From Candidatus Pelagibacterales bacterium (GTDB lineage: Bacteria > Pseudomonadota > Alphaproteobacteria > TMED109), in contig PAZF01000027.1 of NCBI GenBank assembly GCA_002715505.1, forward strand, positions 1-56,730: a stretch of DNA of 56,730 nt. The letters run 5' to 3'. The position numbers and the translations under genes are program-made. Shown one piece after another: positions 1-56,730 of this stretch (positions within the stretch are counted from its first letter, which is position 1; each line of letters starts with the position of its first letter). Below the pieces are notes generated by a model, which was not told the origin of the DNA, made no database searches, and saw only the letters and a program-made list of their open reading frames with translations.

Positions 1-578
1 TTAATAAAAGGTTTTGATAGTTTAGTTAAAACAGTACCGGGATGAATAGCTATTAGTATTAAGTTAGATTTTTTTCTACTTAACTCTATAGAAGATGATT
101 TTACAATTTGGTTTAACGCTGCTTTTGATGCCCTATATCCAAACCAACCTCCTAGGTAATTATCACTTATACTTCCTACTCTAGCTGATAAACAAGCTAA
201 AACTGAATTATTATTATGATCCATGAGTGGAGAAAAGTATTTAATAACTAGTGCATGGCCTATAGTATTAGTCTTAAACGACTTAAATAAATAATTGCTA
301 TTTATTTCAGAAATTTTTTTTTCTGGAAAAAAATCTTTTTCATGCAAATAACCAATAGTATTTATTAGCAAATCTATCTTTAATCCTTTTTGCTTTAAAT
401 CGTTTGCTGCTTTTGATATTTCATTTTCATTTGTAATATCAAGTTTTATATCATTATTTTTACTGTAACAAATAACTCGAGCATAACTTTTACTATTGAT
501 TAACTGCTTTTTAAGAGCCGACCCTATTCCGCCGCCAGATCCTATTAAAACTGCTGTAAAGGCATTTTTATTTTCCAT
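1..578 (-). CDS. SDR-family oxidoreductase, C-factor-like (C-terminus cut by window edge)
   Basis: A reading frame open from the ATG at 576-578 to the window edge encodes about 192 residues of a short-chain dehydrogenase/reductase. Visible are the N-terminal nucleotide-binding glycine motif (GSGGGIG, about residues 13-19), the strand and Asn motif (LLINTIG), a catalytic Ser region (CLSARVGS) and the YxxxK active site (YRASKAA). The ending HPGTVLT is usual after the active site in this family. The arrangement resembles the C-factor/CsgA-like SDR subgroup, whose substrate is generally unknown. It lies 4 bp after an unknown 106-residue gene on the same strand and probably shares its transcript. 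The 3' end is missing. The SDR assignment is firm; the subgroup is inferred. Confidence 0.85.
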   Translation of the reverse strand, partial: MENKNAFTAVLIGSGGGIGSALKKQLINSKSYARVICYSKNNDIKLDITNENEISKAANDLKQKGLKIDLLINTIGYLHEKDFFPEKKISEINSNYLFKSFKTNTIGHALVIKYFSPLMDHNNNSVLACLSARVGSISDNYLGGWFGYRASKAALNQIVKSSSIELSRKKSNLILIAIHPGTVLTKLSKPFI

Positions 579-582
579 TAGA

Positions 583-903
583 TTATTTTTTATTCAATAC
601 AATTTTTCTTAAGGACTGAAGCTTTGGATTATTCTTTTTTGTTACTACTCGGCTTTCTTCATTAGTTTCTTTTACAATATTTATTTCTGTACTAATTAAT
701 TGAGAAATAGCTGTTTGTACACAAGATGAGCTATCTGCTATTGACTTGGAAGCTATTTTACTAATATTGTCATTAGTTTTTGATGCAATAGAAGAAATTT
801 CCCACTCTAGCCTAACTAAAGTATTCAATACTTTAGTCAATTTTTTTATGCTTTTCTCTCTAGAATTTTTTAACTCTTTCATTCGTATTAACTGATTTTC
901 CAT
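583..903 (-). CDS. Hypothetical protein, 106 aa, charged helical
   Basis: I do not recognise this gene. It encodes 106 residues, mostly predicted helix, rich in Lys, Ser and Ile, with a polar heptad-like N-terminal half and no membrane segment or signal peptide. The start is supported by a GGAG ribosome binding site six bases before the ATG (reverse complement of the stretch just above 903). The stop is 4 bp from the start of the following SDR gene, so the two are probably cotranscribed. The 5' side faces a possible small gene on the other strand. Coding is likely from the ribosome binding site and context; function is unknown. Confidence 0.6.
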   Translation of the reverse strand: MENQLIRMKELKNSREKSIKKLTKVLNTLVRLEWEISSIASKTNDNISKIASKSIADSSSCVQTAISQLISTEINIVKETNEESRVVTKKNNPKLQSLRKIVLNKK

Positions 904-951
904 TTTATCTCCAATTACTAAAAAAATTTAATTTAAGTCGTTTATTTTAAT

Positions 952-1143
952 ATGTACTTAAATATTGTAAATAATTTATCTTTTGATAATAAAAGAAAAA
1001 GGTTCGTTTCTAAAAAGAAAGAAGAAGAAAATCAATATGAAGAATTGCCAGTTTCTGAGGATTTTAATAATACTTATGAAATAGTTTATAATTCTGTATT
1101 CTATGGACAGCTTACACAAAATTGGCTCAAATTTAAAAATTAA
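952..1143 (+). CDS. Possible small protein, 63 aa
   Basis: A short forward frame of 63 residues with a Lys/Glu-rich centre (residues 14-32) and an aromatic C-terminus (YGQLTQNWLKFKN). It fills the gap between the divergent 106-aa gene and the PopZ-like gene. No clear Shine-Dalgarno sequence precedes the ATG, and I recognise no family. A frame of similar length on the opposite strand (976-1161) has a composition typical of a shadow. The residue mix is plausible for a soluble protein, but in AT-rich DNA a frame of this size can arise by chance. Confidence 0.3.
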   Translation: MYLNIVNNLSFDNKRKRFVSKKKEEENQYEELPVSEDFNNTYEIVYNSVFYGQLTQNWLKFKN

Positions 1144-1196
1144 TATTTTTATAAAAAACATTTCTTATTTATTTAAATTTCATATATATTAAAAGA

Positions 1197-1637
1197 ATGG
1201 ATAAAAGAAGCCCTGATGATATAAGAAAGTCAATCAAGTCATTAGTAGAAGAAGCGGAAAGTGTTTCTATAGATGATGATGTGAGCGACGATAGTGCTGT
1301 TAATAAAGAAAAAAAAATTAAGTCCAAATTAGAGTCTCCACCATCAAAATTAGAGGACAAATATAAACCTGAAAGCAAAACCACCACAAGTGTAGAAGAA
1401 AAAGATTTAGATCTTACTGGTTTAATTAGCGATGATGTAGCTTTAGCTGTAAGAGCTGAACTTATGAGATATTCCGATGTATTTGATACTGATGACACCA
1501 AAGATATTATTTATAGATCAGTAACAAATGCAACAAGAGAGATGGTGAGAGAGTGGTTAGATCAAAATCTTGCTTCAATAGCTAAAGAAGTAATAAATGA
1601 GGCTTTAGATAAACTTTCTAAAAATGCTAGAAGCTAA
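1197..1637 (+). CDS. popZ: PopZ-like cell-pole organising protein (DUF2497)
   Basis: The 146-residue product has the three-part layout of PopZ/DUF2497 proteins. There is a short N-terminal helix (DDIRKSIKSLVEE, residues 7-19, like the EEILASIRRIIS helix of the family) and a disordered acidic and Ser/Pro/Lys-rich linker (about 20-75). The C-terminal helical oligomerisation region (about 80-146) carries the hallmark WLDxNL motif (REWLDQNLASIAKEVI). In Caulobacter, PopZ forms a polar polymer that tethers centromere ParB and recruits cell-cycle regulators. In many alphaproteobacteria the gene sits before valS; here it meets gcrA tail to tail with overlapping stops. The linker is shorter than in Caulobacter. 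Family assignment is by motif; polar function is inferred. Confidence 0.75.
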   Translation: MDKRSPDDIRKSIKSLVEEAESVSIDDDVSDDSAVNKEKKIKSKLESPPSKLEDKYKPESKTTTSVEEKDLDLTGLISDDVALAVRAELMRYSDVFDTDDTKDIIYRSVTNATREMVREWLDQNLASIAKEVINEALDKLSKNARS

Positions 1638-2020
1638 TCAGTATTTAGCTTAAAAAACTTTTTAATTTTTTGATTATTATCTTTTCTTCTATAAGCTGTC
1701 AAACAGTGTTCACCACAATAAGGTTTTCCAGGGATTACTTCTTTTCCACAAAAATAAAAATCTTCATCTCCAGGGTGCCCGATTGGCCACTTACAACCTT
1801 TCATATTAGCTATAAGTGAATTTATGTTTAACTCTTTTCCAGAAGTCTTATCTGTTTCTCGTTCTTTGAGTTTTTTGGATAAACCTAACCTATTTGCTTT
1901 ACCTATAACCGCGTTCCTGCTAATACTTCCAAGTTTTTCAGCTATTTCTCTTGCAGGTATTCCCTTTGCCCACATATTGGATAACCTATCAACTTTACTT
2001 TTTGTCCAGTAGTTTTTCAT
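1634..2020 (-). CDS. gcrA: GcrA cell-cycle regulator
   Basis: The 128-residue protein begins with the GcrA DNA-binding domain: a WT..V..L..MWA.G.. helix, then IAEKLGSISRNAVIGKANRLGL (about residues 6-48). A variable linker follows. The C-terminal sigma70-interacting region carries the paired Cys pattern CKWPIG...FCGKEVIPGKPYCGEHC (about 79-108). GcrA is a sigma70-associated regulator restricted to alphaproteobacteria that activates promoters, often through methylated GANTC sites. The gene converges on the PopZ-like gene and their stop codons overlap by 4 bp, leaving no room for a terminator between them. Assignment is firm from both conserved ends. Confidence 0.93.
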   Translation of the reverse strand: MKNYWTKSKVDRLSNMWAKGIPAREIAEKLGSISRNAVIGKANRLGLSKKLKERETDKTSGKELNINSLIANMKGCKWPIGHPGDEDFYFCGKEVIPGKPYCGEHCLTAYRRKDNNQKIKKFFKLNTD

Positions 2021-2062
2021 GGTGATTTAATTTAAAATAAAATGCTATAATATATTATAATA

Positions 2063-3817
2063 ATGATCTTTAATAGAAAAAAAAATAATATTAATACATT
2101 TAAGCTATATATATCTCTTATATTAAAGTGGGGAAGATCACAAAAGAAAAATTTTATAATAGCTAATATTTTGATGATATTAGTAGCTGCTGTAACATCA
2201 TTATATCCTATTGCAATAGATTTTGCTTTCAACGCAATTAATAACAAAAACCTTAAGGATTTGATGTATATTCCGATCTTCATAATTATTTTAACGGTGG
2301 CTAAAGGAATTTCTTATTTTTATCAAACAATATATGTTGGAAAAATATCCAATAGTGTAATCAAAGAAATACAATTAAATTTATATAATAAAGTTGTTAA
2401 TTTTGATATTTTGTTGATGGGGCAGTTTAAGCAAGGCTCTTTACAATCAAGATTCATAAATGACTTAAATATACTTCGTGAAGCAATAACAAGAATTTTA
2501 AACAATTTAATAAGAGACTTATTTACTTTATTTGGCTTGTTGATAAGTATGATCTATTTAGATTGGTTGCTAACATTATGTGTAATATTGATTTATCCTT
2601 TATGTATTAAGCCTATAATATTTATTGGCAAATCAACTAGAAAACATTCACTAAAACTACAGGAAAAAATAGCATCTGCAGGAGCATTTTTAAGCGAGAG
2701 TTTTTCTTCTATTGCTGTAATAAAAACTTTTAATCTTGAGGGCTTGCAAAAGAAAAAAGCAGAAAAAAAATTCTCTGATATTTATAGAAAAAATATTGAA
2801 ATAATTAGAGTAAGATCTAAAGTAGAGCCTACTCTAGAGATAATAGGAGGACTTGCTATTTCATCTGTTATTGTTATAGCAGGATTGCGAGTTAATTCAG
2901 GACACATTGATATTGGTTCTTTTTCAGGTTTTATTAGTGCTCTTTTGATAGCTGTTCAACCTGCTAGAGCTCTCGGAACTCTTAATACTGTTTTACAAGA
3001 GGGTGGTGCATCATTATTAAGATTAGATGATATTTTAAAAAAAGAAAATAAGATTATTTCAATTAAGAAACCTAAAAGTTTTGAAAAAGTTAAAGGTGAA
3101 ATTACTTTTAAAAATATTTTTTTTTCCTATGATAAAAAAATTAATTCCTTAAATTCCATAAATATAAAAATTAAAGCTAGAGAAAATCTAGTGCTTGTTG
3201 GATCTAATGGATCAGGAAAATCTACTTTTATAAATTTAATACCAAGACTAATAGACCCATACAAAGGTAAGATAAGTATAGATGGTATAGACATAAAGTC
3301 CTTAGAGATAACAAAACTAAGATCAAAAATATCTTTGGTTTCGCAAGATATTATTTTATTTGATCTAAGTATAATAGAAAATCTAAAACTTGCTAATGAA
3401 ACAGCTAATTTAGATGATATAATAAAAGCTTGTAAAATAGCAGATGCACACAACTTCATAACAAAATTCAAAAATGGGTATAAAACTATCGTAGGGGAAC
3501 GAGGACTAAAACTTTCTGGTGGTCAAAGGCAAAAAATAGCGATAGCTCGAGCACTGTTAAAAAAACCTAAAATCTTGCTGCTTGATGAAGCAACAAGTGC
3601 TTTAGACAATTTCTCCGAAACAAAAATACTTAGAAGTCTAAACCAATATACCAGAAATATTACTACAATTACTATTGCGCATAGAGTAAGCACTATTTTA
3701 AACGCTAAAAGAATATTATTTTTTAAGGATGGTAAAATAGTAGATCAAGGAAAGCATATGCAATTAATGAAAAAAAACCTTGAATACAAAAAACACTTTT
3801 TAACTAATTACAATTGA
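2063..3817 (+). CDS. ABC exporter, ATP-binding/permease half-transporter (MsbA type)
   Basis: The 584-residue half-transporter has an N-terminal six-helix exporter membrane domain (about 1-320) and a C-terminal ATPase. Walker A is GSNGSGKST (380-388), a Q-loop lies in VSQD, the signature is LSGGQRQK (from 484), Walker B is ILLLDEA (about 504-510), and the switch His is in TIAHR. The layout fits the MsbA/lipid-flippase group, which moves lipid A or other lipids across the inner membrane as a homodimer using ATP. LPS assembly genes elsewhere in the window make a lipid A role reasonable, but such half-transporters also export drugs or peptides. It is a single gene between gcrA (divergent) and a phosphatase (convergent). 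Confidence 0.9.
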   Translation: MIFNRKKNNINTFKLYISLILKWGRSQKKNFIIANILMILVAAVTSLYPIAIDFAFNAINNKNLKDLMYIPIFIIILTVAKGISYFYQTIYVGKISNSVIKEIQLNLYNKVVNFDILLMGQFKQGSLQSRFINDLNILREAITRILNNLIRDLFTLFGLLISMIYLDWLLTLCVILIYPLCIKPIIFIGKSTRKHSLKLQEKIASAGAFLSESFSSIAVIKTFNLEGLQKKKAEKKFSDIYRKNIEIIRVRSKVEPTLEIIGGLAISSVIVIAGLRVNSGHIDIGSFSGFISALLIAVQPARALGTLNTVLQEGGASLLRLDDILKKENKIISIKKPKSFEKVKGEITFKNIFFSYDKKINSLNSINIKIKARENLVLVGSNGSGKSTFINLIPRLIDPYKGKISIDGIDIKSLEITKLRSKISLVSQDIILFDLSIIENLKLANETANLDDIIKACKIADAHNFITKFKNGYKTIVGERGLKLSGGQRQKIAIARALLKKPKILLLDEATSALDNFSETKILRSLNQYTRNITTITIAHRVSTILNAKRILFFKDGKIVDQGKHMQLMKKNLEYKKHFLTNYN

Positions 3818-3822
3818 AAAGC

Positions 3823-4491
3823 CTATTCTCTATTTAAAATTTTATCCACTATGAAGCTATGAAATTTGTATATTTTAAATGATTCTTTTAATTTGTCTTT
3901 TTTATAATCACTATCTATCCATCTTAAAAACTCTTTAGACGTGGTTTTTTTATTATTAATTGCTGTAAGAAATAGATGATCTAAGATACCTGTTTTTGCA
4001 TATTTAATGTGTAAATATTTAAAAGATAATTGTTTATAGGCTGTATTTACATCATAATTGTGCTTATAAATTAAATATAAGCATGATGCTATTCCAGCTC
4101 TATCAGCACCAGATTTGCAATGCATTAAGGCAGGATATTCAATAGTATCAATTAATGAAAAAAAATCTTTTATAGTTTTTTTTGATGGTAAGTCTCTAGA
4201 GGTAATGGGAAAATTATATAATTTTATATTATTTTCATTACAACATTCTTTCTCTAGAAAATATGAAGAACAGTTTCTTTTACCCCTCAAATTAATTATG
4301 GTTTTAATATCGTACATTTTTTTGTATTTTAAAATTTGATAAGGATAGGGTTGGTTGCATCTATACATGGAACCAGGCAATTTGAAAAGCGAGGTCCAAA
4401 ATATTCTTAATATACCATGATCTGAAAAAGTCAGATCTAAATACGATAAAAATTTATTTAAAAACCCGCTAGTTAAACCTCTTTGCCACAT
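3823..4491 (-). CDS. Tyrosine/dual-specificity phosphatase family protein
   Basis: The 222-residue protein carries the CX5R phosphatase signature HCKSGADRAG, with nucleophile Cys125 and phosphate-binding Arg131. Upstream is a typical strand-turn (IKTIINLRG, about residues 62-70) and an Asp in the general-acid loop region (around 100). It belongs to the tyrosine-phosphatase superfamily found as single genes in many alphaproteobacteria. Substrates are uncertain: phosphotyrosine, or a lipid phosphate as in PTPMT1-like phosphatidylglycerophosphatases. It faces the MsbA-like exporter tail to tail with only 5 bp between stops, which fits but does not prove a membrane-lipid role. The ATG is preceded by a weak GAAAG site. 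Confidence 0.8.
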   Translation of the reverse strand: MWQRGLTSGFLNKFLSYLDLTFSDHGILRIFWTSLFKLPGSMYRCNQPYPYQILKYKKMYDIKTIINLRGKRNCSSYFLEKECCNENNIKLYNFPITSRDLPSKKTIKDFFSLIDTIEYPALMHCKSGADRAGIASCLYLIYKHNYDVNTAYKQLSFKYLHIKYAKTGILDHLFLTAINNKKTTSKEFLRWIDSDYKKDKLKESFKIYKFHSFIVDKILNRE

Positions 4492-4573
4492 AATTTACTT
4501 TCACATAGATAAAATATTAAAATAGTATAAATTATTAATTTCATATTATTTAAAAAAAAACAATTAAAATACC

Positions 4574-4714
4574 ATGTCTGTAAAAAAGGAAATTAGAAAA
4601 AAGATTTTGGAAGAAGAAATGAAAAAGAACTTGCTCAGAAGAGTTTCTAAAAAAGGTAAAAAAAAAATAATTGATAAAAATTCTAAAGGAGAAAAAAATG
4701 ACAATAATGTCTGA
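4574..4714 (+). CDS. Possible Lys-rich small protein coupled to dcd, 46 aa
   Basis: A 46-codon frame starts at the ATG at 4574 and ends at the TGA at 4712-4714, overlapping the first codons of dcd in another frame. The product is highly basic (starts [19 protein letters not shown], then runs of Lys/Arg), and the N-terminal half looks like an amphipathic helix. The dcd ribosome binding site lies inside it, so translation could be coupled. No clear Shine-Dalgarno sequence precedes its own ATG, and I know no family for it. In A-rich DNA a Lys-rich frame can be accidental. Confidence 0.35.
4687..4691 (+). promoter_or_regulatory. Ribosome binding site fixing the dcd start
   Basis: AGGAG lies six bases before the ATG at 4698. 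This selects the start giving the usual 184-residue Dcd, instead of a longer in-frame alternative beginning at 4671. Confidence 0.75.
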
Positions 4715-5252
4715 TAATTGGATCGCAAAAAAAGCAAAAGAGGATAAAATTATAGAACCTTTTGAAAGTTCACAGGTAAGAAAAGGCAAAATATCTTTCG
4801 GATTATCAAGCTATGGTTATGATGCTCGAGTTGCTGATGAATTTAAAATATTTACAAATGTAAATAATGCATTAGTAGATCCAAAAGATTTTAATAATGA
4901 AGGTTTTGTTGAAAGACAAGCTGACACATGTATAATTCCTCCTAACAGTTTTGTACTTGCAAGAACAGTGGAGTATTTTAGAATTCCTAGAGATGTTTTG
5001 GTTGTTTGTTTAGGAAAGTCAACTTATGCAAGATGCGGAATAATAGTTAATGTTACACCACTAGAACCAGAGTGGGAGGGACATGTAACTTTAGAGTTCT
5101 CAAATACAAGTCCTCTTCCAGCAAAAATTTATGCAAATGAAGGAGCTTGTCAATTTTTATTTTTTAGAGGCGAAGAGCCTCCTAGACAATCTTATGCTGA
5201 TAAAAAAGGAAAATATATGAAACAAAAAGGGGTTACTTTACCAAGGTTATAA
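4698..5252 (+). CDS. dcd: dCTP deaminase
   Basis: The 184-residue enzyme deaminates dCTP to dUTP, feeding dTMP synthesis. Characteristic segments are [20 protein letters not shown] near the N-terminus, the nucleotide-binding [10 protein letters not shown], and the core [18 protein letters not shown] containing the catalytic Glu. The end QKGVTLPRL is typical. The length equals the usual alphaproteobacterial Dcd when started at 4698, where a good Shine-Dalgarno sequence is found. It begins the long forward run; the stop is one base before the murA start, so the two are surely cotranscribed. Confidence 0.96.
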
Positions 5253-5253
5253 T

Positions 5254-6531
5254 ATGGAAAGTATAATAATATCTGGTGGAAATAGTCTTTCTGGAACTAT
5301 AGAATGCTCGGGTTCTAAAAATGCTTCTTTGCCTATATTAGCTCTTTCAATTTTGACAAGTAATTTAGAAATTAAAAATATTCCAAATTTAGCTGATGTA
5401 AAATCAATGTTAAATCTACTTAATAGCTTAGGAGTACATCATAGTTATGTAAATAAAAATAACAAAAGTAATATTTTGTTAGAAAACTCAAATAAAATTT
5501 CCTCTTTAGCTGAATATGATTTGGTTAGAAAAATGAGAGCTTCTTTTTTAGTTTTAGGGCCTTTATTAACTAGAAATGGATTTGCAAGAGTATCACTTCC
5601 TGGAGGATGTGCGATAGGCTTAAGACCAGTAGATCTTCATATTTTTGCTATGAAAAAACTAGGCGCTGATATCGAGTTAATAGATGGGTATGTAATTGCT
5701 AAGGCAATAAAAGGTAAATTAATTGGGAATAAAATTATTTTTCCTCAAGTATCAGTAGGGGCAACTGAAAACGCTATTATGGCTGCAATTTTTGCAAGAG
5801 GAGAAACGCTTATAGAGAACGCAGCAAGGGAGCCTGAAGTACAAGATCTATGTAACTGCCTTATTTCTATGGGCGTGAAAATTGATGGAGTTGGGAGTTC
5901 TACTATTTATATTGAAGGAGTAAATAGTTTGAATAAAGTCAGCTATAATGTAATATCTGATAGAATTGAAGCTTGTTCTTTTATCATTGCAGCTGCTATT
6001 ACAAAAAGCAACTTAGTCATTAAAAATATTAATTTAGATCATATTCAATCTTTCCTAATTGTAATGAAAAGCATGGGGCTTAAATTTAAAGCTCAAGAAA
6101 AATCAATCGAAGTATTTGAAAGTGGAGACTTAAACCCTATAGATTTAAAAACCTCAGCTTATCCTGGCTTTCCAACCGATATGCAAGCTCAAATTGTAAC
6201 ATTAGCTTGTTTTTCCAATGGAGACTCAGAGGTAAAAGAAAATATTTTTGAAAATAGGTTTATGCATATTCCTGAGTTAAACAGATTGGGAGCCAATATA
6301 ACTATTGAAGGAAATAGAGCTATAATTAGAGGAAAAAGTAGTTTTGTTGGAGCAGAAGTAATGGCGACTGACTTGAGAGCTTCAGTTTCATTAATTTTAG
6401 CAGGGTTGGCAGCGAAAGGTACTACAAAGGTTAATAGAGTTTATCATTTAGATAGAGGTTATGAAAAAATAGATGAAAAACTTTCATCATGTGGAGCAAA
6501 TATTTACAGAAAAAAAAATGAAAAACCCTGA
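5254..6531 (+). CDS. murA: UDP-N-acetylglucosamine 1-carboxyvinyltransferase
   Basis: MurA transfers enolpyruvate from PEP to UDP-GlcNAc, the first committed step of peptidoglycan synthesis, in the cytoplasm. The 425-residue protein has the N-terminal GSKNASLPILA motif (about 20-30), the active-site loop PGGCAIGLRP with Cys119 (the fosfomycin-target cysteine is retained), YPGFPTDMQAQ in the second domain and ATDLRASVSLILAGL near the end. The length is normal. It lies 1 bp after dcd, and its 3' end overlaps the next gene, a DUF2948 protein that commonly follows murA in alphaproteobacteria. Confidence 0.97.
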   Translation: MESIIISGGNSLSGTIECSGSKNASLPILALSILTSNLEIKNIPNLADVKSMLNLLNSLGVHHSYVNKNNKSNILLENSNKISSLAEYDLVRKMRASFLVLGPLLTRNGFARVSLPGGCAIGLRPVDLHIFAMKKLGADIELIDGYVIAKAIKGKLIGNKIIFPQVSVGATENAIMAAIFARGETLIENAAREPEVQDLCNCLISMGVKIDGVGSSTIYIEGVNSLNKVSYNVISDRIEACSFIIAAAITKSNLVIKNINLDHIQSFLIVMKSMGLKFKAQEKSIEVFESGDLNPIDLKTSAYPGFPTDMQAQIVTLACFSNGDSEVKENIFENRFMHIPELNRLGANITIEGNRAIIRGKSSFVGAEVMATDLRASVSLILAGLAAKGTTKVNRVYHLDRGYEKIDEKLSSCGANIYRKKNEKP

Positions 6532-6955
6532 AAAAAACTGGAAACCATTAAAATTAAAGGCTGTGGATGATAGAGATTTATCTATTTTTTCAGATTGTAT
6601 ATACCAATCCATATTTGTTTCGTCAGAGGTGCATTTTAATAAAGAAAAAAAATCTTTTTCATTAGCTCTGGAGAGATTTACTTGGGAATTAGCTGAAGGA
6701 AAGGACTATAATCTTAGACAAGTGCTATCTATTTTAACTGTGAATGGTGTCAAAAAAATAGATGCAAAAAATATTTTTTTTAACAATCTAATTTATAATG
6801 TGCTATCTATAAGTAATGTTGACGACAATATACTTATTTTACTTAATGACAAAAATATTATTAATCTTGAAGTATACGAATGGAGCTGCTTTCTTGAAGA
6901 CTTGGATAAGCCCAAATGGCCGGCAGTAACTCCTTCTCATTTGCGAAATGACTGA
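6518..6955 (+). CDS. DUF2948 family protein
   Basis: The 145-residue protein matches the DUF2948 layout: [22 protein letters not shown] at the N-terminus, an [11 protein letters not shown] strand-turn (about 42-55), and a [23 protein letters not shown] region at the end. Function is unknown. The family is mostly found next to murA and hisD in alphaproteobacteria, as here. I place the start at the ATG at 6518, overlapping the end of murA by 14 bp; a longer in-frame start at 6473 would extend further into murA. The stop overlaps the hisG start by 8 bp, so translational coupling is likely. Confidence 0.85.
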
Positions 6956-7634
6956 TAAATTTAAATCCAATATAAATAAAAAAATTATAATTGCAGTTCC
7001 TAAAGGAAGAATTTTAAAGGAGTTGGATCCAATTTTAAGGAAAGTAAAGATAATTCCAGAAAGTTCTTTTAATACAAATAATAGCAGAAAACTTATGTTT
7101 AATACCTCAGAAAAAGATATTATGCTAATTATGGTTAGAAGTTTTGATGTTGCTAACTTTGTTGCTTTTGGTGGCGCCCATTTAGGAATAGTTGGACTAG
7201 ACGTTATTAAAGAGTTTTCTTTTGATGAAATTTACGCGCCAGTTAATTTACGCATAGGAAAGTGTAGAATGTCATTAGCAGAACCTATTAAGCTAGCTGC
7301 TAAAGATAATCCAAAAAGCTGGAGTCATGTTAGGGTTGCCACAAAGTATCCAAAAATTACAAAAAGTTATTTTGCTGAAAGAGGTGTTCAAGCGGAATGC
7401 TTAAAATTAAACGGAGCTTTAGAAATAGCTCCCGTGCTTGGTTTGACTAAGAGAATAGTAGATCTAGTTTCAACTGGAAATACTTTAAAAGAGAATGGTC
7501 TTTGCGAGGTAGAAAAGATAATGGATATTTCATCTTATTTAATAGTTAACAGAAATATCTCTAAAGCTAGACCTGAGAAAATAAACAAAATAATTAATAG
7601 ATTCAGAAAGGCTACAAATGTTAAAAGTAGTTAG
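6948..7634 (+). CDS. hisG: ATP phosphoribosyltransferase, short form
   Basis: HisG condenses ATP and PRPP, the first step of histidine synthesis. The 228-residue product is the short form (HisGS): it has [11 protein letters not shown] at the N-terminus, [20 protein letters not shown], and the PRPP-binding stretch [14 protein letters not shown] (about 177-190), but lacks the C-terminal ACT-like regulatory domain. Short forms are active only with the HisZ regulatory subunit, which must lie outside the window. It overlaps DUF2948 by 8 bp and hisD by 17 bp, giving a tight operon. Confidence 0.95.
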
Positions 7635-8919
7635 TTGCAATACTCAGAATTACAAAAAGAAGTTAAAAAAATACCTAGAAAAAGATATTTTAAGATCTAC
7701 TAGTAGAATTGATACAGTAAGAAAAATTATTAATGAAGTTCAAAAAGGTGGAGATAGAGAATTACTAAATCTTACAAATAAATACGATGACAATAACTTT
7801 AAAAATATTAAAGAGATAGAAGTTTCAAAAAAAAGTATTGAAAACTCTCTTAAATATTGCTCAAGAGAATTTTTAAATTCTACTAAAATTGCAATTAGTA
7901 GGGTTAAGAATTATCAAAAAAAACTATTACCTAAAGATTTATTCTATAAAGATAAAAAGGGTACAAAGTTGGGATGCTTGTGGAAATCAATTAGTTCATG
8001 TGGATTATACATACCCGGGGGAAAAGCAATATACCCTTCTTCAGTTTACATGAATGCGGTTGCAGCAAAATTAGCTGGAGTTAAAAGAATTGTATTAGTA
8101 AGTCCAGCAAAAGAAAAAAAAATTAGTCCGGAAATATTAGCCACTGCAAAACTATCTGGCGTCGACAAAGTTTATATGATAGGGGGAGCACAGGCTATTG
8201 CGGCGCTTGCTTATGGAACTAAAACTATAGAGAAGGTAGATAAAATATTTGGGCCAGGAAATGCTTTTGTAGCTGAAGCAAAAAAACAAGTATTTGGAGA
8301 TGTCGGAATAGATTCAGTTGCTGGGCCATCAGAAATTATGATAGTTGCCGACAATAAAAGCAATCCAGAGTGGATCGCAATAGATTTATTATCACAAGCT
8401 GAACATGACGAAGATGCTAGAGCAATTCTATTAACAGACAGCTTAACCTTAATTAAATCTGTAAATAATTATCTAGTTAAATATTTAAAAATTCTAGATA
8501 GGAAAAAGATTGCATCTTTTAGTATAAGAAACAATGGTATAGCAATTAAAATTCCTAAATTATCTGCTGCCTACAAGGTTATTGACTTGCTTGCTCCTGA
8601 ACATCTACAAATTATTTGTAAAGGAGGCCAGGGCTTAGCAAAAAAAGTGAATAACGCTGGAGCAATATTTGTAGGAAGTTATACTCCTGAGGCTTTTGGA
8701 GATTATGTAGCTGGTCCTAGCCATGTACTTCCTACCTCAGGTAATGCTAGATTTGAGTCAGGCTTATCTGTTTTAGATTTTTTTAAAAGATCATCATATA
8801 TTGAAGCTAACAAAGAAGGGCTTTTTAATTTAGTATCTAATATAGATAATCTAGCTAATATTGAAGGACTCACAGCGCATGCTTTATCTGCGAATATAAG
8901 GTTTTTAAAGAGGAATTAA
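7618..8919 (+). CDS. hisD: Histidinol dehydrogenase
   Basis: HisD oxidises L-histidinol to L-histidine in two NAD-dependent steps using an active-site zinc. The 433-residue protein shows [28 protein letters not shown] (about 125-152), [13 protein letters not shown], the signature [25 protein letters not shown], the zinc and substrate His region [13 protein letters not shown], and the C-terminal [17 protein letters not shown]. Length and motif order are normal. It overlaps hisG by 17 bp and abuts the UPF0262 gene. Histidine genes split between this operon and elsewhere are common in alphaproteobacteria. Confidence 0.97.
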
Positions 8920-9396
8920 TTGCCAGGAGATACATATTATATTGAAGAAGCAGAAGTTGATGAAAAAAATATTATTACATGGAATCATGAACTAGAGCAG
9001 GAAAGAAAATCTGCAGTTTTTGATTTAACGAATGATTGTTATTTTAAATTAAACAAAGATATTACTGGCCCTTATCGGATAAAAATAAAATTTGAGGAAT
9101 GGAAGCTGTTCCTATTTATTAAAGACTCTAAAGATAATAAAGTTTATGAAAAAAAATATTTGGTAAGAAGTATAAGACGTATAGTGAGAGACTATCAAAT
9201 AGTTTGTGAAAACTATATACAAGCTATAAAAACTGCACCTCTTAAAAAAATAGAAGCTATAGATGTAGGAAGAAGATCTATCCATGATGAAGGAGCTGAA
9301 ACTTTAATGGAAGTTTTTAAAGAAGATATTGATATTAGTTCAGATACTTCTAGGAGGTTGTTCACTTTGATTAGTATCTTATCAGTAAAAATTTAA
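8920..9396 (+). CDS. UPF0262 family protein
   Basis: The 158-residue protein matches UPF0262, an alphaproteobacterial family of unknown function located between hisD and infA. Typical segments are WNHELEQERKSAVFDL (about 22-37), a central GPYRIKIKFEEWKLFLFI, the LVRSIRRIVRDY helix and AIDVGRRSIHDEGAETL. Translation probably starts at TTG 8920, immediately after the hisD stop, with an AGAGG site seven bases upstream in the hisD end; no ATG fits. In many relatives a low-molecular-weight tyrosine phosphatase gene follows; here infA comes next. Confidence 0.88.
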   Translation: MPGDTYYIEEAEVDEKNIITWNHELEQERKSAVFDLTNDCYFKLNKDITGPYRIKIKFEEWKLFLFIKDSKDNKVYEKKYLVRSIRRIVRDYQIVCENYIQAIKTAPLKKIEAIDVGRRSIHDEGAETLMEVFKEDIDISSDTSRRLFTLISILSVKI

Positions 9397-9400
9397 ATAC

Positions 9401-9429
9401 TTGACCAAATTTACTAAAAATATCATGCT
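9401..9429 (+). promoter_or_regulatory. Candidate promoter for infA
   Basis: TTGACC at 9401-9406 is a near-perfect -35 hexamer. With a 17-bp spacer it is followed by CATGCT (9424-9429), a weak -10 match. The site lies in the 54-bp gap before infA, the first real gap in this operon, so infA may have its own promoter. Confidence 0.35.
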
Positions 9430-9440
9430 TAATAAAATTA

Positions 9441-9447
9441 AAGGAGG
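9441..9447 (+). promoter_or_regulatory. Strong Shine-Dalgarno before infA
   Basis: AAGGAGG ends three bases before the ATG at 9451. It is one of the most complete ribosome binding sites seen in this window, which fits high expression of IF-1. Confidence 0.7.
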
Positions 9448-9450
9448 ATT

Positions 9451-9669
9451 ATGCCTAAAGAAGATGTTTTAGAATATGAAGGAGTAGTATCAGAGATTCT
9501 TCCTAATGCTATGTTTAAGGTTAAATTAGAGAACGGTCACGAAATATTGGCACATACTGCAGGTAGAATGAGAAAGCACAGAATAAGAATATTAGCAGGT
9601 GATAAAGTAATTGTTGAGATGTCTACATACGATTTAACTAAAGGAAGAATTATTTTTAGGCATAAGTAA
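9451..9669 (+). CDS. infA: Translation initiation factor IF-1
   Basis: The 72-residue protein is a full-length IF-1, a single S1/OB-fold domain that binds the 30S A site during initiation. The sequence has the family core [44 protein letters not shown] and the ending [13 protein letters not shown]. It has the strongest ribosome binding site of the cluster and possibly its own promoter. The maf gene begins six bases after the stop. Confidence 0.98.
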
Positions 9670-9675
9670 AATTTT

Positions 9676-10254
9676 TTGAGTAAAAAAAAAATAGAATTGA
9701 TTTTATCTTCTTCATCAAAAAATAGAGAGTTAATTTTAAAAAAAATAAGAGTTCCTTTTAAGGTATTTACTCCAAAAATCATAGAAGTTGCTTATGATAA
9801 AGAAAAACCACAACATTTATCAAAGAGACTTTCTTTAGAAAAAGCCTTGCAAGCAAAAAAATTATTTAAAAATTCATTTATACTAGCTGCTGATACAGTT
9901 GTTTATTCAAGAACTAAAATAATAGATAAAACTCAAAATGTTAATCAAGCTAAATTAAATCTAATGTCTCTTTCTGGAAGAAGACATCGAGTTTTTACAG
10001 GAGTAACTTTTTTTTCAAATGAGGAAAAGTATTTCCAATATGTTTCTAAATCAGTCGTAAAATTTAAAACCTTACAAGAAAAAGAGATAGATAAATATTT
10101 AAGTTTTAATGAATGGAAAGGTTGTGCTGGATCATATTCTATTCAGGGATTTGCTGAGTCTTTTGTAGAAATGATTTCGGGATCTTTCAGCAATGTAGTT
10201 GGGCTACCTATGCATATAATATATAAATTATTTAAAAATAATAAGCTTATCTGA
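9676..10254 (+). CDS. maf: Maf-like nucleotide pyrophosphatase
   Basis: Maf proteins hydrolyse non-canonical or pyrimidine nucleoside triphosphates and are linked to septum control. The 192-residue product has LILSSSSKNRELIL at the N-terminus, the ILAADTVV motif (about 72-79) with the catalytic Asp, LMSLSGRRHRVFTGVTF, and the GCAGSYSIQGFAESFVEMISGSFSNVVGLP signature near the end. The start is TTG at 9676; no ATG suits the conserved N-terminus. It lies between infA and rlmE with gaps under 10 bp, so it is operonic. Which nucleotide is preferred (dTTP/UTP type or m7GTP type) cannot be read safely. Confidence 0.92.
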   Translation: MSKKKIELILSSSSKNRELILKKIRVPFKVFTPKIIEVAYDKEKPQHLSKRLSLEKALQAKKLFKNSFILAADTVVYSRTKIIDKTQNVNQAKLNLMSLSGRRHRVFTGVTFFSNEEKYFQYVSKSVVKFKTLQEKEIDKYLSFNEWKGCAGSYSIQGFAESFVEMISGSFSNVVGLPMHIIYKLFKNNKLI

Positions 10255-10257
10255 AAA

Positions 10258-10884
10258 ATGTCAAAAAAAACTTTAAGTCAGAATTTATGGTTAAGGAGAA
10301 AAGATTCTGATGTTTTCTTCGAGAAAGCAAAAATATCTGGATTTAGAGCAAGATCTGCATATAAATTATTAGAAATAGAAAATAAGTTTAAAATTCTAAA
10401 AAACAATAAAAATATTGTAGATTTGGGAGCGTCACCTGGAAGCTGGAGCCAAGTATTAGTAAAGAAAAACCTAAATTTAAGTAAAATTAAAATATTTGCG
10501 ATTGACATAAAAGATATTGATCCCATTGAAGGAGTTAAATTCATAAAAAAAGATATTTCTTATATCTTGGAAGGTAATAATTATTTTAAGAAAAATAGTT
10601 TAGATTTAGTATTATCAGATATGGCTCCAAATTCGACTGGCCATAGATTTACAGACCAAGCTAAGGCAAGTAACCTAGCAGAAAAAGCCTTAATTTTTGC
10701 AATAAATTACTTATCTTTTAATGGTAAGTTCGTATGTAAATTATTAGGAGGAAATAATGATAGACTTATAATAAATAGAGCAAAAGAATATTTTAAAACA
10801 ATAAAACTTTTTAAACCAACCTCTAGTAGGAAAGAGTCTAAGGAAATTTATTTGATCTGTCTAAGTTTTAATAATTTACAGTAG
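10258..10884 (+). CDS. rlmE: 23S rRNA (uridine-2552-2'-O)-methyltransferase
   Basis: RlmE (RrmJ/FtsJ) methylates the 2'-OH of U2552 in the 50S A loop using SAM. The 208-residue protein has RARSAYKLLEIENKF (catalytic Lys), the SAM motif VDLGASPGSWSQVL (about 55-68), SDMAPNSTGHRFTDQ with the catalytic Asp, FVCKLLGG with the second Lys, and SKEIYLICLSF with the Glu, completing the K-D-K-E tetrad. It starts 3 bp after maf. Confidence 0.96.
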   Translation: MSKKTLSQNLWLRRKDSDVFFEKAKISGFRARSAYKLLEIENKFKILKNNKNIVDLGASPGSWSQVLVKKNLNLSKIKIFAIDIKDIDPIEGVKFIKKDISYILEGNNYFKKNSLDLVLSDMAPNSTGHRFTDQAKASNLAEKALIFAINYLSFNGKFVCKLLGGNNDRLIINRAKEYFKTIKLFKPTSSRKESKEIYLICLSFNNLQ

Positions 10885-10917
10885 AGAAAAATACTATTAA
10901 ACTTTTTTTTATTAATT

Positions 10918-12381
10918 ATGAAATTATCTCAATCACTTACTTTCGATGATGTTTTAATAAGACCGGGTTACTCTAGTATTATGCCTAGGGAAGTTGAAAC
11001 CAAGACAAAGTTTTCATCTGAAATAGAAATCAATATTCCAATTATATCAGCAGCTATGGATACAGTCACTGACGGAAGGCTTGCTATCTCAATTTCTCAG
11101 TGTGGAGGAATTGGTGTTATCCATAAAAATAACTCTATAGAAGATCAAGTTATAGAAGTAATCAAAGTAAAAAAGTATGAGTCTGGAATGGTAGTAGATC
11201 CAGTTACAATTTCCGAAGAGTCTACCTTATTTAACTTAATGGAATTAAAAAAGAAATACAATATTTCTGGTTTTCCAGTAGTAGATAAAAATAATAAAGT
11301 AGTTGGAATTATTACTAATCGTGATGTTCGTTTTTCTAAAAATCTTAAACAACCCATTAAAGAACTTATGACAAAAACTAAACTAATAACATCTGAAAAG
11401 GGTATATCAATAAAAAAAGCCTCTGACATTCTTAGAAAGAATAAAATAGAAAAATTAATAATTATAGATAAATATAAAAGATGTAAAGGATTGATAACGG
11501 TAACAGATATTGAAAAATCAGAAAAATATCCTTTAGCTACAAAAGACAATATTGGAAGACTTAGGGTAGCTGCTGCAATAGGAGTAGGAGAGGATGGATT
11601 AGATAGAGCTGAAAGATTAGTAGAGGCAGGTGTAGATGCATTAGTTTTAGATACAGCCCATGCACATTCTAAAAGAGTCATAGATACTATAAAAGAGCTT
11701 AAGAAAAAATTTAAAGATAGAGTCCAAATAGTTGCTGGTAATATTGCGACCTCTGAAGCAGCTTCAGAACTTATAAAATATCCTATCAATGGAATTAAAG
11801 TTGGAATAGGCCCAGGTTCTATTTGTACTACTAGAGTTATAGCTGGAGTAGGAGTGCCACAATTTAGTGCTATTGTGGAAGTTTACAAGCAGAGTAAGAA
11901 AAAAAATATACCTATAATAGCTGATGGAGGCGTTAGATATTCTGGGGATGTAGCTAAGGCCATAGGTGCGGGGGCAGATAGTGTGATGATTGGTTCTTTA
12001 TTAGCAGGGACAGAAGAGTCTCCAGGGGAAGTTTTTCTTTATCAAGGTAGATCTTATAAATCTTACAGAGGAATGGGATCTTTAGCAGCAATGGAAAGGG
12101 GTTCCTCTGATAGATACTTTCAACAAGATGTTGAAGATAAATTAAAATTTGTTCCAGAAGGAGTTGAGGGAAGAGTTCCTTACAAAGGAGCAGCTTCCGA
12201 GGTAATATTTCAATTGGTAGGTGGTTTAAGAGCTGCAATGGGATATACCGGAAATAAAAATATTAAAGAGATGAAAAACAAATGTTCGTTTATAAAAATT
12301 ACACAAGCTGGCTTCAAAGAAAGTCATATTCATGACATTGCGGTAACTAGAGAAGCTCCAAACTACAAAACAGAAAAATAA
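10918..12381 (+). CDS. guaB: Inosine-5'-monophosphate dehydrogenase
   Basis: IMPDH oxidises IMP to XMP with NAD, the rate-limiting step toward GMP. The 487-residue protein has an N-terminal barrel part ([15 protein letters not shown]), two CBS domains (about 90-200) and the catalytic loop [18 protein letters not shown] with Cys303. [31 protein letters not shown] binds phosphate, and a flap with [10 protein letters not shown] follows. The length is normal. It precedes rsmB by 1 bp, and guaA follows two genes later, so the two GMP branch enzymes share an operon. Confidence 0.98.
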
Positions 12382-12382
12382 T

Positions 12383-13639
12383 ATGAAAAAAGGAGCTATT
12401 ATTGCTTCTTCAATAGAATTGGTTTCTCAAATATTAACCAGTAATACAAAAATTAAATTTATAATAAGTAGTTTTTTTAGAAAAAATAAATTTGCTGGTT
12501 CTAAAGATAAAAATAATATAAAAGAATTAGTTTTTAAGTTTCTTAAAAACTATTTTACTCTAAAAGCTATATGTATAAATAATCATATTAAATTCTCTGA
12601 CAGAAATGCAATGTTACTATTATATTTTTCTAAAAATAAAGATAAAAATTTAAATGAAATTTATGAAGGAAGGTTTTCTATCAAACCTGAATTCGAAGAC
12701 AAGAGAATTCATAGTTACGCCACATCACTTGAACATGATATTATCCCTAGTCTTCCCAATTGGCTTGAAGAAAAGTTATCATTTGAGTTTAAAACAAAGA
12801 AAAAAAATAATTTTGAGTCTATTCTAAACGAGCCAAGGTTTGATATTAGAGTAAATAATAGTGTGATAGCGAGAGATAAAGTATCTAATTTATTATTACA
12901 AAATAATATATTATCAAAAAAAACCAATTTTTCACCTTTAGGTATAACTATAGAAAAAAGGGTTTTAGAAAAAGAAATAAAAAAAATCAAGCAAAACTTT
13001 TTTGAGGTTCAAGATGAAGGGTCTCAGATAGTAACAATCTTATCTGGTGCTAAAAGTGGCATGAGAGTATTAGATTACTGTGCAGGGAAAGGAACAAAAA
13101 CCCTAGCAATATTCAACGAAATGAAAGGAATTGGAGATATTTATGTTAATGATATAGATGAAAATAGGCTAAGATTGTTAAGAAAAAGACTCGCATTTTT
13201 AAAAATAGATAACGAAGCTAATACTTTTAGTGATAAAAAAAAATTTGAAAGTTATTTCGATTTAATATTGTTAGACGTACCATGCTCAGGTTCAGGTATA
13301 TGGAGAAGAAGGCCAGAATCCATTATAAGATTAAACAAAAATGAGTATAAAAAAAATACTGAAATTCAAATCGATCTATTAAATAAGGTTGTTAAATATT
13401 GTAAAAAAGGTGGGATAATTTCCTATATTACATGTTCTATCTTTAAGGATGAAAATGAAAATCAAATTAAAAAATTTTTAGCAAATAATAAAGCTTTCAA
13501 AATATTAGATATAAATCTAATATTAAAAAATAAATTTAATCATACTAATTTAAATAGTTCTTATAAATGGTTAACAATTACGCCAAGCTTTTTAAATTCT
13601 GATGGTTTTTTTATTTGTTTGTTAAAGAAGTATGCTTAG
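12383..13639 (+). CDS. rsmB: RsmB/Fmu-type RNA cytosine-5 methyltransferase
   Basis: The 418-residue SAM-dependent enzyme has the RsmB/NOP2 arrangement: an N-terminal helical region (about 1-150), a substrate-binding linker, then the catalytic fold. SAM motif I is VLDYCAGKGTKTLA (from about 230), motif IV is LDVPCSGSGIWRRRPES with the PC cysteine, and motif VI is SYITCSIFKDENENQI with the catalytic TC cysteine. Both cysteines of the m5C mechanism are kept. The family modifies 16S rRNA C967 in E. coli; the exact target here is inferred. It lies between guaB and guaA, a usual alphaproteobacterial placement. Confidence 0.88.
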   Translation: MKKGAIIASSIELVSQILTSNTKIKFIISSFFRKNKFAGSKDKNNIKELVFKFLKNYFTLKAICINNHIKFSDRNAMLLLYFSKNKDKNLNEIYEGRFSIKPEFEDKRIHSYATSLEHDIIPSLPNWLEEKLSFEFKTKKKNNFESILNEPRFDIRVNNSVIARDKVSNLLLQNNILSKKTNFSPLGITIEKRVLEKEIKKIKQNFFEVQDEGSQIVTILSGAKSGMRVLDYCAGKGTKTLAIFNEMKGIGDIYVNDIDENRLRLLRKRLAFLKIDNEANTFSDKKKFESYFDLILLDVPCSGSGIWRRRPESIIRLNKNEYKKNTEIQIDLLNKVVKYCKKGGIISYITCSIFKDENENQIKKFLANNKAFKILDINLILKNKFNHTNLNSSYKWLTITPSFLNSDGFFICLLKKYA

Positions 13640-14087
13640 AAAAATTTTAAAAATCTTTATTTATTTATTTTTTATTAATAGTTTATATGCTGCTAAAGAA
13701 GGATCTGGGTATAATCGTGGATTGAAAAAAAATATAATATCTAAAATCACAAAAAATTTAGATAATAACAATTATGAAAAAGCCATATCTTTATTAAAGG
13801 TAGAAATAGCAAAAGATAAAAAAAATGCAGAGTTGTACAACCTAATGGGGTATGCATATAGAAATTTAAACAATTTTGATTTGTCCATAAAGAACTATAA
13901 AAAGGCATTAAATATTAAGCCAAATCACTTAGGTGTACATAATTATATAGGCATAGCTTATTTAAGAATAGGAAACCTGTATAAAGCGAAAGTGCATTTA
14001 CTAAAACTTAGAGAATTGTGTAAGGGAAAGTGTAATGAGTATAAAAATCTTAAAAAAGAACTAAGCGATAATAAAAAAAATGAATAA
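13632..14087 (+). CDS. Exported TPR protein, 151 aa
   Basis: A small protein with a Sec-type signal peptide (RKILKIFIYLFFINSLYA, cleavage near Ala20-Ala21) followed by tetratricopeptide repeats. Two are clear: AELYNLMGYAYRNLNNFDLS (about 59-78) and the next at LGVHNYIGIAYLRIGNLYKA. A Cys pair (CKGKC, about 131-135) may form a disulfide in the periplasm. TPR domains mediate protein-protein contacts; no partner can be named. The start overlaps rsmB by 8 bp and the stop overlaps guaA by 8 bp, so it is coupled to both neighbours although its function is not obviously related. Confidence 0.8.
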   Translation: MLRKILKIFIYLFFINSLYAAKEGSGYNRGLKKNIISKITKNLDNNNYEKAISLLKVEIAKDKKNAELYNLMGYAYRNLNNFDLSIKNYKKALNIKPNHLGVHNYIGIAYLRIGNLYKAKVHLLKLRELCKGKCNEYKNLKKELSDNKKNE

Positions 14088-15636
14088 TAATTTGAAAAAA
14101 GTTTTAGTAGTTGATTACGGAAGTCAAACTACACAACTAATTATAAGAAGAGTAAGAGAGATTGGTATGTATTGTGAAATGATTACTTATAATATATTAC
14201 CTTCTTATATTAAAAAAAATAAGCCTCAAGCTATAATACTATCTGGAGGACCTGCTTCCTCTTTTGAAAAAAAATCTCCAAAAATCGACAGTAACATATT
14301 TAATTTAGGAATACCTATATTAGGCATATGTTACGGTATGCAGATAACATGTCAAATTTTAGGTGGTAAAGTGAAAAATACCAAGAAAAGAGAGTTCGGA
14401 AAAGCAGAAATAAAATTACTAAAAAGCAGTTTGCTTTTTGAAAATGTAGGAAAAACTAAACTTTCTTCTCAGGTATGGATGAGTCATGGTGATGAAGTTA
14501 CTGATCTACCTGAAGGATTTATAAAGTTAGCTACTACTGAAAAAAATAACATTGCTTCTATTGGAAATTTAAAAAAAAAAATATACGGTCTACAGTTTCA
14601 TCCAGAAGTTATACATACAATTAAAGGAAAGTTAATTATTGAAAACTTTTTAATGAGAATATGTAAATTAAAAAAAAACTGGAAAATGGAAAACTTTCTA
14701 GAAAGTCAAATATTGAAGATAAAGAATATGGTAAAAGAAGAAAAAGTAATATGTGGTTTATCTGGAGGAGTAGATTCATCAGTAGTTGCTGCTTTATTGA
14801 GTAAAGCTATTGGAAAAAAATTAATATGTATTTTTGTTAATCATGGGTTCTTAAGAAAAGATGAGGAAAAAGAAGTTATTATAAACTTTAAAAAATATAT
14901 GAACTCTAAACTTATATATATTAACGCTAAATCTTCTTTTTTTAAGAAACTTAGAAATGTAACTGATCCAGAAAAAAAACGTAAGGTTATTGGGAGGGAA
15001 TTTGTAAGAATATTTGAGATAGAAGCAAAAAAAATAAAGAATGCTAAATTCTTAGCCCAAGGGACCTTGTATCCAGATGTTATAGAGTCTAAAAAAATAG
15101 ATGGGGCAGGAAGTAAGGCAATAAAGTCTCATCATAATGTAGGAGGGCTTCCTAAAAGATTAAATTTAAAGTTAATAGAACCTTTAAGAGAATTGTTTAA
15201 AGATGAGGTAAGAGAATTAGGAAAAGAATTAGGTTTACCTAGGAATATAATTCAAAGACATCCGTTTCCAGGCCCTGGGCTGTCAATTAGAATACCAGGA
15301 AAAATTACAAATAAAAAAATAAATATTTTAAAAGAAGCAGATAAAATTTATATAGATGAGCTTCTTAAAAATAATCTATATAATAAAATATGGCAGGCAT
15401 TCTGTGTTCTTTTACCTGTAAAAAGTGTAGGGGTTATGGGAGACAGTAGATCTTATGAATACACAGTATCTATCAGAGCTATTACCTCTACTGATGGTAT
15501 GACAGCAGACATCTATTATTTTAGAGAAGAATTTTTGAAAAAGCTTTCTGGAAGAATTATAGGGGAAGTTAACGGAGTCAACAGGATTTTATTTGATATA
15601 ACTAGCAAGCCTCCGGCTACAATTGAGTGGGAATAA
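14080..15636 (+). CDS. guaA: GMP synthase (glutamine-hydrolysing)
   Basis: GuaA aminates XMP to GMP. The 518-residue protein has the class I glutaminase domain (nucleophile Cys84 in LGICYGMQ, FHPEV His/Glu near 175-177). The ATP-pyrophosphatase domain carries the P-loop GLSGGVDSSVVAALL (about 224-238), and the dimerisation domain includes RHPFPGPGLSIRIPG and the invariant end PPATIEWE. The length is normal. It closes the long forward operon. Its last 21 bases and the following 25 recur about 1.5 kb downstream (17150-17195), which marks the gene end as the attachment site of an inserted segment. Confidence 0.98.
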   Translation: MNNNLKKVLVVDYGSQTTQLIIRRVREIGMYCEMITYNILPSYIKKNKPQAIILSGGPASSFEKKSPKIDSNIFNLGIPILGICYGMQITCQILGGKVKNTKKREFGKAEIKLLKSSLLFENVGKTKLSSQVWMSHGDEVTDLPEGFIKLATTEKNNIASIGNLKKKIYGLQFHPEVIHTIKGKLIIENFLMRICKLKKNWKMENFLESQILKIKNMVKEEKVICGLSGGVDSSVVAALLSKAIGKKLICIFVNHGFLRKDEEKEVIINFKKYMNSKLIYINAKSSFFKKLRNVTDPEKKRKVIGREFVRIFEIEAKKIKNAKFLAQGTLYPDVIESKKIDGAGSKAIKSHHNVGGLPKRLNLKLIEPLRELFKDEVRELGKELGLPRNIIQRHPFPGPGLSIRIPGKITNKKINILKEADKIYIDELLKNNLYNKIWQAFCVLLPVKSVGVMGDSRSYEYTVSIRAITSTDGMTADIYYFREEFLKKLSGRIIGEVNGVNRILFDITSKPPATIEWE

Positions 15637-15661
15637 TTTCTAAAAAAATAGTCAATAAAAA
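15616..15661 (+). repeat. Left attachment-site copy (end of functional guaA)
   Basis: This copy covers the last six sense codons of guaA (ATIEWE), its TAA and 25 following bases. It aligns without gaps to 17150-17195. In the coding part only three bases differ, all at third codon positions (GCT/GCA, ACA/ACT, GAA/GAG). Five mismatches lie in the 25 bases after the stop. Confidence 0.75.
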
Positions 15662-15680
15662 CAATAACTTAATTTCAGAG

Positions 15681-15690
15681 TTACCAAGTA
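15681..15690 (+). repeat. TTACCAAGTA repeat, left end, copy 1
   Basis: This 10-mer lies about 20 bp inside the left attachment copy. It recurs in the same orientation at 15765-15774 and 17103-17112, and with its last base changed at 17092-17101. It is a candidate arm-type recombinase site. The same word also occurs by chance elsewhere in the window, for example at 29101, so the clustering is the evidence. Confidence 0.45.
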
Positions 15691-15764
15691 CTGCAACTAT
15701 AGCGAAGAATGATTGCAAAACTAAATTATTGTTCGAAAACAGGGAAAAATGATACAAAAAATTG

Positions 15765-15774
15765 TTACCAAGTA
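15765..15774 (+). repeat. TTACCAAGTA repeat, left end, copy 2
   Basis: Second left-side copy, 84 bp from the first, in the same orientation, within ATTGTTACCAAGTAATTTCA. It is a candidate arm-type site of the guaA-integrated segment. Confidence 0.45.
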
Positions 15775-15856
15775 ATTTCATAAAAAACAACTAAGTTTCC
15801 ACATTTTCTTCACGCATATCTTCATTTTTACATATACATTTTGAGGAAGTTTTAAG

Positions 15857-16048
15857 TTACTTGCCTGGAAATTTAAATGAAAAATTTATTTTCTTTTCTG
15901 CATTCAAACATTCTACTTTACTAGAATAAAAAAGTCTTAATTCAATTTCTTTTGTTTCTAGAGTAGAACTAAAAGAACTAAGTTCTATAAATATTATATC
16001 ATCTGGTTTTAAAAATTTTTCTATTAAATTTTTATATTTAAGATTAAA
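15857..16048 (-). pseudogene. Probable C-terminal gene fragment without a start
   Basis: On the minus strand a frame of 63 sense codons runs to the TAA at 15857-15859 with no ATG, GTG or TTG near its 5' end. The peptide looks like real protein, with a hydrophobic strand PDDIIFIELSSFSS followed by ETKEIELRLFYSS and ending INFSFKFPGK, not like AT-rich noise. I recognise no family. It lies inside the guaA-bounded segment, so it may be the remains of former cargo. It fills part of the 442-bp gap between guaA and the next gene; otherwise that gap holds only the repeats listed. Confidence 0.35.
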
Positions 16049-16078
16049 TTAAATATAATTATATTAAAGAGAGGTTAT

Positions 16079-17014
16079 ATGAAAATTATTTTATTTTTAA
16101 TCTTAGCAATCAATTTTTTTAAATTGAATGCAATTGATCTGGGTGATATAGGTGACTCTATAAAAAAAGATCTAGGTGGTATAGTTGATGAGTTGAAAAA
16201 TGAATTAGAAGAAACTGATGCTAAAAATAAGGAAGGTATCAATAACAACAATTCTAATCTTGAAAGAATGGACTGTATTTTCAAGGGAAAACATTTAGAA
16301 AAAAATGTTAGAGTTTTAGGGAAAGCACGATGTGATGAATTGCAAGCAGAATGGAAAAAAGAGGAACTAGAAAAAGAAAAGTTAGCGAAACAAAAAATTA
16401 AAGAGAGCCAGCAACAAGCATTAGAAAAAGAAAAACGTGAAGAAAAAAAGAGAGAAACTGCTGCTAAAAATGCAAACGCTAAGAATGCTAAAATAGAACA
16501 AATAAAAAATTCTCGTAAAGATAAAACAGGTAAATGGGGTTTTAATTTTCAAATGAATCATCCAGAAGCAGAAAAAGTATGCAACCAAGGAAATATTGCT
16601 CCATTAAATTTTAATTGTAATATAAACGGCAAACAAATTGTTTTAAAATTTTCAAACTTATTAGACGATAATAGACCTTTCGATGAAGCATATATTGATA
16701 GAATTTCGCTTAGCATGGGATTATATACAAAAGATAGTTTTAATAAAACTTACGAAAAACTTTCTAGTAAATATAAACTCTTATATAAACCATCTGGAGA
16801 AGATCAAGAAAATTATAAAAAAGGTTTTATGCCACTAAATTATTATTTTAAAAATAGGTTTAATGAAGATGCTCCTAAGTATATAGGTTTGGAGGTTCGG
16901 CCTGTTAATAAAAAGAATTCTTTTATGTATGTTCATTATTTAGATAAAAACTATTTCGTGAATAATATACAAAAAAATAAAGAGAAAAAAAATGAAGTCT
17001 TAGACGATTTATAG
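16079..17014 (+). CDS. Exported protein of unknown function, coiled coil plus C-terminal domain
   Basis: The 311-residue protein starts with a Sec signal peptide (KIILFLILAINFFKLNA, cleavage near residue 18). A short amphipathic stretch follows (DIGDSIKKDLGGIVDELKNEL), then a long Glu/Lys/Ala-rich coiled coil (about 95-150), and a C-terminal globular domain beginning at GKWGFNF (about 158). Four cysteines lie in two pairs (MDC...ARC near 62-82; VCNQGN...FNC near 170-181) and could form periplasmic disulfides. A good AGAGAGG site precedes the ATG. I recognise no domain. It is the only intact gene between the two guaA-end copies, so it is the cargo of that segment. The C-terminus is Lys/Asn-rich. 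Confidence 0.72.
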   Translation: MKIILFLILAINFFKLNAIDLGDIGDSIKKDLGGIVDELKNELEETDAKNKEGINNNNSNLERMDCIFKGKHLEKNVRVLGKARCDELQAEWKKEELEKEKLAKQKIKESQQQALEKEKREEKKRETAAKNANAKNAKIEQIKNSRKDKTGKWGFNFQMNHPEAEKVCNQGNIAPLNFNCNINGKQIVLKFSNLLDDNRPFDEAYIDRISLSMGLYTKDSFNKTYEKLSSKYKLLYKPSGEDQENYKKGFMPLNYYFKNRFNEDAPKYIGLEVRPVNKKNSFMYVHYLDKNYFVNNIQKNKEKKNEVLDDL

Positions 17015-17091
17015 TAATAAATTTATTATATAATATTTCTTTCCTTTGGAGAATAAGTTGCTGATTTTTTATACATTATTGGAAAACTTTA

Positions 17092-17112
17092 TTACCAAGT
17101 TGTTACCAAGTA
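17092..17112 (+). repeat. Tandem TTACCAAGT repeats at the right end
   Basis: Two copies in direct tandem: TTACCAAGT (17092-17100) and TTACCAAGTA (17103-17112), separated by two bases. They lie about 38-58 bp inside the right attachment copy and match the two left-side copies in sequence and orientation. Candidate arm-type recombinase sites. Confidence 0.5.
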
Positions 17113-17149
17113 AAAATGAAACCAATACTGACAGTAGATTACAGAGAAT

Positions 17150-17195
17150 GCAACTATTGAGTGGGAGTAATTTCATTAAAAATAGATAATAAAAA
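17150..17195 (+). repeat. Right attachment-site copy (displaced guaA end)
   Basis: GCA ACT ATT GAG TGG GAG TAA at 17150-17170 again encodes ATIEWE-stop, but no GMP synthase frame leads into it. A further 25 bases also match the sequence after guaA. This is the expected trace of the original gene end displaced by an insertion that brought its own guaA tail. Confidence 0.75.
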
Positions 17196-17274
17196 AATTG
17201 TATAAATATTAAGATAATATAATTACCCTATTCTTATTATTGAATGATATGAGCCATTTAAGTATTAACTTAAT

Positions 17275-17299
17275 CCTCTCTAGCAAATAGTTTGAGAGG
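17275..17299. terminator. Hairpin downstream of the Cys-rich gene
   Basis: CCTCTC (17275-17280) and GAGAGG (17294-17299) form a six-base-pair stem with a 13-base loop. It lies 17 bp beyond the stop of the Cys-rich gene on the minus strand. No strong T tract follows on either strand, so termination is only a possibility. Apart from the repeats, this hairpin is the only structure seen in the 301-bp gap 17015-17315. Confidence 0.3.
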
Positions 17300-17315
17300 G
17301 TATCAAATCTTCTTT

Positions 17316-17468
17316 TTATTCTGTACAACAGTCAACTGAGTCACTGCAACAACCATCACGGCAACAACTGTTACTACACTCTCCAGTATTGCAACCTTCA
17401 CTGCAACATCCGTCTGCACAACATGTTTTTTTGCAGCAAGTTTCTGCATTATCTATCTGTATAATCAT
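17316..17468 (-). CDS. Cysteine-rich mini-protein, 50 aa, metallothionein-like
   Basis: The frame from ATG (17466-17468) to TAA (17316-17318) encodes 50 residues with 14 cysteines. An AGAGG ribosome binding site ends five bases before the ATG, and a TATAAT box lies further up. Cysteines sit at 11,12,16,17,21,22,26,31,35,36,40,41,47,48. Positions 11, 16, 21, 26, 31, 36 and 41 form an exact five-residue period (core CCKKTCCADGCCSEGC). The spacers are small polar or acidic residues (Asp, Gly, Ser, Glu, Asn). There is no signal peptide, so it is cytosolic. Density and spacing suggest metal-thiolate binding, but CC doublets differ from the CxC pattern of known bacterial metallothioneins. A modified-peptide precursor is an alternative. 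It lies just outside the guaA segment. Confidence 0.7.
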   Translation of the reverse strand: MIIQIDNAETCCKKTCCADGCCSEGCNTGECSNSCCRDGCCSDSVDCCTE

Positions 17469-17488
17469 CTAAACCTCTATTTTTTTTA

Positions 17489-17494
17489 ATTATA
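17489..17494 (-). promoter_or_regulatory. -10 box for the Cys-rich gene
   Basis: Read on the minus strand, TGTATAAT contains a perfect TATAAT (17489-17494), about 20 bases before the ATG. The -35 region (ATATTA near 17512-17517) is weak. With this spacing the untranslated leader would be short and include the AGAGG site. Confidence 0.4.
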
Positions 17495-17619
17495 CATTTT
17501 ATAAAAATAAATAATATCTATATGCATCATTATAAAAACTAATTTCTAGACTTCTTTTAAGTATAAAAACCTTTTCAGCAAGACTATTATTAATATTGAA
17601 TATATTGAAAATAAATTTT

Positions 17620-19629
17620 CTAAACTTTCAAAGGTGTTATCATATTTGGATATGTATGAAATTCGTTAAGGGTATTCCACCTATCTATCATTCTAGAGCG
17701 AAGATATAAAAAGTGACCAGACTTCACAAATTGAGTTTCACTTATATTAACCTTTAAGGCAATTTTTTTTTCAAAATCAAACATCTTTTCTATTTCAGGA
17801 CGAATTATTTGTAAATCTTTTAAAAATTTCTTTTTATTTTCCTCAACATATCGAAATCTTACATTAAAAGGATAGAATAGTGTATCTAGAATAAAACGAT
17901 CATTTAAGCTAAATATATTATCTATCTTAGACTTTGGCATATTTCCAAATGCAGGCATATTAGGACTACTATTATCACCCCACCAAATTTTATTCTGAGC
18001 AGTCATTTTATATAAGCATTTTTTATTTTCAATACCGATCCAATCACAAAGTTTCAAAATAGTTTTTTTTGGTTTGCTTTTAATATCCTCCAAACGAACA
18101 CCAATAGAGTTTCTATTTCTAAAAACAATATTATCAATTTCAAAAAGCATTGTTTGAATTTTCATTACTATTTCATTGTAATTATTATCTTTATAGGAAT
18201 TGGCTATCCAGGATGCACAGCTTTCTACCGGATTACGTACCATCATCAACCAGTTAGAATCAGGAGAATAATTAAGGAAGTTTAGCATTGCATATGTGTC
18301 TGGAGCATGAATATGATAGAATATTATATCTTTATCTTTAGTATTACCTAGAGTTCTTTCATATGCTACGTGAACCATTTTAAAAAAAATAAATTGGTTT
18401 ATTTCGTTATGTTGATCCATCAAATATTTAAGTTCTTTTCTAAATAAATTTTTATCAATATAAAGATACTCGTTTTTATTTTTTCCTAGATTAGTCATGC
18501 CTTCCTTGACTCCTAAATATTCAATATTTTCCATATTTTTTGAAGGAACTGCATCTGGAGACCTAGAATCAAAAAAAACTGGATAACTTGATATAAATTT
18601 ATCTATTACTTGTTCCCGGCCTCCTTCTATGATTTTTTCCCAAACACTTCCATCAAAATATTGACTGAAATAGATGCTAGGAATTGTAGAGATTTTTGAA
18701 TGACTGTCTATAAGACTATGTAATAGACCAGTTCCACTTCTACCGAAGTGGATTAAAGAAATAATTTTTTCTGGCAACGATATTTGAATATTTTTTTTAT
18801 TTTCATTTTTTTTTATATTTTTAATATTTAATTTAGTTGTTTTATTAACTTGTTTTATTGCCTTATCAAAAAAAACTTTTTTATTTTTTTTTCCTTCATT
18901 TAATTTATAATCTAAGATTAAAAATCTTAAAGCATTTAGCTTAATAGATGTCTGTTTAAAATTTTTATAATTGTATTCTTTTTCATAATTACTTAGAGAA
19001 CTAATTATTTTCAATGGAAAATAAATATTGTTCCATGCCTTTGTATAATGAGGGTTAATTTTAATTGCTGTTAAAAAACTATTTATAGACTCTCTTAATC
19101 TACCTTTTTCTAAAAGAGTATTTGCTAAATTACCGTGATAATTAAAGTTTTCTGGCTTTAAAGAGATCGCTTTTTTATAATTAATAATTGATTCTTCTAA
19201 TTTACCTAGTTTTTTTTGTACTAGGCCTAAGTTAAAATATCCATCTACGTTATTATTATCTAGCTTTACAGAGAAATTAAGCGAGCTTTCTGCTTCCATT
19301 AATTTATCAAGATCTAATAAAATTACACCTAGATTATTGTAGGCTTCAGCATCATTAGGTGCTAACTTGATGGCTTTTAAATTAGCATTTAAAGATTCCA
19401 TCTTCTTTCCTGTTTTTAGATATATACTTCCTAATAATTTCCATACAAATTGATTAGAAGAAAATTTTTCTATTATTGATAAAGCTATATTTTCAGCTTT
19501 TTTATATTCGCCTCGAGTGTAATATGCTATCAAAGGTTTTATTTTTTGCTGAGATAATTCTATATTATTAATGTGTTCTAATTTACTCTTGATAGTATTT
19601 CTTTCTTTTTCCAATTTAATTTTTCTCAT
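17620..19629 (-). CDS. TPR-sulfotransferase fusion protein
   Basis: The 669-residue protein has about five tetratricopeptide repeats (roughly 28-200; for example AEAYNNLGVILLDLDKLMEAE and DGYFNLGLVQKKLGKLEESI) joined to a sulfotransferase domain (about 288-560). The PAPS 5'-phosphosulfate loop is HFGRSGTGLLHSLIDSH (294-310) and the 3'-phosphate motif is MMVRNPVESCASW (about 462-474). It would transfer sulfate from PAPS to an unknown acceptor, perhaps a surface glycan, lipid or protein presented by the TPRs. No signal peptide is seen, so the enzyme is probably cytosolic. No PAPS-synthesis genes are nearby. The fusion type occurs in marine bacteria; acceptor and role are unknown. It is upstream of and codirectional with the Cys-rich gene. 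Confidence 0.82.
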   Translation of the reverse strand: MRKIKLEKERNTIKSKLEHINNIELSQQKIKPLIAYYTRGEYKKAENIALSIIEKFSSNQFVWKLLGSIYLKTGKKMESLNANLKAIKLAPNDAEAYNNLGVILLDLDKLMEAESSLNFSVKLDNNNVDGYFNLGLVQKKLGKLEESIINYKKAISLKPENFNYHGNLANTLLEKGRLRESINSFLTAIKINPHYTKAWNNIYFPLKIISSLSNYEKEYNYKNFKQTSIKLNALRFLILDYKLNEGKKNKKVFFDKAIKQVNKTTKLNIKNIKKNENKKNIQISLPEKIISLIHFGRSGTGLLHSLIDSHSKISTIPSIYFSQYFDGSVWEKIIEGGREQVIDKFISSYPVFFDSRSPDAVPSKNMENIEYLGVKEGMTNLGKNKNEYLYIDKNLFRKELKYLMDQHNEINQFIFFKMVHVAYERTLGNTKDKDIIFYHIHAPDTYAMLNFLNYSPDSNWLMMVRNPVESCASWIANSYKDNNYNEIVMKIQTMLFEIDNIVFRNRNSIGVRLEDIKSKPKKTILKLCDWIGIENKKCLYKMTAQNKIWWGDNSSPNMPAFGNMPKSKIDNIFSLNDRFILDTLFYPFNVRFRYVEENKKKFLKDLQIIRPEIEKMFDFEKKIALKVNISETQFVKSGHFLYLRSRMIDRWNTLNEFHTYPNMITPLKV

Positions 19630-19904
19630 TAAGATAGATTAAGAAGTAGCATTGATTTGATTTTTTAACAGGACTACAGGGTGTATTTTTTTTAGATTTA
19701 GTGCATTTATGCATAAAAAATTCCTTAAAAATAGATAAAAGTGATGAGCAACAAATATGCCAAATTTAGAGATAGAGCAAACAAAACAAAGTTTAATAAG
19801 ATATTTACTAAATAAATACTCTTTTGCTATTATAGTTAATTAAAAAGTATTTTTAAAAGAGAAATTTGAGGAGTTTTAATTTTTTAATTAATTTACTAAA
19901 TATT

Positions 19905-20171
19905 ATGAAAAAAAGCACAGACTCATTTGAAAAACTAGATAAAAGTATTACAAAATTAAATAATCATAATTTTCTTAAAATTCATAGCTCATTTTGGAAA
20001 ATTATATTAGTAAGCCTATTTAGAGGTTTGGCATCAGGCTTAGGTTGGGTTTTAGGAGCTACAATATTAGTTTCCTTGTTTACCTACGCTTTATCACAGA
20101 TTGAATTCATTCCTATTTTAGGTGAATGGGTGTCTAGATTAATTAAAGAAATAGAAGCATTTGATAGATAA
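19905..20171 (+). CDS. DUF5665-family small membrane protein
   Basis: The protein has a soluble N-terminal part, then one long hydrophobic segment (GLASGLGWVLGATILVSLFTYALSQ), followed by IPILGEWVSRLI. This RGLASGLGWVLGAT...LGEWVS pattern is that of DUF5665, single-pass proteins of unknown function. From the ATG at 19905 it has 88 residues. A TTG at 19866 would add 13 residues and has a weak upstream purine run, but the family begins close to the ATG, so I prefer that. It opens a small forward group with the DUF3147 and YgjP genes. The 275 bp upstream hold only very short frames. Confidence 0.7.
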   Translation: MKKSTDSFEKLDKSITKLNNHNFLKIHSSFWKIILVSLFRGLASGLGWVLGATILVSLFTYALSQIEFIPILGEWVSRLIKEIEAFDR

Positions 20172-20235
20172 AAAATTAAAAAGTAGTTTTGAATATGCTA
20201 AAATAAATACAAAACTTTTAACAGTTAAGTAGTAA

Positions 20236-20577
20236 ATGACATTTTATATCTTTAAAATTTTATTCACAGTTATTTTAATTTTTATTATCACGGAAATATC
20301 AAAGATTAGTGGAAAGTTAGGAGGAATTATTACTGCAATGCCACTAACAACATTATTAGTTATTTTCTGGCTTTATTATGAAAAAGTTCCTAATTCTGAA
20401 ATATCTGATTATGTTAAAAATACATTATATTTTATCTTGCCAACTATTCCTATGTTTGTGATTTTTCCTTTTTTAATAGCACGTTTTGGATTTTTTATTT
20501 CTATTTCTTTAAGCATATTTTCAGTGGCTATTTTTGTTATCATTACTAATTTTCTTTTAAAGTACTTTAATGTTTAA
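20236..20577 (+). CDS. DUF3147-family membrane protein
   Basis: The 113-residue integral membrane protein has four hydrophobic helices (about 4-22, 32-47, 62-83, 86-108). The family-typical SGKLGGIITAMPLTTLLVIFWLYYE (about 24-48) and the ILPTIPMFVIFPFLI helix assign it to DUF3147. Function is unknown. It overlaps the following YgjP-like peptidase gene by 8 bp, so the two are cotranslated, a pairing that may be chance. Confidence 0.72.
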   Translation: MTFYIFKILFTVILIFIITEISKISGKLGGIITAMPLTTLLVIFWLYYEKVPNSEISDYVKNTLYFILPTIPMFVIFPFLIARFGFFISISLSIFSVAIFVIITNFLLKYFNV

Positions 20578-21259
20578 AAATAAAAAATTGGACTTTTTAG
20601 ATAAAGTAATAATCAAAAGAACTAATCGGAAAAAAACAATTTCTATTTATGTTAAGGAAGAATATATAATAATTTTATCTCCTAAACTTGTTAGTGAAAA
20701 ATATTTATACAAAATTTTATTAAAAAAGCAGGAATGGATTACTAAAAAATTATGTGAGCAAAGGAAAAGATCTAAAATATTGAAAATCAGATATATAAAT
20801 GGAGGAGTTTTAACGAAATATGGAGAAAAAAAAATATTAATATTTAAAAAATCTTCTTTAGATTTTGTAAAAGAGAATAAAAATTCTATAGAAGTTTATT
20901 GCCCATCAGAAATGGATATTAAAAATAAACTAGAATATTGGCTTAAGACTGATTTAGAAATCTATTTAGATAAAAAACTAAAAGTTTTTAAGAAATTAAT
21001 GAGAGTAGATTATGATAGCTTTTACATAAAGTCTTTTAAAAGAAGATTGGGATCCTGTTCATATAGTAGAAAATTAAGCTTTAATTGGAAAATAGTGATG
21101 ATGCCAAGAATAGTAATTGATTACATTATTATACACGAGTTAAGTCATTTAAAACATTTTAATCACTCTAAAGAATTTTGGGAATTAGTTGAAAGGTTTT
21201 GTCCTGATTTTAAAGAGCATAAAAATTGGATAAAAAAAAATCAAAATCTGATAATTTAA
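20570..21259 (+). CDS. YgjP-like zinc metallopeptidase (DUF45/M48 type)
   Basis: The 229-residue protein matches YgjP/DUF45. It has a basic N-terminal region with RKKTISIYVKEEYIIILSP (about 20-38), the KSFKRRLGSCSYSRKLSFNWKIVMMP segment (about 154-179), and the zinc site HELSHLKHFNHSKEFW. There His189, Glu190 and His193 form the HExxH motif and His199 is the likely third ligand. These SprT/WSS1-like enzymes are predicted cytosolic peptidases; the E. coli substrate is not established. It converges on an aldo/keto reductase gene with 3 bp between stops. Confidence 0.85.
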   Translation: MFKNKKLDFLDKVIIKRTNRKKTISIYVKEEYIIILSPKLVSEKYLYKILLKKQEWITKKLCEQRKRSKILKIRYINGGVLTKYGEKKILIFKKSSLDFVKENKNSIEVYCPSEMDIKNKLEYWLKTDLEIYLDKKLKVFKKLMRVDYDSFYIKSFKRRLGSCSYSRKLSFNWKIVMMPRIVIDYIIIHELSHLKHFNHSKEFWELVERFCPDFKEHKNWIKKNQNLII

Positions 21260-21262
21260 ACT

Positions 21263-22174
21263 TTAAGTATTAATAATTTCAAGCATAAGTTTTTTACGTT
21301 CTTTTAAACTAGGAATAATGCCATAAAGTGCTGTCATATTTTCTTTCATATGATCAACGCGAGAAGTTGCCGGTATAGCGCAAGTTATATTAGGATGTGA
21401 GGTAATAAATTTTAAAAAATATTCAGCCCAGCTTTTTATGCCCAAATTTATAGCAATTTTATTTAATTTTTTATTCTTTACGTGATCAAACAACTTACCT
21501 CCTTGGAAAGGTCTATTAGCAATTACAGCTATATTTTTTTCCTTTGCTAAAGGCAACAAATATTTCTCAGCTTCATTATCTACAATGTTATAGGTAAGTT
21601 GTATGAAGTCTATTTCATATTTATTAATTATATCTTTTAGCTTTTTATGCCTAGATCCATGAGATGTAGTTACACCAACATATTTAAGTAAACCATCATT
21701 TTTTAATTGAAATAAGGTTTCCAAATGACTTTCGTAATTTAAGAGATTATGAACCTGAATTAAATCAAATTTATTGATTTTCCAATATTTTTTAGAATTT
21801 ACTAACTGCTTCATACCATGCTTTTTATTTGGCGTCCAAATTTTAGTTGCTGAGAATAGATTTTTTGAATTACTACTAAGACTTAATGCTTTTCCAATAA
21901 CTTTTTCTGAGGTTCCATACATTGGAGACGAGTCAATCATTTGCCCCCCATATTTAAAAAAAAGATTTAAAATTTCAGACCTTTGTTTGAGTTTTTTGGA
22001 ATTAAACCCTATATCAAAAGTTAACCAGGTACCCATACCTATGGTTGATATATATTCTCCTGAAGAAGGTATTTTCTTTTTGAAAATAATATTTTCTTTT
22101 TTCTCTTTAGAAAAAGCTGAAATATTTGCAAATAAGGATGCAAGAAATGTTTTAATAAATAATCTTCTATTCAT
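21263..22174 (-). CDS. Tat-exported aldo/keto reductase
   Basis: The 303-residue protein starts with a twin-arginine type signal (NRRLFIKTFLASLFANISAFS) and continues as an aldo/keto reductase barrel. It has GMGTWLTFD near the N-terminus, MIDSSPMYGTSEKVIG (catalytic Asp and Tyr), FSATKIW (Lys) and LIQVHNLL (His), completing the tetrad. The C-terminal NAD(P) region contains CAIPATSRVDH. I use the ATG at 22174; an upstream TTG would add four residues. Export of an NADPH-type enzyme by Tat implies folding and cofactor loading before transport. Substrate unknown. Divergent from a methyltransferase gene. Confidence 0.85.
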   Translation of the reverse strand: MNRRLFIKTFLASLFANISAFSKEKKENIIFKKKIPSSGEYISTIGMGTWLTFDIGFNSKKLKQRSEILNLFFKYGGQMIDSSPMYGTSEKVIGKALSLSSNSKNLFSATKIWTPNKKHGMKQLVNSKKYWKINKFDLIQVHNLLNYESHLETLFQLKNDGLLKYVGVTTSHGSRHKKLKDIINKYEIDFIQLTYNIVDNEAEKYLLPLAKEKNIAVIANRPFQGGKLFDHVKNKKLNKIAINLGIKSWAEYFLKFITSHPNITCAIPATSRVDHMKENMTALYGIIPSLKERKKLMLEIINT

Positions 22175-22243
22175 TTTAATTATCAATATAAATTTTTATA
22201 ATTATAATATAAATTAATAAATCTAAAATTTTAAGAGAAAAAA

Positions 22244-23074
22244 TTGGAAGTTTTAAATAATATAAAAAGTTTAAAGATTAAAAATATTCCTGATCTAGAA
22301 GGATGGATAGGAGATGCAAAGTTTGGAATTAATCAATTATCTCAGTATTTCCATAAAAAAAATAAATTTGAAATATTAGAGATAGGTTGTGGTATAGGAC
22401 TATTATTAGCTTCTTTGAAAGAAAAGTTTCCGAGCCTCTCAGTTGAAGGAATTGAGCCTTATAAAGGTGGATTTGGAAGACTTAAAATAGCGAAAAAAAT
22501 AATACCTAAAAATATAAATATTAATTATTTAAATTTTGAAAATTTTAATCCAAAAAAAAAATATGATATTATTTATTCGGTAAATGTTTTTGAGCACTTA
22601 TTAGACTGGAAATTATATTTAAAAAAAACAGAGGAATGGTTGAAACCTGGAGGTATAAATATAATTCTATGTCCAAATTATTCATTTCCTTACGAATCTC
22701 ACTTTAATATACCTGTAATTTTAAATAAGAGAATTACTTATTTTTTTTTTAAAAATAAAATAAATAAATTTGAAAGAAAAAATAAAGCATTAGGTTTATG
22801 GAAATCTTTAAATTTTATTAAAATGAGGAATGTTAGAAAATATTGCGAAAATAATGACTTAAACTTTAAATACTGTAATCAAATTTTTACAGATATGGTT
22901 AGGCGATTAGATGAAGATTTAGAGTTTAAGAAAAGACAAAACTTTATAGGAGCATGTGCAAAAAAACTAAAAAGTATTGGTTTTATAAATCTATTAAATA
23001 ATAATATTTTTTATTCCTTACATCCATACATGAAGATAGAAATAACTAAAAAGAAGACTAATGAAAAAAATTGA
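22244..23074 (+). CDS. Class I SAM-dependent methyltransferase
   Basis: The 276-residue protein has SAM motif I ILEIGCGIGLLLASL (about 44-58), the acidic end of strand 2 in VEGIEPYKGG, the motif IYSVNVFEHLLDW (about 105-117) and motif III WLKPGGINIILCPNY (about 128-142). The type is Methyltransf_11/23, small-molecule or lipid methyltransferases. The Lys-rich C-terminal half (about 150-276) is specific to this protein and would define the substrate, which I cannot name. The start is TTG at 22244 after a GAGA-rich stretch. It overlaps the next gene by 14 bp, so the two are coupled. Confidence 0.8.
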   Translation: MEVLNNIKSLKIKNIPDLEGWIGDAKFGINQLSQYFHKKNKFEILEIGCGIGLLLASLKEKFPSLSVEGIEPYKGGFGRLKIAKKIIPKNININYLNFENFNPKKKYDIIYSVNVFEHLLDWKLYLKKTEEWLKPGGINIILCPNYSFPYESHFNIPVILNKRITYFFFKNKINKFERKNKALGLWKSLNFIKMRNVRKYCENNDLNFKYCNQIFTDMVRRLDEDLEFKKRQNFIGACAKKLKSIGFINLLNNNIFYSLHPYMKIEITKKKTNEKN

Positions 23075-23660
23075 TTTCTGGTTTTCAGTTGGAAGCACTT
23101 ACACCTTTCTTACTATAATGAGAGTCACTCCACTTATAAAAAAATACGACTTAAGTTTAAATTTTTATCCTTTTAACCTAAGAAAAATTATGACAAACAT
23201 GCAAAACTTTCCTTTTTCATCTGAAAAAAAGATTAAGTTACAATATATGTGGAGAGATATTGAAAGAAGGTCTGAAAATTATAAAATTGGAAAAATAAAA
23301 AAAAATATTAACTTTCCTATTAAAAATAGTGATACTGCCAATAAAGTTGCCATTTTAGCTAAAAAAAATAATTTTTTATTAGAATATTTAATAACAACAT
23401 ACAAACTCTGGTTCTTTGAAAATATTGAGCCTGGTAGTGTCGCAAGTCTACAAATAACTTTTAATAACCTTAATAAGAATTTAAAAAAATATCTTTCTCT
23501 TTTAAAGAAAGATAATATTGATGAAATTTATAAAGAAAATACTTCTTTAGCAATTAAGAAAGGAATTTTTGGAAGCCCAACATTCCTAGTAAATGAAGAG
23601 GTTTTTTTTGGAGATGATAGACTTGATGATGCAATTCTATTCGCAAAAAAAACTAATTAA
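23061..23660 (+). CDS. 2-hydroxychromene-2-carboxylate isomerase-like (DsbA fold)
   Basis: The 199-residue thioredoxin/DsbA-fold protein has the HCCA-isomerase/kappa-GST pattern. The N-terminal FWFSVGSTYTFL carries a Ser in place of the CXXC motif, and PFNLRKIM follows. The C-terminal segment GIFGSPTFLVNEEVFFGDDRLDDA has the family cis-Pro and the FxGxDRL glutathione-site signature. Members isomerise aromatic breakdown intermediates with glutathione, but many copies are unassigned. It overlaps the methyltransferase gene by 14 bp and lies upstream of a flavoprotein/Fe-S pair. A catabolic role is plausible and unproven. Confidence 0.82.
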   Translation: MKKIDFWFSVGSTYTFLTIMRVTPLIKKYDLSLNFYPFNLRKIMTNMQNFPFSSEKKIKLQYMWRDIERRSENYKIGKIKKNINFPIKNSDTANKVAILAKKNNFLLEYLITTYKLWFFENIEPGSVASLQITFNNLNKNLKKYLSLLKKDNIDEIYKENTSLAIKKGIFGSPTFLVNEEVFFGDDRLDDAILFAKKTN

Positions 23661-23723
23661 TATAAACTTAAAGGGCTATAATTTTAATTTGAAGTAAATA
23701 ATTAAGTATTTTATTATAATCAA

Positions 23724-25673
23724 ATGATTAATAAAGAAAAAATTAAAAAACTTGAGTGTGATGTAATTGTCGTTGGATCAGGCGGAAGTGGAAGTTCAGC
23801 AGCACAGGCAGTTGCTGAGTCGGGCCTAAATGTTATTGTTATTTCCAAAGACCCTTTGGCATCTTCAGATACTAAAATATGTGAAGGTGTAATGACTGTG
23901 AGAGAGGCAGGAGACGAAAATGATAGTGAAGAGGAATTAGCAAATAATATAAAATTAGCAGGAGGAGATTTACCGGATAAAAAAATTACAGAGGCATTCG
24001 CTAAAGATAGCAAAATAGCATATGATAGGTTAAGAGAAAATGGCCTTAGACCTAGTATAAATAAAATAAGAAGTACTCCTAAAACTTTAGCAATTGCAAT
24101 GGGTGGACATAACAGGTCTCGCTCAGTTGGTCACAAAAACAGTGGGCTTTCTTTTGGTCACGTTAATTGGGACACTATAATAAAGTTTAAAAATATTGAG
24201 TATTATGAAGATTGCTGGTTTTTAGACATAGTAAAAAATACAAGCGATGAAAGTGTAGTTGGAGGTGTAGCTTATGATGCATGCAATGGAAAACTTCTTT
24301 CAATAAAAGCAAAGGCAGTAATTATAGCAGCAGGTGGCTTATCTACTTTATTTTTTCCTAAAACAGATACTATGAGAGGAAATACAGGGGACAGTTATGC
24401 CATTGGGATTAGAGCGGGTGCAGCTTTGGTTGATATGGAACAAATACAGTTTTTACCTTTTTGTTTGGCTTCACCTCCCTCTTATGAGGGCTTGTTGGCT
24501 GGAGAACCAGCTACAGGAAGTTTTTTAGGCGTTATCAGAGATAAATATAATAAAGTAATATTAGATAGTGTTTATTTAAGAACTAGAGCCGAATGTTCTG
24601 AGGCTATAATGAGAGCTGTAGCAGATGGAAGGGGAAGCCCAAATGGAGGTGCATTTCTAGATATGACAGCAAATAAAAAAGCTAAAAGATCAGGCAAGTT
24701 TTTTATGGAATATCTTAAATCTGCTTTACCAACAGCCTATAATAATGCAAGACAGGCATTAGGAAAAGAGGCTGGAAAAGCAGAAGTTCCTTGGGAAGTT
24801 AGACCTAGCGCGCATTATATGATGGGAGGCATAAAAGTAGATGAATATGGAAAAGCTTTATCTTTTAGTACAAAGCTAAATAAGATAAAAAATATAAAAG
24901 GTTTTTATGCTGCAGGGCAAGCAATGGGTGGTTTATTTGGTTCAAATAGATTGGGATCCACTTCATTGACTGAAGTAGCAGTTTTTGGTTATAGAGCTGG
25001 TAATGACGCTGCTAAACATGTTAAGAAAAATAAAAGCAAAATAGATGATAGTTATTTTGAAAGTCATCATCGAAATTTTTTTAAACTATTCAATGATGAT
25101 GGTAAATTTAAAGCTTATAATCTCAAACTAGATTTACAAAGAAAGTCATGGAAATATATTGGTGCAGCAAGAAATAAAAAAGATTTACTCGCAATGCAAA
25201 ACTATTTAAATGAATTAGATGAAAAAGTGAAAAATATTCTAGTTAAGGAAGATATGTCCTGGAATCAGCAATTGATAGAAAAAATTGAACTTCAGAATAT
25301 GATTTTATCTGCTAAAGCAGTTACTTTAGCTTCAATCAATAGAGATTTTAGTTTAGGAGGACATGTAAGGTTGGATGGTAAAAGGAAAAAAATATTTTCT
25401 AAACCTTTTTCAACATTAATCTTAATGGAGGCTTATAATAAATTAAAAATAGAAAAAATAGAAAGAGAAAGGACTAATTTTAAAACTGTTTTAAAATATA
25501 AAATTAATGAGTTATATAGACTATATATTGCAAAGTTTATAAGAATTCTTCCTGACTTTTTAAAGGACAGAATTATAGAAGGTAAGTATAAAAAAATACT
25601 TGGTTCTAAAGCTAAATTAATAGAAATTCAAGCCGGTAGTTTAGAGGCAGCTCCAGCAGAAATAAATAGGTGA
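23724..25673 (+). CDS. FAD-dependent oxidoreductase, SdhA/FrdA-like
   Basis: The 649-residue flavoprotein belongs to the succinate dehydrogenase/fumarate reductase/L-aspartate oxidase superfamily. The FAD-binding Rossmann motif is CDVIVVGSGGSGSSAAQA (about 12-29), AKAVIIAAGGLSTLF completes the FAD site, the active-site region RPSAHYMMGGI is kept, and GSNRLGSTSLTEVAVFG is the second FAD signature. Where SdhA has the FAD-linking His (SHT), this protein has SSDTKI, so FAD is probably non-covalent. It is longer than SdhA at the C-terminus. The GTG start of the Fe-S subunit follows 3 bp after the stop. There is no membrane anchor gene, so it is unlikely to be the respiratory complex II. Substrate unknown. 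Confidence 0.85.
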   Translation: MINKEKIKKLECDVIVVGSGGSGSSAAQAVAESGLNVIVISKDPLASSDTKICEGVMTVREAGDENDSEEELANNIKLAGGDLPDKKITEAFAKDSKIAYDRLRENGLRPSINKIRSTPKTLAIAMGGHNRSRSVGHKNSGLSFGHVNWDTIIKFKNIEYYEDCWFLDIVKNTSDESVVGGVAYDACNGKLLSIKAKAVIIAAGGLSTLFFPKTDTMRGNTGDSYAIGIRAGAALVDMEQIQFLPFCLASPPSYEGLLAGEPATGSFLGVIRDKYNKVILDSVYLRTRAECSEAIMRAVADGRGSPNGGAFLDMTANKKAKRSGKFFMEYLKSALPTAYNNARQALGKEAGKAEVPWEVRPSAHYMMGGIKVDEYGKALSFSTKLNKIKNIKGFYAAGQAMGGLFGSNRLGSTSLTEVAVFGYRAGNDAAKHVKKNKSKIDDSYFESHHRNFFKLFNDDGKFKAYNLKLDLQRKSWKYIGAARNKKDLLAMQNYLNELDEKVKNILVKEDMSWNQQLIEKIELQNMILSAKAVTLASINRDFSLGGHVRLDGKRKKIFSKPFSTLILMEAYNKLKIEKIERERTNFKTVLKYKINELYRLYIAKFIRILPDFLKDRIIEGKYKKILGSKAKLIEIQAGSLEAAPAEINR

Positions 25674-25676
25674 TGA

Positions 25677-26405
25677 GTGGAAGCTGAAACACTCAAAGTA
25701 CGTATAAAACTTTTTAGAGATAAAAAATCTTATGAGGTAGAATATATTTATAAAAAAAAATTTCTAGATGAAAGACCTATGATTTTAGATGTTCTATTAC
25801 AAGCACAAGAGGAAAAAATAGATGATTTATCATTTAGATATGGATGTAGAGCAAGAAACTGTGGAATATGTACTGTTGACATAAATGGAAAGCCAAGATT
25901 GGCTTGTAGGGCAAGAGTAAAAGCAGATGATTTAATCAGTCCGCTAAGCACTCTTCCTGTAATAAAAGATTTAATTGTAAAAAGAGATGGAATACCTAGA
26001 CAAATGATAGGTTATAACAAAATACCTTCTAAAAATAATCTAAACGTTGAGGCTGATGTCCCTTATCACAATTTGACTGCCTGTATAGAATGTTATGCTT
26101 GCTTAGATGGTTGTCCGTTACATAAAAAAAATAATCTAGATATTAAAGATAATAATAATGCATACCCATTTGGAAACCCTTTTTCTTTTTTAAAATTACA
26201 ACGTTTGTATATAGATCCTCTTACTCCTGAGGAAGAAAAAAGGGGAATTATACAGAAAGCAAAAAGCCTAGGGTTAGAGACATACAGAAGAGAATACAAG
26301 GATCTAAAAATTAAGTGTGGAGTAGGAATTAATCTTAAAGACGAAGTAATTAAGCCGTTACTTGAAGTTGCTTTTGGTGATCAAATTGAAAAAAAAAATA
26401 AATAA
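25677..26405 (+). CDS. SdhB/FrdB-like iron-sulfur subunit with reduced cluster set
   Basis: The 242-residue protein has a [2Fe-2S] ferredoxin domain with Cys57, Cys62, Cys65 and Cys77 (YGCRARNCGICTVD...LAC) and a [4Fe-4S] motif CIECYACLDGCP (Cys136, 139, 142, 146). In SdhB a third cluster uses three more cysteines near the end (CxxxxxC and CPKG). Here only Cys214 remains, in IKCGVGINLKDEV, so the [3Fe-4S] cluster is likely lost. That cluster normally passes electrons to quinone. The protein probably hands electrons to a soluble carrier instead (inference). The start is GTG at 25677; the ATG at 25673 runs to an early stop. Confidence 0.83.
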   Translation: MEAETLKVRIKLFRDKKSYEVEYIYKKKFLDERPMILDVLLQAQEEKIDDLSFRYGCRARNCGICTVDINGKPRLACRARVKADDLISPLSTLPVIKDLIVKRDGIPRQMIGYNKIPSKNNLNVEADVPYHNLTACIECYACLDGCPLHKKNNLDIKDNNNAYPFGNPFSFLKLQRLYIDPLTPEEEKRGIIQKAKSLGLETYRREYKDLKIKCGVGINLKDEVIKPLLEVAFGDQIEKKNK

Positions 26406-27156
26406 TAAGGTAGCTATAGTAACAGGAGCTGGTTCAGGAATAGGAAAAGCCGTTGCATTAGGACTAGCAAAAGAAGGACTTGATGTTTATTTAGCGGGAA
26501 GAAAAAAGGAAAAGCTAACTATAACAAAGCAACAATCAATAAAAGAAAATAATCGAGGAGGTTGTTATGTTGTTAAATGTGATGTATCAAAAGAAATGGA
26601 TGTAAAAAAACTATTTTTCCTTATACAAAAGCAACATAGAAGACTGGATTTATTATTCAATAATGCAGGAATAGGAATGTATTCAAAGACAATTGATGAA
26701 ATTAAATTTGAGGATTGGAAAAAAGTTATAAATATAAATATAAACGGGATGTTCCTTTGTGCAAAATATGCTTATCAAATGATGAAAAAACAAAGACCTA
26801 AGGGAGGAAGAATTATTAACAATGGGTCTATATCTGCTTTTTCACCTAGACCCAAATCAGCGGCATATACAACATCAAAACATGCAATAACAGGATTAAC
26901 TAAATCTTTAGCTTTAGATGGAAGAAAAGATAAAATATTATGCAGTCAAATAGATATTGGCAATGCATTAACTCCCCTTACTAAGACATTTACTAAAGGT
27001 GTAATGCAATCGCATGGTAGCAAACAGATTGAACCTACAATGAATGTAGAAAATATAGTAGAGCTTATAGTGTTGATGCAAAATCTACCTTTAAATACTA
27101 ATATTCTAAATACTACTATTATGGCAAATAATATGCCTTATGTAGGAAGAGGTTAA
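26386..27156 (+). CDS. SDR-family oxidoreductase
   Basis: A classical short-chain dehydrogenase of about 256 residues: cofactor motif TGAGSGIG (near 12-19), LLFNNAGIG, catalytic Ser in NNGSISAFS, and YTTSKHA (Tyr and Lys). The likely start is TTG at 26386, giving MKKKINNKVAIVTG. An earlier TTG at 26362 would add eight residues and deepen the overlap with the Fe-S subunit gene. The overlap of 20 bp implies a single operon with the flavoprotein and Fe-S genes. Together they could carry out a CH-CH and CH-OH oxidation sequence on one substrate (inference). Residues preferring NAD or NADP are not decisive. Confidence 0.87.
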   Translation: MKKKINNKVAIVTGAGSGIGKAVALGLAKEGLDVYLAGRKKEKLTITKQQSIKENNRGGCYVVKCDVSKEMDVKKLFFLIQKQHRRLDLLFNNAGIGMYSKTIDEIKFEDWKKVINININGMFLCAKYAYQMMKKQRPKGGRIINNGSISAFSPRPKSAAYTTSKHAITGLTKSLALDGRKDKILCSQIDIGNALTPLTKTFTKGVMQSHGSKQIEPTMNVENIVELIVLMQNLPLNTNILNTTIMANNMPYVGRG

Positions 27157-27227
27157 AATTTTTCTTTATATTTGCTATAACCTTAATTATAAATAATTAT
27201 AACATTTACAAGATTGAGAGGAAAATT

Positions 27228-27887
27228 TTGAGTGATCCATTTTCAGATATAGATCAAGAGGTAACTTTAGAAAAGTTAAAAAATTTATTTTTTAAATATA
27301 AAAAAGTAATTTTAATTTCATCTATTACAATAATAATTGTTGTAGCTAGCTTAATTTACTTTAATTATAGTAAAGAAAGGAAAGATATTAGATTATCAGG
27401 ATATCTAATAGAAATCATATCCATAATTAATGATGATGAAGATAAGGCAATAAATGAGCTAGAAAAACTTTCAAAGTTGGGACATTCTGGACATGAGATG
27501 CTATCTAATTTACTGTTATCAAAAATTTATTTGAAAAAGCAAGACTACTCAGGAGCTATAAATCATTTATCAAAGATAAACTTTAAGGGTAGTAAGCTTG
27601 CTCCTTTAGAAAAACTAAAACATTATTTTATGTCCGTTGCTTATTTAGGTATGGATAATAAGAATGAATTTCAGAAAAATATCAATTTACTGTTATCATA
27701 TGGAGATTATTGGTCTTTGCTGGGACATGAGTTAAGAGGGCATTATTTTTTTTCCAAAGGAAATATGGAAGCAGCAAGTAAAGATTTTAATAAAATAATA
27801 AATGAACAACTTTCTACCTCTTCCTTAAGGCAAAGAGCTCAAGAGATGTTAAATAACATTAATTTAAATTATGAAAAAAATAGTTAA
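27228..27887 (+). CDS. YfgM-like TPR membrane protein
   Basis: The 219-residue protein has a short cytosolic N-terminus, one membrane helix (VILISSITIIIVVASLIYF, about 26-44) and a periplasmic TPR-like region. This is the TPR_21/YfgM family, periplasmic helpers at the SecYEG translocon associated with chaperones. The order yfgM-bamB-der is the usual one in proteobacteria and supports the call. The start is TTG at 27228 with an AGAGG site eight bases upstream. It overlaps bamB by 17 bp. Confidence 0.85.
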   Translation: MSDPFSDIDQEVTLEKLKNLFFKYKKVILISSITIIIVVASLIYFNYSKERKDIRLSGYLIEIISIINDDEDKAINELEKLSKLGHSGHEMLSNLLLSKIYLKKQDYSGAINHLSKINFKGSKLAPLEKLKHYFMSVAYLGMDNKNEFQKNINLLLSYGDYWSLLGHELRGHYFFSKGNMEAASKDFNKIINEQLSTSSLRQRAQEMLNNINLNYEKNS

Positions 27888-29190
27888 TTTAGTTACTTTT
27901 ATAATATTAGGAATTATAGTTTCATCCTGTGGAACAGGCGAGTTTCTGGGTTTTGAAAAAAGAAAAGTTCCTTTAGAAGGTAAAAGAGTATCTGTGCTTA
28001 AAGATATTGGATTATCAAAAAAAAATAATTTATCTTCTAGTAAAATAGAATTAGGTAATTCAGTAGTTTTGGAAAACTGGAGGCAAAGCTTTAATTCTCC
28101 TACACACATATCTTTTAATTATAAGTCAGAAAGTAAATTTAATAAATTCTATAGAATTGTATCAGGTAAAGGCAAGAATCCGGATAATAAAATTTTATCT
28201 CAACCCATAATAAGCGATAACAACATTTTTTTTCTTGACGCATTAAGCAACGTTTATGCATATGATTTAGAAAATAAAAAATTAAAATGGAAAAAAAGTA
28301 TAGTTATTAAAGAAGATAAAGGACATGATATTGGAGGAGGAATTGCTGCTGATACGAATTTTTTATTTATAGGATCTCCATACGGAGAAGTATTATGTTT
28401 GGAATTAAAAACTGGAGCAGTAATTTGGAAAAAAAATATACAGACACCTATTAGAGCTACTCCAACCCTGGTTGAAAATAAGCTAATTATACTTGCTTTA
28501 GATAATAGAACTTTAGTATTTGATAAAACTGACGGTAACTTAATTTGGGAGCATCAAGGAATACAGAATTCTACTTCTATAATAGGGCAGCCTAAAGTTG
28601 CAGTCGATGGCAACTTAGTATTAACACCCTATTCAAACGGAGATATTTTCGCGTTAAACCTTACTAATGGAACAGAGATATGGAAACAATCGTTAGTTAA
28701 TATAGAGCAATCAGAAACCTCTAATTCTTTTTCAGATATAGATGCTAATCCAGTAGTCTTAAAAAGCCTCATAATTATAGCTAGTAATAGTGGAAGAATT
28801 TTTGCGTTTAATAAAAAAAATGGTAACCAAGTATGGGTGCAATATTTAAATACTACTCAAACACCTGTAGTGAATGGAAATAGTCTTTTTGTGTTACATA
28901 ATAATAAGGAAATAGTAAATTTAGACTTAAAGAATGGGAAGATAAGGTGGATTGCAGAGATAGAGGAATCACTAAAAGATAAGAATAATTATTTATGGTT
29001 ATCACCGGTTTTAGTAAATAGTAAGTTGATACTTGTAGGGGGTAATAAAAGTCTAATTATTCTTAATCCTTATGATGGAACATTAGAAAATAAATATAGT
29101 TTACCAAGTATACCGGTTACCTCTCCTTTAATAATAAATAAAAAAGTATTTATTATGTTTAAAAACTCATCTATTTATACCATTGAGTAA
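27871..29190 (+). CDS. bamB: Outer membrane assembly lipoprotein BamB
   Basis: The 439-residue product begins with a lipoprotein signal (FIILGIIVSSCGTG, lipid-modified Cys at about 20). It continues as a PQQ-like beta-propeller with repeats such as NVYAYDLENKKLKWKK, EVLCLELKTGAVIWKK, DIFALNLTNGTEIWKQ and RIFAFNKKNGNQVWVQ. BamB binds BamA and helps insert outer membrane beta-barrels. It overlaps yfgM and the der start (8 bp), so the three genes are coupled. BAM clients in this window include LptD. Confidence 0.93.
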   Translation: MKKIVNLVTFIILGIIVSSCGTGEFLGFEKRKVPLEGKRVSVLKDIGLSKKNNLSSSKIELGNSVVLENWRQSFNSPTHISFNYKSESKFNKFYRIVSGKGKNPDNKILSQPIISDNNIFFLDALSNVYAYDLENKKLKWKKSIVIKEDKGHDIGGGIAADTNFLFIGSPYGEVLCLELKTGAVIWKKNIQTPIRATPTLVENKLIILALDNRTLVFDKTDGNLIWEHQGIQNSTSIIGQPKVAVDGNLVLTPYSNGDIFALNLTNGTEIWKQSLVNIEQSETSNSFSDIDANPVVLKSLIIIASNSGRIFAFNKKNGNQVWVQYLNTTQTPVVNGNSLFVLHNNKEIVNLDLKNGKIRWIAEIEESLKDKNNYLWLSPVLVNSKLILVGGNKSLIILNPYDGTLENKYSLPSIPVTSPLIINKKVFIMFKNSSIYTIE

Positions 29191-30550
29191 TTCTCTACCA
29201 AAAGTGATATTAGTAGGAAAACCTAATGTAGGTAAATCTACGTTATTTAACACGATTATAGGAAAAAAAGAAGCTATAGTAGGAAAAGAAATTGGACTAA
29301 CCAGAGATTACCAGGAAGTCAAATATATACTGGAAAATAACCAGATTTCATTATTTGATACTGCTGGTCTCAGAATTAACAGCCCAAAGAAAAGCAAAGT
29401 TTTTCATGAGCATACTTTAGAAAAAATAAGGATAGCAGATATAATTTTTTTTTTGATTGACGGAAGTAATGAGCTTACTAGTGAAGATTATAATTGTGCT
29501 GACTCTTTAAGAAAATATAAGAAAAAAGTTATTTTATTAGTAAATAAAGTCGAATTAAAGCAATCTAAAAACTTTGAAAACTTAGGATATGAGTTAGGAT
29601 TTGGTAACCCTGTAGGCATCACAGGTAAAAGTAAATCAGCTAAATTAATTATTAATAATATTATAAAAAAATTTTTAAATACTAGCTTTTTTAATGAAAA
29701 AGATACATCTAAAATTATTAATAAAAAAAAACAAGAAAAGATAAGTTTATCTATATCTGGTAAGCCAAATACAGGAAAATCAACAATTTTTAATAATATA
29801 TTCGGCAGTAATAGAGTAATGATTGGGTCTGAGGCAGGAACTACTAGGGACTCAGTTAAAGAAGAAATAGTTTATGATAACTGTCTTTTTGATTTAGTTG
29901 ATACTGCAGGTATTAAAAAAAAAACAAAAGCTTACAAAAATGAGGTAGATAGATCTACTAACTATTTTTCTAGAAAGGAAATACGTTATGCTAATATTGT
30001 TATGTTAGTATTTGATGCGAATATGCCTTTTACTAATTTAGAGCTTAGTTTAGCTAACTTCATAATTTCAGAAGGAAGAGCAGTACTTCTTGTTTTTAAT
30101 AAATGGGATTTAGTATCAGAAAAAGAAAAGATAAAAAAGGAAATAATATCTAAAATAAATTCTTATTTTTTTGACATTAAAGATGTGCCTGCAGTTTTCA
30201 TTTCTGCCTTAAATAAAAATTGTAAAAATATTATATTAAATCAAGTTGAGTCAATTTATTTTAAATGGAATAAAAAAATTAAAACCTCAACTTTAAATCA
30301 ATGGCTTCACTCTGAGTTTATGAATGAAAGCTCTCAAAATTCAAAAACTTACATTCCCATTAAATTTAGATATATTAGTCAAATAAAAAATCGTCCTCCA
30401 ACATTTTTGTTATTTTGTAATACAAAAAAAAAGTTTAATGATGCAAAACTAAGATCATTTAAAAATAGGCTCAGGAAAAAATTCCATCTTGAAGGTATAC
30501 CAATAAGAATAAACATAAAGGTCTCAAATAATCCTTACAAAAAAAACTAA
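29183..30550 (+). CDS. der: Ribosome-assembly GTPase Der
   Basis: Der (EngA) is a tandem GTPase for 50S assembly. The 455-residue protein has G domain 1 (P-loop GKPNVGKST at about 12-20, DTAG, NKVE in place of NKxD) and G domain 2 (GKPNTGKST, DTAGI, NKWD). The C-terminal KH-like domain includes PPTFLLFCN and NPYKKN. The start is TTG at 29183 inside the end of bamB. It converges on purF with 7 bp between stops. Confidence 0.96.
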   Translation: MSNSLPKVILVGKPNVGKSTLFNTIIGKKEAIVGKEIGLTRDYQEVKYILENNQISLFDTAGLRINSPKKSKVFHEHTLEKIRIADIIFFLIDGSNELTSEDYNCADSLRKYKKKVILLVNKVELKQSKNFENLGYELGFGNPVGITGKSKSAKLIINNIIKKFLNTSFFNEKDTSKIINKKKQEKISLSISGKPNTGKSTIFNNIFGSNRVMIGSEAGTTRDSVKEEIVYDNCLFDLVDTAGIKKKTKAYKNEVDRSTNYFSRKEIRYANIVMLVFDANMPFTNLELSLANFIISEGRAVLLVFNKWDLVSEKEKIKKEIISKINSYFFDIKDVPAVFISALNKNCKNIILNQVESIYFKWNKKIKTSTLNQWLHSEFMNESSQNSKTYIPIKFRYISQIKNRPPTFLLFCNTKKKFNDAKLRSFKNRLRKKFHLEGIPIRINIKVSNNPYKKN

Positions 30551-30557
30551 TAACAAT

Positions 30558-31991
30558 TTAGTTATCATTGAGTAATGAAAGCTGTGTAGATAGATTGCCA
30601 GAGTCTCTATCTACAAGTTCTGTTGGATAGTCTCCAGTAAAGCAATGATCAGTATATTGTGGATTTTTATCATCCCTATTTTCATGCCCCATAGCATTGT
30701 ATAGGCCTTTGAGAGACAAAAACTGCAGGGAGTCTAAGCCAAGTTTTACTCTAATATTTTCTACTGATAGCTTAGAGGCTATTAGTTCTTCTTTGTTAGG
30801 AGTATCAATACCATAATAATCAGGAAACATTATAGGAGGACTAGAAATTTTCATATGTATTTCTGAGGCTTGAGCCTCTTTGATCATTTCTATTATTTTT
30901 ATAGCAGTTGTCCCTCTGACTATTGAGTCATCTACTAGAACAACTTTTTTTCCTTTAATTAATTTCCTATTTGGATTATGTTTCAGTTTGATTCCTAGCT
31001 GCCTAATTTTCTGTGTAGGTTCTATAAAAGTTCTACCTACATAATGATTTCTAATTATTCCTAAATCAAAAGGTATTTTAGCCTCTTCAGCATACCCTAA
31101 AGCTGCAGGAACTCCGGAGTCTGGAACAGGAATTACAATATCACCCTTTAGTGTGTTTTCTTTTGCAAGAAACTTCCCCATTTCTTTCCTACATTCGTAA
31201 ATATTTTTTCCACCTACTACACTGTCTGGCCTAGCAAAATAAATATATTCAAAAATACAAGGCCTATTTTTTAAATTACCAAATGGTTTGTATGTTTTAA
31301 GACCGCTATCATCTATTACTACTATTTCTCCATTAACAACTTCTCTTTCAAATTTAGCACCTATTATATCTAAAGCACATGTTTCAGAAGATATAATTTT
31401 TGCATTTCCTATGGAACCCAAAACTAAAGGCCTTATTCCCAAAGGATCTCTTATTGCGATAAGCTTTTTTTTTGTTAGTAAACCAAAACTATAAGCGCCC
31501 TTTATTTCAAATAATGCGTCAATAATTTTTTTTAAAATTGACTTTTCTTTGCTCAAAGCAATTAAATGCAAGAATGTTTCTGTATCTGAAGTAGACTGAA
31601 ATATAGAACCTTCCTTAACTAATTTATTTCTTAAATCTATGCCATTGGTTAAATTTCCATTATGAGCTAAAGCTATTCCTCCACCAATTAAATCTGCAAA
31701 TAATGGTTGTACATTTTTTAATAATGTTTTTCCTGTAGTAGAATATCTAACATGACCTAAAGCCGAACTACCAGGAAGCTTTTCAATTACTGAGGTTTTA
31801 GTAAAATTATCACTAACTAGACCTAAGCGTAATTGTGTATGAAAATTCCTACCATCAAAGGATACTATACCTGCACCTTCTTGCCCCCTATGTTGCAAGG
31901 CGTGTAGCCCTAATGCAGTTAGAGTGGCAGCATCCTTATGCCCAAATACTCCAAAAACTCCGCATTCATCCTTTATTTTTTTTAAAAACAT
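30558..31991 (-). CDS. purF: Amidophosphoribosyltransferase
   Basis: PurF makes 5-phosphoribosylamine from PRPP and glutamine, the first step of purine synthesis. The 477-residue protein has a short propeptide before the nucleophile Cys10 (ECGVFGVF), ALQHRGQEGAG, AHNGNLTNG, and the PRPP motif VVLVDDSIVRGTT. The [4Fe-4S] cysteines of the Bacillus enzyme are only partly kept: the C-terminal CxxCFTG is here TDHCFTG, and FPDYYGID has Asp where Bacillus has Cys. A cluster is therefore unlikely. It lies 12 bp after cvpA, a widespread pairing. Confidence 0.97.
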   Translation of the reverse strand: MFLKKIKDECGVFGVFGHKDAATLTALGLHALQHRGQEGAGIVSFDGRNFHTQLRLGLVSDNFTKTSVIEKLPGSSALGHVRYSTTGKTLLKNVQPLFADLIGGGIALAHNGNLTNGIDLRNKLVKEGSIFQSTSDTETFLHLIALSKEKSILKKIIDALFEIKGAYSFGLLTKKKLIAIRDPLGIRPLVLGSIGNAKIISSETCALDIIGAKFEREVVNGEIVVIDDSGLKTYKPFGNLKNRPCIFEYIYFARPDSVVGGKNIYECRKEMGKFLAKENTLKGDIVIPVPDSGVPAALGYAEEAKIPFDLGIIRNHYVGRTFIEPTQKIRQLGIKLKHNPNRKLIKGKKVVLVDDSIVRGTTAIKIIEMIKEAQASEIHMKISSPPIMFPDYYGIDTPNKEELIASKLSVENIRVKLGLDSLQFLSLKGLYNAMGHENRDDKNPQYTDHCFTGDYPTELVDRDSGNLSTQLSLLNDN

Positions 31992-32003
31992 TTATTGCTT
32001 GTG

Positions 32004-32684
32004 CTAATCATTATTTTCTATATTAAAGAGTTTATCTAAAGACTCATTATCATTTCTGGAATAACCCTCTTTTTTTATATTTTCATTATTTTTTAATTTT
32101 GGTTCACCATATTGTTCAGCTTTAAACTTATTATTATTATTATTAAAATTATTTAAATTATCTATCTTAAATATCTCTTTAAGCTCATTTATAGTACTCG
32201 AAGGCATAACTTTAAGTAGCACATTAGAACTATAATTAATTACATTAAAAGACTTGGACTCTTTTGCCCATAGCGGATAGCTTTCTTTCCAAAAAGTTAA
32301 AGTCAAAACAATATTTATAACAGATAATAATACCATTGCTTTAATAAAGCCAAATAAAATTCCAAAGTTTTTATCAAAAATTTCTAAAGATGTATTATTT
32401 ATTCTTTTTACTATAACTTTAATTAGTATACCAAAACTACTGTAAATGAAAAAAAATAATACAGATAAAGATATAACATCAGTTATTATACCCATCTCAA
32501 TAAATCTTTTAATAAATAAACTAATATTTGGATAAGAGTAAACTGATAAATATCCAGAAAAAAATATTGAAAAAATAGACAAAAACTCTCTTATGAAGCC
32601 TCTAAAATATCCATAGAGCATTGCCAATAAAATTATTAACATAACTATAAAATCAGTATTGTTTAAATTATTTATAAAGCTCAA
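32004..32684 (-). CDS. cvpA: CvpA family membrane protein
   Basis: The 226-residue protein has four membrane segments in the first 135 residues (FIVMLIILLAMLYGYFRGF..., IFSGYLSVYSYPNISLFI, VISLSVLFFFIYSSFGILI, GFIKAMVLLSVINIVLTL), as in CvpA. A low-complexity Asn-rich cytosolic or periplasmic tail follows (about 170-226). CvpA is linked to colicin V production and envelope stress; its molecular role is unclear. Position immediately upstream of purF is the classic arrangement. Confidence 0.85.
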   Translation of the reverse strand: MSFINNLNNTDFIVMLIILLAMLYGYFRGFIREFLSIFSIFFSGYLSVYSYPNISLFIKRFIEMGIITDVISLSVLFFFIYSSFGILIKVIVKRINNTSLEIFDKNFGILFGFIKAMVLLSVINIVLTLTFWKESYPLWAKESKSFNVINYSSNVLLKVMPSSTINELKEIFKIDNLNNFNNNNNKFKAEQYGEPKLKNNENIKKEGYSRNDNESLDKLFNIENND

Positions 32685-32707
32685 TGTTCCTCAATCAGAT
32701 TATTTAT

Positions 32708-33832
32708 TTATATATATATTTTTTTTACTCTTGGTCCTATTTTACTAGAAATTTCATATGTGATAGTATTACAGTTATTTGCAAATTCTTCTATAGAAAA
32801 TGAATTTCCAAAAATTTCTACCCAATCATTGATTTTCAATTTTTTGTAACTGCTTATGTCTATTGTACAAAGATCCATCGATATATTTCCTATTATAGGA
32901 AATATATAATTTTTATAATATACTGATCCAGAGTAAGCTCTAGGCAAACCATCTGCATATCCAATTCCTAATATAGCAATAACTAAGTTTTTTTTAGCCT
33001 TATACTTTCCACCGTAACCAACATAATCACCTTTATTTACAAATTTAATTTGTATTACTTTTGCATATAAACTTATAACATTTTTAATGCCAGCTACTTT
33101 AAAATTAGTTAAGTTTAATCCAAAAATTAGTCCTCCTGGTCTGCATAAACTAAAATGAAAGTTTTTGTTAAGTAAAATACCATTAGAGTTGGCTAAACTA
33201 AACTTAAAATTATTTTTGATTTTTTCAAATTTTCTTTTTAGCAACCTAAACTTTTTTAATTGTAGAGAATTACTTTTTGCATTTTTATTTTCTGAAGAGG
33301 TCAAATGACTCATTATTAATGAAATTTTAAGATATTTTTTTTTCTTCATAATTATTTTTTCTAATTCAGAATTATCTAGTCCCAATCTATTCATACCTGT
33401 ATCTATATGCAGAGCACACTTTGCCTTTAACTTTTTTTCTTTTGCTATCAAAATAAGTTTATCTAGTTGATACATATTATTGATTACAATATTTATTCCT
33501 TTTCTAATTAAATTTATTATTTCTTTTTTTACAGAAACACCGTTTAAGATGAAAACATTTAAATTTTTTTTAATTTTAATGATTTCTAGGCCTTCTCTAT
33601 AATTTGCTACAAAAAAATTTTTACATCCCAACTCTATAAGTGTTTTGCAAACTCTTATATGACCTAATCCATATGCATCAGCTTTGACAGATGCACCTAT
33701 TTCTGATTTTTTAATTTTTTTTTTAAGAAAGTTGTAATTACTTTTAATGCTTTCCAGGCTAACTGTCAAAACTGCACTATTGCTGTTATTCAAACTATTA
33801 ATATTAAATTTTTTTAGCTTCTTGCTTATCAT
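32708..33832 (-). CDS. alr: Alanine racemase
   Basis: Alr is a PLP enzyme making D-alanine for peptidoglycan. The 374-residue protein has the PLP-lysine motif ASVKADAYGLGH (about 47-58), an HIDTGMNRLGL segment, SLCRPGGLIFGL and the second-base Tyr region GYGGKYKAKKNLVIAILGIGYADGLPR. The end contains the family pattern ISMDLCTIDIS. The start overlaps the end of dnaB by 29 bp, so the two genes are on one transcript. Confidence 0.95.
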   Translation of the reverse strand: MISKKLKKFNINSLNNSNSAVLTVSLESIKSNYNFLKKKIKKSEIGASVKADAYGLGHIRVCKTLIELGCKNFFVANYREGLEIIKIKKNLNVFILNGVSVKKEIINLIRKGINIVINNMYQLDKLILIAKEKKLKAKCALHIDTGMNRLGLDNSELEKIIMKKKKYLKISLIMSHLTSSENKNAKSNSLQLKKFRLLKRKFEKIKNNFKFSLANSNGILLNKNFHFSLCRPGGLIFGLNLTNFKVAGIKNVISLYAKVIQIKFVNKGDYVGYGGKYKAKKNLVIAILGIGYADGLPRAYSGSVYYKNYIFPIIGNISMDLCTIDISSYKKLKINDWVEIFGNSFSIEEFANNCNTITYEISSKIGPRVKKIYI

Positions 33833-35300
33833 CAGCCAAATTAGAAAATTTTGTTAATTTTGAATCAAAGTGTAGTTGAAGTGATCCTATTGGTCCATGC
33901 CTTTGTTTAGCAATTATAATATCAGCAATATTTTTACAGTTCTCTAAATTTTCTTGCCATTTTATGTATCTTTCTGTAAATGCTACGGAAGTTTCTGTGC
34001 CTGATGATTTTGGCTCAGCTCTTTCTTCATAATATTCTTGTCTATATATAAACATTACTACATCAGAGTCCTGTTCTATAGTTCCTGACTCTCTTAAGTC
34101 TGAAAGTTGAGGTCTTTTATCCTCTCTTTGCTCAACTGCCCTAGAAAGTTGGGATAATGCTAAGACTGGCACATCTAGTTCTTTTGCTATGGACTTTAAA
34201 CCTTGGGTAATTTCGGATATTTCTAAAACTCTATTTTCAAATTTTTTTGTACCTCTCATGAGTTGTAGATAATCCACTACAATTAAACTAATTCCTTCTT
34301 CAAGCTTTCTTTTGAGTCTTCTAGCTCTAGTCCTTAATAATGGTATTGTTATAGCCGGCGTATCGTCAATATAGAGGCCACTATTGGAAATATCCTTGCT
34401 AATTTTATTAAGAGATGCAAAATCTTCTTTTGAAAGCTTTCCCCGCCTAATTTTATCAGAGGAAAGAGTTGTTTGCTCAGCAAGTATTCTGTTAGCTAAT
34501 TGTTCTGCTGACATCTCTAAAGAAAAAAAAGCTACATTTTGGATTTTTTTATCTTTATTTATAGAAGATATTTTAAAAGCAATATTAGTAGCTAAAGCAG
34601 TTTTTCCCATGGAAGGTCTACCTGCCAATATTAATAAATCTGATTTATGTAAACCTCCTAGTAAATTATCTAAGTCTAAGTATCCAGATGATACTCCTAA
34701 GGTTTGTCCTTTATTTAAATGAGCATTTTTTGCACTCTCCATTGCGTATTCAACAGATTCTTTGAAAGATATTAATTGATTACTAGAAATAGTTTTATCT
34801 TCAGTTAATTCATATAGCTGAGCTTCAGTTTCTTCTATTATATCCAAAGATTTTTTATCGTGATCGAACTTCCTTGCTTCTAACTCAAGACTTTTGGAGA
34901 GTTTTATAAGTTCTCTCTTATTGTATAGTTCTTTTAATAGAGTTGCGTAATCTTTGATTATAGATTTACCTAAATTACCGTCACATAACTTATTAAGGAA
35001 ATCTTTTCCTCCTAATTCTTTGAATGCGTCATCATCTGAAAAATAATGCTCCAAGGTTAGGGGGTTAGCTATTTGATCTTTATAGATTAACTCGCATATA
35101 CTTTGGTATATTCTACCATATATAGGTACAAAAAAGTGAAGGTTAGATAGTCCGTTTTCTATTAGATCTAATGAAGAGTTGTCAGACAATAAGCTTCCTA
35201 AGAGGGTCTCCTCTGCCTCTTCATCATGCGGCAAAGTATTTAGATTGTAATCTTGAACTAATTTAATAGTATTTTTTTTAAAAGTATCATTATTAGACAT
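33804..35300 (-). CDS. dnaB: Replicative DNA helicase DnaB
   Basis: The 498-residue hexameric helicase opens the replication fork. The N-terminal domain starts LPHDEEAEETLLGSLL (about 19-34). The RecA-like domain has Walker A GRPSMGKTALATNIA (about 227-241), FFSLEMSAEQLANRILAE, Walker B LIVVDYLQLM, ALSQLSRAVEQR and LRESGTIEQDSDVV. The length is normal and no intein is present. It lies between rplI and alr on the minus strand. A 209-bp AT-rich leader separates it from rplI. Confidence 0.97.
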   Translation of the reverse strand: MSNNDTFKKNTIKLVQDYNLNTLPHDEEAEETLLGSLLSDNSSLDLIENGLSNLHFFVPIYGRIYQSICELIYKDQIANPLTLEHYFSDDDAFKELGGKDFLNKLCDGNLGKSIIKDYATLLKELYNKRELIKLSKSLELEARKFDHDKKSLDIIEETEAQLYELTEDKTISSNQLISFKESVEYAMESAKNAHLNKGQTLGVSSGYLDLDNLLGGLHKSDLLILAGRPSMGKTALATNIAFKISSINKDKKIQNVAFFSLEMSAEQLANRILAEQTTLSSDKIRRGKLSKEDFASLNKISKDISNSGLYIDDTPAITIPLLRTRARRLKRKLEEGISLIVVDYLQLMRGTKKFENRVLEISEITQGLKSIAKELDVPVLALSQLSRAVEQREDKRPQLSDLRESGTIEQDSDVVMFIYRQEYYEERAEPKSSGTETSVAFTERYIKWQENLENCKNIADIIIAKQRHGPIGSLQLHFDSKLTKFSNLADDKQEAKKI

Positions 35301-35374
35301 TATTTAGTATTCAATATTTTTTTTTTAAAATAAACTCTAATTTTTTAATTCAAATATTTTTTTATTGATAAAGT

Positions 35375-35383
35375 TGTGGATAG
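35375..35383 (-). promoter_or_regulatory. DnaA-box-like site in the dnaB leader
   Basis: Read on the minus strand this is CTATCCACA, one mismatch from the DnaA box TTATCCACA. A weaker relative, TTATCCAAG, lies about 40 bp further up (near 35420). The surrounding 209 bp between dnaB and rplI are AT-rich with no gene. A role in coupling dnaB expression to DnaA is possible but unsupported beyond the match. Confidence 0.25.
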
Positions 35384-35509
35384 ATTGAATTTTTGCTTAA
35401 AAATTAACTATTTAAATAACTTGGATAACTTAAAATTTAATTCTATCTATGTTGCACGGAACCTTTTAAAAATATTTTTTAATATTTAAATAAGAATCAA
35501 AAAAAAAAT

Positions 35510-35959
35510 TTATTTTTCGATGGTTTGAACTTGTATTTGTATATTTTTTGTAACTTCTGGGTGAAGCACCAGGGTTCCAGTGTATTCTCCTAAATTTTTT
35601 ATAACTTGTTTAATTATAAAATCTTTAGCTTTTAAATTTAGTTTTTTGCTATTATTGAATTCATTTACTACATCTCTAGAAGTTACAGAACCAAATAAGG
35701 CGCCTTGTTCACTAGCTTCTCTATATATTTTTATAGAATCAGGTACTTTAGTCATAAGTTGTTCAGCTATCTTAATTTTTTCTTTATTAGCCTTGTTTAA
35801 TTGTTCTTTTTGCTTTTCAAATATTTCCTTATTCTCTTTAGTTGCTTGTATTGCAATTTTGTTAGGAAATAAAAAGTTTCTAGCATAGCCTGACTTTACA
35901 TTAACAGTCTGACCAATATCTCCTAATTTGTTTACTTTTTCTAGTAAAATAACTTCCAT
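35510..35959 (-). CDS. rplI: 50S ribosomal protein L9
   Basis: The 149-residue protein is full-length L9: N-terminal rRNA-binding domain MEVILLEKVNKLGDIGQTVNVKSGYARNFL pattern (residues 1-30), central helix, and a C-terminal domain with GALFGSVTSRDVV. It shares its first base with the rpsR stop region, so translation is coupled. The order rpsF-rpsR-rplI is universal in proteobacteria. Confidence 0.98.
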   Translation of the reverse strand: MEVILLEKVNKLGDIGQTVNVKSGYARNFLFPNKIAIQATKENKEIFEKQKEQLNKANKEKIKIAEQLMTKVPDSIKIYREASEQGALFGSVTSRDVVNEFNNSKKLNLKAKDFIIKQVIKNLGEYTGTLVLHPEVTKNIQIQVQTIEK

Positions 35960-36228
35960 TATCTAATCTTTCCTACATGAGAAATTAATGCTAATGACCT
36001 GGCTTTTTTTATTTCTCTTGATAACTTTCTTTGCTTATCGCTAGACACAAAACTAATTCTGCTAGGAACTATTTTTCCTTTTTCTGATATATACTTTTCT
36101 AAAAGTCTAATATTCTTATAATCAATTTCTGGAGATCCTTTTGCGCTTAAAGGGCATGATTTAATTTTTTTAAGAAAAAATTGTTTTTTTTTTTGAGGTT
36201 TTCTTTCTTTTGTTTTACTTCTGAACAT
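35959..36228 (-). CDS. rpsR: 30S ribosomal protein S18
   Basis: The 89-residue S18 has a basic N-terminal extension rich in Lys, then CPLSAKGSPEIDYKNIRLLEKYIS and KIVPSRISF followed by KQRKLSREIKKARSLALIS, the standard S18 core that contacts S6 on the 30S platform. It abuts rpsF and rplI with one-base overlaps. Confidence 0.97.
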   Translation of the reverse strand: MFRSKTKERKPQKKKQFFLKKIKSCPLSAKGSPEIDYKNIRLLEKYISEKGKIVPSRISFVSSDKQRKLSREIKKARSLALISHVGKIR

Positions 36229-36614
36229 TATTTAGCTTCCTTTTCATTAAGCTCGACTTCTTGGGTTGACCTATCGGTGTTTTCTTTATCTATTTTAGCC
36301 TTCATAATAGGTGTTGGTTCTTTAGGTATTTTATTTGTTTTAGTAGTCAAAAATCTAATAATATTTTCATTAATTTTAAAGTTTCTTTCTAATTCTAATA
36401 CAGCATCAGGATCGCTATTGTGTACTAAAAAATAATAATAACCCTTTTTATTTTTGTTTATCTTGTAGGCTAGATTTCTTAACCCCCAATTTTCTTTGTA
36501 TTCAATAGAAGACTTTTTTAATCTGAGCAAATTTTCAAACTTTTCCTCTATTGGTTTAAGTTCTTCTGGTCTTACATCTTGTTTAATTATATATACTGTC
36601 TCATACAAATTCAT
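36228..36614 (-). CDS. rpsF: 30S ribosomal protein S6
   Basis: S6 with the family start MNLYETVYIIKQDVRPEEL, ENWGLRNLAYKINKNKKGYYYFL and NIIRFLTTK (about residues 1-93). An acidic, Glu/Lys-rich C-terminal tail brings the total to 128 residues, longer than the minimal family length but common in alphaproteobacteria. It is the first gene of the S6-S18-L9 operon, with a promoter candidate just upstream. Confidence 0.97.
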   Translation of the reverse strand: MNLYETVYIIKQDVRPEELKPIEEKFENLLRLKKSSIEYKENWGLRNLAYKINKNKKGYYYFLVHNSDPDAVLELERNFKINENIIRFLTTKTNKIPKEPTPIMKAKIDKENTDRSTQEVELNEKEAK

Positions 36615-36643
36615 AATAAATAAAAAACCTTTATAAAAATTGA

Positions 36644-36671
36644 AATATAATTAAAATAATTATTCATGCAA
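36644..36671 (-). promoter_or_regulatory. Promoter candidate for rpsF-rpsR-rplI
   Basis: On the minus strand TTGCAT (36666-36671) is followed after 16 bp by TATATT (36644-36649). The site lies about 30 bp before the rpsF ATG in the divergent gap shared with fabD. Hexamers and spacing are good for a sigma70 promoter. Confidence 0.45.
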
Positions 36672-36712
36672 GTCTTATTTTTTATTAATCTATTATATGT
36701 ATATGTAAATTT

Positions 36713-37657
36713 ATGAAAAAATCATTTGTTTTTCCTGGACAAGGTTCTCAAAAAGTAGGTATGGGAACAGAAATCTATAATAATTTTAGGACTGCCAAGG
36801 ATGTTTTTGAAGAAGTAAACGATAGTTTATCCAAAAACTTGTCTAAAATTATTTTTAAAGGTCCGCAGGAAGAGTTAACTCTAACACAGAACGCTCAACC
36901 TGCTATAATGGCAGTTTCTATGGCAGTAATTAGAGTTTTAGAAAATGACTTTCAAGTAAATATTAAAAAAAACATTGATTTTATTGCTGGACATTCTTTA
37001 GGAGAATATACGGCACTAGCAGCTTCAAAAAGTATAAGTTTAACTGACACTGCAAAAATACTGTTTTATCGTGGAAAAAATATGCAAGAATCTACTAGAA
37101 GCACTAAAACTGGAATGGCCGCTTTTATGGGAGCAAATTTTGAGAAAATAAAAGAAATATTAGTTGATAGTACTGATGGAAATGAGGTATGCGATATCGC
37201 TAACTATAATACAGATAGTCAGATAGTCTTATCGGGAGACGAAGTTTCTATAAATAAGGCTATTGCTATAGCTGAAGAAATTAAAGTTAAGGCTGTTAAA
37301 TTAGAAGTAAGTGCTCCTTTTCACAGCAGTTACATGAAAGATACTGCTGAAGCTTTAAAGAATGAATTTCAAAAATATAATTTTAGAATGCCTAATATTC
37401 CTATTATAAGCAATTTTAGTGCGAAACCTTTTTCTGATGAAAAAGATATTATCAATAGTCTAGTAAAACAGACTTATTCAACAGTAAGATGGTACGAAAG
37501 TATCAAATATATAAATAGCATGAATGTTAATGCATTTTATGAAATTGGCTTTGGAAAAACATTGTGTGGTATAATTAAAAGAATTGATAGAAACCTGATT
37601 ACCAGGAATTTAGTTGAGGCTGTTCAAATAGAGAGTTTTGCGAAGGAAATATTATGA
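36713..37657 (+). CDS. fabD: Malonyl-CoA:ACP transacylase
   Basis: FabD loads malonyl groups onto ACP for fatty-acid synthesis. The 314-residue protein has FVFPGQGSQKVGMG at the N-terminus, TQNAQPAIMAVS, the nucleophile elbow AGHSLGEYTALAAS (Ser near 93), and APFHSSYM with the catalytic His (near 205). It heads a tight forward operon, fabD-fabG-acpP-fabF-mltG-gmk. Its stop overlaps the fabG start by 4 bp. Confidence 0.97.
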   Translation: MKKSFVFPGQGSQKVGMGTEIYNNFRTAKDVFEEVNDSLSKNLSKIIFKGPQEELTLTQNAQPAIMAVSMAVIRVLENDFQVNIKKNIDFIAGHSLGEYTALAASKSISLTDTAKILFYRGKNMQESTRSTKTGMAAFMGANFEKIKEILVDSTDGNEVCDIANYNTDSQIVLSGDEVSINKAIAIAEEIKVKAVKLEVSAPFHSSYMKDTAEALKNEFQKYNFRMPNIPIISNFSAKPFSDEKDIINSLVKQTYSTVRWYESIKYINSMNVNAFYEIGFGKTLCGIIKRIDRNLITRNLVEAVQIESFAKEIL

Positions 37658-38394
37658 ATATTAATTTTAGTGATAAAAATGTTTTAGTTACTGGAGGTGC
37701 AGGAGGAATAGGCGCTGAAATAGTAAAAAGTTTGCATTCTTTAGGAGCAAACATTTTAATATCAGGATCAAATCAACTAAAGCTTAAAAATTTTGCTAAC
37801 GAATTTAATCCTAATTTACAATTTGTATCTGCTGACCTTAAAATTTTAAAAGACTTAGAAAATTTAGCAGACAGCGCTTTAGAAAAATTTAATAATAAAA
37901 TAGATATACTAATTAATAATGCTGGAGTTACCAGAGATAATCTAACTTTAAGAATGAAAGAATCTGAATGGAATGAAGTTATTAATTTAAATTTAAATAG
38001 TACTTTTTTTCTAACAAAGAAAATATTAAAGTTTATGATAAAAAATCGTTATGGAAGAATCATAAACATATCTTCGGTTGTAGGTTCTAGTGGAAATTTA
38101 GGACAGTCCAATTATTCGGCTTCAAAAGCTGGCATAGAAGGTATGAGTAAATCCATAGCATTGGAGGTGGCAAGCAGAAATATTACTGTAAATTGTGTTG
38201 CTCCAGGCTTTATAGAAACAGAAATGACAAAAGATTTATTAGCTAAAAATGCCGATAATCTTAAAAAAAATATACCTTTGGGTAGAGTTGGGTTGCCAGA
38301 TGAAGTAGCTAATTTAGTATCTTTTTTAGCAAGTGATCAAGCAGGATATATAACTGGTCAAACTATTCACATCAATGGTGGCCTGTATATTTAG
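37654..38394 (+). CDS. fabG: 3-oxoacyl-ACP reductase
   Basis: FabG is the NADPH-dependent SDR reducing 3-oxoacyl-ACP in chain elongation. The 246-residue protein has VTGGAGGIGAEI (about 12-23), INNAGVTRDNLTLRMKE, the Ser motif INISSVVG, NYSASKAG (Tyr and Lys) and the family end LASDQAGYITGQTIHINGGLYI. The motif NAGVTRDNL is typical of true FabG rather than a generic SDR, as the operon context also says. Confidence 0.97.
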   Translation: MNINFSDKNVLVTGGAGGIGAEIVKSLHSLGANILISGSNQLKLKNFANEFNPNLQFVSADLKILKDLENLADSALEKFNNKIDILINNAGVTRDNLTLRMKESEWNEVINLNLNSTFFLTKKILKFMIKNRYGRIINISSVVGSSGNLGQSNYSASKAGIEGMSKSIALEVASRNITVNCVAPGFIETEMTKDLLAKNADNLKKNIPLGRVGLPDEVANLVSFLASDQAGYITGQTIHINGGLYI

Positions 38395-38481
38395 TATAAA
38401 ATTTTTTTTTTTCATAAAGTATTTGAAATATTTCTAAAATAGTATACTAATTTTAATAAATATTTAAAGAAAGGTACGACC

Positions 38482-38715
38482 ATGAGTGATATTTCAGAAA
38501 GAGTAAAAAAAATAGTTGTTGAGCACCTAGGAGTAGATGAAGACAAAGTAACTGAGGGTGCCTCTTTTATAGATGATTTAGGTGCAGATAGTTTAGACAC
38601 TGTAGAACTAGTGATGGCTTTTGAAGAAGAATTTAAGTGTGAAATACCTGATGATATAGCTGAAAAGATTGTAACGGTAAAAGACGCAGTAAATTTTATT
38701 GAAGAAAAGCTTTAG
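38482..38715 (+). CDS. acpP: Acyl carrier protein
   Basis: The 77-residue ACP has the phosphopantetheine site [18 protein letters not shown] (Ser36), a predicted acidic four-helix fold and the start [18 protein letters not shown]. An AAAGG site lies before the ATG. It is preceded by an 87-bp gap that holds a TATACT box (38443-38448), so acpP may have its own promoter to reach its usual high level. Confidence 0.98.
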
Positions 38716-38723
38716 AGGTTTCT

Positions 38724-39983
38724 ATGAACCGAGTAGTAGTGACAGGAATTGGGATGGTCACTCCCCTCGCATATAAGACTGAAGATACTTGGAAAAGACT
38801 AACAGAAGGTCATTCAGGAATTAATAAAATCACATCCTTTAATACAGATGATCTTAATGTAAAAATTGCAGGTCAAATTCCTTCAGTTGATGAAGAGTTT
38901 GGGTTCAATCCCGATGATCATATGGAGAAAAAAGATCAAAGAAAAGTTGATGACTTTATAATTTATGCTATGGCTGCTGCGGATCAGGCAATCAAGGACT
39001 CAGGATGGAAAGCTATAAAAGATGAAGACTATTTAAAAGCCGGAGTTTTAGTAGGTTCAGGAATTGGAGGACTTCAATCGATAGCTAAAGCTAATGAAAC
39101 TCTGAATGAGAAAGGACCAAAAAGAATGAGCCCTTTTTTTATACCTTCTTGTTTAATTAATTTAGCATCTGGACAAATTTCTATTAAACATGGATTTAAA
39201 GGACCAAACCATTCTGTAGTTACGGCTTGCTCAACTGGGGGTCATGCTATAGGAGATGCCGCAAGATTAATTAGGGCAGGAGAGGCTGATATAATGCTGG
39301 CAGGAGGTGCAGAGGCTGCAGTTTCCAGGTTAGGTATTGCTGGATTTGCTGCTGCCAGAGCTCTATCTACAAACTTTAATGATTCTCCAGAAGAAGCTTC
39401 AAGACCCTGGGATAAAGATAGAGATGGATTCGTAATGGGAGAAGGAGCAGGGGTTATTGTTTTGGAAACGTTAGAAAAAGCAAAAAAAAGAGGGGCTAAA
39501 ATTTATGCAGAGATAAAGGGTTATGGTTTATCAGGAGACGCTTATCATATCACAGCTCCTGCTGAAGATGGTGATGGCGGATTTAGGGCAATGAAGAATG
39601 CTATTGCAAATGGTAATGTAAATATCGAAAATATTCATTATATTAATGCTCACGGTACATCTACACCTCTTGGAGATGAAATAGAATTAGGTGCAGTTGC
39701 CAGGCTATTTAAAAATAATTTGAATTCTGTTTCAATGAGTTCGACAAAATCATCAATAGGACATCTTTTAGGCGCTGCAGGTGCAGTAGAGGCGATATTT
39801 TCAATTTTAGCTGTTTATAATAATATCATACCACCCACGTTGAATTTAAAAAATCCTTGTTTAGATCCTTTACCTGTAGACTTAGTCCCATTAGAAGCTA
39901 GAGAAAAAAATATTGATCTAGCATTATCTAATTCATTTGGATTTGGAGGCACTAATGCTTCTTTGATTGTGGGAAAAATATGA
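38724..39983 (+). CDS. fabF: 3-oxoacyl-ACP synthase II
   Basis: FabF elongates acyl-ACP with malonyl-ACP. The 419-residue condensing enzyme has VTGIGMVTPLA at the N-terminus, the nucleophile region VVTACSTGGHAIGDA (Cys near 170), the His motifs INAHGTSTPLGD and SSTKSSIGHLLGAAGA, and the end NSFGFGGTNASLI. It starts 8 bp after acpP; the stop overlaps mltG by 4 bp. Confidence 0.97.
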   Translation: MNRVVVTGIGMVTPLAYKTEDTWKRLTEGHSGINKITSFNTDDLNVKIAGQIPSVDEEFGFNPDDHMEKKDQRKVDDFIIYAMAAADQAIKDSGWKAIKDEDYLKAGVLVGSGIGGLQSIAKANETLNEKGPKRMSPFFIPSCLINLASGQISIKHGFKGPNHSVVTACSTGGHAIGDAARLIRAGEADIMLAGGAEAAVSRLGIAGFAAARALSTNFNDSPEEASRPWDKDRDGFVMGEGAGVIVLETLEKAKKRGAKIYAEIKGYGLSGDAYHITAPAEDGDGGFRAMKNAIANGNVNIENIHYINAHGTSTPLGDEIELGAVARLFKNNLNSVSMSSTKSSIGHLLGAAGAVEAIFSILAVYNNIIPPTLNLKNPCLDPLPVDLVPLEAREKNIDLALSNSFGFGGTNASLIVGKI

Positions 39984-40912
39984 AAAAATTTTTTTTTTTT
40001 TTAATTATTTTTATTTCTACAGCCACAATTTACTACTTTTTTTTCTTCAGTCCTCTGAAAGAAGACAAGATTTTGTTTGTCGAAAATGGAAAATCTCTTA
40101 AACAAATAGCTAATCTTTTAGAAATAAACAATATTATTGCAAATAGACAGATTTTTGCTTTTTATTTCAGATTACTAGGAAAAGATAAAAGCATACATTC
40201 AGGAGAATATCTTTTTAAAAAAAAAATTAATTTTTATAAAGTAGTAAAAACATTTAAAAAAAATGATTTAATATATCGTAAAATAACGATTCCTGAATGT
40301 TTGACTGTTTATGATATAACGCAACTTTTAGAAAATAATCCATATATTTCGGGAAAAGTTTTAAATCTTCCTCTAGAAGGAACCTTATTTCCTGAAACAT
40401 ACTTCTTTTTGAGAAATGAAAGTGCGAGTAATTTAGTTAAAAGAATGAACTTAAAGATGAGTGAAAAGCTTGACAGGGTCTGGAAAGATAATTTTAAACA
40501 TTTTAATTCAAAAAATGATTTACTAATCCTTGCTTCTTTAATTGAGGCAGAGGCCAAAAAGAAAAATGAAAAATATATGGTATCTAGTGTTTTTCATAAC
40601 AGATTAAAAAAAAATATGAGACTTCAGTCAGATCCAACAATTTTATATGAAAAAAATTTATTTAAAAAAAATAAAAACCTCAAAATATATAAAAAAGATT
40701 TACAAAATGATAATCCTTGGAATACTTATACAAGGAAAGGATTGCCACATACACCCATATGCAACCCAGGAATTGATGCTTTAAATGCCGCAGCGAATCC
40801 ATACATTACTGATTTTTTGTATTTTGTAAGTGATGGGAAAGGTGGTCATAGATTCAGTAGTAGCCTAGAAGAACATAAAAGAAATATAAGATTATGGAAA
40901 AATAATGAGTAA
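39980..40912 (+). CDS. mltG: Endolytic transglycosylase MltG
   Basis: MltG (YceG) cleaves nascent glycan strands in the periplasm. The 310-residue protein has an N-terminal membrane anchor (FFFFLIIFISTATIYYFFFF, about 4-23), a LysM-like subdomain (VENGKSLKQIANLLEINNII) and the YceG catalytic domain. LIEAEAKKKNEKYMVSSVFHNRL retains the catalytic Glu, and MRLQSDPTILYEK and NTYTRKGLPHTPICNPGIDAL follow. It occupies the usual place after fabF and overlaps gmk. Confidence 0.94.
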   Translation: MKKFFFFLIIFISTATIYYFFFFSPLKEDKILFVENGKSLKQIANLLEINNIIANRQIFAFYFRLLGKDKSIHSGEYLFKKKINFYKVVKTFKKNDLIYRKITIPECLTVYDITQLLENNPYISGKVLNLPLEGTLFPETYFFLRNESASNLVKRMNLKMSEKLDRVWKDNFKHFNSKNDLLILASLIEAEAKKKNEKYMVSSVFHNRLKKNMRLQSDPTILYEKNLFKKNKNLKIYKKDLQNDNPWNTYTRKGLPHTPICNPGIDALNAAANPYITDFLYFVSDGKGGHRFSSSLEEHKRNIRLWKNNE

Positions 40913-41537
40913 TAGAAAAATAAAAAGATTAGGAATTATGCTTGTTATATCCTCACCATCTGGAGCAGGGAAAACAACTTTAGCTAGAAGACTTTTGCAA
41001 GAAGATAATGAGATTAAACTCTCAGTATCAGTAACCACAAGAAAACCTAGGAAAATAGAAGAAAATAATAAAGATTATATTTTTATAGATGAAGTTAAGT
41101 TTAAAAGTATGGTTGAAAATAATGAGCTATTAGAATTTGCACATGTGTTTGGTAACAATTATGGCACTCCAAGAAAACCAGTGGAGAAAAGAATTAAAAA
41201 TGGAAAAGATGTATTATTTGATATCGACTGGCAGGGAACACAAGCTTTGAGAGAAATGGAACCTAAACATTTAGTATCAGTTTTTATTCTTCCACCTAGC
41301 ACTGAAGAATTGGAAAAAAGATTACAAAGCAGAGGACAGGATACGCTTGAGGAAGTGTCTAAAAGAATGGCTGAAGCCAATTCTGAAATAACTCACTGGG
41401 CTGAATATGACTATATTATCATAAATAATGATATAGAAAAAACTCTTGAAAAATTAAAGGCAATTCTCATATCTGAAAGGTTAAGAAGGGTTAGACAAGT
41501 AGGTTTAATTGATTTTGTAAGAAAGGTATTAAATTAG
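40905..41537 (+). CDS. gmk: Guanylate kinase
   Basis: Gmk phosphorylates GMP to GDP. The 210-residue enzyme has the P-loop SSPSGAGKTTL (about 17-27), the GMP-binding SVSVTTRKPRKIEENNKDYIFI, FGNNYGTPRKPVE, FDIDWQGTQAL and the lid ERLRRVRQVGLIDF. It ends the fatty-acid operon and overlaps rsmA tail to tail by 9 bp. Together with guaA and guaB it supplies GTP. Confidence 0.97.
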   Translation: MSNRKIKRLGIMLVISSPSGAGKTTLARRLLQEDNEIKLSVSVTTRKPRKIEENNKDYIFIDEVKFKSMVENNELLEFAHVFGNNYGTPRKPVEKRIKNGKDVLFDIDWQGTQALREMEPKHLVSVFILPPSTEELEKRLQSRGQDTLEEVSKRMAEANSEITHWAEYDYIIINNDIEKTLEKLKAILISERLRRVRQVGLIDFVRKVLN

Positions 41538-42371
41538 TTTTTCTTTTACAGCAGTAACGGCAAGTGCTGTATATTGTTCGACGCTTATATTCTCTGCTCT
41601 AAAGTGAGGATTAATTTTTAAATTTATAAATAATTTATTTATACCCTCGATGCTAGACAATGAGTTATTTATGGTTTTTCTTCTTTTTTCAAAAGCTAAC
41701 TTTGTAATTTTTTTTATAGCATTAAAAATATCTTTTCTAATTTTATTTTTAGGAGTAAAGCTTAACAAACAACTATCAACCTTAGGCTTTGGAAAGAAAA
41801 CAGAAGCTCTAATATTAAATAATTTTTTTATTTCACAAGAATATTGTGTTATTACAGAAAGTCTAGAATAGTCTTTATTATTAGGTTTAGCCAATAATCT
41901 ATCAGCTACTTCCTTTTGAAACATAAAAATTAATTGATATACATTTTTCTCTAAAGGCAAAATCTTCATTAAAATTTGAGTCGAAATATAATAAGGTAAA
42001 TTAGAAATAAATTTTACTTTATTTTTTTTAAAAATCTCTGAATTGTATAGATCTATTTTTAGAAAGTCTTGCATCATTATTTTGGTATCTATTTTAGAAA
42101 ATTGGCTTGTTAAGTCTTCTAGTATCTTTTTAAAGGCCAAATCCTTTTCTATAAGTAAGATGCTTTTGGGTTTTTTTTTTAATAACATATTAGTGAGACC
42201 TCCGGGACCAGGACCTATTTCTACGATCAAAAAATTATTTAGAGGTTCAATTCTTTCTGTAATTTTATTTAATATATTCTTGTCAAATATAAAATTTTGA
42301 CCCAGTTTTTTTTTCGGTCTAATTTCATATTTTTCTATAATTTCTTTTATATTATATTTAATTATTTTCAA
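41529..42371 (-). CDS. rsmA: 16S rRNA adenine dimethyltransferase
   Basis: RsmA (KsgA) dimethylates A1518 and A1519 of 16S rRNA late in 30S assembly. The 280-residue protein has RPKKKLGQNFIFDKNIL, SAM motif VEIGPGPGGLTNMLL (about 49-63), the NLPYYIS catalytic motif, MFQKEVADRLLAKPNNKDYSRLSVITQY and FFPKPKVDSCLLSF. In many proteobacteria pdxA lies between surA and rsmA; here rsmA follows surA directly, 2 bp after its stop. Confidence 0.97.
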   Translation of the reverse strand: MKIIKYNIKEIIEKYEIRPKKKLGQNFIFDKNILNKITERIEPLNNFLIVEIGPGPGGLTNMLLKKKPKSILLIEKDLAFKKILEDLTSQFSKIDTKIMMQDFLKIDLYNSEIFKKNKVKFISNLPYYISTQILMKILPLEKNVYQLIFMFQKEVADRLLAKPNNKDYSRLSVITQYSCEIKKLFNIRASVFFPKPKVDSCLLSFTPKNKIRKDIFNAIKKITKLAFEKRRKTINNSLSSIEGINKLFINLKINPHFRAENISVEQYTALAVTAVKEKLI

Positions 42372-42373
42372 AA

Positions 42374-43615
42374 CTATAAATTATTTATTTCTATAAGGGC
42401 TTTTCTTTTTATTCTACTTAACAAAGATTGTGCAGCGCTATCAATTTTACTTCTTCTTAAATTAGCTTCTATTGAATTTTTAAATTCATCATATGTATTA
42501 TTGGTAACAGGAGAGCATAGCATTAGTCCATGAATTCCGTCCTCAGTTAATATTGCATCGCTCAATTTTCCTACAGATAAATCCTTCAGGGCTGTTAAAA
42601 ACTTTTTTTCAATATTTTTTGCTTCAATTTTTCCTAGCTGGCCACCATAACCTTCAGGAATTTCTTCAATGAGTTTATTTAAGTCATTGCATCCTGTAAT
42701 GATATTTTTTAGGTTTAATAAAAATTCTATGTAGTAAGCTTCACTATTAGTATCAACTTTATTATCAGTTTTAAATAAAATTTGACTTAAGTCATAGATG
42801 GTTTGATTTTCTTTTATTTTTTTAGTTTTTCTTTTATCATTTAATAAAATGATATGATAGCCGGAAGAGCTTTTTAAAGGCTGACTTATTTCTCCTATGT
42901 CTAACTCAAAAATTCCTCTTTTTATGTTTTCATCTAATAGACTTTCTCTTGCCCAATTATTTCTGAGATTACCTAAAAAAACTACTCCATCGGAAAATTG
43001 TTCAGCCAGTAGTAAAAAATTTTGATTATTTACTCTTGTGTAAATTGAATTGACTCTTTCTTCGGCTTCTAAATTATCTGAAGAGATAAATATTTCAGAA
43101 ATATTATATTCTGTTTCTCCAGATTTCTTTAAAAGCAAATCATAGGTTTCTGAAATTTTTTTTTCAGATACAGTGACATTTTTGATAATTATACCATAAA
43201 GAAGCTTTTCCCATAATAGTTGACTTCTTATCTGATTTATAATAGTTATTTCTGGAATTTCCTTTATTTTGTATTCTTTTAATAGAGTATTCTTTTCAAT
43301 TTTTAACCTTTCTTCTAATATATTAATTTGATCTGTTACTTCTTTATTAGTTACAAATATTCCAAGTCTATTAGCTTCTTGTATTTTAAGAGCTTCATCA
43401 ATGAGACTATCCAATACTCTTGGCTTTAATCTTTCTCTTAATTCTGACTCATTTGGTAAATTAGATAACTCTAATGCCAATTTTAGTCTATTTTCAAGGT
43501 CTATATTTGTAATAATTTCATTATTTACTTTGGCTACAATTTTTACCTCATATCCTACAACAATGCTATTTAATATAAAAAATATAGAAAAAGTTGTTAA
43601 GATAAGATTGAGCAT
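42374..43615 (-). CDS. surA: Periplasmic chaperone/prolyl isomerase SurA
   Basis: The 413-residue protein has a signal peptide (about 1-21), the SurA N-terminal chaperone domain (VAKVNNEIITNIDLENRLKLAL..., LDSLIDEALKIQEANRLGI) and parvulin-type domains, the first with ISEIFIS...AEQFSDG...IFELDIGEISQPLKSSSGYHIILL. A second, divergent parvulin segment follows (YGGQLGKIEA...LSDAILTEDGIHGLML). SurA escorts outer membrane proteins, especially LptD, to the BAM complex. It directly follows lptD here. Confidence 0.92.
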   Translation of the reverse strand: MLNLILTTFSIFFILNSIVVGYEVKIVAKVNNEIITNIDLENRLKLALELSNLPNESELRERLKPRVLDSLIDEALKIQEANRLGIFVTNKEVTDQINILEERLKIEKNTLLKEYKIKEIPEITIINQIRSQLLWEKLLYGIIIKNVTVSEKKISETYDLLLKKSGETEYNISEIFISSDNLEAEERVNSIYTRVNNQNFLLLAEQFSDGVVFLGNLRNNWARESLLDENIKRGIFELDIGEISQPLKSSSGYHIILLNDKRKTKKIKENQTIYDLSQILFKTDNKVDTNSEAYYIEFLLNLKNIITGCNDLNKLIEEIPEGYGGQLGKIEAKNIEKKFLTALKDLSVGKLSDAILTEDGIHGLMLCSPVTNNTYDEFKNSIEANLRRSKIDSAAQSLLSRIKRKALIEINNL

Positions 43616-43619
43616 TGAT

Positions 43620-45716
43620 TTAAAATAAATTTATATTGAAATTATAATTAGTTGTTGAAGGAATATCAATATCATTGGATTTATCTCTTGTAACATTAAA
43701 AGTAATCAAGGCGCAATCATTTTCAAAGTTTATTCCAACTGTTGACTTGAAAGGGGTAGAAAACCTAGCTCCCGCAAGATCCCTATGTTGAGCAAAAGCA
43801 AACTGCCAATTTTCAAAAATCTCTCTTTCTAATTCATAAGAAATTTGTTCTGTATCAGAGTTATTTCTGCTGGCAAAGTTATTTATTTGTATATAGTTTA
43901 ATCTAATCTTATTCTTTGCTAATTCAAAACTGGTTCTTATTCTATTTCTATTTAAATCAAAACTATCTGAAACTCTAAAGTCATAATATAGTTCTTTATC
44001 TTTAGAGATATACATAGTGTAGTTCCCAACAAAATCTGAATGTTTATTGCCAAATCCACTTATAATATCAAATTGTTCTTGTTTTTTATCTTGATATGAT
44101 CTACCCAATAAAAATGTATTTGTCGATCCGTTTATTCCATTAAATTTTAAATTAACTCCATAGTTAATTCTTAAGCCATGCTCTTTTCTATCATCACCCG
44201 CGTATTTATCTTTTGTAAAAAAATTAGATGATAAAAGTTCTACTTCTAGACTATCTTCATTTTTTATTTTATCTTCATTATTATTATCTAAAGTATAAAT
44301 TACTTGGGCTGATGGTTCAAATAGAATACTATTTTGATTTTTATAGTTAACTAATGGATAAGAAGCAGTTAAGCCAAAAGAAGGAAAAAACCTCATTACA
44401 TTTTTATAATCACTAGAGGAAAACTTGCTATTATAAAAATCTAGATCAAGATCAATTTCATTTTTTAATAATATATTATTAGTTAAATAATTTTTTTCTA
44501 TATTATTATTTATATAAAAAGCGTTAGTATTATTTTCATTTTTTTTTGTAATCGATTTAAGCTTTATACTAGAGGTCCAATTTCTACTTCTATTGGTATT
44601 CCACAAATTATTCCAATTATAAACTAAGACAGGCCTTATAAATGGGAGATTATCTTCTAAGTAGTCGTCAGACAAACTTTGAAATTTAAAAGCTTTTCCC
44701 GACAGATTAGAATATATATTTTCTTTTTCTAAGAATAGGTTTTGAGTTAGCAATGTTTCTCCATCAGATAACTCATATCTTGATAAATATGATTTATCAC
44801 TCGCTCTTTTAATATTAGCTCCAGCAACATAGTCATTGCCAATATTACTAGCAAAGTTTAGATCAATATGTCCTCTATTTTCTTTTTTAGTTACTTCATT
44901 GGCTCTTACCTTTGTTCCTCTTGTAGCAGAGCTTTTAAATCTTAGCTGACCTGAGGAAAAATCTTTTCTGTAGGTATTTTTTAATAGCATACCTTCTTTT
45001 TCTGTTAACTTTGCACCTAAAGTCAAATCTGAATTTGATGATAGGTTAAGAAAGATAGGTTGTTCATATGAAAAACCAAAAACATTAGAACTTGAAAATG
45101 ATGGAGCCAGTAAGCCAGTTTTTCTAGCAACACTTGGATCTGGGTGATAAAAGAAAGGAAAATAAAATACTGGAAGATTTAGTAATTCTAAAAAAACATC
45201 CTCATATAAAATAACCTTACTCTTTTCTAAATGAGTAGCTTTTTTAGCATTTATTTTCCAAAAAGTCCCTTTGTTATTTTCACAATTTTTACATTTTGAG
45301 TATGAAATATTTTTATATACTGTTTTATATTTATTACTATTTTTTTTAGCAGAACTAGCTACTAACCTAGAGTCATCAGACATTAACACTCCCAGGCTTT
45401 TTATAATTCCTGATTTAAGATCTTTATTTAAAATTGCTTTTTCTGCAAAAACTACTGATCCATTTTCATAAAGAATTTTAATATTTCCCTCCAGTATGAT
45501 TTCATTTTTTTTAGTATTATATTGAAGAGCATCAGTATGTATTTTGATTTGTTTATTTTGAATCTCCACTGATCCTTGTGCCATAACCGTATTTTCTTTG
45601 TTATTTTTTATAATTTTATTTGCTGATAAGTAGAATTCTTGCTCGGCAAAACAAAACTTTATACTTAAAGAAATTATTAAAAAAAAAACTTTTAAATCAC
45701 AATTTTTAAGAAACAT
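43620..45716 (-). CDS. lptD: LPS-assembly outer membrane protein LptD
   Basis: LptD inserts LPS into the outer leaflet. The 698-residue protein has a signal peptide (about 1-24) and the jelly-roll OstA domain (GSVEIQNKQIKIHTDALQYN..., LEGNIKI; about 45-120). A large beta-barrel of alternating strands follows, with the LptD-typical FYFPFFYHPDPSVARKTGLLAPSFSSS (about 193-219). A CKNC pair (about 139-142) is present, but the E. coli disulfide pattern is not fully conserved. Its first codon overlaps the lptG stop (TAATG). A BAM, SurA and LptF/G dependency chain is encoded in the window. Confidence 0.93.
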   Translation of the reverse strand: MFLKNCDLKVFFLIISLSIKFCFAEQEFYLSANKIIKNNKENTVMAQGSVEIQNKQIKIHTDALQYNTKKNEIILEGNIKILYENGSVVFAEKAILNKDLKSGIIKSLGVLMSDDSRLVASSAKKNSNKYKTVYKNISYSKCKNCENNKGTFWKINAKKATHLEKSKVILYEDVFLELLNLPVFYFPFFYHPDPSVARKTGLLAPSFSSSNVFGFSYEQPIFLNLSSNSDLTLGAKLTEKEGMLLKNTYRKDFSSGQLRFKSSATRGTKVRANEVTKKENRGHIDLNFASNIGNDYVAGANIKRASDKSYLSRYELSDGETLLTQNLFLEKENIYSNLSGKAFKFQSLSDDYLEDNLPFIRPVLVYNWNNLWNTNRSRNWTSSIKLKSITKKNENNTNAFYINNNIEKNYLTNNILLKNEIDLDLDFYNSKFSSSDYKNVMRFFPSFGLTASYPLVNYKNQNSILFEPSAQVIYTLDNNNEDKIKNEDSLEVELLSSNFFTKDKYAGDDRKEHGLRINYGVNLKFNGINGSTNTFLLGRSYQDKKQEQFDIISGFGNKHSDFVGNYTMYISKDKELYYDFRVSDSFDLNRNRIRTSFELAKNKIRLNYIQINNFASRNNSDTEQISYELEREIFENWQFAFAQHRDLAGARFSTPFKSTVGINFENDCALITFNVTRDKSNDIDIPSTTNYNFNINLF

Positions 45717-46810
45717 TATCGCTCATCTGAATGAATTATAAATAGAAGTGCAAAAAAAATAGGTATTAAGGAAGGCAAAAAAGCAGATAAGGCCAAACCT
45801 ATTTTTCCAGATAAAGCCAAAGCGCTTATAAGCTTGGTAAAATAAAAAATAGTAAACCCTATTATAGTCATATAAAATAAGCTTAAATTTAATGGCTTTT
45901 TTATAGTAGCATTTACATTAAAGCTTATCCCTAAAATAGCCATTCCTGAAAGGAGAAAAGGAAAAAATATCAATTTGTAAAGATGTAACCGGTGTTTATT
46001 TGCGGAAAATCCTGCTTTTTCAAACATTTTTATAAAAGAATAAAGGCTCCACAAGGACACTGTTTCTGGACTGGAAAAACCCTCTCTAATTTGTGAGCTG
46101 GTTACAGTTGTATTTATTTTAAAATAATTTATATTTTCTACTTCACCAAAGGTATTTATAAAACTAACATTATTTAATAGCCAGAAATCATTACTAAGTT
46201 GAGCAGAGGAAGACTGAATTTTTTCTTTAATTTCATTTTGTTTATTAAATCTAAAGACAATTACATCTTCTAAGGTCATAGACTTAGTATCTAGCCTTTT
46301 TGCATAAATAATCTCGCTGCCGTTTTCATGCCCTTGCTTTAGCCAAAAACCAGCGTTGGAAACTAAAAGCGAATTTATTGGCTTACCAAGTTTTTCTAAC
46401 TCTATTTTTTGAATCTTTTTTTGAGTAGCTGAAATTAATGGACTAAAAATAAATACAAAAAATATTCCCACAATAAATGAAGATAAAAAAATAGGTATAC
46501 TTATTTTTAATAATGATAATCCGCTAGTTCTCATAATTAGCAACTCTCTATTTTTGTTTACTTTAATGGTCCATAGCATTCCTCCAAATAAAAATGCAAA
46601 AGGTAGGATCTCCATCAACATTTTAGGAAGATTTAAAAACCCTAATTGAATTAAAAGCCTTACATTGTAATCAGAATAGTTTGAAAGTTTTTTTGCATAT
46701 TCTACTACATCTCCAATAAATACTACAGAGGAGAGCGAAAAAGTAGTTATTAAGCAAGAAAGTAAAAAGCTTATAAAAATAAATTTAAAAAATTCTGTGC
46801 TTACATTCAT
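45716..46810 (-). CDS. lptG: LPS export permease LptG
   Basis: The 364-residue YjgP/YjgQ protein has six membrane helices, three at each end, around a periplasmic beta-jelly-roll. Recognisable are NLPKMLMEILPFAFLFGGMLWTIKVNKNRELLIMRTSGLS (about 55-95) and the C-terminal FLLSGMAILGISFN. With LptF and the ATPase LptB (not in the window) it extracts LPS from the inner membrane. It follows lptF by 1 bp. Assigned as LptG rather than LptF by order and by the N-terminal loop. Confidence 0.9.
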   Translation of the reverse strand: MNVSTEFFKFIFISFLLSCLITTFSLSSVVFIGDVVEYAKKLSNYSDYNVRLLIQLGFLNLPKMLMEILPFAFLFGGMLWTIKVNKNRELLIMRTSGLSLLKISIPIFLSSFIVGIFFVFIFSPLISATQKKIQKIELEKLGKPINSLLVSNAGFWLKQGHENGSEIIYAKRLDTKSMTLEDVIVFRFNKQNEIKEKIQSSSAQLSNDFWLLNNVSFINTFGEVENINYFKINTTVTSSQIREGFSSPETVSLWSLYSFIKMFEKAGFSANKHRLHLYKLIFFPFLLSGMAILGISFNVNATIKKPLNLSLFYMTIIGFTIFYFTKLISALALSGKIGLALSAFLPSLIPIFFALLFIIHSDER

Positions 46811-46811
46811 A

Positions 46812-47927
46812 TTAAATAAAGTTTAATGATTTAAATAACTTTTTTTCGTATTTTATCAAAATAACAGGAAGTGCTATCATCAGTACTAATATAAAGTAAA
46901 ACAAAAAAATATTAGTTAAAGAAAAATTGATTGAATTAATTACAACTATGTAAACAGCTTGAATTGCTACAATAACTGCAGAAAAAAAGCTTATTCGTCT
47001 TGTAGTGTTAGCGTGTTTACTAGAGCCTAGTAGAATACAACAAGCAGCGGTCATGCTCATAAATATTACTAAAAAAGGAGATGATATTCTTCTGTGTCCT
47101 TCAGCTAAAAATTCATTTAATATTTTTTGATTAGTGATTTTATTTTCAAAAAACAATTCTTTTAAGGATCTTTCTTCTACTTGTTTAAATCTAATATTTG
47201 TACTTTGTTTTTCAATATTAATTTCAAATTCATATTTATCAAAATTCATAATATTAGTTTGTAAATTATTTTTATTATAAAGAAATCTTGATCCTTCATA
47301 AACTATTATATGAGGCTGTTCTGATAAATTAGAAATTTTTCCTTCTTTAGCAATAATAGTACTTTCCAAACCCTTGTTTCTTGTATCATGGATAAGTAAA
47401 TTACTAAGTTTTCCGTCTTTAAATATTTTGTCAATGTATACAGTAATATTAGGATATAAGGAATGAAACTCTCCTTCCTGAAGAGATGAGATAACAAAAT
47501 TATTTCTTAGATCTGATTGAAAACTTTTAAATGTTTTATAATTTTTAGGACTAATATGAGCCTCTATAAGAAATACCAAAATTGCTATACAAATTCCAAA
47601 AAATAATGCAGGAAGCATTAATATTGATTTAGATATACCGGCACATTCCATTGCAATAATTTCTGAATCAGCTCTAAGTCTATAGTATGTATAGGAAATA
47701 GAGGCAAAAGATATTAGAGGCAAAAGTATAGATAGTATTTTAGGAGCAATTAAACTCACAAACCAAAAGTATACTGGTAAAGACAAACCTTTATTAATAA
47801 TTAACTCAATATAATTTAGAGACCTAGAGAGCCATACTATTCCAGTTAAAACTAATGAAATAATAAAAAAAGGTTTAAGTATATCTAAAAATAAATATCT
47901 AAAAATAGTAAAGTTGTAAAAGTTCAT
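46812..47927 (-). CDS. lptF: LPS export permease LptF
   Basis: The 371-residue YjgP/YjgQ family protein begins with FTIFRYLFLDILKPFF and a first helix. The coupling motif LPLISFASISYTYYRLRADSEIIAMECAGISKSI (about 67-100) precedes a periplasmic domain (about 125-260) and three C-terminal helices. It is the first gene of the minus-strand operon lptF-lptG-lptD-surA-rsmA and is divergent from pepA, with a 72-bp shared AT-rich promoter region. Confidence 0.9.
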   Translation of the reverse strand: MNFYNFTIFRYLFLDILKPFFIISLVLTGIVWLSRSLNYIELIINKGLSLPVYFWFVSLIAPKILSILLPLISFASISYTYYRLRADSEIIAMECAGISKSILMLPALFFGICIAILVFLIEAHISPKNYKTFKSFQSDLRNNFVISSLQEGEFHSLYPNITVYIDKIFKDGKLSNLLIHDTRNKGLESTIIAKEGKISNLSEQPHIIVYEGSRFLYNKNNLQTNIMNFDKYEFEINIEKQSTNIRFKQVEERSLKELFFENKITNQKILNEFLAEGHRRISSPFLVIFMSMTAACCILLGSSKHANTTRRISFFSAVIVAIQAVYIVVINSINFSLTNIFLFYFILVLMIALPVILIKYEKKLFKSLNFI

Positions 47928-47999
47928 ATTTTTTTCTTGTTAAACTAATTATAATAACATAAAAGTATATATTTAAATTAATTTTGCATAGGTATTTTT

Positions 48000-49487
48000 A
48001 TGAAAATAAACTTTAATACTAGTCTCAATAATGATAAAGGAACCTTAGTATTTGTTCATTTAAAGGGTAAACCAATAGATAAGTATTTAGATAATCTTAA
48101 TAAAAAATCTAAAGGATATATAAATAAAATTATTAAAGTGTCCTCAATAGAATTTAATAATTCTAGTTATGCTGATGTTATAGTTCCAAAAAATTCAAAT
48201 GCAGATAGAATTATATTGATTGGAGTAGATCTAGCAAAACTAAAAAGTGAATTTGAATTTGGAAAACTAGGAAGTTATATCACTTCAGTCTTGAATGAAA
48301 AAAAAATTAAGGACATAAAATTTATTATTCCTGACTTTTCAAAAAAAGGAATGTATGAGGCTAATATTTTGTATGGAATGGCATTAAATACCTACAGATT
48401 TAATAAATACTTTACTGAAAACAGTAAAAAAAGAAGGAATTATTTAAATACTATTGCTGTAGTATCGAAAAATCATAAATTAATTAAAGAGCATTGGTTA
48501 AGATATAATGCTATTAAAGAAGGTGTTTTTCTTACTAGAAATCTTGTTAGCGAACCTGCTAATAATTTAACGCCTGTTTTACTAGCTAAAGAAGCAAAAA
48601 AATTAAAAAACACTGGTTTAAAAATTAATGTTTTAGACGAGAAAAAACTTAAAGCCCTTAAGATGGGCGCTCTACTTGGAGTAGCACAGGGAAGTGCTAA
48701 TAAACCATTTGTTGTAACATTAGAATGGAGAGGTAGACCAAAAAGCAAAGATACTGATTTTTCATTTGTAGGAAAAGGAGTTACTTTTGATACAGGAGGT
48801 ATTTCTATAAAGCCTTCTGGGGGAATGGAAGAGATGAAGTATGATATGGGTGGATCTGCTGTAGTTTTAGGACTAATGAAAAGTATTGCCTTGAGCAAGG
48901 CCAAAGCAAATATTTCAGCTGTAGTAGGATTGGTAGAAAACATGCCATCAGGAACGGCTCAAAGGCCTGGAGATGTAGTAACTTCTATGTCTGGAAAAAC
49001 CATTGAAGTTATTAATACGGATGCAGAGGGAAGGCTAGTATTGGCTGATGTTGTGTGGTACGCACAAAAAAAGTTTAAACCTAAGAATTTAGTCGATCTT
49101 GCTACTTTAACAGGGGCAATTATAGTAAGCATAGGTCAAGAAAAGGCAGGAATGTTTTCTAACTCTACAAAGCTTTCTAATTTATTAGAAAAGGCAGGAA
49201 AAGAAGTTGGAGAGCCAGTATGGAGCATGCCCATAGACAATACTTATGAAAAGGATATTAGATCAGATATTGCTGATATGAAAAATGTAGGCTCTGGAAG
49301 AGGTGCGGGATCAACTGCAGGGGCAATTTTTGTAAAAAGATTTATAGATAATGTGAATTGGATACACCTTGATATAGCAGGAGTTACTTGGGCAAAATCT
49401 GATAAACCCTTAGTCCCAAAAGGAGGAACAGGGTATGGAGTAAGATTATTAGAGGAAATGGTTTTACAATATTTAAAAAATGAATAA
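48000..49487 (+). CDS. pepA: Leucyl aminopeptidase (M17)
   Basis: PepA is a hexameric two-metal aminopeptidase of the cytoplasm. The 495-residue protein has the M17 C-terminal catalytic domain. FVGKGVTFDTGGISIKPSGGMEEMKYDMGGSA carries the metal ligands Lys and Asp and the catalytic Lys. The family signature is NTDAEGRLVLADV, and LVDLATLTGA and HLDIAGVTW follow. In alphaproteobacteria pepA is usually divergent from lptF and followed by holC and ndk; here ndk comes next, 27 bp later, without holC. Confidence 0.95.
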   Translation: MKINFNTSLNNDKGTLVFVHLKGKPIDKYLDNLNKKSKGYINKIIKVSSIEFNNSSYADVIVPKNSNADRIILIGVDLAKLKSEFEFGKLGSYITSVLNEKKIKDIKFIIPDFSKKGMYEANILYGMALNTYRFNKYFTENSKKRRNYLNTIAVVSKNHKLIKEHWLRYNAIKEGVFLTRNLVSEPANNLTPVLLAKEAKKLKNTGLKINVLDEKKLKALKMGALLGVAQGSANKPFVVTLEWRGRPKSKDTDFSFVGKGVTFDTGGISIKPSGGMEEMKYDMGGSAVVLGLMKSIALSKAKANISAVVGLVENMPSGTAQRPGDVVTSMSGKTIEVINTDAEGRLVLADVVWYAQKKFKPKNLVDLATLTGAIIVSIGQEKAGMFSNSTKLSNLLEKAGKEVGEPVWSMPIDNTYEKDIRSDIADMKNVGSGRGAGSTAGAIFVKRFIDNVNWIHLDIAGVTWAKSDKPLVPKGGTGYGVRLLEEMVLQYLKNE

Positions 49488-49514
49488 ATTGAAAAATATT
49501 TAGAGAGTAAAAAG

Positions 49515-49937
49515 ATGGATTTAAAAAAAACTTTATCAATCATTAAACCAGATGCTATTGCATCTAAATGTCAAGGAAAGATATTGGATTATTTAGAAAA
49601 TAAAGGCTTTAAAGTTATAGCTCAAAAAAAACTTAAGTTAACAAGAAAACAAGCTGAGGCTTTTTATGAAATTCATAAAGATAGGCCGTTTTTTAGTGAG
49701 CTTGTAGACTTTATGATATCTGATAATATTTCAGTTCAGGTTTTAGAGGCAGAAAATGCTGTATCTTATTATAGAGAAGTAATGGGAAACACAGATCCTG
49801 AGAAAGCAGAAGAAAATACTATTAGAAAATTATATGGATCTAACATTCAATGCAATGCAGTTCACGGATCTGATAGTGAAGAAAATGCAGAAAAAGAAAT
49901 TAGTTTTTTTTTCAATAAGATAGAATTAATTAATTAA
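49515..49937 (+). CDS. ndk: Nucleoside diphosphate kinase
   Basis: Ndk equilibrates NTPs and dNTPs using a phosphohistidine. The 140-residue enzyme has TLSIIKPDAIA at the N-terminus, YEIHKDRPFFSELVDFM, REVMGNTDPEKAEENTIRKLYG and the catalytic site NAVHGSDSEENAEKEI (His116). The length is normal. An AGAG site precedes the ATG. It overlaps purM tail to tail by 8 bp. Confidence 0.98.
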   Translation: MDLKKTLSIIKPDAIASKCQGKILDYLENKGFKVIAQKKLKLTRKQAEAFYEIHKDRPFFSELVDFMISDNISVQVLEAENAVSYYREVMGNTDPEKAEENTIRKLYGSNIQCNAVHGSDSEENAEKEISFFFNKIELIN

Positions 49938-50979
49938 AAGCCACGTTTTTACTTGCAACAACTTCTCCAATTTGATTAATATTTTGCTTGTTTTTATAAA
50001 AATAATTTACAACTTCTTCTTTTTCCTTTCTAGGCACTACTAATACCATACCCCAACCGCAATTAAACGTTTTTATCAATTCTTTTTCAGAAACCTTGCA
50101 TTCATTCTTAAGCCAATAAAAAATATTATTTTTTTTAAAAAATGCTAAATTGTTTTTATAAATATTAAAGCCTAAATTATTTGGCATAACTCTTTTCAAA
50201 TTATTGACTATCCCTCCTCCAGTAATATGAGCTATTGCTTTAATTTTTACAGAAGATTGCAATGCTTTTAAAATGGGGTTTACATAAATTTTTGTAGGTT
50301 TTATTAATAACTTTCCTAAAGAAGTATTTCCGTAAATCTTTTTTGACAAGGAAAGGCCCTTTTCATCTATTATATTCCTTATTAAAGAATAGCCATTAGA
50401 ATGCAACCCAGAGCTAGGTAAACCTAACAAAATATCTCCAGCCTTAATTCCTCTTCTTGGTAAGATTTTACTTTTTTCAACTATTCCAACACAAAAACCT
50501 GCAAGATCATAACCACCTTTAGGATAAATACCGGGCAATTCTGCAGTTTCTCCGCCAATTAATGAACAACCTGCTTCTTTACACCCTTTGGTGACACCTT
50601 TAATGATTGAAATAAATATTTTTTCAGTTAATTTATGAATTGCTAAATAGTCCAGGAAAAAAAGCGGCTTAGCTCCTTGTACTATAATATCATTAACTGA
50701 CATAGCAACAAGGTCAATTCCAATAGTATCATAAGCATCTAATTGTTTAGCTATCAGCAATTTAGTTCCCACCCCATCTGTAGCGCCTACAAACATAGGT
50801 TGTTTATATTTCCTAATGTCTATTTTAAATAAACCTCCAAAGCCACCTATTTCACTTACAGTATTTTTGTTATTTGTTTTCTTAATTATAGGTTTTGCAA
50901 GTTCTATAAGCTTATCAGCTTTATTTATATCTACTCCAGAGCTTTTATAGGAAAAGTTATAGTCTTTTTTAGTGCTCAT
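49930..50979 (-). CDS. purM: Phosphoribosylformylglycinamidine cyclo-ligase
   Basis: PurM makes AIR from FGAM with ATP. The 349-residue protein has YKSSGVDINKADKLIELAKP, GGFGGLFKIDI, FVGATDGVGTKLLIA, GIDLVAMSVNDIIVQGAKPLFFLDYLA, the GGETAELPGIYPKGGYDLAGFCVG signature and HITGGGIVNNLKRVMP. In many alphaproteobacteria purN follows purM. Here the downstream neighbour is ndk on the other strand, so purN lies elsewhere. It is divergent from the DUF2066 gene (31 bp apart). Confidence 0.97.
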   Translation of the reverse strand: MSTKKDYNFSYKSSGVDINKADKLIELAKPIIKKTNNKNTVSEIGGFGGLFKIDIRKYKQPMFVGATDGVGTKLLIAKQLDAYDTIGIDLVAMSVNDIIVQGAKPLFFLDYLAIHKLTEKIFISIIKGVTKGCKEAGCSLIGGETAELPGIYPKGGYDLAGFCVGIVEKSKILPRRGIKAGDILLGLPSSGLHSNGYSLIRNIIDEKGLSLSKKIYGNTSLGKLLIKPTKIYVNPILKALQSSVKIKAIAHITGGGIVNNLKRVMPNNLGFNIYKNNLAFFKKNNIFYWLKNECKVSEKELIKTFNCGWGMVLVVPRKEKEEVVNYFYKNKQNINQIGEVVASKNVAFN

Positions 50980-51010
50980 GCTATTATATACATTATAAGG
51001 TTTTAATATT

Positions 51011-52096
51011 TTGAAATTTAAGTTTTATATAATAATCGTATACTTTTTCTTTCAATTACTATTTATAAATATACAACAAACTTATGCTAATGAAACATTA
51101 AAATCTACTGTGAAGGGAATTTTTATAGATTTTGAAATAAAAAAAAATCAAGATAATAGAAAATATGCTTTGCAAAAATCTTATCTAATTGGTTTATATA
51201 GATATTTAGATTGGATTACACTAGTTCCAAAGAATAAGATTAATAAACTCATTAATAACATTGATGCCAGTGCTTTGGTGACTAGCTATTCTATAGAAAA
51301 TGAAAAGTTTAGCCAAGGACGGTATAGTTCTTTAATAACTGTTAATTATGATTTAAAAAAGATAGATAAGTTATTGCAAAAAGAGGAAATAAAATATTAT
51401 GCAGGAAATGGGCCCCAAATTTTAATACTGCCTTTGATGAGCTTTAATGATCAGTTAATATTATGGGATGATCCTAACCCTTGGTTTGAGATGTGGATTG
51501 AAAGACCAATAGATGCTAATTTAACAGATTTTATAATTCCTGAGGGAGATGTTGAAGACCTTATCATTATAGATGCTGAAGATGCAAGAAGCCTCAATTT
51601 TGAAAAAATAAAAAATATATCAGCAAAATATAATATACAACAAGTTATGATTCCCTTCCTTAAAATAGAGGAAAAAGAGGGAGAATTTAACTTTATACTG
51701 AAATGTTTTGATGGTTTAAGTAAAGAATTGCTAAATATTAAAATAGAAAAAAAAGCAAATCAAAATACCTTCAACTTAGTTTTATTTGATATTTTAAATT
51801 CTTTTACTAGCTTATATGATGATTATTGGGTTGCAGATAATATTAAAAAAATTGAGTCGCAAATTTTTATTGAGGTAAATATTATTTATGACAGTTTTAA
51901 AGACTGGATATATATTAAAAAACTAATCTCTAATAGTGATAATATTAATTTTTTTAAAATATTAAAACTATCAACTAAGCAGTCTTATTCACAGATTAAA
52001 ATAATTAATGAAAATAAGTTTATTGATGAATTAGAAAATAATAATTTACTTATAGAAAAAAATAAAAATGTATGGAATATCAAAAGGTATTTCTAA
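51011..52096 (+). CDS. DUF2066 family exported protein
   Basis: The 361-residue protein starts with a signal peptide (KFYIIIVYFFFQLLFINIQQTYA, about 4-26). The DUF2066 domain (about 30-220) has a characteristic repeated RYALQKSYLIGLYRYLDW-like helix near the start and GNGPQILILPLM in the middle. Function unknown; a periplasmic or lipoprotein-like role is inferred from the signal. The start is TTG at 51011, with no suitable ATG nearby. It commonly lies upstream of an AI-2E-type permease and the DnaA-like hdaA, as it does here. Confidence 0.78.
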   Translation: MKFKFYIIIVYFFFQLLFINIQQTYANETLKSTVKGIFIDFEIKKNQDNRKYALQKSYLIGLYRYLDWITLVPKNKINKLINNIDASALVTSYSIENEKFSQGRYSSLITVNYDLKKIDKLLQKEEIKYYAGNGPQILILPLMSFNDQLILWDDPNPWFEMWIERPIDANLTDFIIPEGDVEDLIIIDAEDARSLNFEKIKNISAKYNIQQVMIPFLKIEEKEGEFNFILKCFDGLSKELLNIKIEKKANQNTFNLVLFDILNSFTSLYDDYWVADNIKKIESQIFIEVNIIYDSFKDWIYIKKLISNSDNINFFKILKLSTKQSYSQIKIINENKFIDELENNNLLIEKNKNVWNIKRYF

Positions 52097-52105
52097 AATA
52101 TTTCT

Positions 52106-53158
52106 ATGAAAATAATTTCTTTAAATAAAATATTAATATTAGCAATAATAATAGCGGTTATTATTATTTCAATTTTGTACTCAAAAATACTCCTTCCTTT
52201 TTTTATTGGAGCTTTCATAGCATATTTATTAAATCCTTTAGTGGTATACGCTGAAAATAAAAAAATAAATAGAAACTTAGCTTCTTTGGTAGCTCTTGTT
52301 TTATTTTTAGGATTTATTTTGCTTTTTTCATTATCAGTTTTGCCAATAATAATTCAACAAACCTTGGAGTTTTTAGATAGATTTCCTAACCTTGTAAAAC
52401 GAGTAGAGGATTATATGCTTAAGATATCTAAGTTATTAAACAATAATATTTTAGAATTTGATAATATAAATATTTTAAAAGATTTTCATGACAGTTTAGC
52501 TATAATCCTTAAAAAAATTGTTAATAAATTACTCTTTTCTTCTATAGCAATAATGAATTTATTTAGTTTGATCATAATTACTCCAATTGTAACTTGGTAT
52601 TTTTTAAAAGATTGGAATAAAATAATATTTTTTATTAAAAATAATATACCTGTAAAATATCAGAGCAATATAGAAAATAATTTTAATGAGGTTGATGTTA
52701 TATTATCTTCTTTTATTAGGGGACAATTTTTAGTAAGCATAATTTTAGCAATTTTTTATTTTATAGCCTTTTATTTAGTTGGATTGGATCATGCCATTTT
52801 CTTGGCTATGTTTTCTGGTATATTTTCTCTTATTCCTTATTTTGGAATAATAATTAGCTTTTTACTATCAAGCTATATCGCAGTATTACAATTTACTGAC
52901 CTTTTTTTTATAGTCTGGATTATTTTAATTTTTTTAATTTCTTTTCTTTTAGAAGGATATTTTCTCTCTCCAAAGATTATAGGTGAAAAACTTGGTCTGC
53001 ATCCATTAGCAATTCTTTATTCTATTTTTATTTTTGGTTCAGTTTTAGGATTTGTAGGTGTATTTTTTGCTATTCCTTTTGCTTCGATTATTTTTCTATA
53101 TTATAAGAAAATTTTATTTAGTATTAACAACATTAAAAATGATACAAAAAGCATTTAA
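52106..53158 (+). CDS. AI-2E/PerM family transporter
   Basis: The 350-residue integral membrane protein has the family's eight or so helices and a central soluble insertion (about 85-150). The motifs are LPFFIGAFIAYLLNPLVVY (about 30-48), FIRGQFLVSIILAIFYFIAFYLVGLDHA, FSGIFSLIPYFGIIISF, and the C-terminal SPKIIGEKLGLHPLAILYSIFIFGSVLGFVGVFFAIPFASI. Members include TqsA and sodium-proton antiporters, so the substrate is open. It overlaps hdaA by 20 bp and is probably cotranscribed with it. Confidence 0.88.
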   Translation: MKIISLNKILILAIIIAVIIISILYSKILLPFFIGAFIAYLLNPLVVYAENKKINRNLASLVALVLFLGFILLFSLSVLPIIIQQTLEFLDRFPNLVKRVEDYMLKISKLLNNNILEFDNINILKDFHDSLAIILKKIVNKLLFSSIAIMNLFSLIIITPIVTWYFLKDWNKIIFFIKNNIPVKYQSNIENNFNEVDVILSSFIRGQFLVSIILAIFYFIAFYLVGLDHAIFLAMFSGIFSLIPYFGIIISFLLSSYIAVLQFTDLFFIVWIILIFLISFLLEGYFLSPKIIGEKLGLHPLAILYSIFIFGSVLGFVGVFFAIPFASIIFLYYKKILFSINNIKNDTKSI

Positions 53159-53810
53159 ATTTGACTTTAGAGAAGCTCATAATAGAGATAATTATATAGT
53201 TGGAGAAACAAATAGTGATGCCATAAAATGGATAGACATTTATCCTAATTGGAAAAACAATGGCTTGGTAATAGAAGGTCCTAGAGCCAGTGGAAAATCT
53301 CATTTAGTTAGAGTATGGCAAAAAAAAAGTAATTGTAGTATTTTTGATAGTGAGCAGGTTAATGAAGAGAGAATTAATGCTAAAGATAACAAAAATATAG
53401 CAATTGAAAATTTAGAAAATATTAATAATTTTGAATTTTTTTTACACTTAATTAATTATAAAAAAGAGAAAAAATTAAACTTTTTACTAACTTCAAGTAT
53501 TAGTATTAGTAGTTTAAATATAAGTCTAAAAGATATTAAGTCTAGACTATTAGAGTTGCCTAAAGTAAAAATCTCTTTGCCTACAGATAATATTATAAAA
53601 GGTCTTATTTTTAAACTTATGAAAGACAAGGGGGTGCTTATTGATAATAAGTTAATAGATTTTATGATAAATAGAATAGAAAGATCATATGAAGGTATAA
53701 ATGATTTTATACAAGAGTTAAATAAAGTTAGTTTAGAAAAAAAAAAAAATATTTCTAAATTAATGATTAAAGAAGTACTAGATAGATATAAGCTAAATGA
53801 AAATGAGTAG
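53139..53810 (+). CDS. hdaA: DnaA homologue HdaA (replication-initiation control)
   Basis: The 223-residue AAA+ protein resembles the ATPase part of DnaA without its DNA-binding domain, as in Hda/HdaA. It has an N-terminal KFDFREAHNRDNYIVGETNSDAIKWI, a Walker A variant GPRASGKSHLVRVW, and sensor-like LLTSSISI with KSRLLELPKVKI. HdaA with the DNA clamp promotes hydrolysis of DnaA-ATP and limits re-initiation. The ATG at 53139 matches the conserved N-terminus; a frame opening at 53058 would extend into the permease gene. Clear Walker B acidic residues are hard to see. Confidence 0.82.
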   Translation: MIQKAFKFDFREAHNRDNYIVGETNSDAIKWIDIYPNWKNNGLVIEGPRASGKSHLVRVWQKKSNCSIFDSEQVNEERINAKDNKNIAIENLENINNFEFFLHLINYKKEKKLNFLLTSSISISSLNISLKDIKSRLLELPKVKISLPTDNIIKGLIFKLMKDKGVLIDNKLIDFMINRIERSYEGINDFIQELNKVSLEKKKNISKLMIKEVLDRYKLNENE

Positions 53811-55896
53811 CAATTTTTTGAATAGAGAACTATCTTGGATTTCTTTTAACAAAAGAGTATTAGAAGAAGCTTTTAATAAAAATCATCCTATGCTTGAAAG
53901 ATTAAAATTTCTAAGCATATCTGGATCGAATTTGGACGAATTTTTTATGGTAAGGGTTTCGGGTTTAAAAGGACAAATTGATGAAAATATTTACTTTCCC
54001 AGTATTGATGATTTATTACCAGAGGAATCTTTAAAGAAAGTACTTTTGGAGTCTAAAAGATTAAAAGAAAAGCAAAATCAATGTTGGATGAAAATATTAT
54101 CAGATCTAAAAAAAAATAAAATAGAGATAGTAGAATTTAATAATCTGCTGGACTCAGAAAGAGTATGGTTAAAGAATTTTTTTACTAAGGATGTATTTCC
54201 TTTATTAACTCCAGTAGCAGTAGATCCGGCTCATCCATTCCCATTCGTTCCTAATTTAGGACTATGTATGGTTTTAAAATTAAAGAATTATAGGAACAAA
54301 AAGGTAATTAAAGTAGTAATTCCATTTGCAAAGGGTCTTAACAAATTTATAAAAATAAAAAAAACTCAAAAATTTTTTAAAACGGAGGATTTAATTATTA
54401 GGTTTATAAAGGAATTATTTTCTGATTATAATTTTATTTCGTATGGTACTTTTAGAATTATTAGAGACAGTGATATTGAGTTTATAGATGAAGCTGAGGA
54501 TTTAGTAACAACCTTTGAAAATCAATTAAGACAAAGAAGATATGGAAGGGTAACCCTGCTAGAAATAAGTAAAAATATGCCTAAAGATCTAAAAAGCATG
54601 ATAGTTAAAACACTAAAAATTAAAAGTAATTATATATTACAATTTGACCATTTATTAGACATCGAATGTATAAAAGAAATTTATAAAAAATCTTCAAATC
54701 AATATAAATGGAGAGAATACAAGCCTAGATTTCCGGAAAGAATTGTTGATGCTAATGATGATTGTTTTTCTGCAATTAGAAAAAAGGATATGATAATTCA
54801 TCATCCTTATGAGTCATTTGATGTGGTTGTTAAGTTTTTAAGACAGGCAGCTAAGGATAAAAAAGTATTAGTTATTAAGCAGACTATTTACAGGACTGCA
54901 AAGGGTAATAACAAAATTATTGAAGCTTTAGTAGAGGCCGCAGAAGAGGGAAAATCAGTAACAGCTTTACTAGAAATAAAAGCTAGATTTGATGAGGAAG
55001 CAAACATAAAGGTAGCTAGATATTTAAAAAGATATGGAGTACAGGTAGTTTACGGATCAATTGAATTAAAAACTCACGCAAAAATTTCTCTAGTAGTTAG
55101 AAAAGAAAGAATAGGCCTAAACACATATGTCCATTTTGGAACAGGAAATTATCATATAGATACAGCAAAGTTATATACAGATCTTTCTTTATTTACATGC
55201 AATAGGCTGATAGCAAAGGACGCTCAAAATTTTTTTAATATGGCAACTGGATATTCTGCTCCTAAAAAATGGAATTATTTAAGTGTGGCACCTTTTAACT
55301 TGAGAAATGATTTAATTAATCTTATTAATCAAGAAATTTTATACAAAAAAGCTGGAAAAAACGGAGAAATTTGGATGAAATGTAATTCTTTAGTAGATGA
55401 AAGAATAATACAGGCTTTATATAATGCTAGTAAAAATAATGTTCGTGTTGAGTTAATAGTCAGAGGTGTTTGTTGTTTAAAACCTCAAGTAAAAGGACTT
55501 TCTGAAAATATTTTTGTAAAAAGCATAGTAGGAAGATTTTTAGAGCATTCGAGGATTTATTGTTTTAGTAATGGTAAAAGAATGCCTTCATCCGCCGCTA
55601 AAGTCTTTATTGCCTCTGCAGATATTATGCCCAGAAACTTTGATAGAAGATATGAAGTTATGGTTCCTATATTAAATAAAACAGTACATAAACAGATACT
55701 CAATCAAATTATGGTGGCTAACTTAAACGATAAAGTACAAGCCTGGAAAATGAAAGGGGATGGTTCTTATAACAGAATTTTACCGAAAAAAGGTTCTATT
55801 TCTGCTCATCAATACTTTATGAAAAACCCAAGTTTGTCTGGCAGAGGAGAGTCTATTAAATATGATAGACCACAAGAAATAATTCTTAAAAAATAA
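53797..55896 (+). CDS. ppk: Polyphosphate kinase 1
   Basis: Ppk1 reversibly makes polyphosphate from ATP. The 699-residue protein has FLNRELSWISFNKRVLEEA at the N-terminus, NLDEFFMVRVSGL, PFPFVPNLGL, and HHPYESFDVVVKFLRQAAKD. The catalytic segment ELKTHAKISLVVRKE holds the autophosphorylated His, followed by HFGTGNYHIDTAKLYTDLSLFT, with DIMPRNFDRRYEVMVPI near the end. The start may be 53797 or the in-frame ATG at 53803. In relatives ppx often follows; here aspS does. Confidence 0.96.
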   Translation: MKMSSNFLNRELSWISFNKRVLEEAFNKNHPMLERLKFLSISGSNLDEFFMVRVSGLKGQIDENIYFPSIDDLLPEESLKKVLLESKRLKEKQNQCWMKILSDLKKNKIEIVEFNNLLDSERVWLKNFFTKDVFPLLTPVAVDPAHPFPFVPNLGLCMVLKLKNYRNKKVIKVVIPFAKGLNKFIKIKKTQKFFKTEDLIIRFIKELFSDYNFISYGTFRIIRDSDIEFIDEAEDLVTTFENQLRQRRYGRVTLLEISKNMPKDLKSMIVKTLKIKSNYILQFDHLLDIECIKEIYKKSSNQYKWREYKPRFPERIVDANDDCFSAIRKKDMIIHHPYESFDVVVKFLRQAAKDKKVLVIKQTIYRTAKGNNKIIEALVEAAEEGKSVTALLEIKARFDEEANIKVARYLKRYGVQVVYGSIELKTHAKISLVVRKERIGLNTYVHFGTGNYHIDTAKLYTDLSLFTCNRLIAKDAQNFFNMATGYSAPKKWNYLSVAPFNLRNDLINLINQEILYKKAGKNGEIWMKCNSLVDERIIQALYNASKNNVRVELIVRGVCCLKPQVKGLSENIFVKSIVGRFLEHSRIYCFSNGKRMPSSAAKVFIASADIMPRNFDRRYEVMVPILNKTVHKQILNQIMVANLNDKVQAWKMKGDGSYNRILPKKGSISAHQYFMKNPSLSGRGESIKYDRPQEIILKK

Positions 55897-55961
55897 TTTA
55901 TAGTATATCTTTATTATTTAAAAAAAATAAGATACTTTAATAATTAATACATTTTAAGAAA

Positions 55962-56730
55962 GTGCATCAATACAGAACTCATAATTGCGGCGAACTAACC
56001 GACTCTAACATAAAAAGTAATGTAAAGCTCTCCGGGTGGATACATTCTAAAAGAGATCATGGTAGTCTTCTTTTTATTGATCTTAGAGATCAATATGGAA
56101 TTACCCAGATTGTAGTAGATAAAAGTAATAAAATTTTTAATTTACTCGAACATATAAAAGTAGAGAGTGTTATTACTGTTACAGGGTCTGTAGTTTCAAG
56201 ATCTGATGAGACTATAAATAAAAAAATTACAACCGGAAGTATAGAAGTAATTATAAATGCAGTAAATATTATTTCTAAATCGAAAGTTTTGCCGATGCAA
56301 GTCGCAGGAAATGAGTACTATGGAGATGAAGTAAGACTTAAAAATAGATTTTTAGATTTAAGAAGAGAAAAAGTAAAAAATAATATTATTTTAAGGAGTG
56401 AAATAATTGAATTTATAAGAAAAACTATGATAGAAAATAATTTTAAAGAATTTCAAACTCCAATACTTACAGCTACTTCTCCAGAAGGTGCTAGAGATTT
56501 TTTGGTACCTTCGCGAGTTCATAAGGGCAAGTTTTATGCTTTACCACAAGCACCTCAACAATTTAAACAATTAATTATGGTAGCAGGTTTTGATAAGTAT
56601 TTTCAAATCGCTCCTTGCTTTAGAGATGAAGACGCAAGAGCAGACAGAAGTCCTGGAGAATTTTATCAATTAGATTTGGAAATGTCATTTGTTGAGCAGG
56701 AAGATGTGTTTAATGTAGTTGAAAAATTAA
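55962..56730 (+). CDS. aspS: Aspartyl-tRNA synthetase (3' part beyond window)
   Basis: A frame from GTG at 55962 to the window edge encodes 256 residues of AspRS. The anticodon-binding OB fold comes first ([47 protein letters not shown]). The catalytic domain then begins with [79 protein letters not shown], which includes class II motif 2. The protein is cut at about 43% of its usual length. Whether it is the discriminating form cannot be decided safely. It lies 65 bp after ppk. Confidence 0.95.

Follow-up and report, generated by a model that had tools for sequence, protein, structure and literature searches.

The window, by which we mean the whole 56,730-nt stretch of DNA analyzed here, contains a short gene for a cysteine-rich protein, and this gene is real, strongly conserved and common to several open-ocean bacterial lineages. 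Its product is very probably a cytosolic metallothionein-like protein belonging to a family outside the libraries that were searched. The protein would most likely hold several Zn(II) ions as a reserve or buffer, with Cu(I) or Cd(II) as possible occupants. We infer the cytosolic location, the binding of metal, the identity of that metal as zinc and the storage or buffering role. Most likely, the protein represents a type of metallothionein not described before, one that lacks the usual Cys motifs.

The gene was predicted in an earlier note as a 50-residue frame containing 14 cysteines, and our analysis confirms it on the minus strand with every described position correct (Table 1). The translation is MIIQIDNAETCCKKTCCADGCCSEGCNTGECSNSCCRDGCCSDSVDCCTE, with Cys residues at positions 11, 12, 16, 17, 21, 22, 26, 31, 35, 36, 40, 41, 47 and 48. 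Both the five-residue period that runs through positions 11-16-21-26-31-36-41 and the neighboring cysteines that complete the CC doublets (12, 17 and 22 toward one end, 35 and 40 toward the other) can be read directly from this translation, as claimed. When the window was simulated 60 times with a third-order Markov model, no 40-residue open stretch had more than 8 Cys, versus the 14 observed, and runs of five Cys at period five were never produced, versus three overlapping occurrences in the gene. The GC content of the gene is 39.9%, compared with 27.8% for the window. The mean pLDDT of the 50-residue protein in an AlphaFold2 model is 56, a value that fits the expectation for a chain that would be folded by metal and disordered in the apo form, though it is not diagnostic. 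No signal sequence was recognized on inspection of the protein.

Table 1. Coordinates of the cysteine-rich gene and of flanking sequence elements in the window
Feature	Coordinates	Strand	Remarks
Cys-rich gene (putatively metallothionein-like)	17316..17468	-	ATG start; 50 aa; open frame with Cys-invariant homologues
Shine-Dalgarno-like AGAGG	17474..17478	-	5 nt before ATG; from sequence
TATAAT string, doubtful promoter role	17489..17494	-	~21 nt before ATG; from sequence
Second TATAAT string	17529-17534	-	From sequence
Inverted repeat CCTCTC...GAGAGG, candidate terminator	17275..17299	-	Downstream of stop; without T-run

The ribosome-binding site anticipated in the earlier note is present as a Shine-Dalgarno-like sequence. 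The proposed TATAAT box is less convincing: two such strings exist, but a consensus scan of positions 17150-17650 yields no sigma-70-like two-hexamer site, versus 3.6 on average in shuffled sequences. The inverted repeat that follows the stop codon has a fold z-score of -0.97, which is not exceptional.

The Cys pattern CCx3CCx3CCx3Cx4Cx3CCx3CCx5CC (position steps 1,4,1,4,1,4,5,4,1,4,1,6,1) is identical in 24 of 25 aligned copies. The exception is the second copy in genome G431 (L007:7443 onward, G431:C5), where one repeat unit and two Cys have been lost, leaving 12. The region upstream of this shortened copy is similar to the one before the only full copy of G432 (L046). Among the 24 genes that keep the full spacing, the 14 Cys never vary, yet each of their codons is found as both TGT and TGC; pairwise dN/dS has a median of 0.11. 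Strong purifying selection therefore acts on every one of the 14 Cys and on the spacing between them. Loss of the frame or of its cysteines in close relatives, named beforehand as evidence that would count against the gene, is not what we observe: the frame is open in approximately 24 distinct relatives, with 14 of 14 Cys invariant. The comparison suggested at the same time, for conserved cysteines with drifting spacers, shows that in these relatives the 14 Cys are frozen and the spacers drift. Across the 25 copies, the protein is 42–52 residues long with 12–14 Cys and no more than two aromatic residues, and the chain is mostly acidic. Histidine is absent from 18 copies and present in seven, never more than once. 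The least conserved segment in the alignment comprises residues 1-10.

Ten loci, from SAR116 or uncultured Alphaproteobacteria, were found on scanning 84,980 species genomes. The gene is present in four of 28 genomes of the window's family (whole-genome search) and in five of 385 genomes sampled across the class, counting the window's own. Within the methylotroph order TMED127 (Methylaequorales; the order of G035), 17 of the 32 genomes carry it, as does one of 27 genomes of a third alphaproteobacterial order (G130). Among 398 genomes sampled over the phylum, there was no carrier besides the window's own genome. One of the TMED127 loci (L006) comes from AG-892-F10, the reference single-cell genome of that order (PMC12542740), and its protein is identical to that of the copy in G266. 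The protein tree separates the SAR116 copies from those of TMED127 (support 94/89) and places the G130 copy, on a long branch, with the SAR116 side; the tree is too short for dating transfers, with one fork in 16 starred. No relative of the protein was found in plasmid and phage collections searched with tblastn or in two scans of IMG/VR, so the gene does not look phage- or plasmid-borne in those collections. The intact gene is absent from G422, where two decayed fragments lie at L050 (G422:C17:10530-10598, 12218-12283), one of them still positioned behind the TTAATTGATACTTAT promoter element. The patchy presence of the gene, together with the solely decayed copies in G422, indicates that it is dispensable: it is under selection where kept, yet can be lost.

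The most informative genomic setting is that of TMED127 genus g16. Here, a Fur-family gene lies downstream of the intact gene in the same orientation, ~190 bp away in most loci (~100 bp in L044; a UPF0114 gene intervenes in L045). This Fur-family gene is closest to Zur, scoring 98 bits with NCBIfam PRK11639, which is under the cut-off of 167. Beyond it, on the opposite strand, Pfam and NCBIfam matches identify DUF3299, an FtsX permease with a His-rich loop and an ABC ATPase. By analogy, this zur-like/DUF3299/FtsX/ABC cluster resembles the Zrg zinc operon. The His-rich loop of the FtsX-type permease, seen in L005 and its g16 orthologues, is long and probably metal-binding. The window's own genome contains a zur-ZrgA-ABC-DUF3299 cluster as well, on contig C30 and unlinked to the Cys-rich gene; at this locus (L057, G000:C30:1500-14000; positions 154-6918), a zur-like gene heads ZrgA (PF10986), an ABC ATPase, a permease and DUF3299. 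L057 also encodes a divergent His-rich protein of 448 residues without a Pfam match, a MerR regulator and an HMA protein.

In SAR116 and the other TMED127 genera, the Cys-rich gene is not beside zinc genes. It lies near glmS/glmU or elsewhere in those TMED127 genera, and its SAR116 sites are varied: guaA is close by in the window, L004, L039 and L040, whereas L003 and L002 have integrase-type genes nearby. The copy in G130 (L041) adjoins a phage-type integrase. The varied sites and integrase-type neighbors make mobility of the gene plausible. The stretch between guaA and a TPR gene (window positions 13632-19629) is partly common to the window and L004, and the Cys-rich gene and its TPR neighbor are oppositely oriented relative to guaA in the two, suggesting a local inversion. 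A separate observation concerns G408, where a 155-residue protein (L049:7454-7918, minus strand) consists of near-perfect repeats of ~17–18 residues (GFDDPFTSSINEGAIGS) after a signal-like start.

The intergenic region between zur and the outer-membrane protein gene in the window's own genome contains a palindrome, ATTGCAATAATATTGCATT, that is a candidate Zur site. Using this palindrome and published Zur consensuses, no Zur box above shuffled background was found upstream of the Cys-rich gene at any locus. A distinct element, AATTGATACTTAT, is located 44–58 nt before the start of the gene in four TMED127 genera and has drifted in g284 and g290. Its exact 16-bp form, TTTAATTGATAYTTAT, occurs once per genome in four of six TMED127 genomes, always at the Cys-rich gene, and is absent from the other two. 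A role as a shared metal operator was considered for the 16-bp element and rejected, since it is found at the Cys-rich gene alone in those four genomes; it is therefore a private promoter element.

Searches of Pfam gave no meaningful match for the protein, the one line listed being a keratin-associated family (PF13885; E 2.4, 8.5 bits, cut-off 27). No match was obtained from NCBIfam, PHROGs or PDB sequence searches. PF02069 (Metallothio_Pro, the SmtA type) did not match up to E 10, and genes of this family were found in none of 11 carrier genomes, with Synechococcus elongatus serving as a positive control. By profile comparison, then, the protein is not a member of the tested SmtA-type family. 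It nevertheless displays the broad traits of a metallothionein: it is small and very Cys-rich, has few aromatic residues and, on inspection, no signal peptide, and its Cys are conserved with the spacers free to vary. Neither CxC nor CxxC occurs in any of the 25 copies. With this motif content and no PF02069 match, the proposal that the gene encodes a metal-thiolate protein unlike the CxC-type metallothioneins is the best reading. We found no earlier description of a Cys-ladder protein in the open-licence literature; an earlier report elsewhere is possible.

In the mechanism that we propose, the 14 invariant Cys would stay reduced in the cytoplasm and wrap a multinuclear metal-thiolate cluster, folding an otherwise floppy chain. 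In cells whose zinc supply is very low and fluctuates, several Zn(II) ions would most likely be kept in this way as a safe, buffered reserve. We take zinc to be the likeliest metal for two reasons: the sole metal genes that recur beside the Cys-rich gene are zur-like and Zrg-like, and a marine Synechococcus uses Zur to switch on its metallothionein for zinc banking (PMC9337993). Zinc is favored only by that zur/zrg neighborhood, which is confined to one TMED127 genus, and by the Synechococcus precedent. More tentatively, the protein might define a structurally new class: a Cys-only ladder of strict five-residue period, free of CxC and CxxC, whose CCx3CC units build a repeating metal-thiolate architecture unlike that of SmtA, spread between the abundant ocean bacteria of SAR116 and TMED127 and used in zinc banking under a Zur-linked or private regulator.

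The same kind of protein could instead have Cu(I) as its physiological metal or a role in Cd/Cu detoxification, in which case it would buffer against toxicity and not store zinc; we regard this as rather unlikely. Ligand sets made up of thiolates alone, with few His, are well suited to Cu(I) and Cd(II). A Met/His-rich outer-membrane-like protein is encoded 2–4 kb downstream in genus g290 (L007, L046), most lineages have no zinc genes beside the Cys-rich gene, and carriage as resistance cargo would fit the integrase-type genes close to L041, L003 and L002. The named metal genes that repeatedly adjoin the gene are, however, zur-like and Zrg-like alone, and no copper regulator, CopA or CopZ is among the matches listed for the neighbors scanned. 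A redox or thiol reserve, or a chaperone for Fe-S or metal delivery, is improbable as a substitute for a storage protein. A gene with a rhodanese domain is a neighbor in L040, and some TMED127 loci have a DoxX gene close by; both point in that direction, but these are single-lineage neighbors and no partner protein is fixed across lineages. Moreover, 14 exactly spaced Cys are more in keeping with a scaffold for a cluster than with a chaperone, which would have one or two metal sites.

The earlier note had also raised the possibility of a precursor peptide for modification. A RiPP precursor or bacteriocin-like secreted peptide would be small and Cys-rich, and in g16 there is an ABC ATPase/FtsX pair nearby whose ATPase has a bacteriocin-export subfamily as its best NCBIfam match, below cut-off. 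This pair accompanies DUF3299 and zur, however, and is in that respect Zrg-like. The protein has no leader-like segment, as its Cys start at residue 11 and the ten residues before them are those that vary most, and its frozen Cys pattern is the reverse of the core and leader diversity of RiPP precursors. No radical SAM, YcaO or lanthipeptide enzyme and no processing protease appear in the Pfam matches of the neighbors (best 25 of 32 and best 25 of 26 families). We therefore consider modification of this kind very unlikely. Smaller still, to the point of being negligible, is the probability of a chance open frame opposite something else. A frame of only 50 residues is easily overlooked, but this one has orthologues in several genera and three orders in differing contexts, with Cys conservation, a dN/dS of 0.11 and a Cys content beyond the Markov expectation. 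A spurious frame is excluded by conservation of the frame and its Cys across the three orders.

Little is known about how heterotrophic ocean bacteria store metal, and no metallothionein is mentioned in the SAR116 paper PMC12262181 or the TMED127 paper PMC12542740. A family so far confined to such bacteria would offer a marker of metal banking for ocean metagenomes and metatranscriptomes. Its CxC-free, strictly periodic Cys pattern would also provide a clean test of which cysteine layouts build metal clusters.

Small, Cys-rich metal-thiolate proteins include mycobacterial MymT and the eukaryotic Cu or Cd metallothioneins, from which the present protein differs in its exact five-residue Cys ladder and in matching nothing in Pfam, NCBIfam or the PDB by sequence. 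Five-residue CC repeats are shared with the hair keratin-associated proteins of PF13885, but those are animal, structural and disulfide-bonded, and the likeness would be one of convergent composition only. The SmtA/PflQ2MT-type metallothioneins are a further parallel, as small, Cys-rich, cytosolic proteins of marine or free-living bacteria with a likely metal-thiolate cluster. Unlike that type, the protein described here has CC doublets and Cx3C in place of CxC or CxxC, and is usually without His. It contains 14 Cys, versus nine in the Cys9His clusters of PflQ2MT (PMC7387436), and no SmtB/ArsR neighbor was seen at its gene.

Two further systems bear on the link to zinc. In the Zur-repressed zinc operon ZrgABCDE of Vibrio parahaemolyticus, ZrgE is a DUF3299 protein and ZrgBC form an ABC permease/ATPase (PMC9817125). 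Although the described operon does not include the Cys-rich protein, both TMED127 and the window's genome likewise have DUF3299 and an ABC permease/ATPase beside a zur-like gene. In marine Synechococcus WH8102, the metallothionein gene bmtA, which serves zinc banking, is activated by Zur and adjoins a gene with weak similarity to phage integrase (PMC9337993). BmtA belongs to another sequence family, and the Zur link in our case takes the form of adjacency in one genus, with no Zur box found, but the two systems have in common an oligotrophic marine host, an association with Zur and integrase-type genes nearby.
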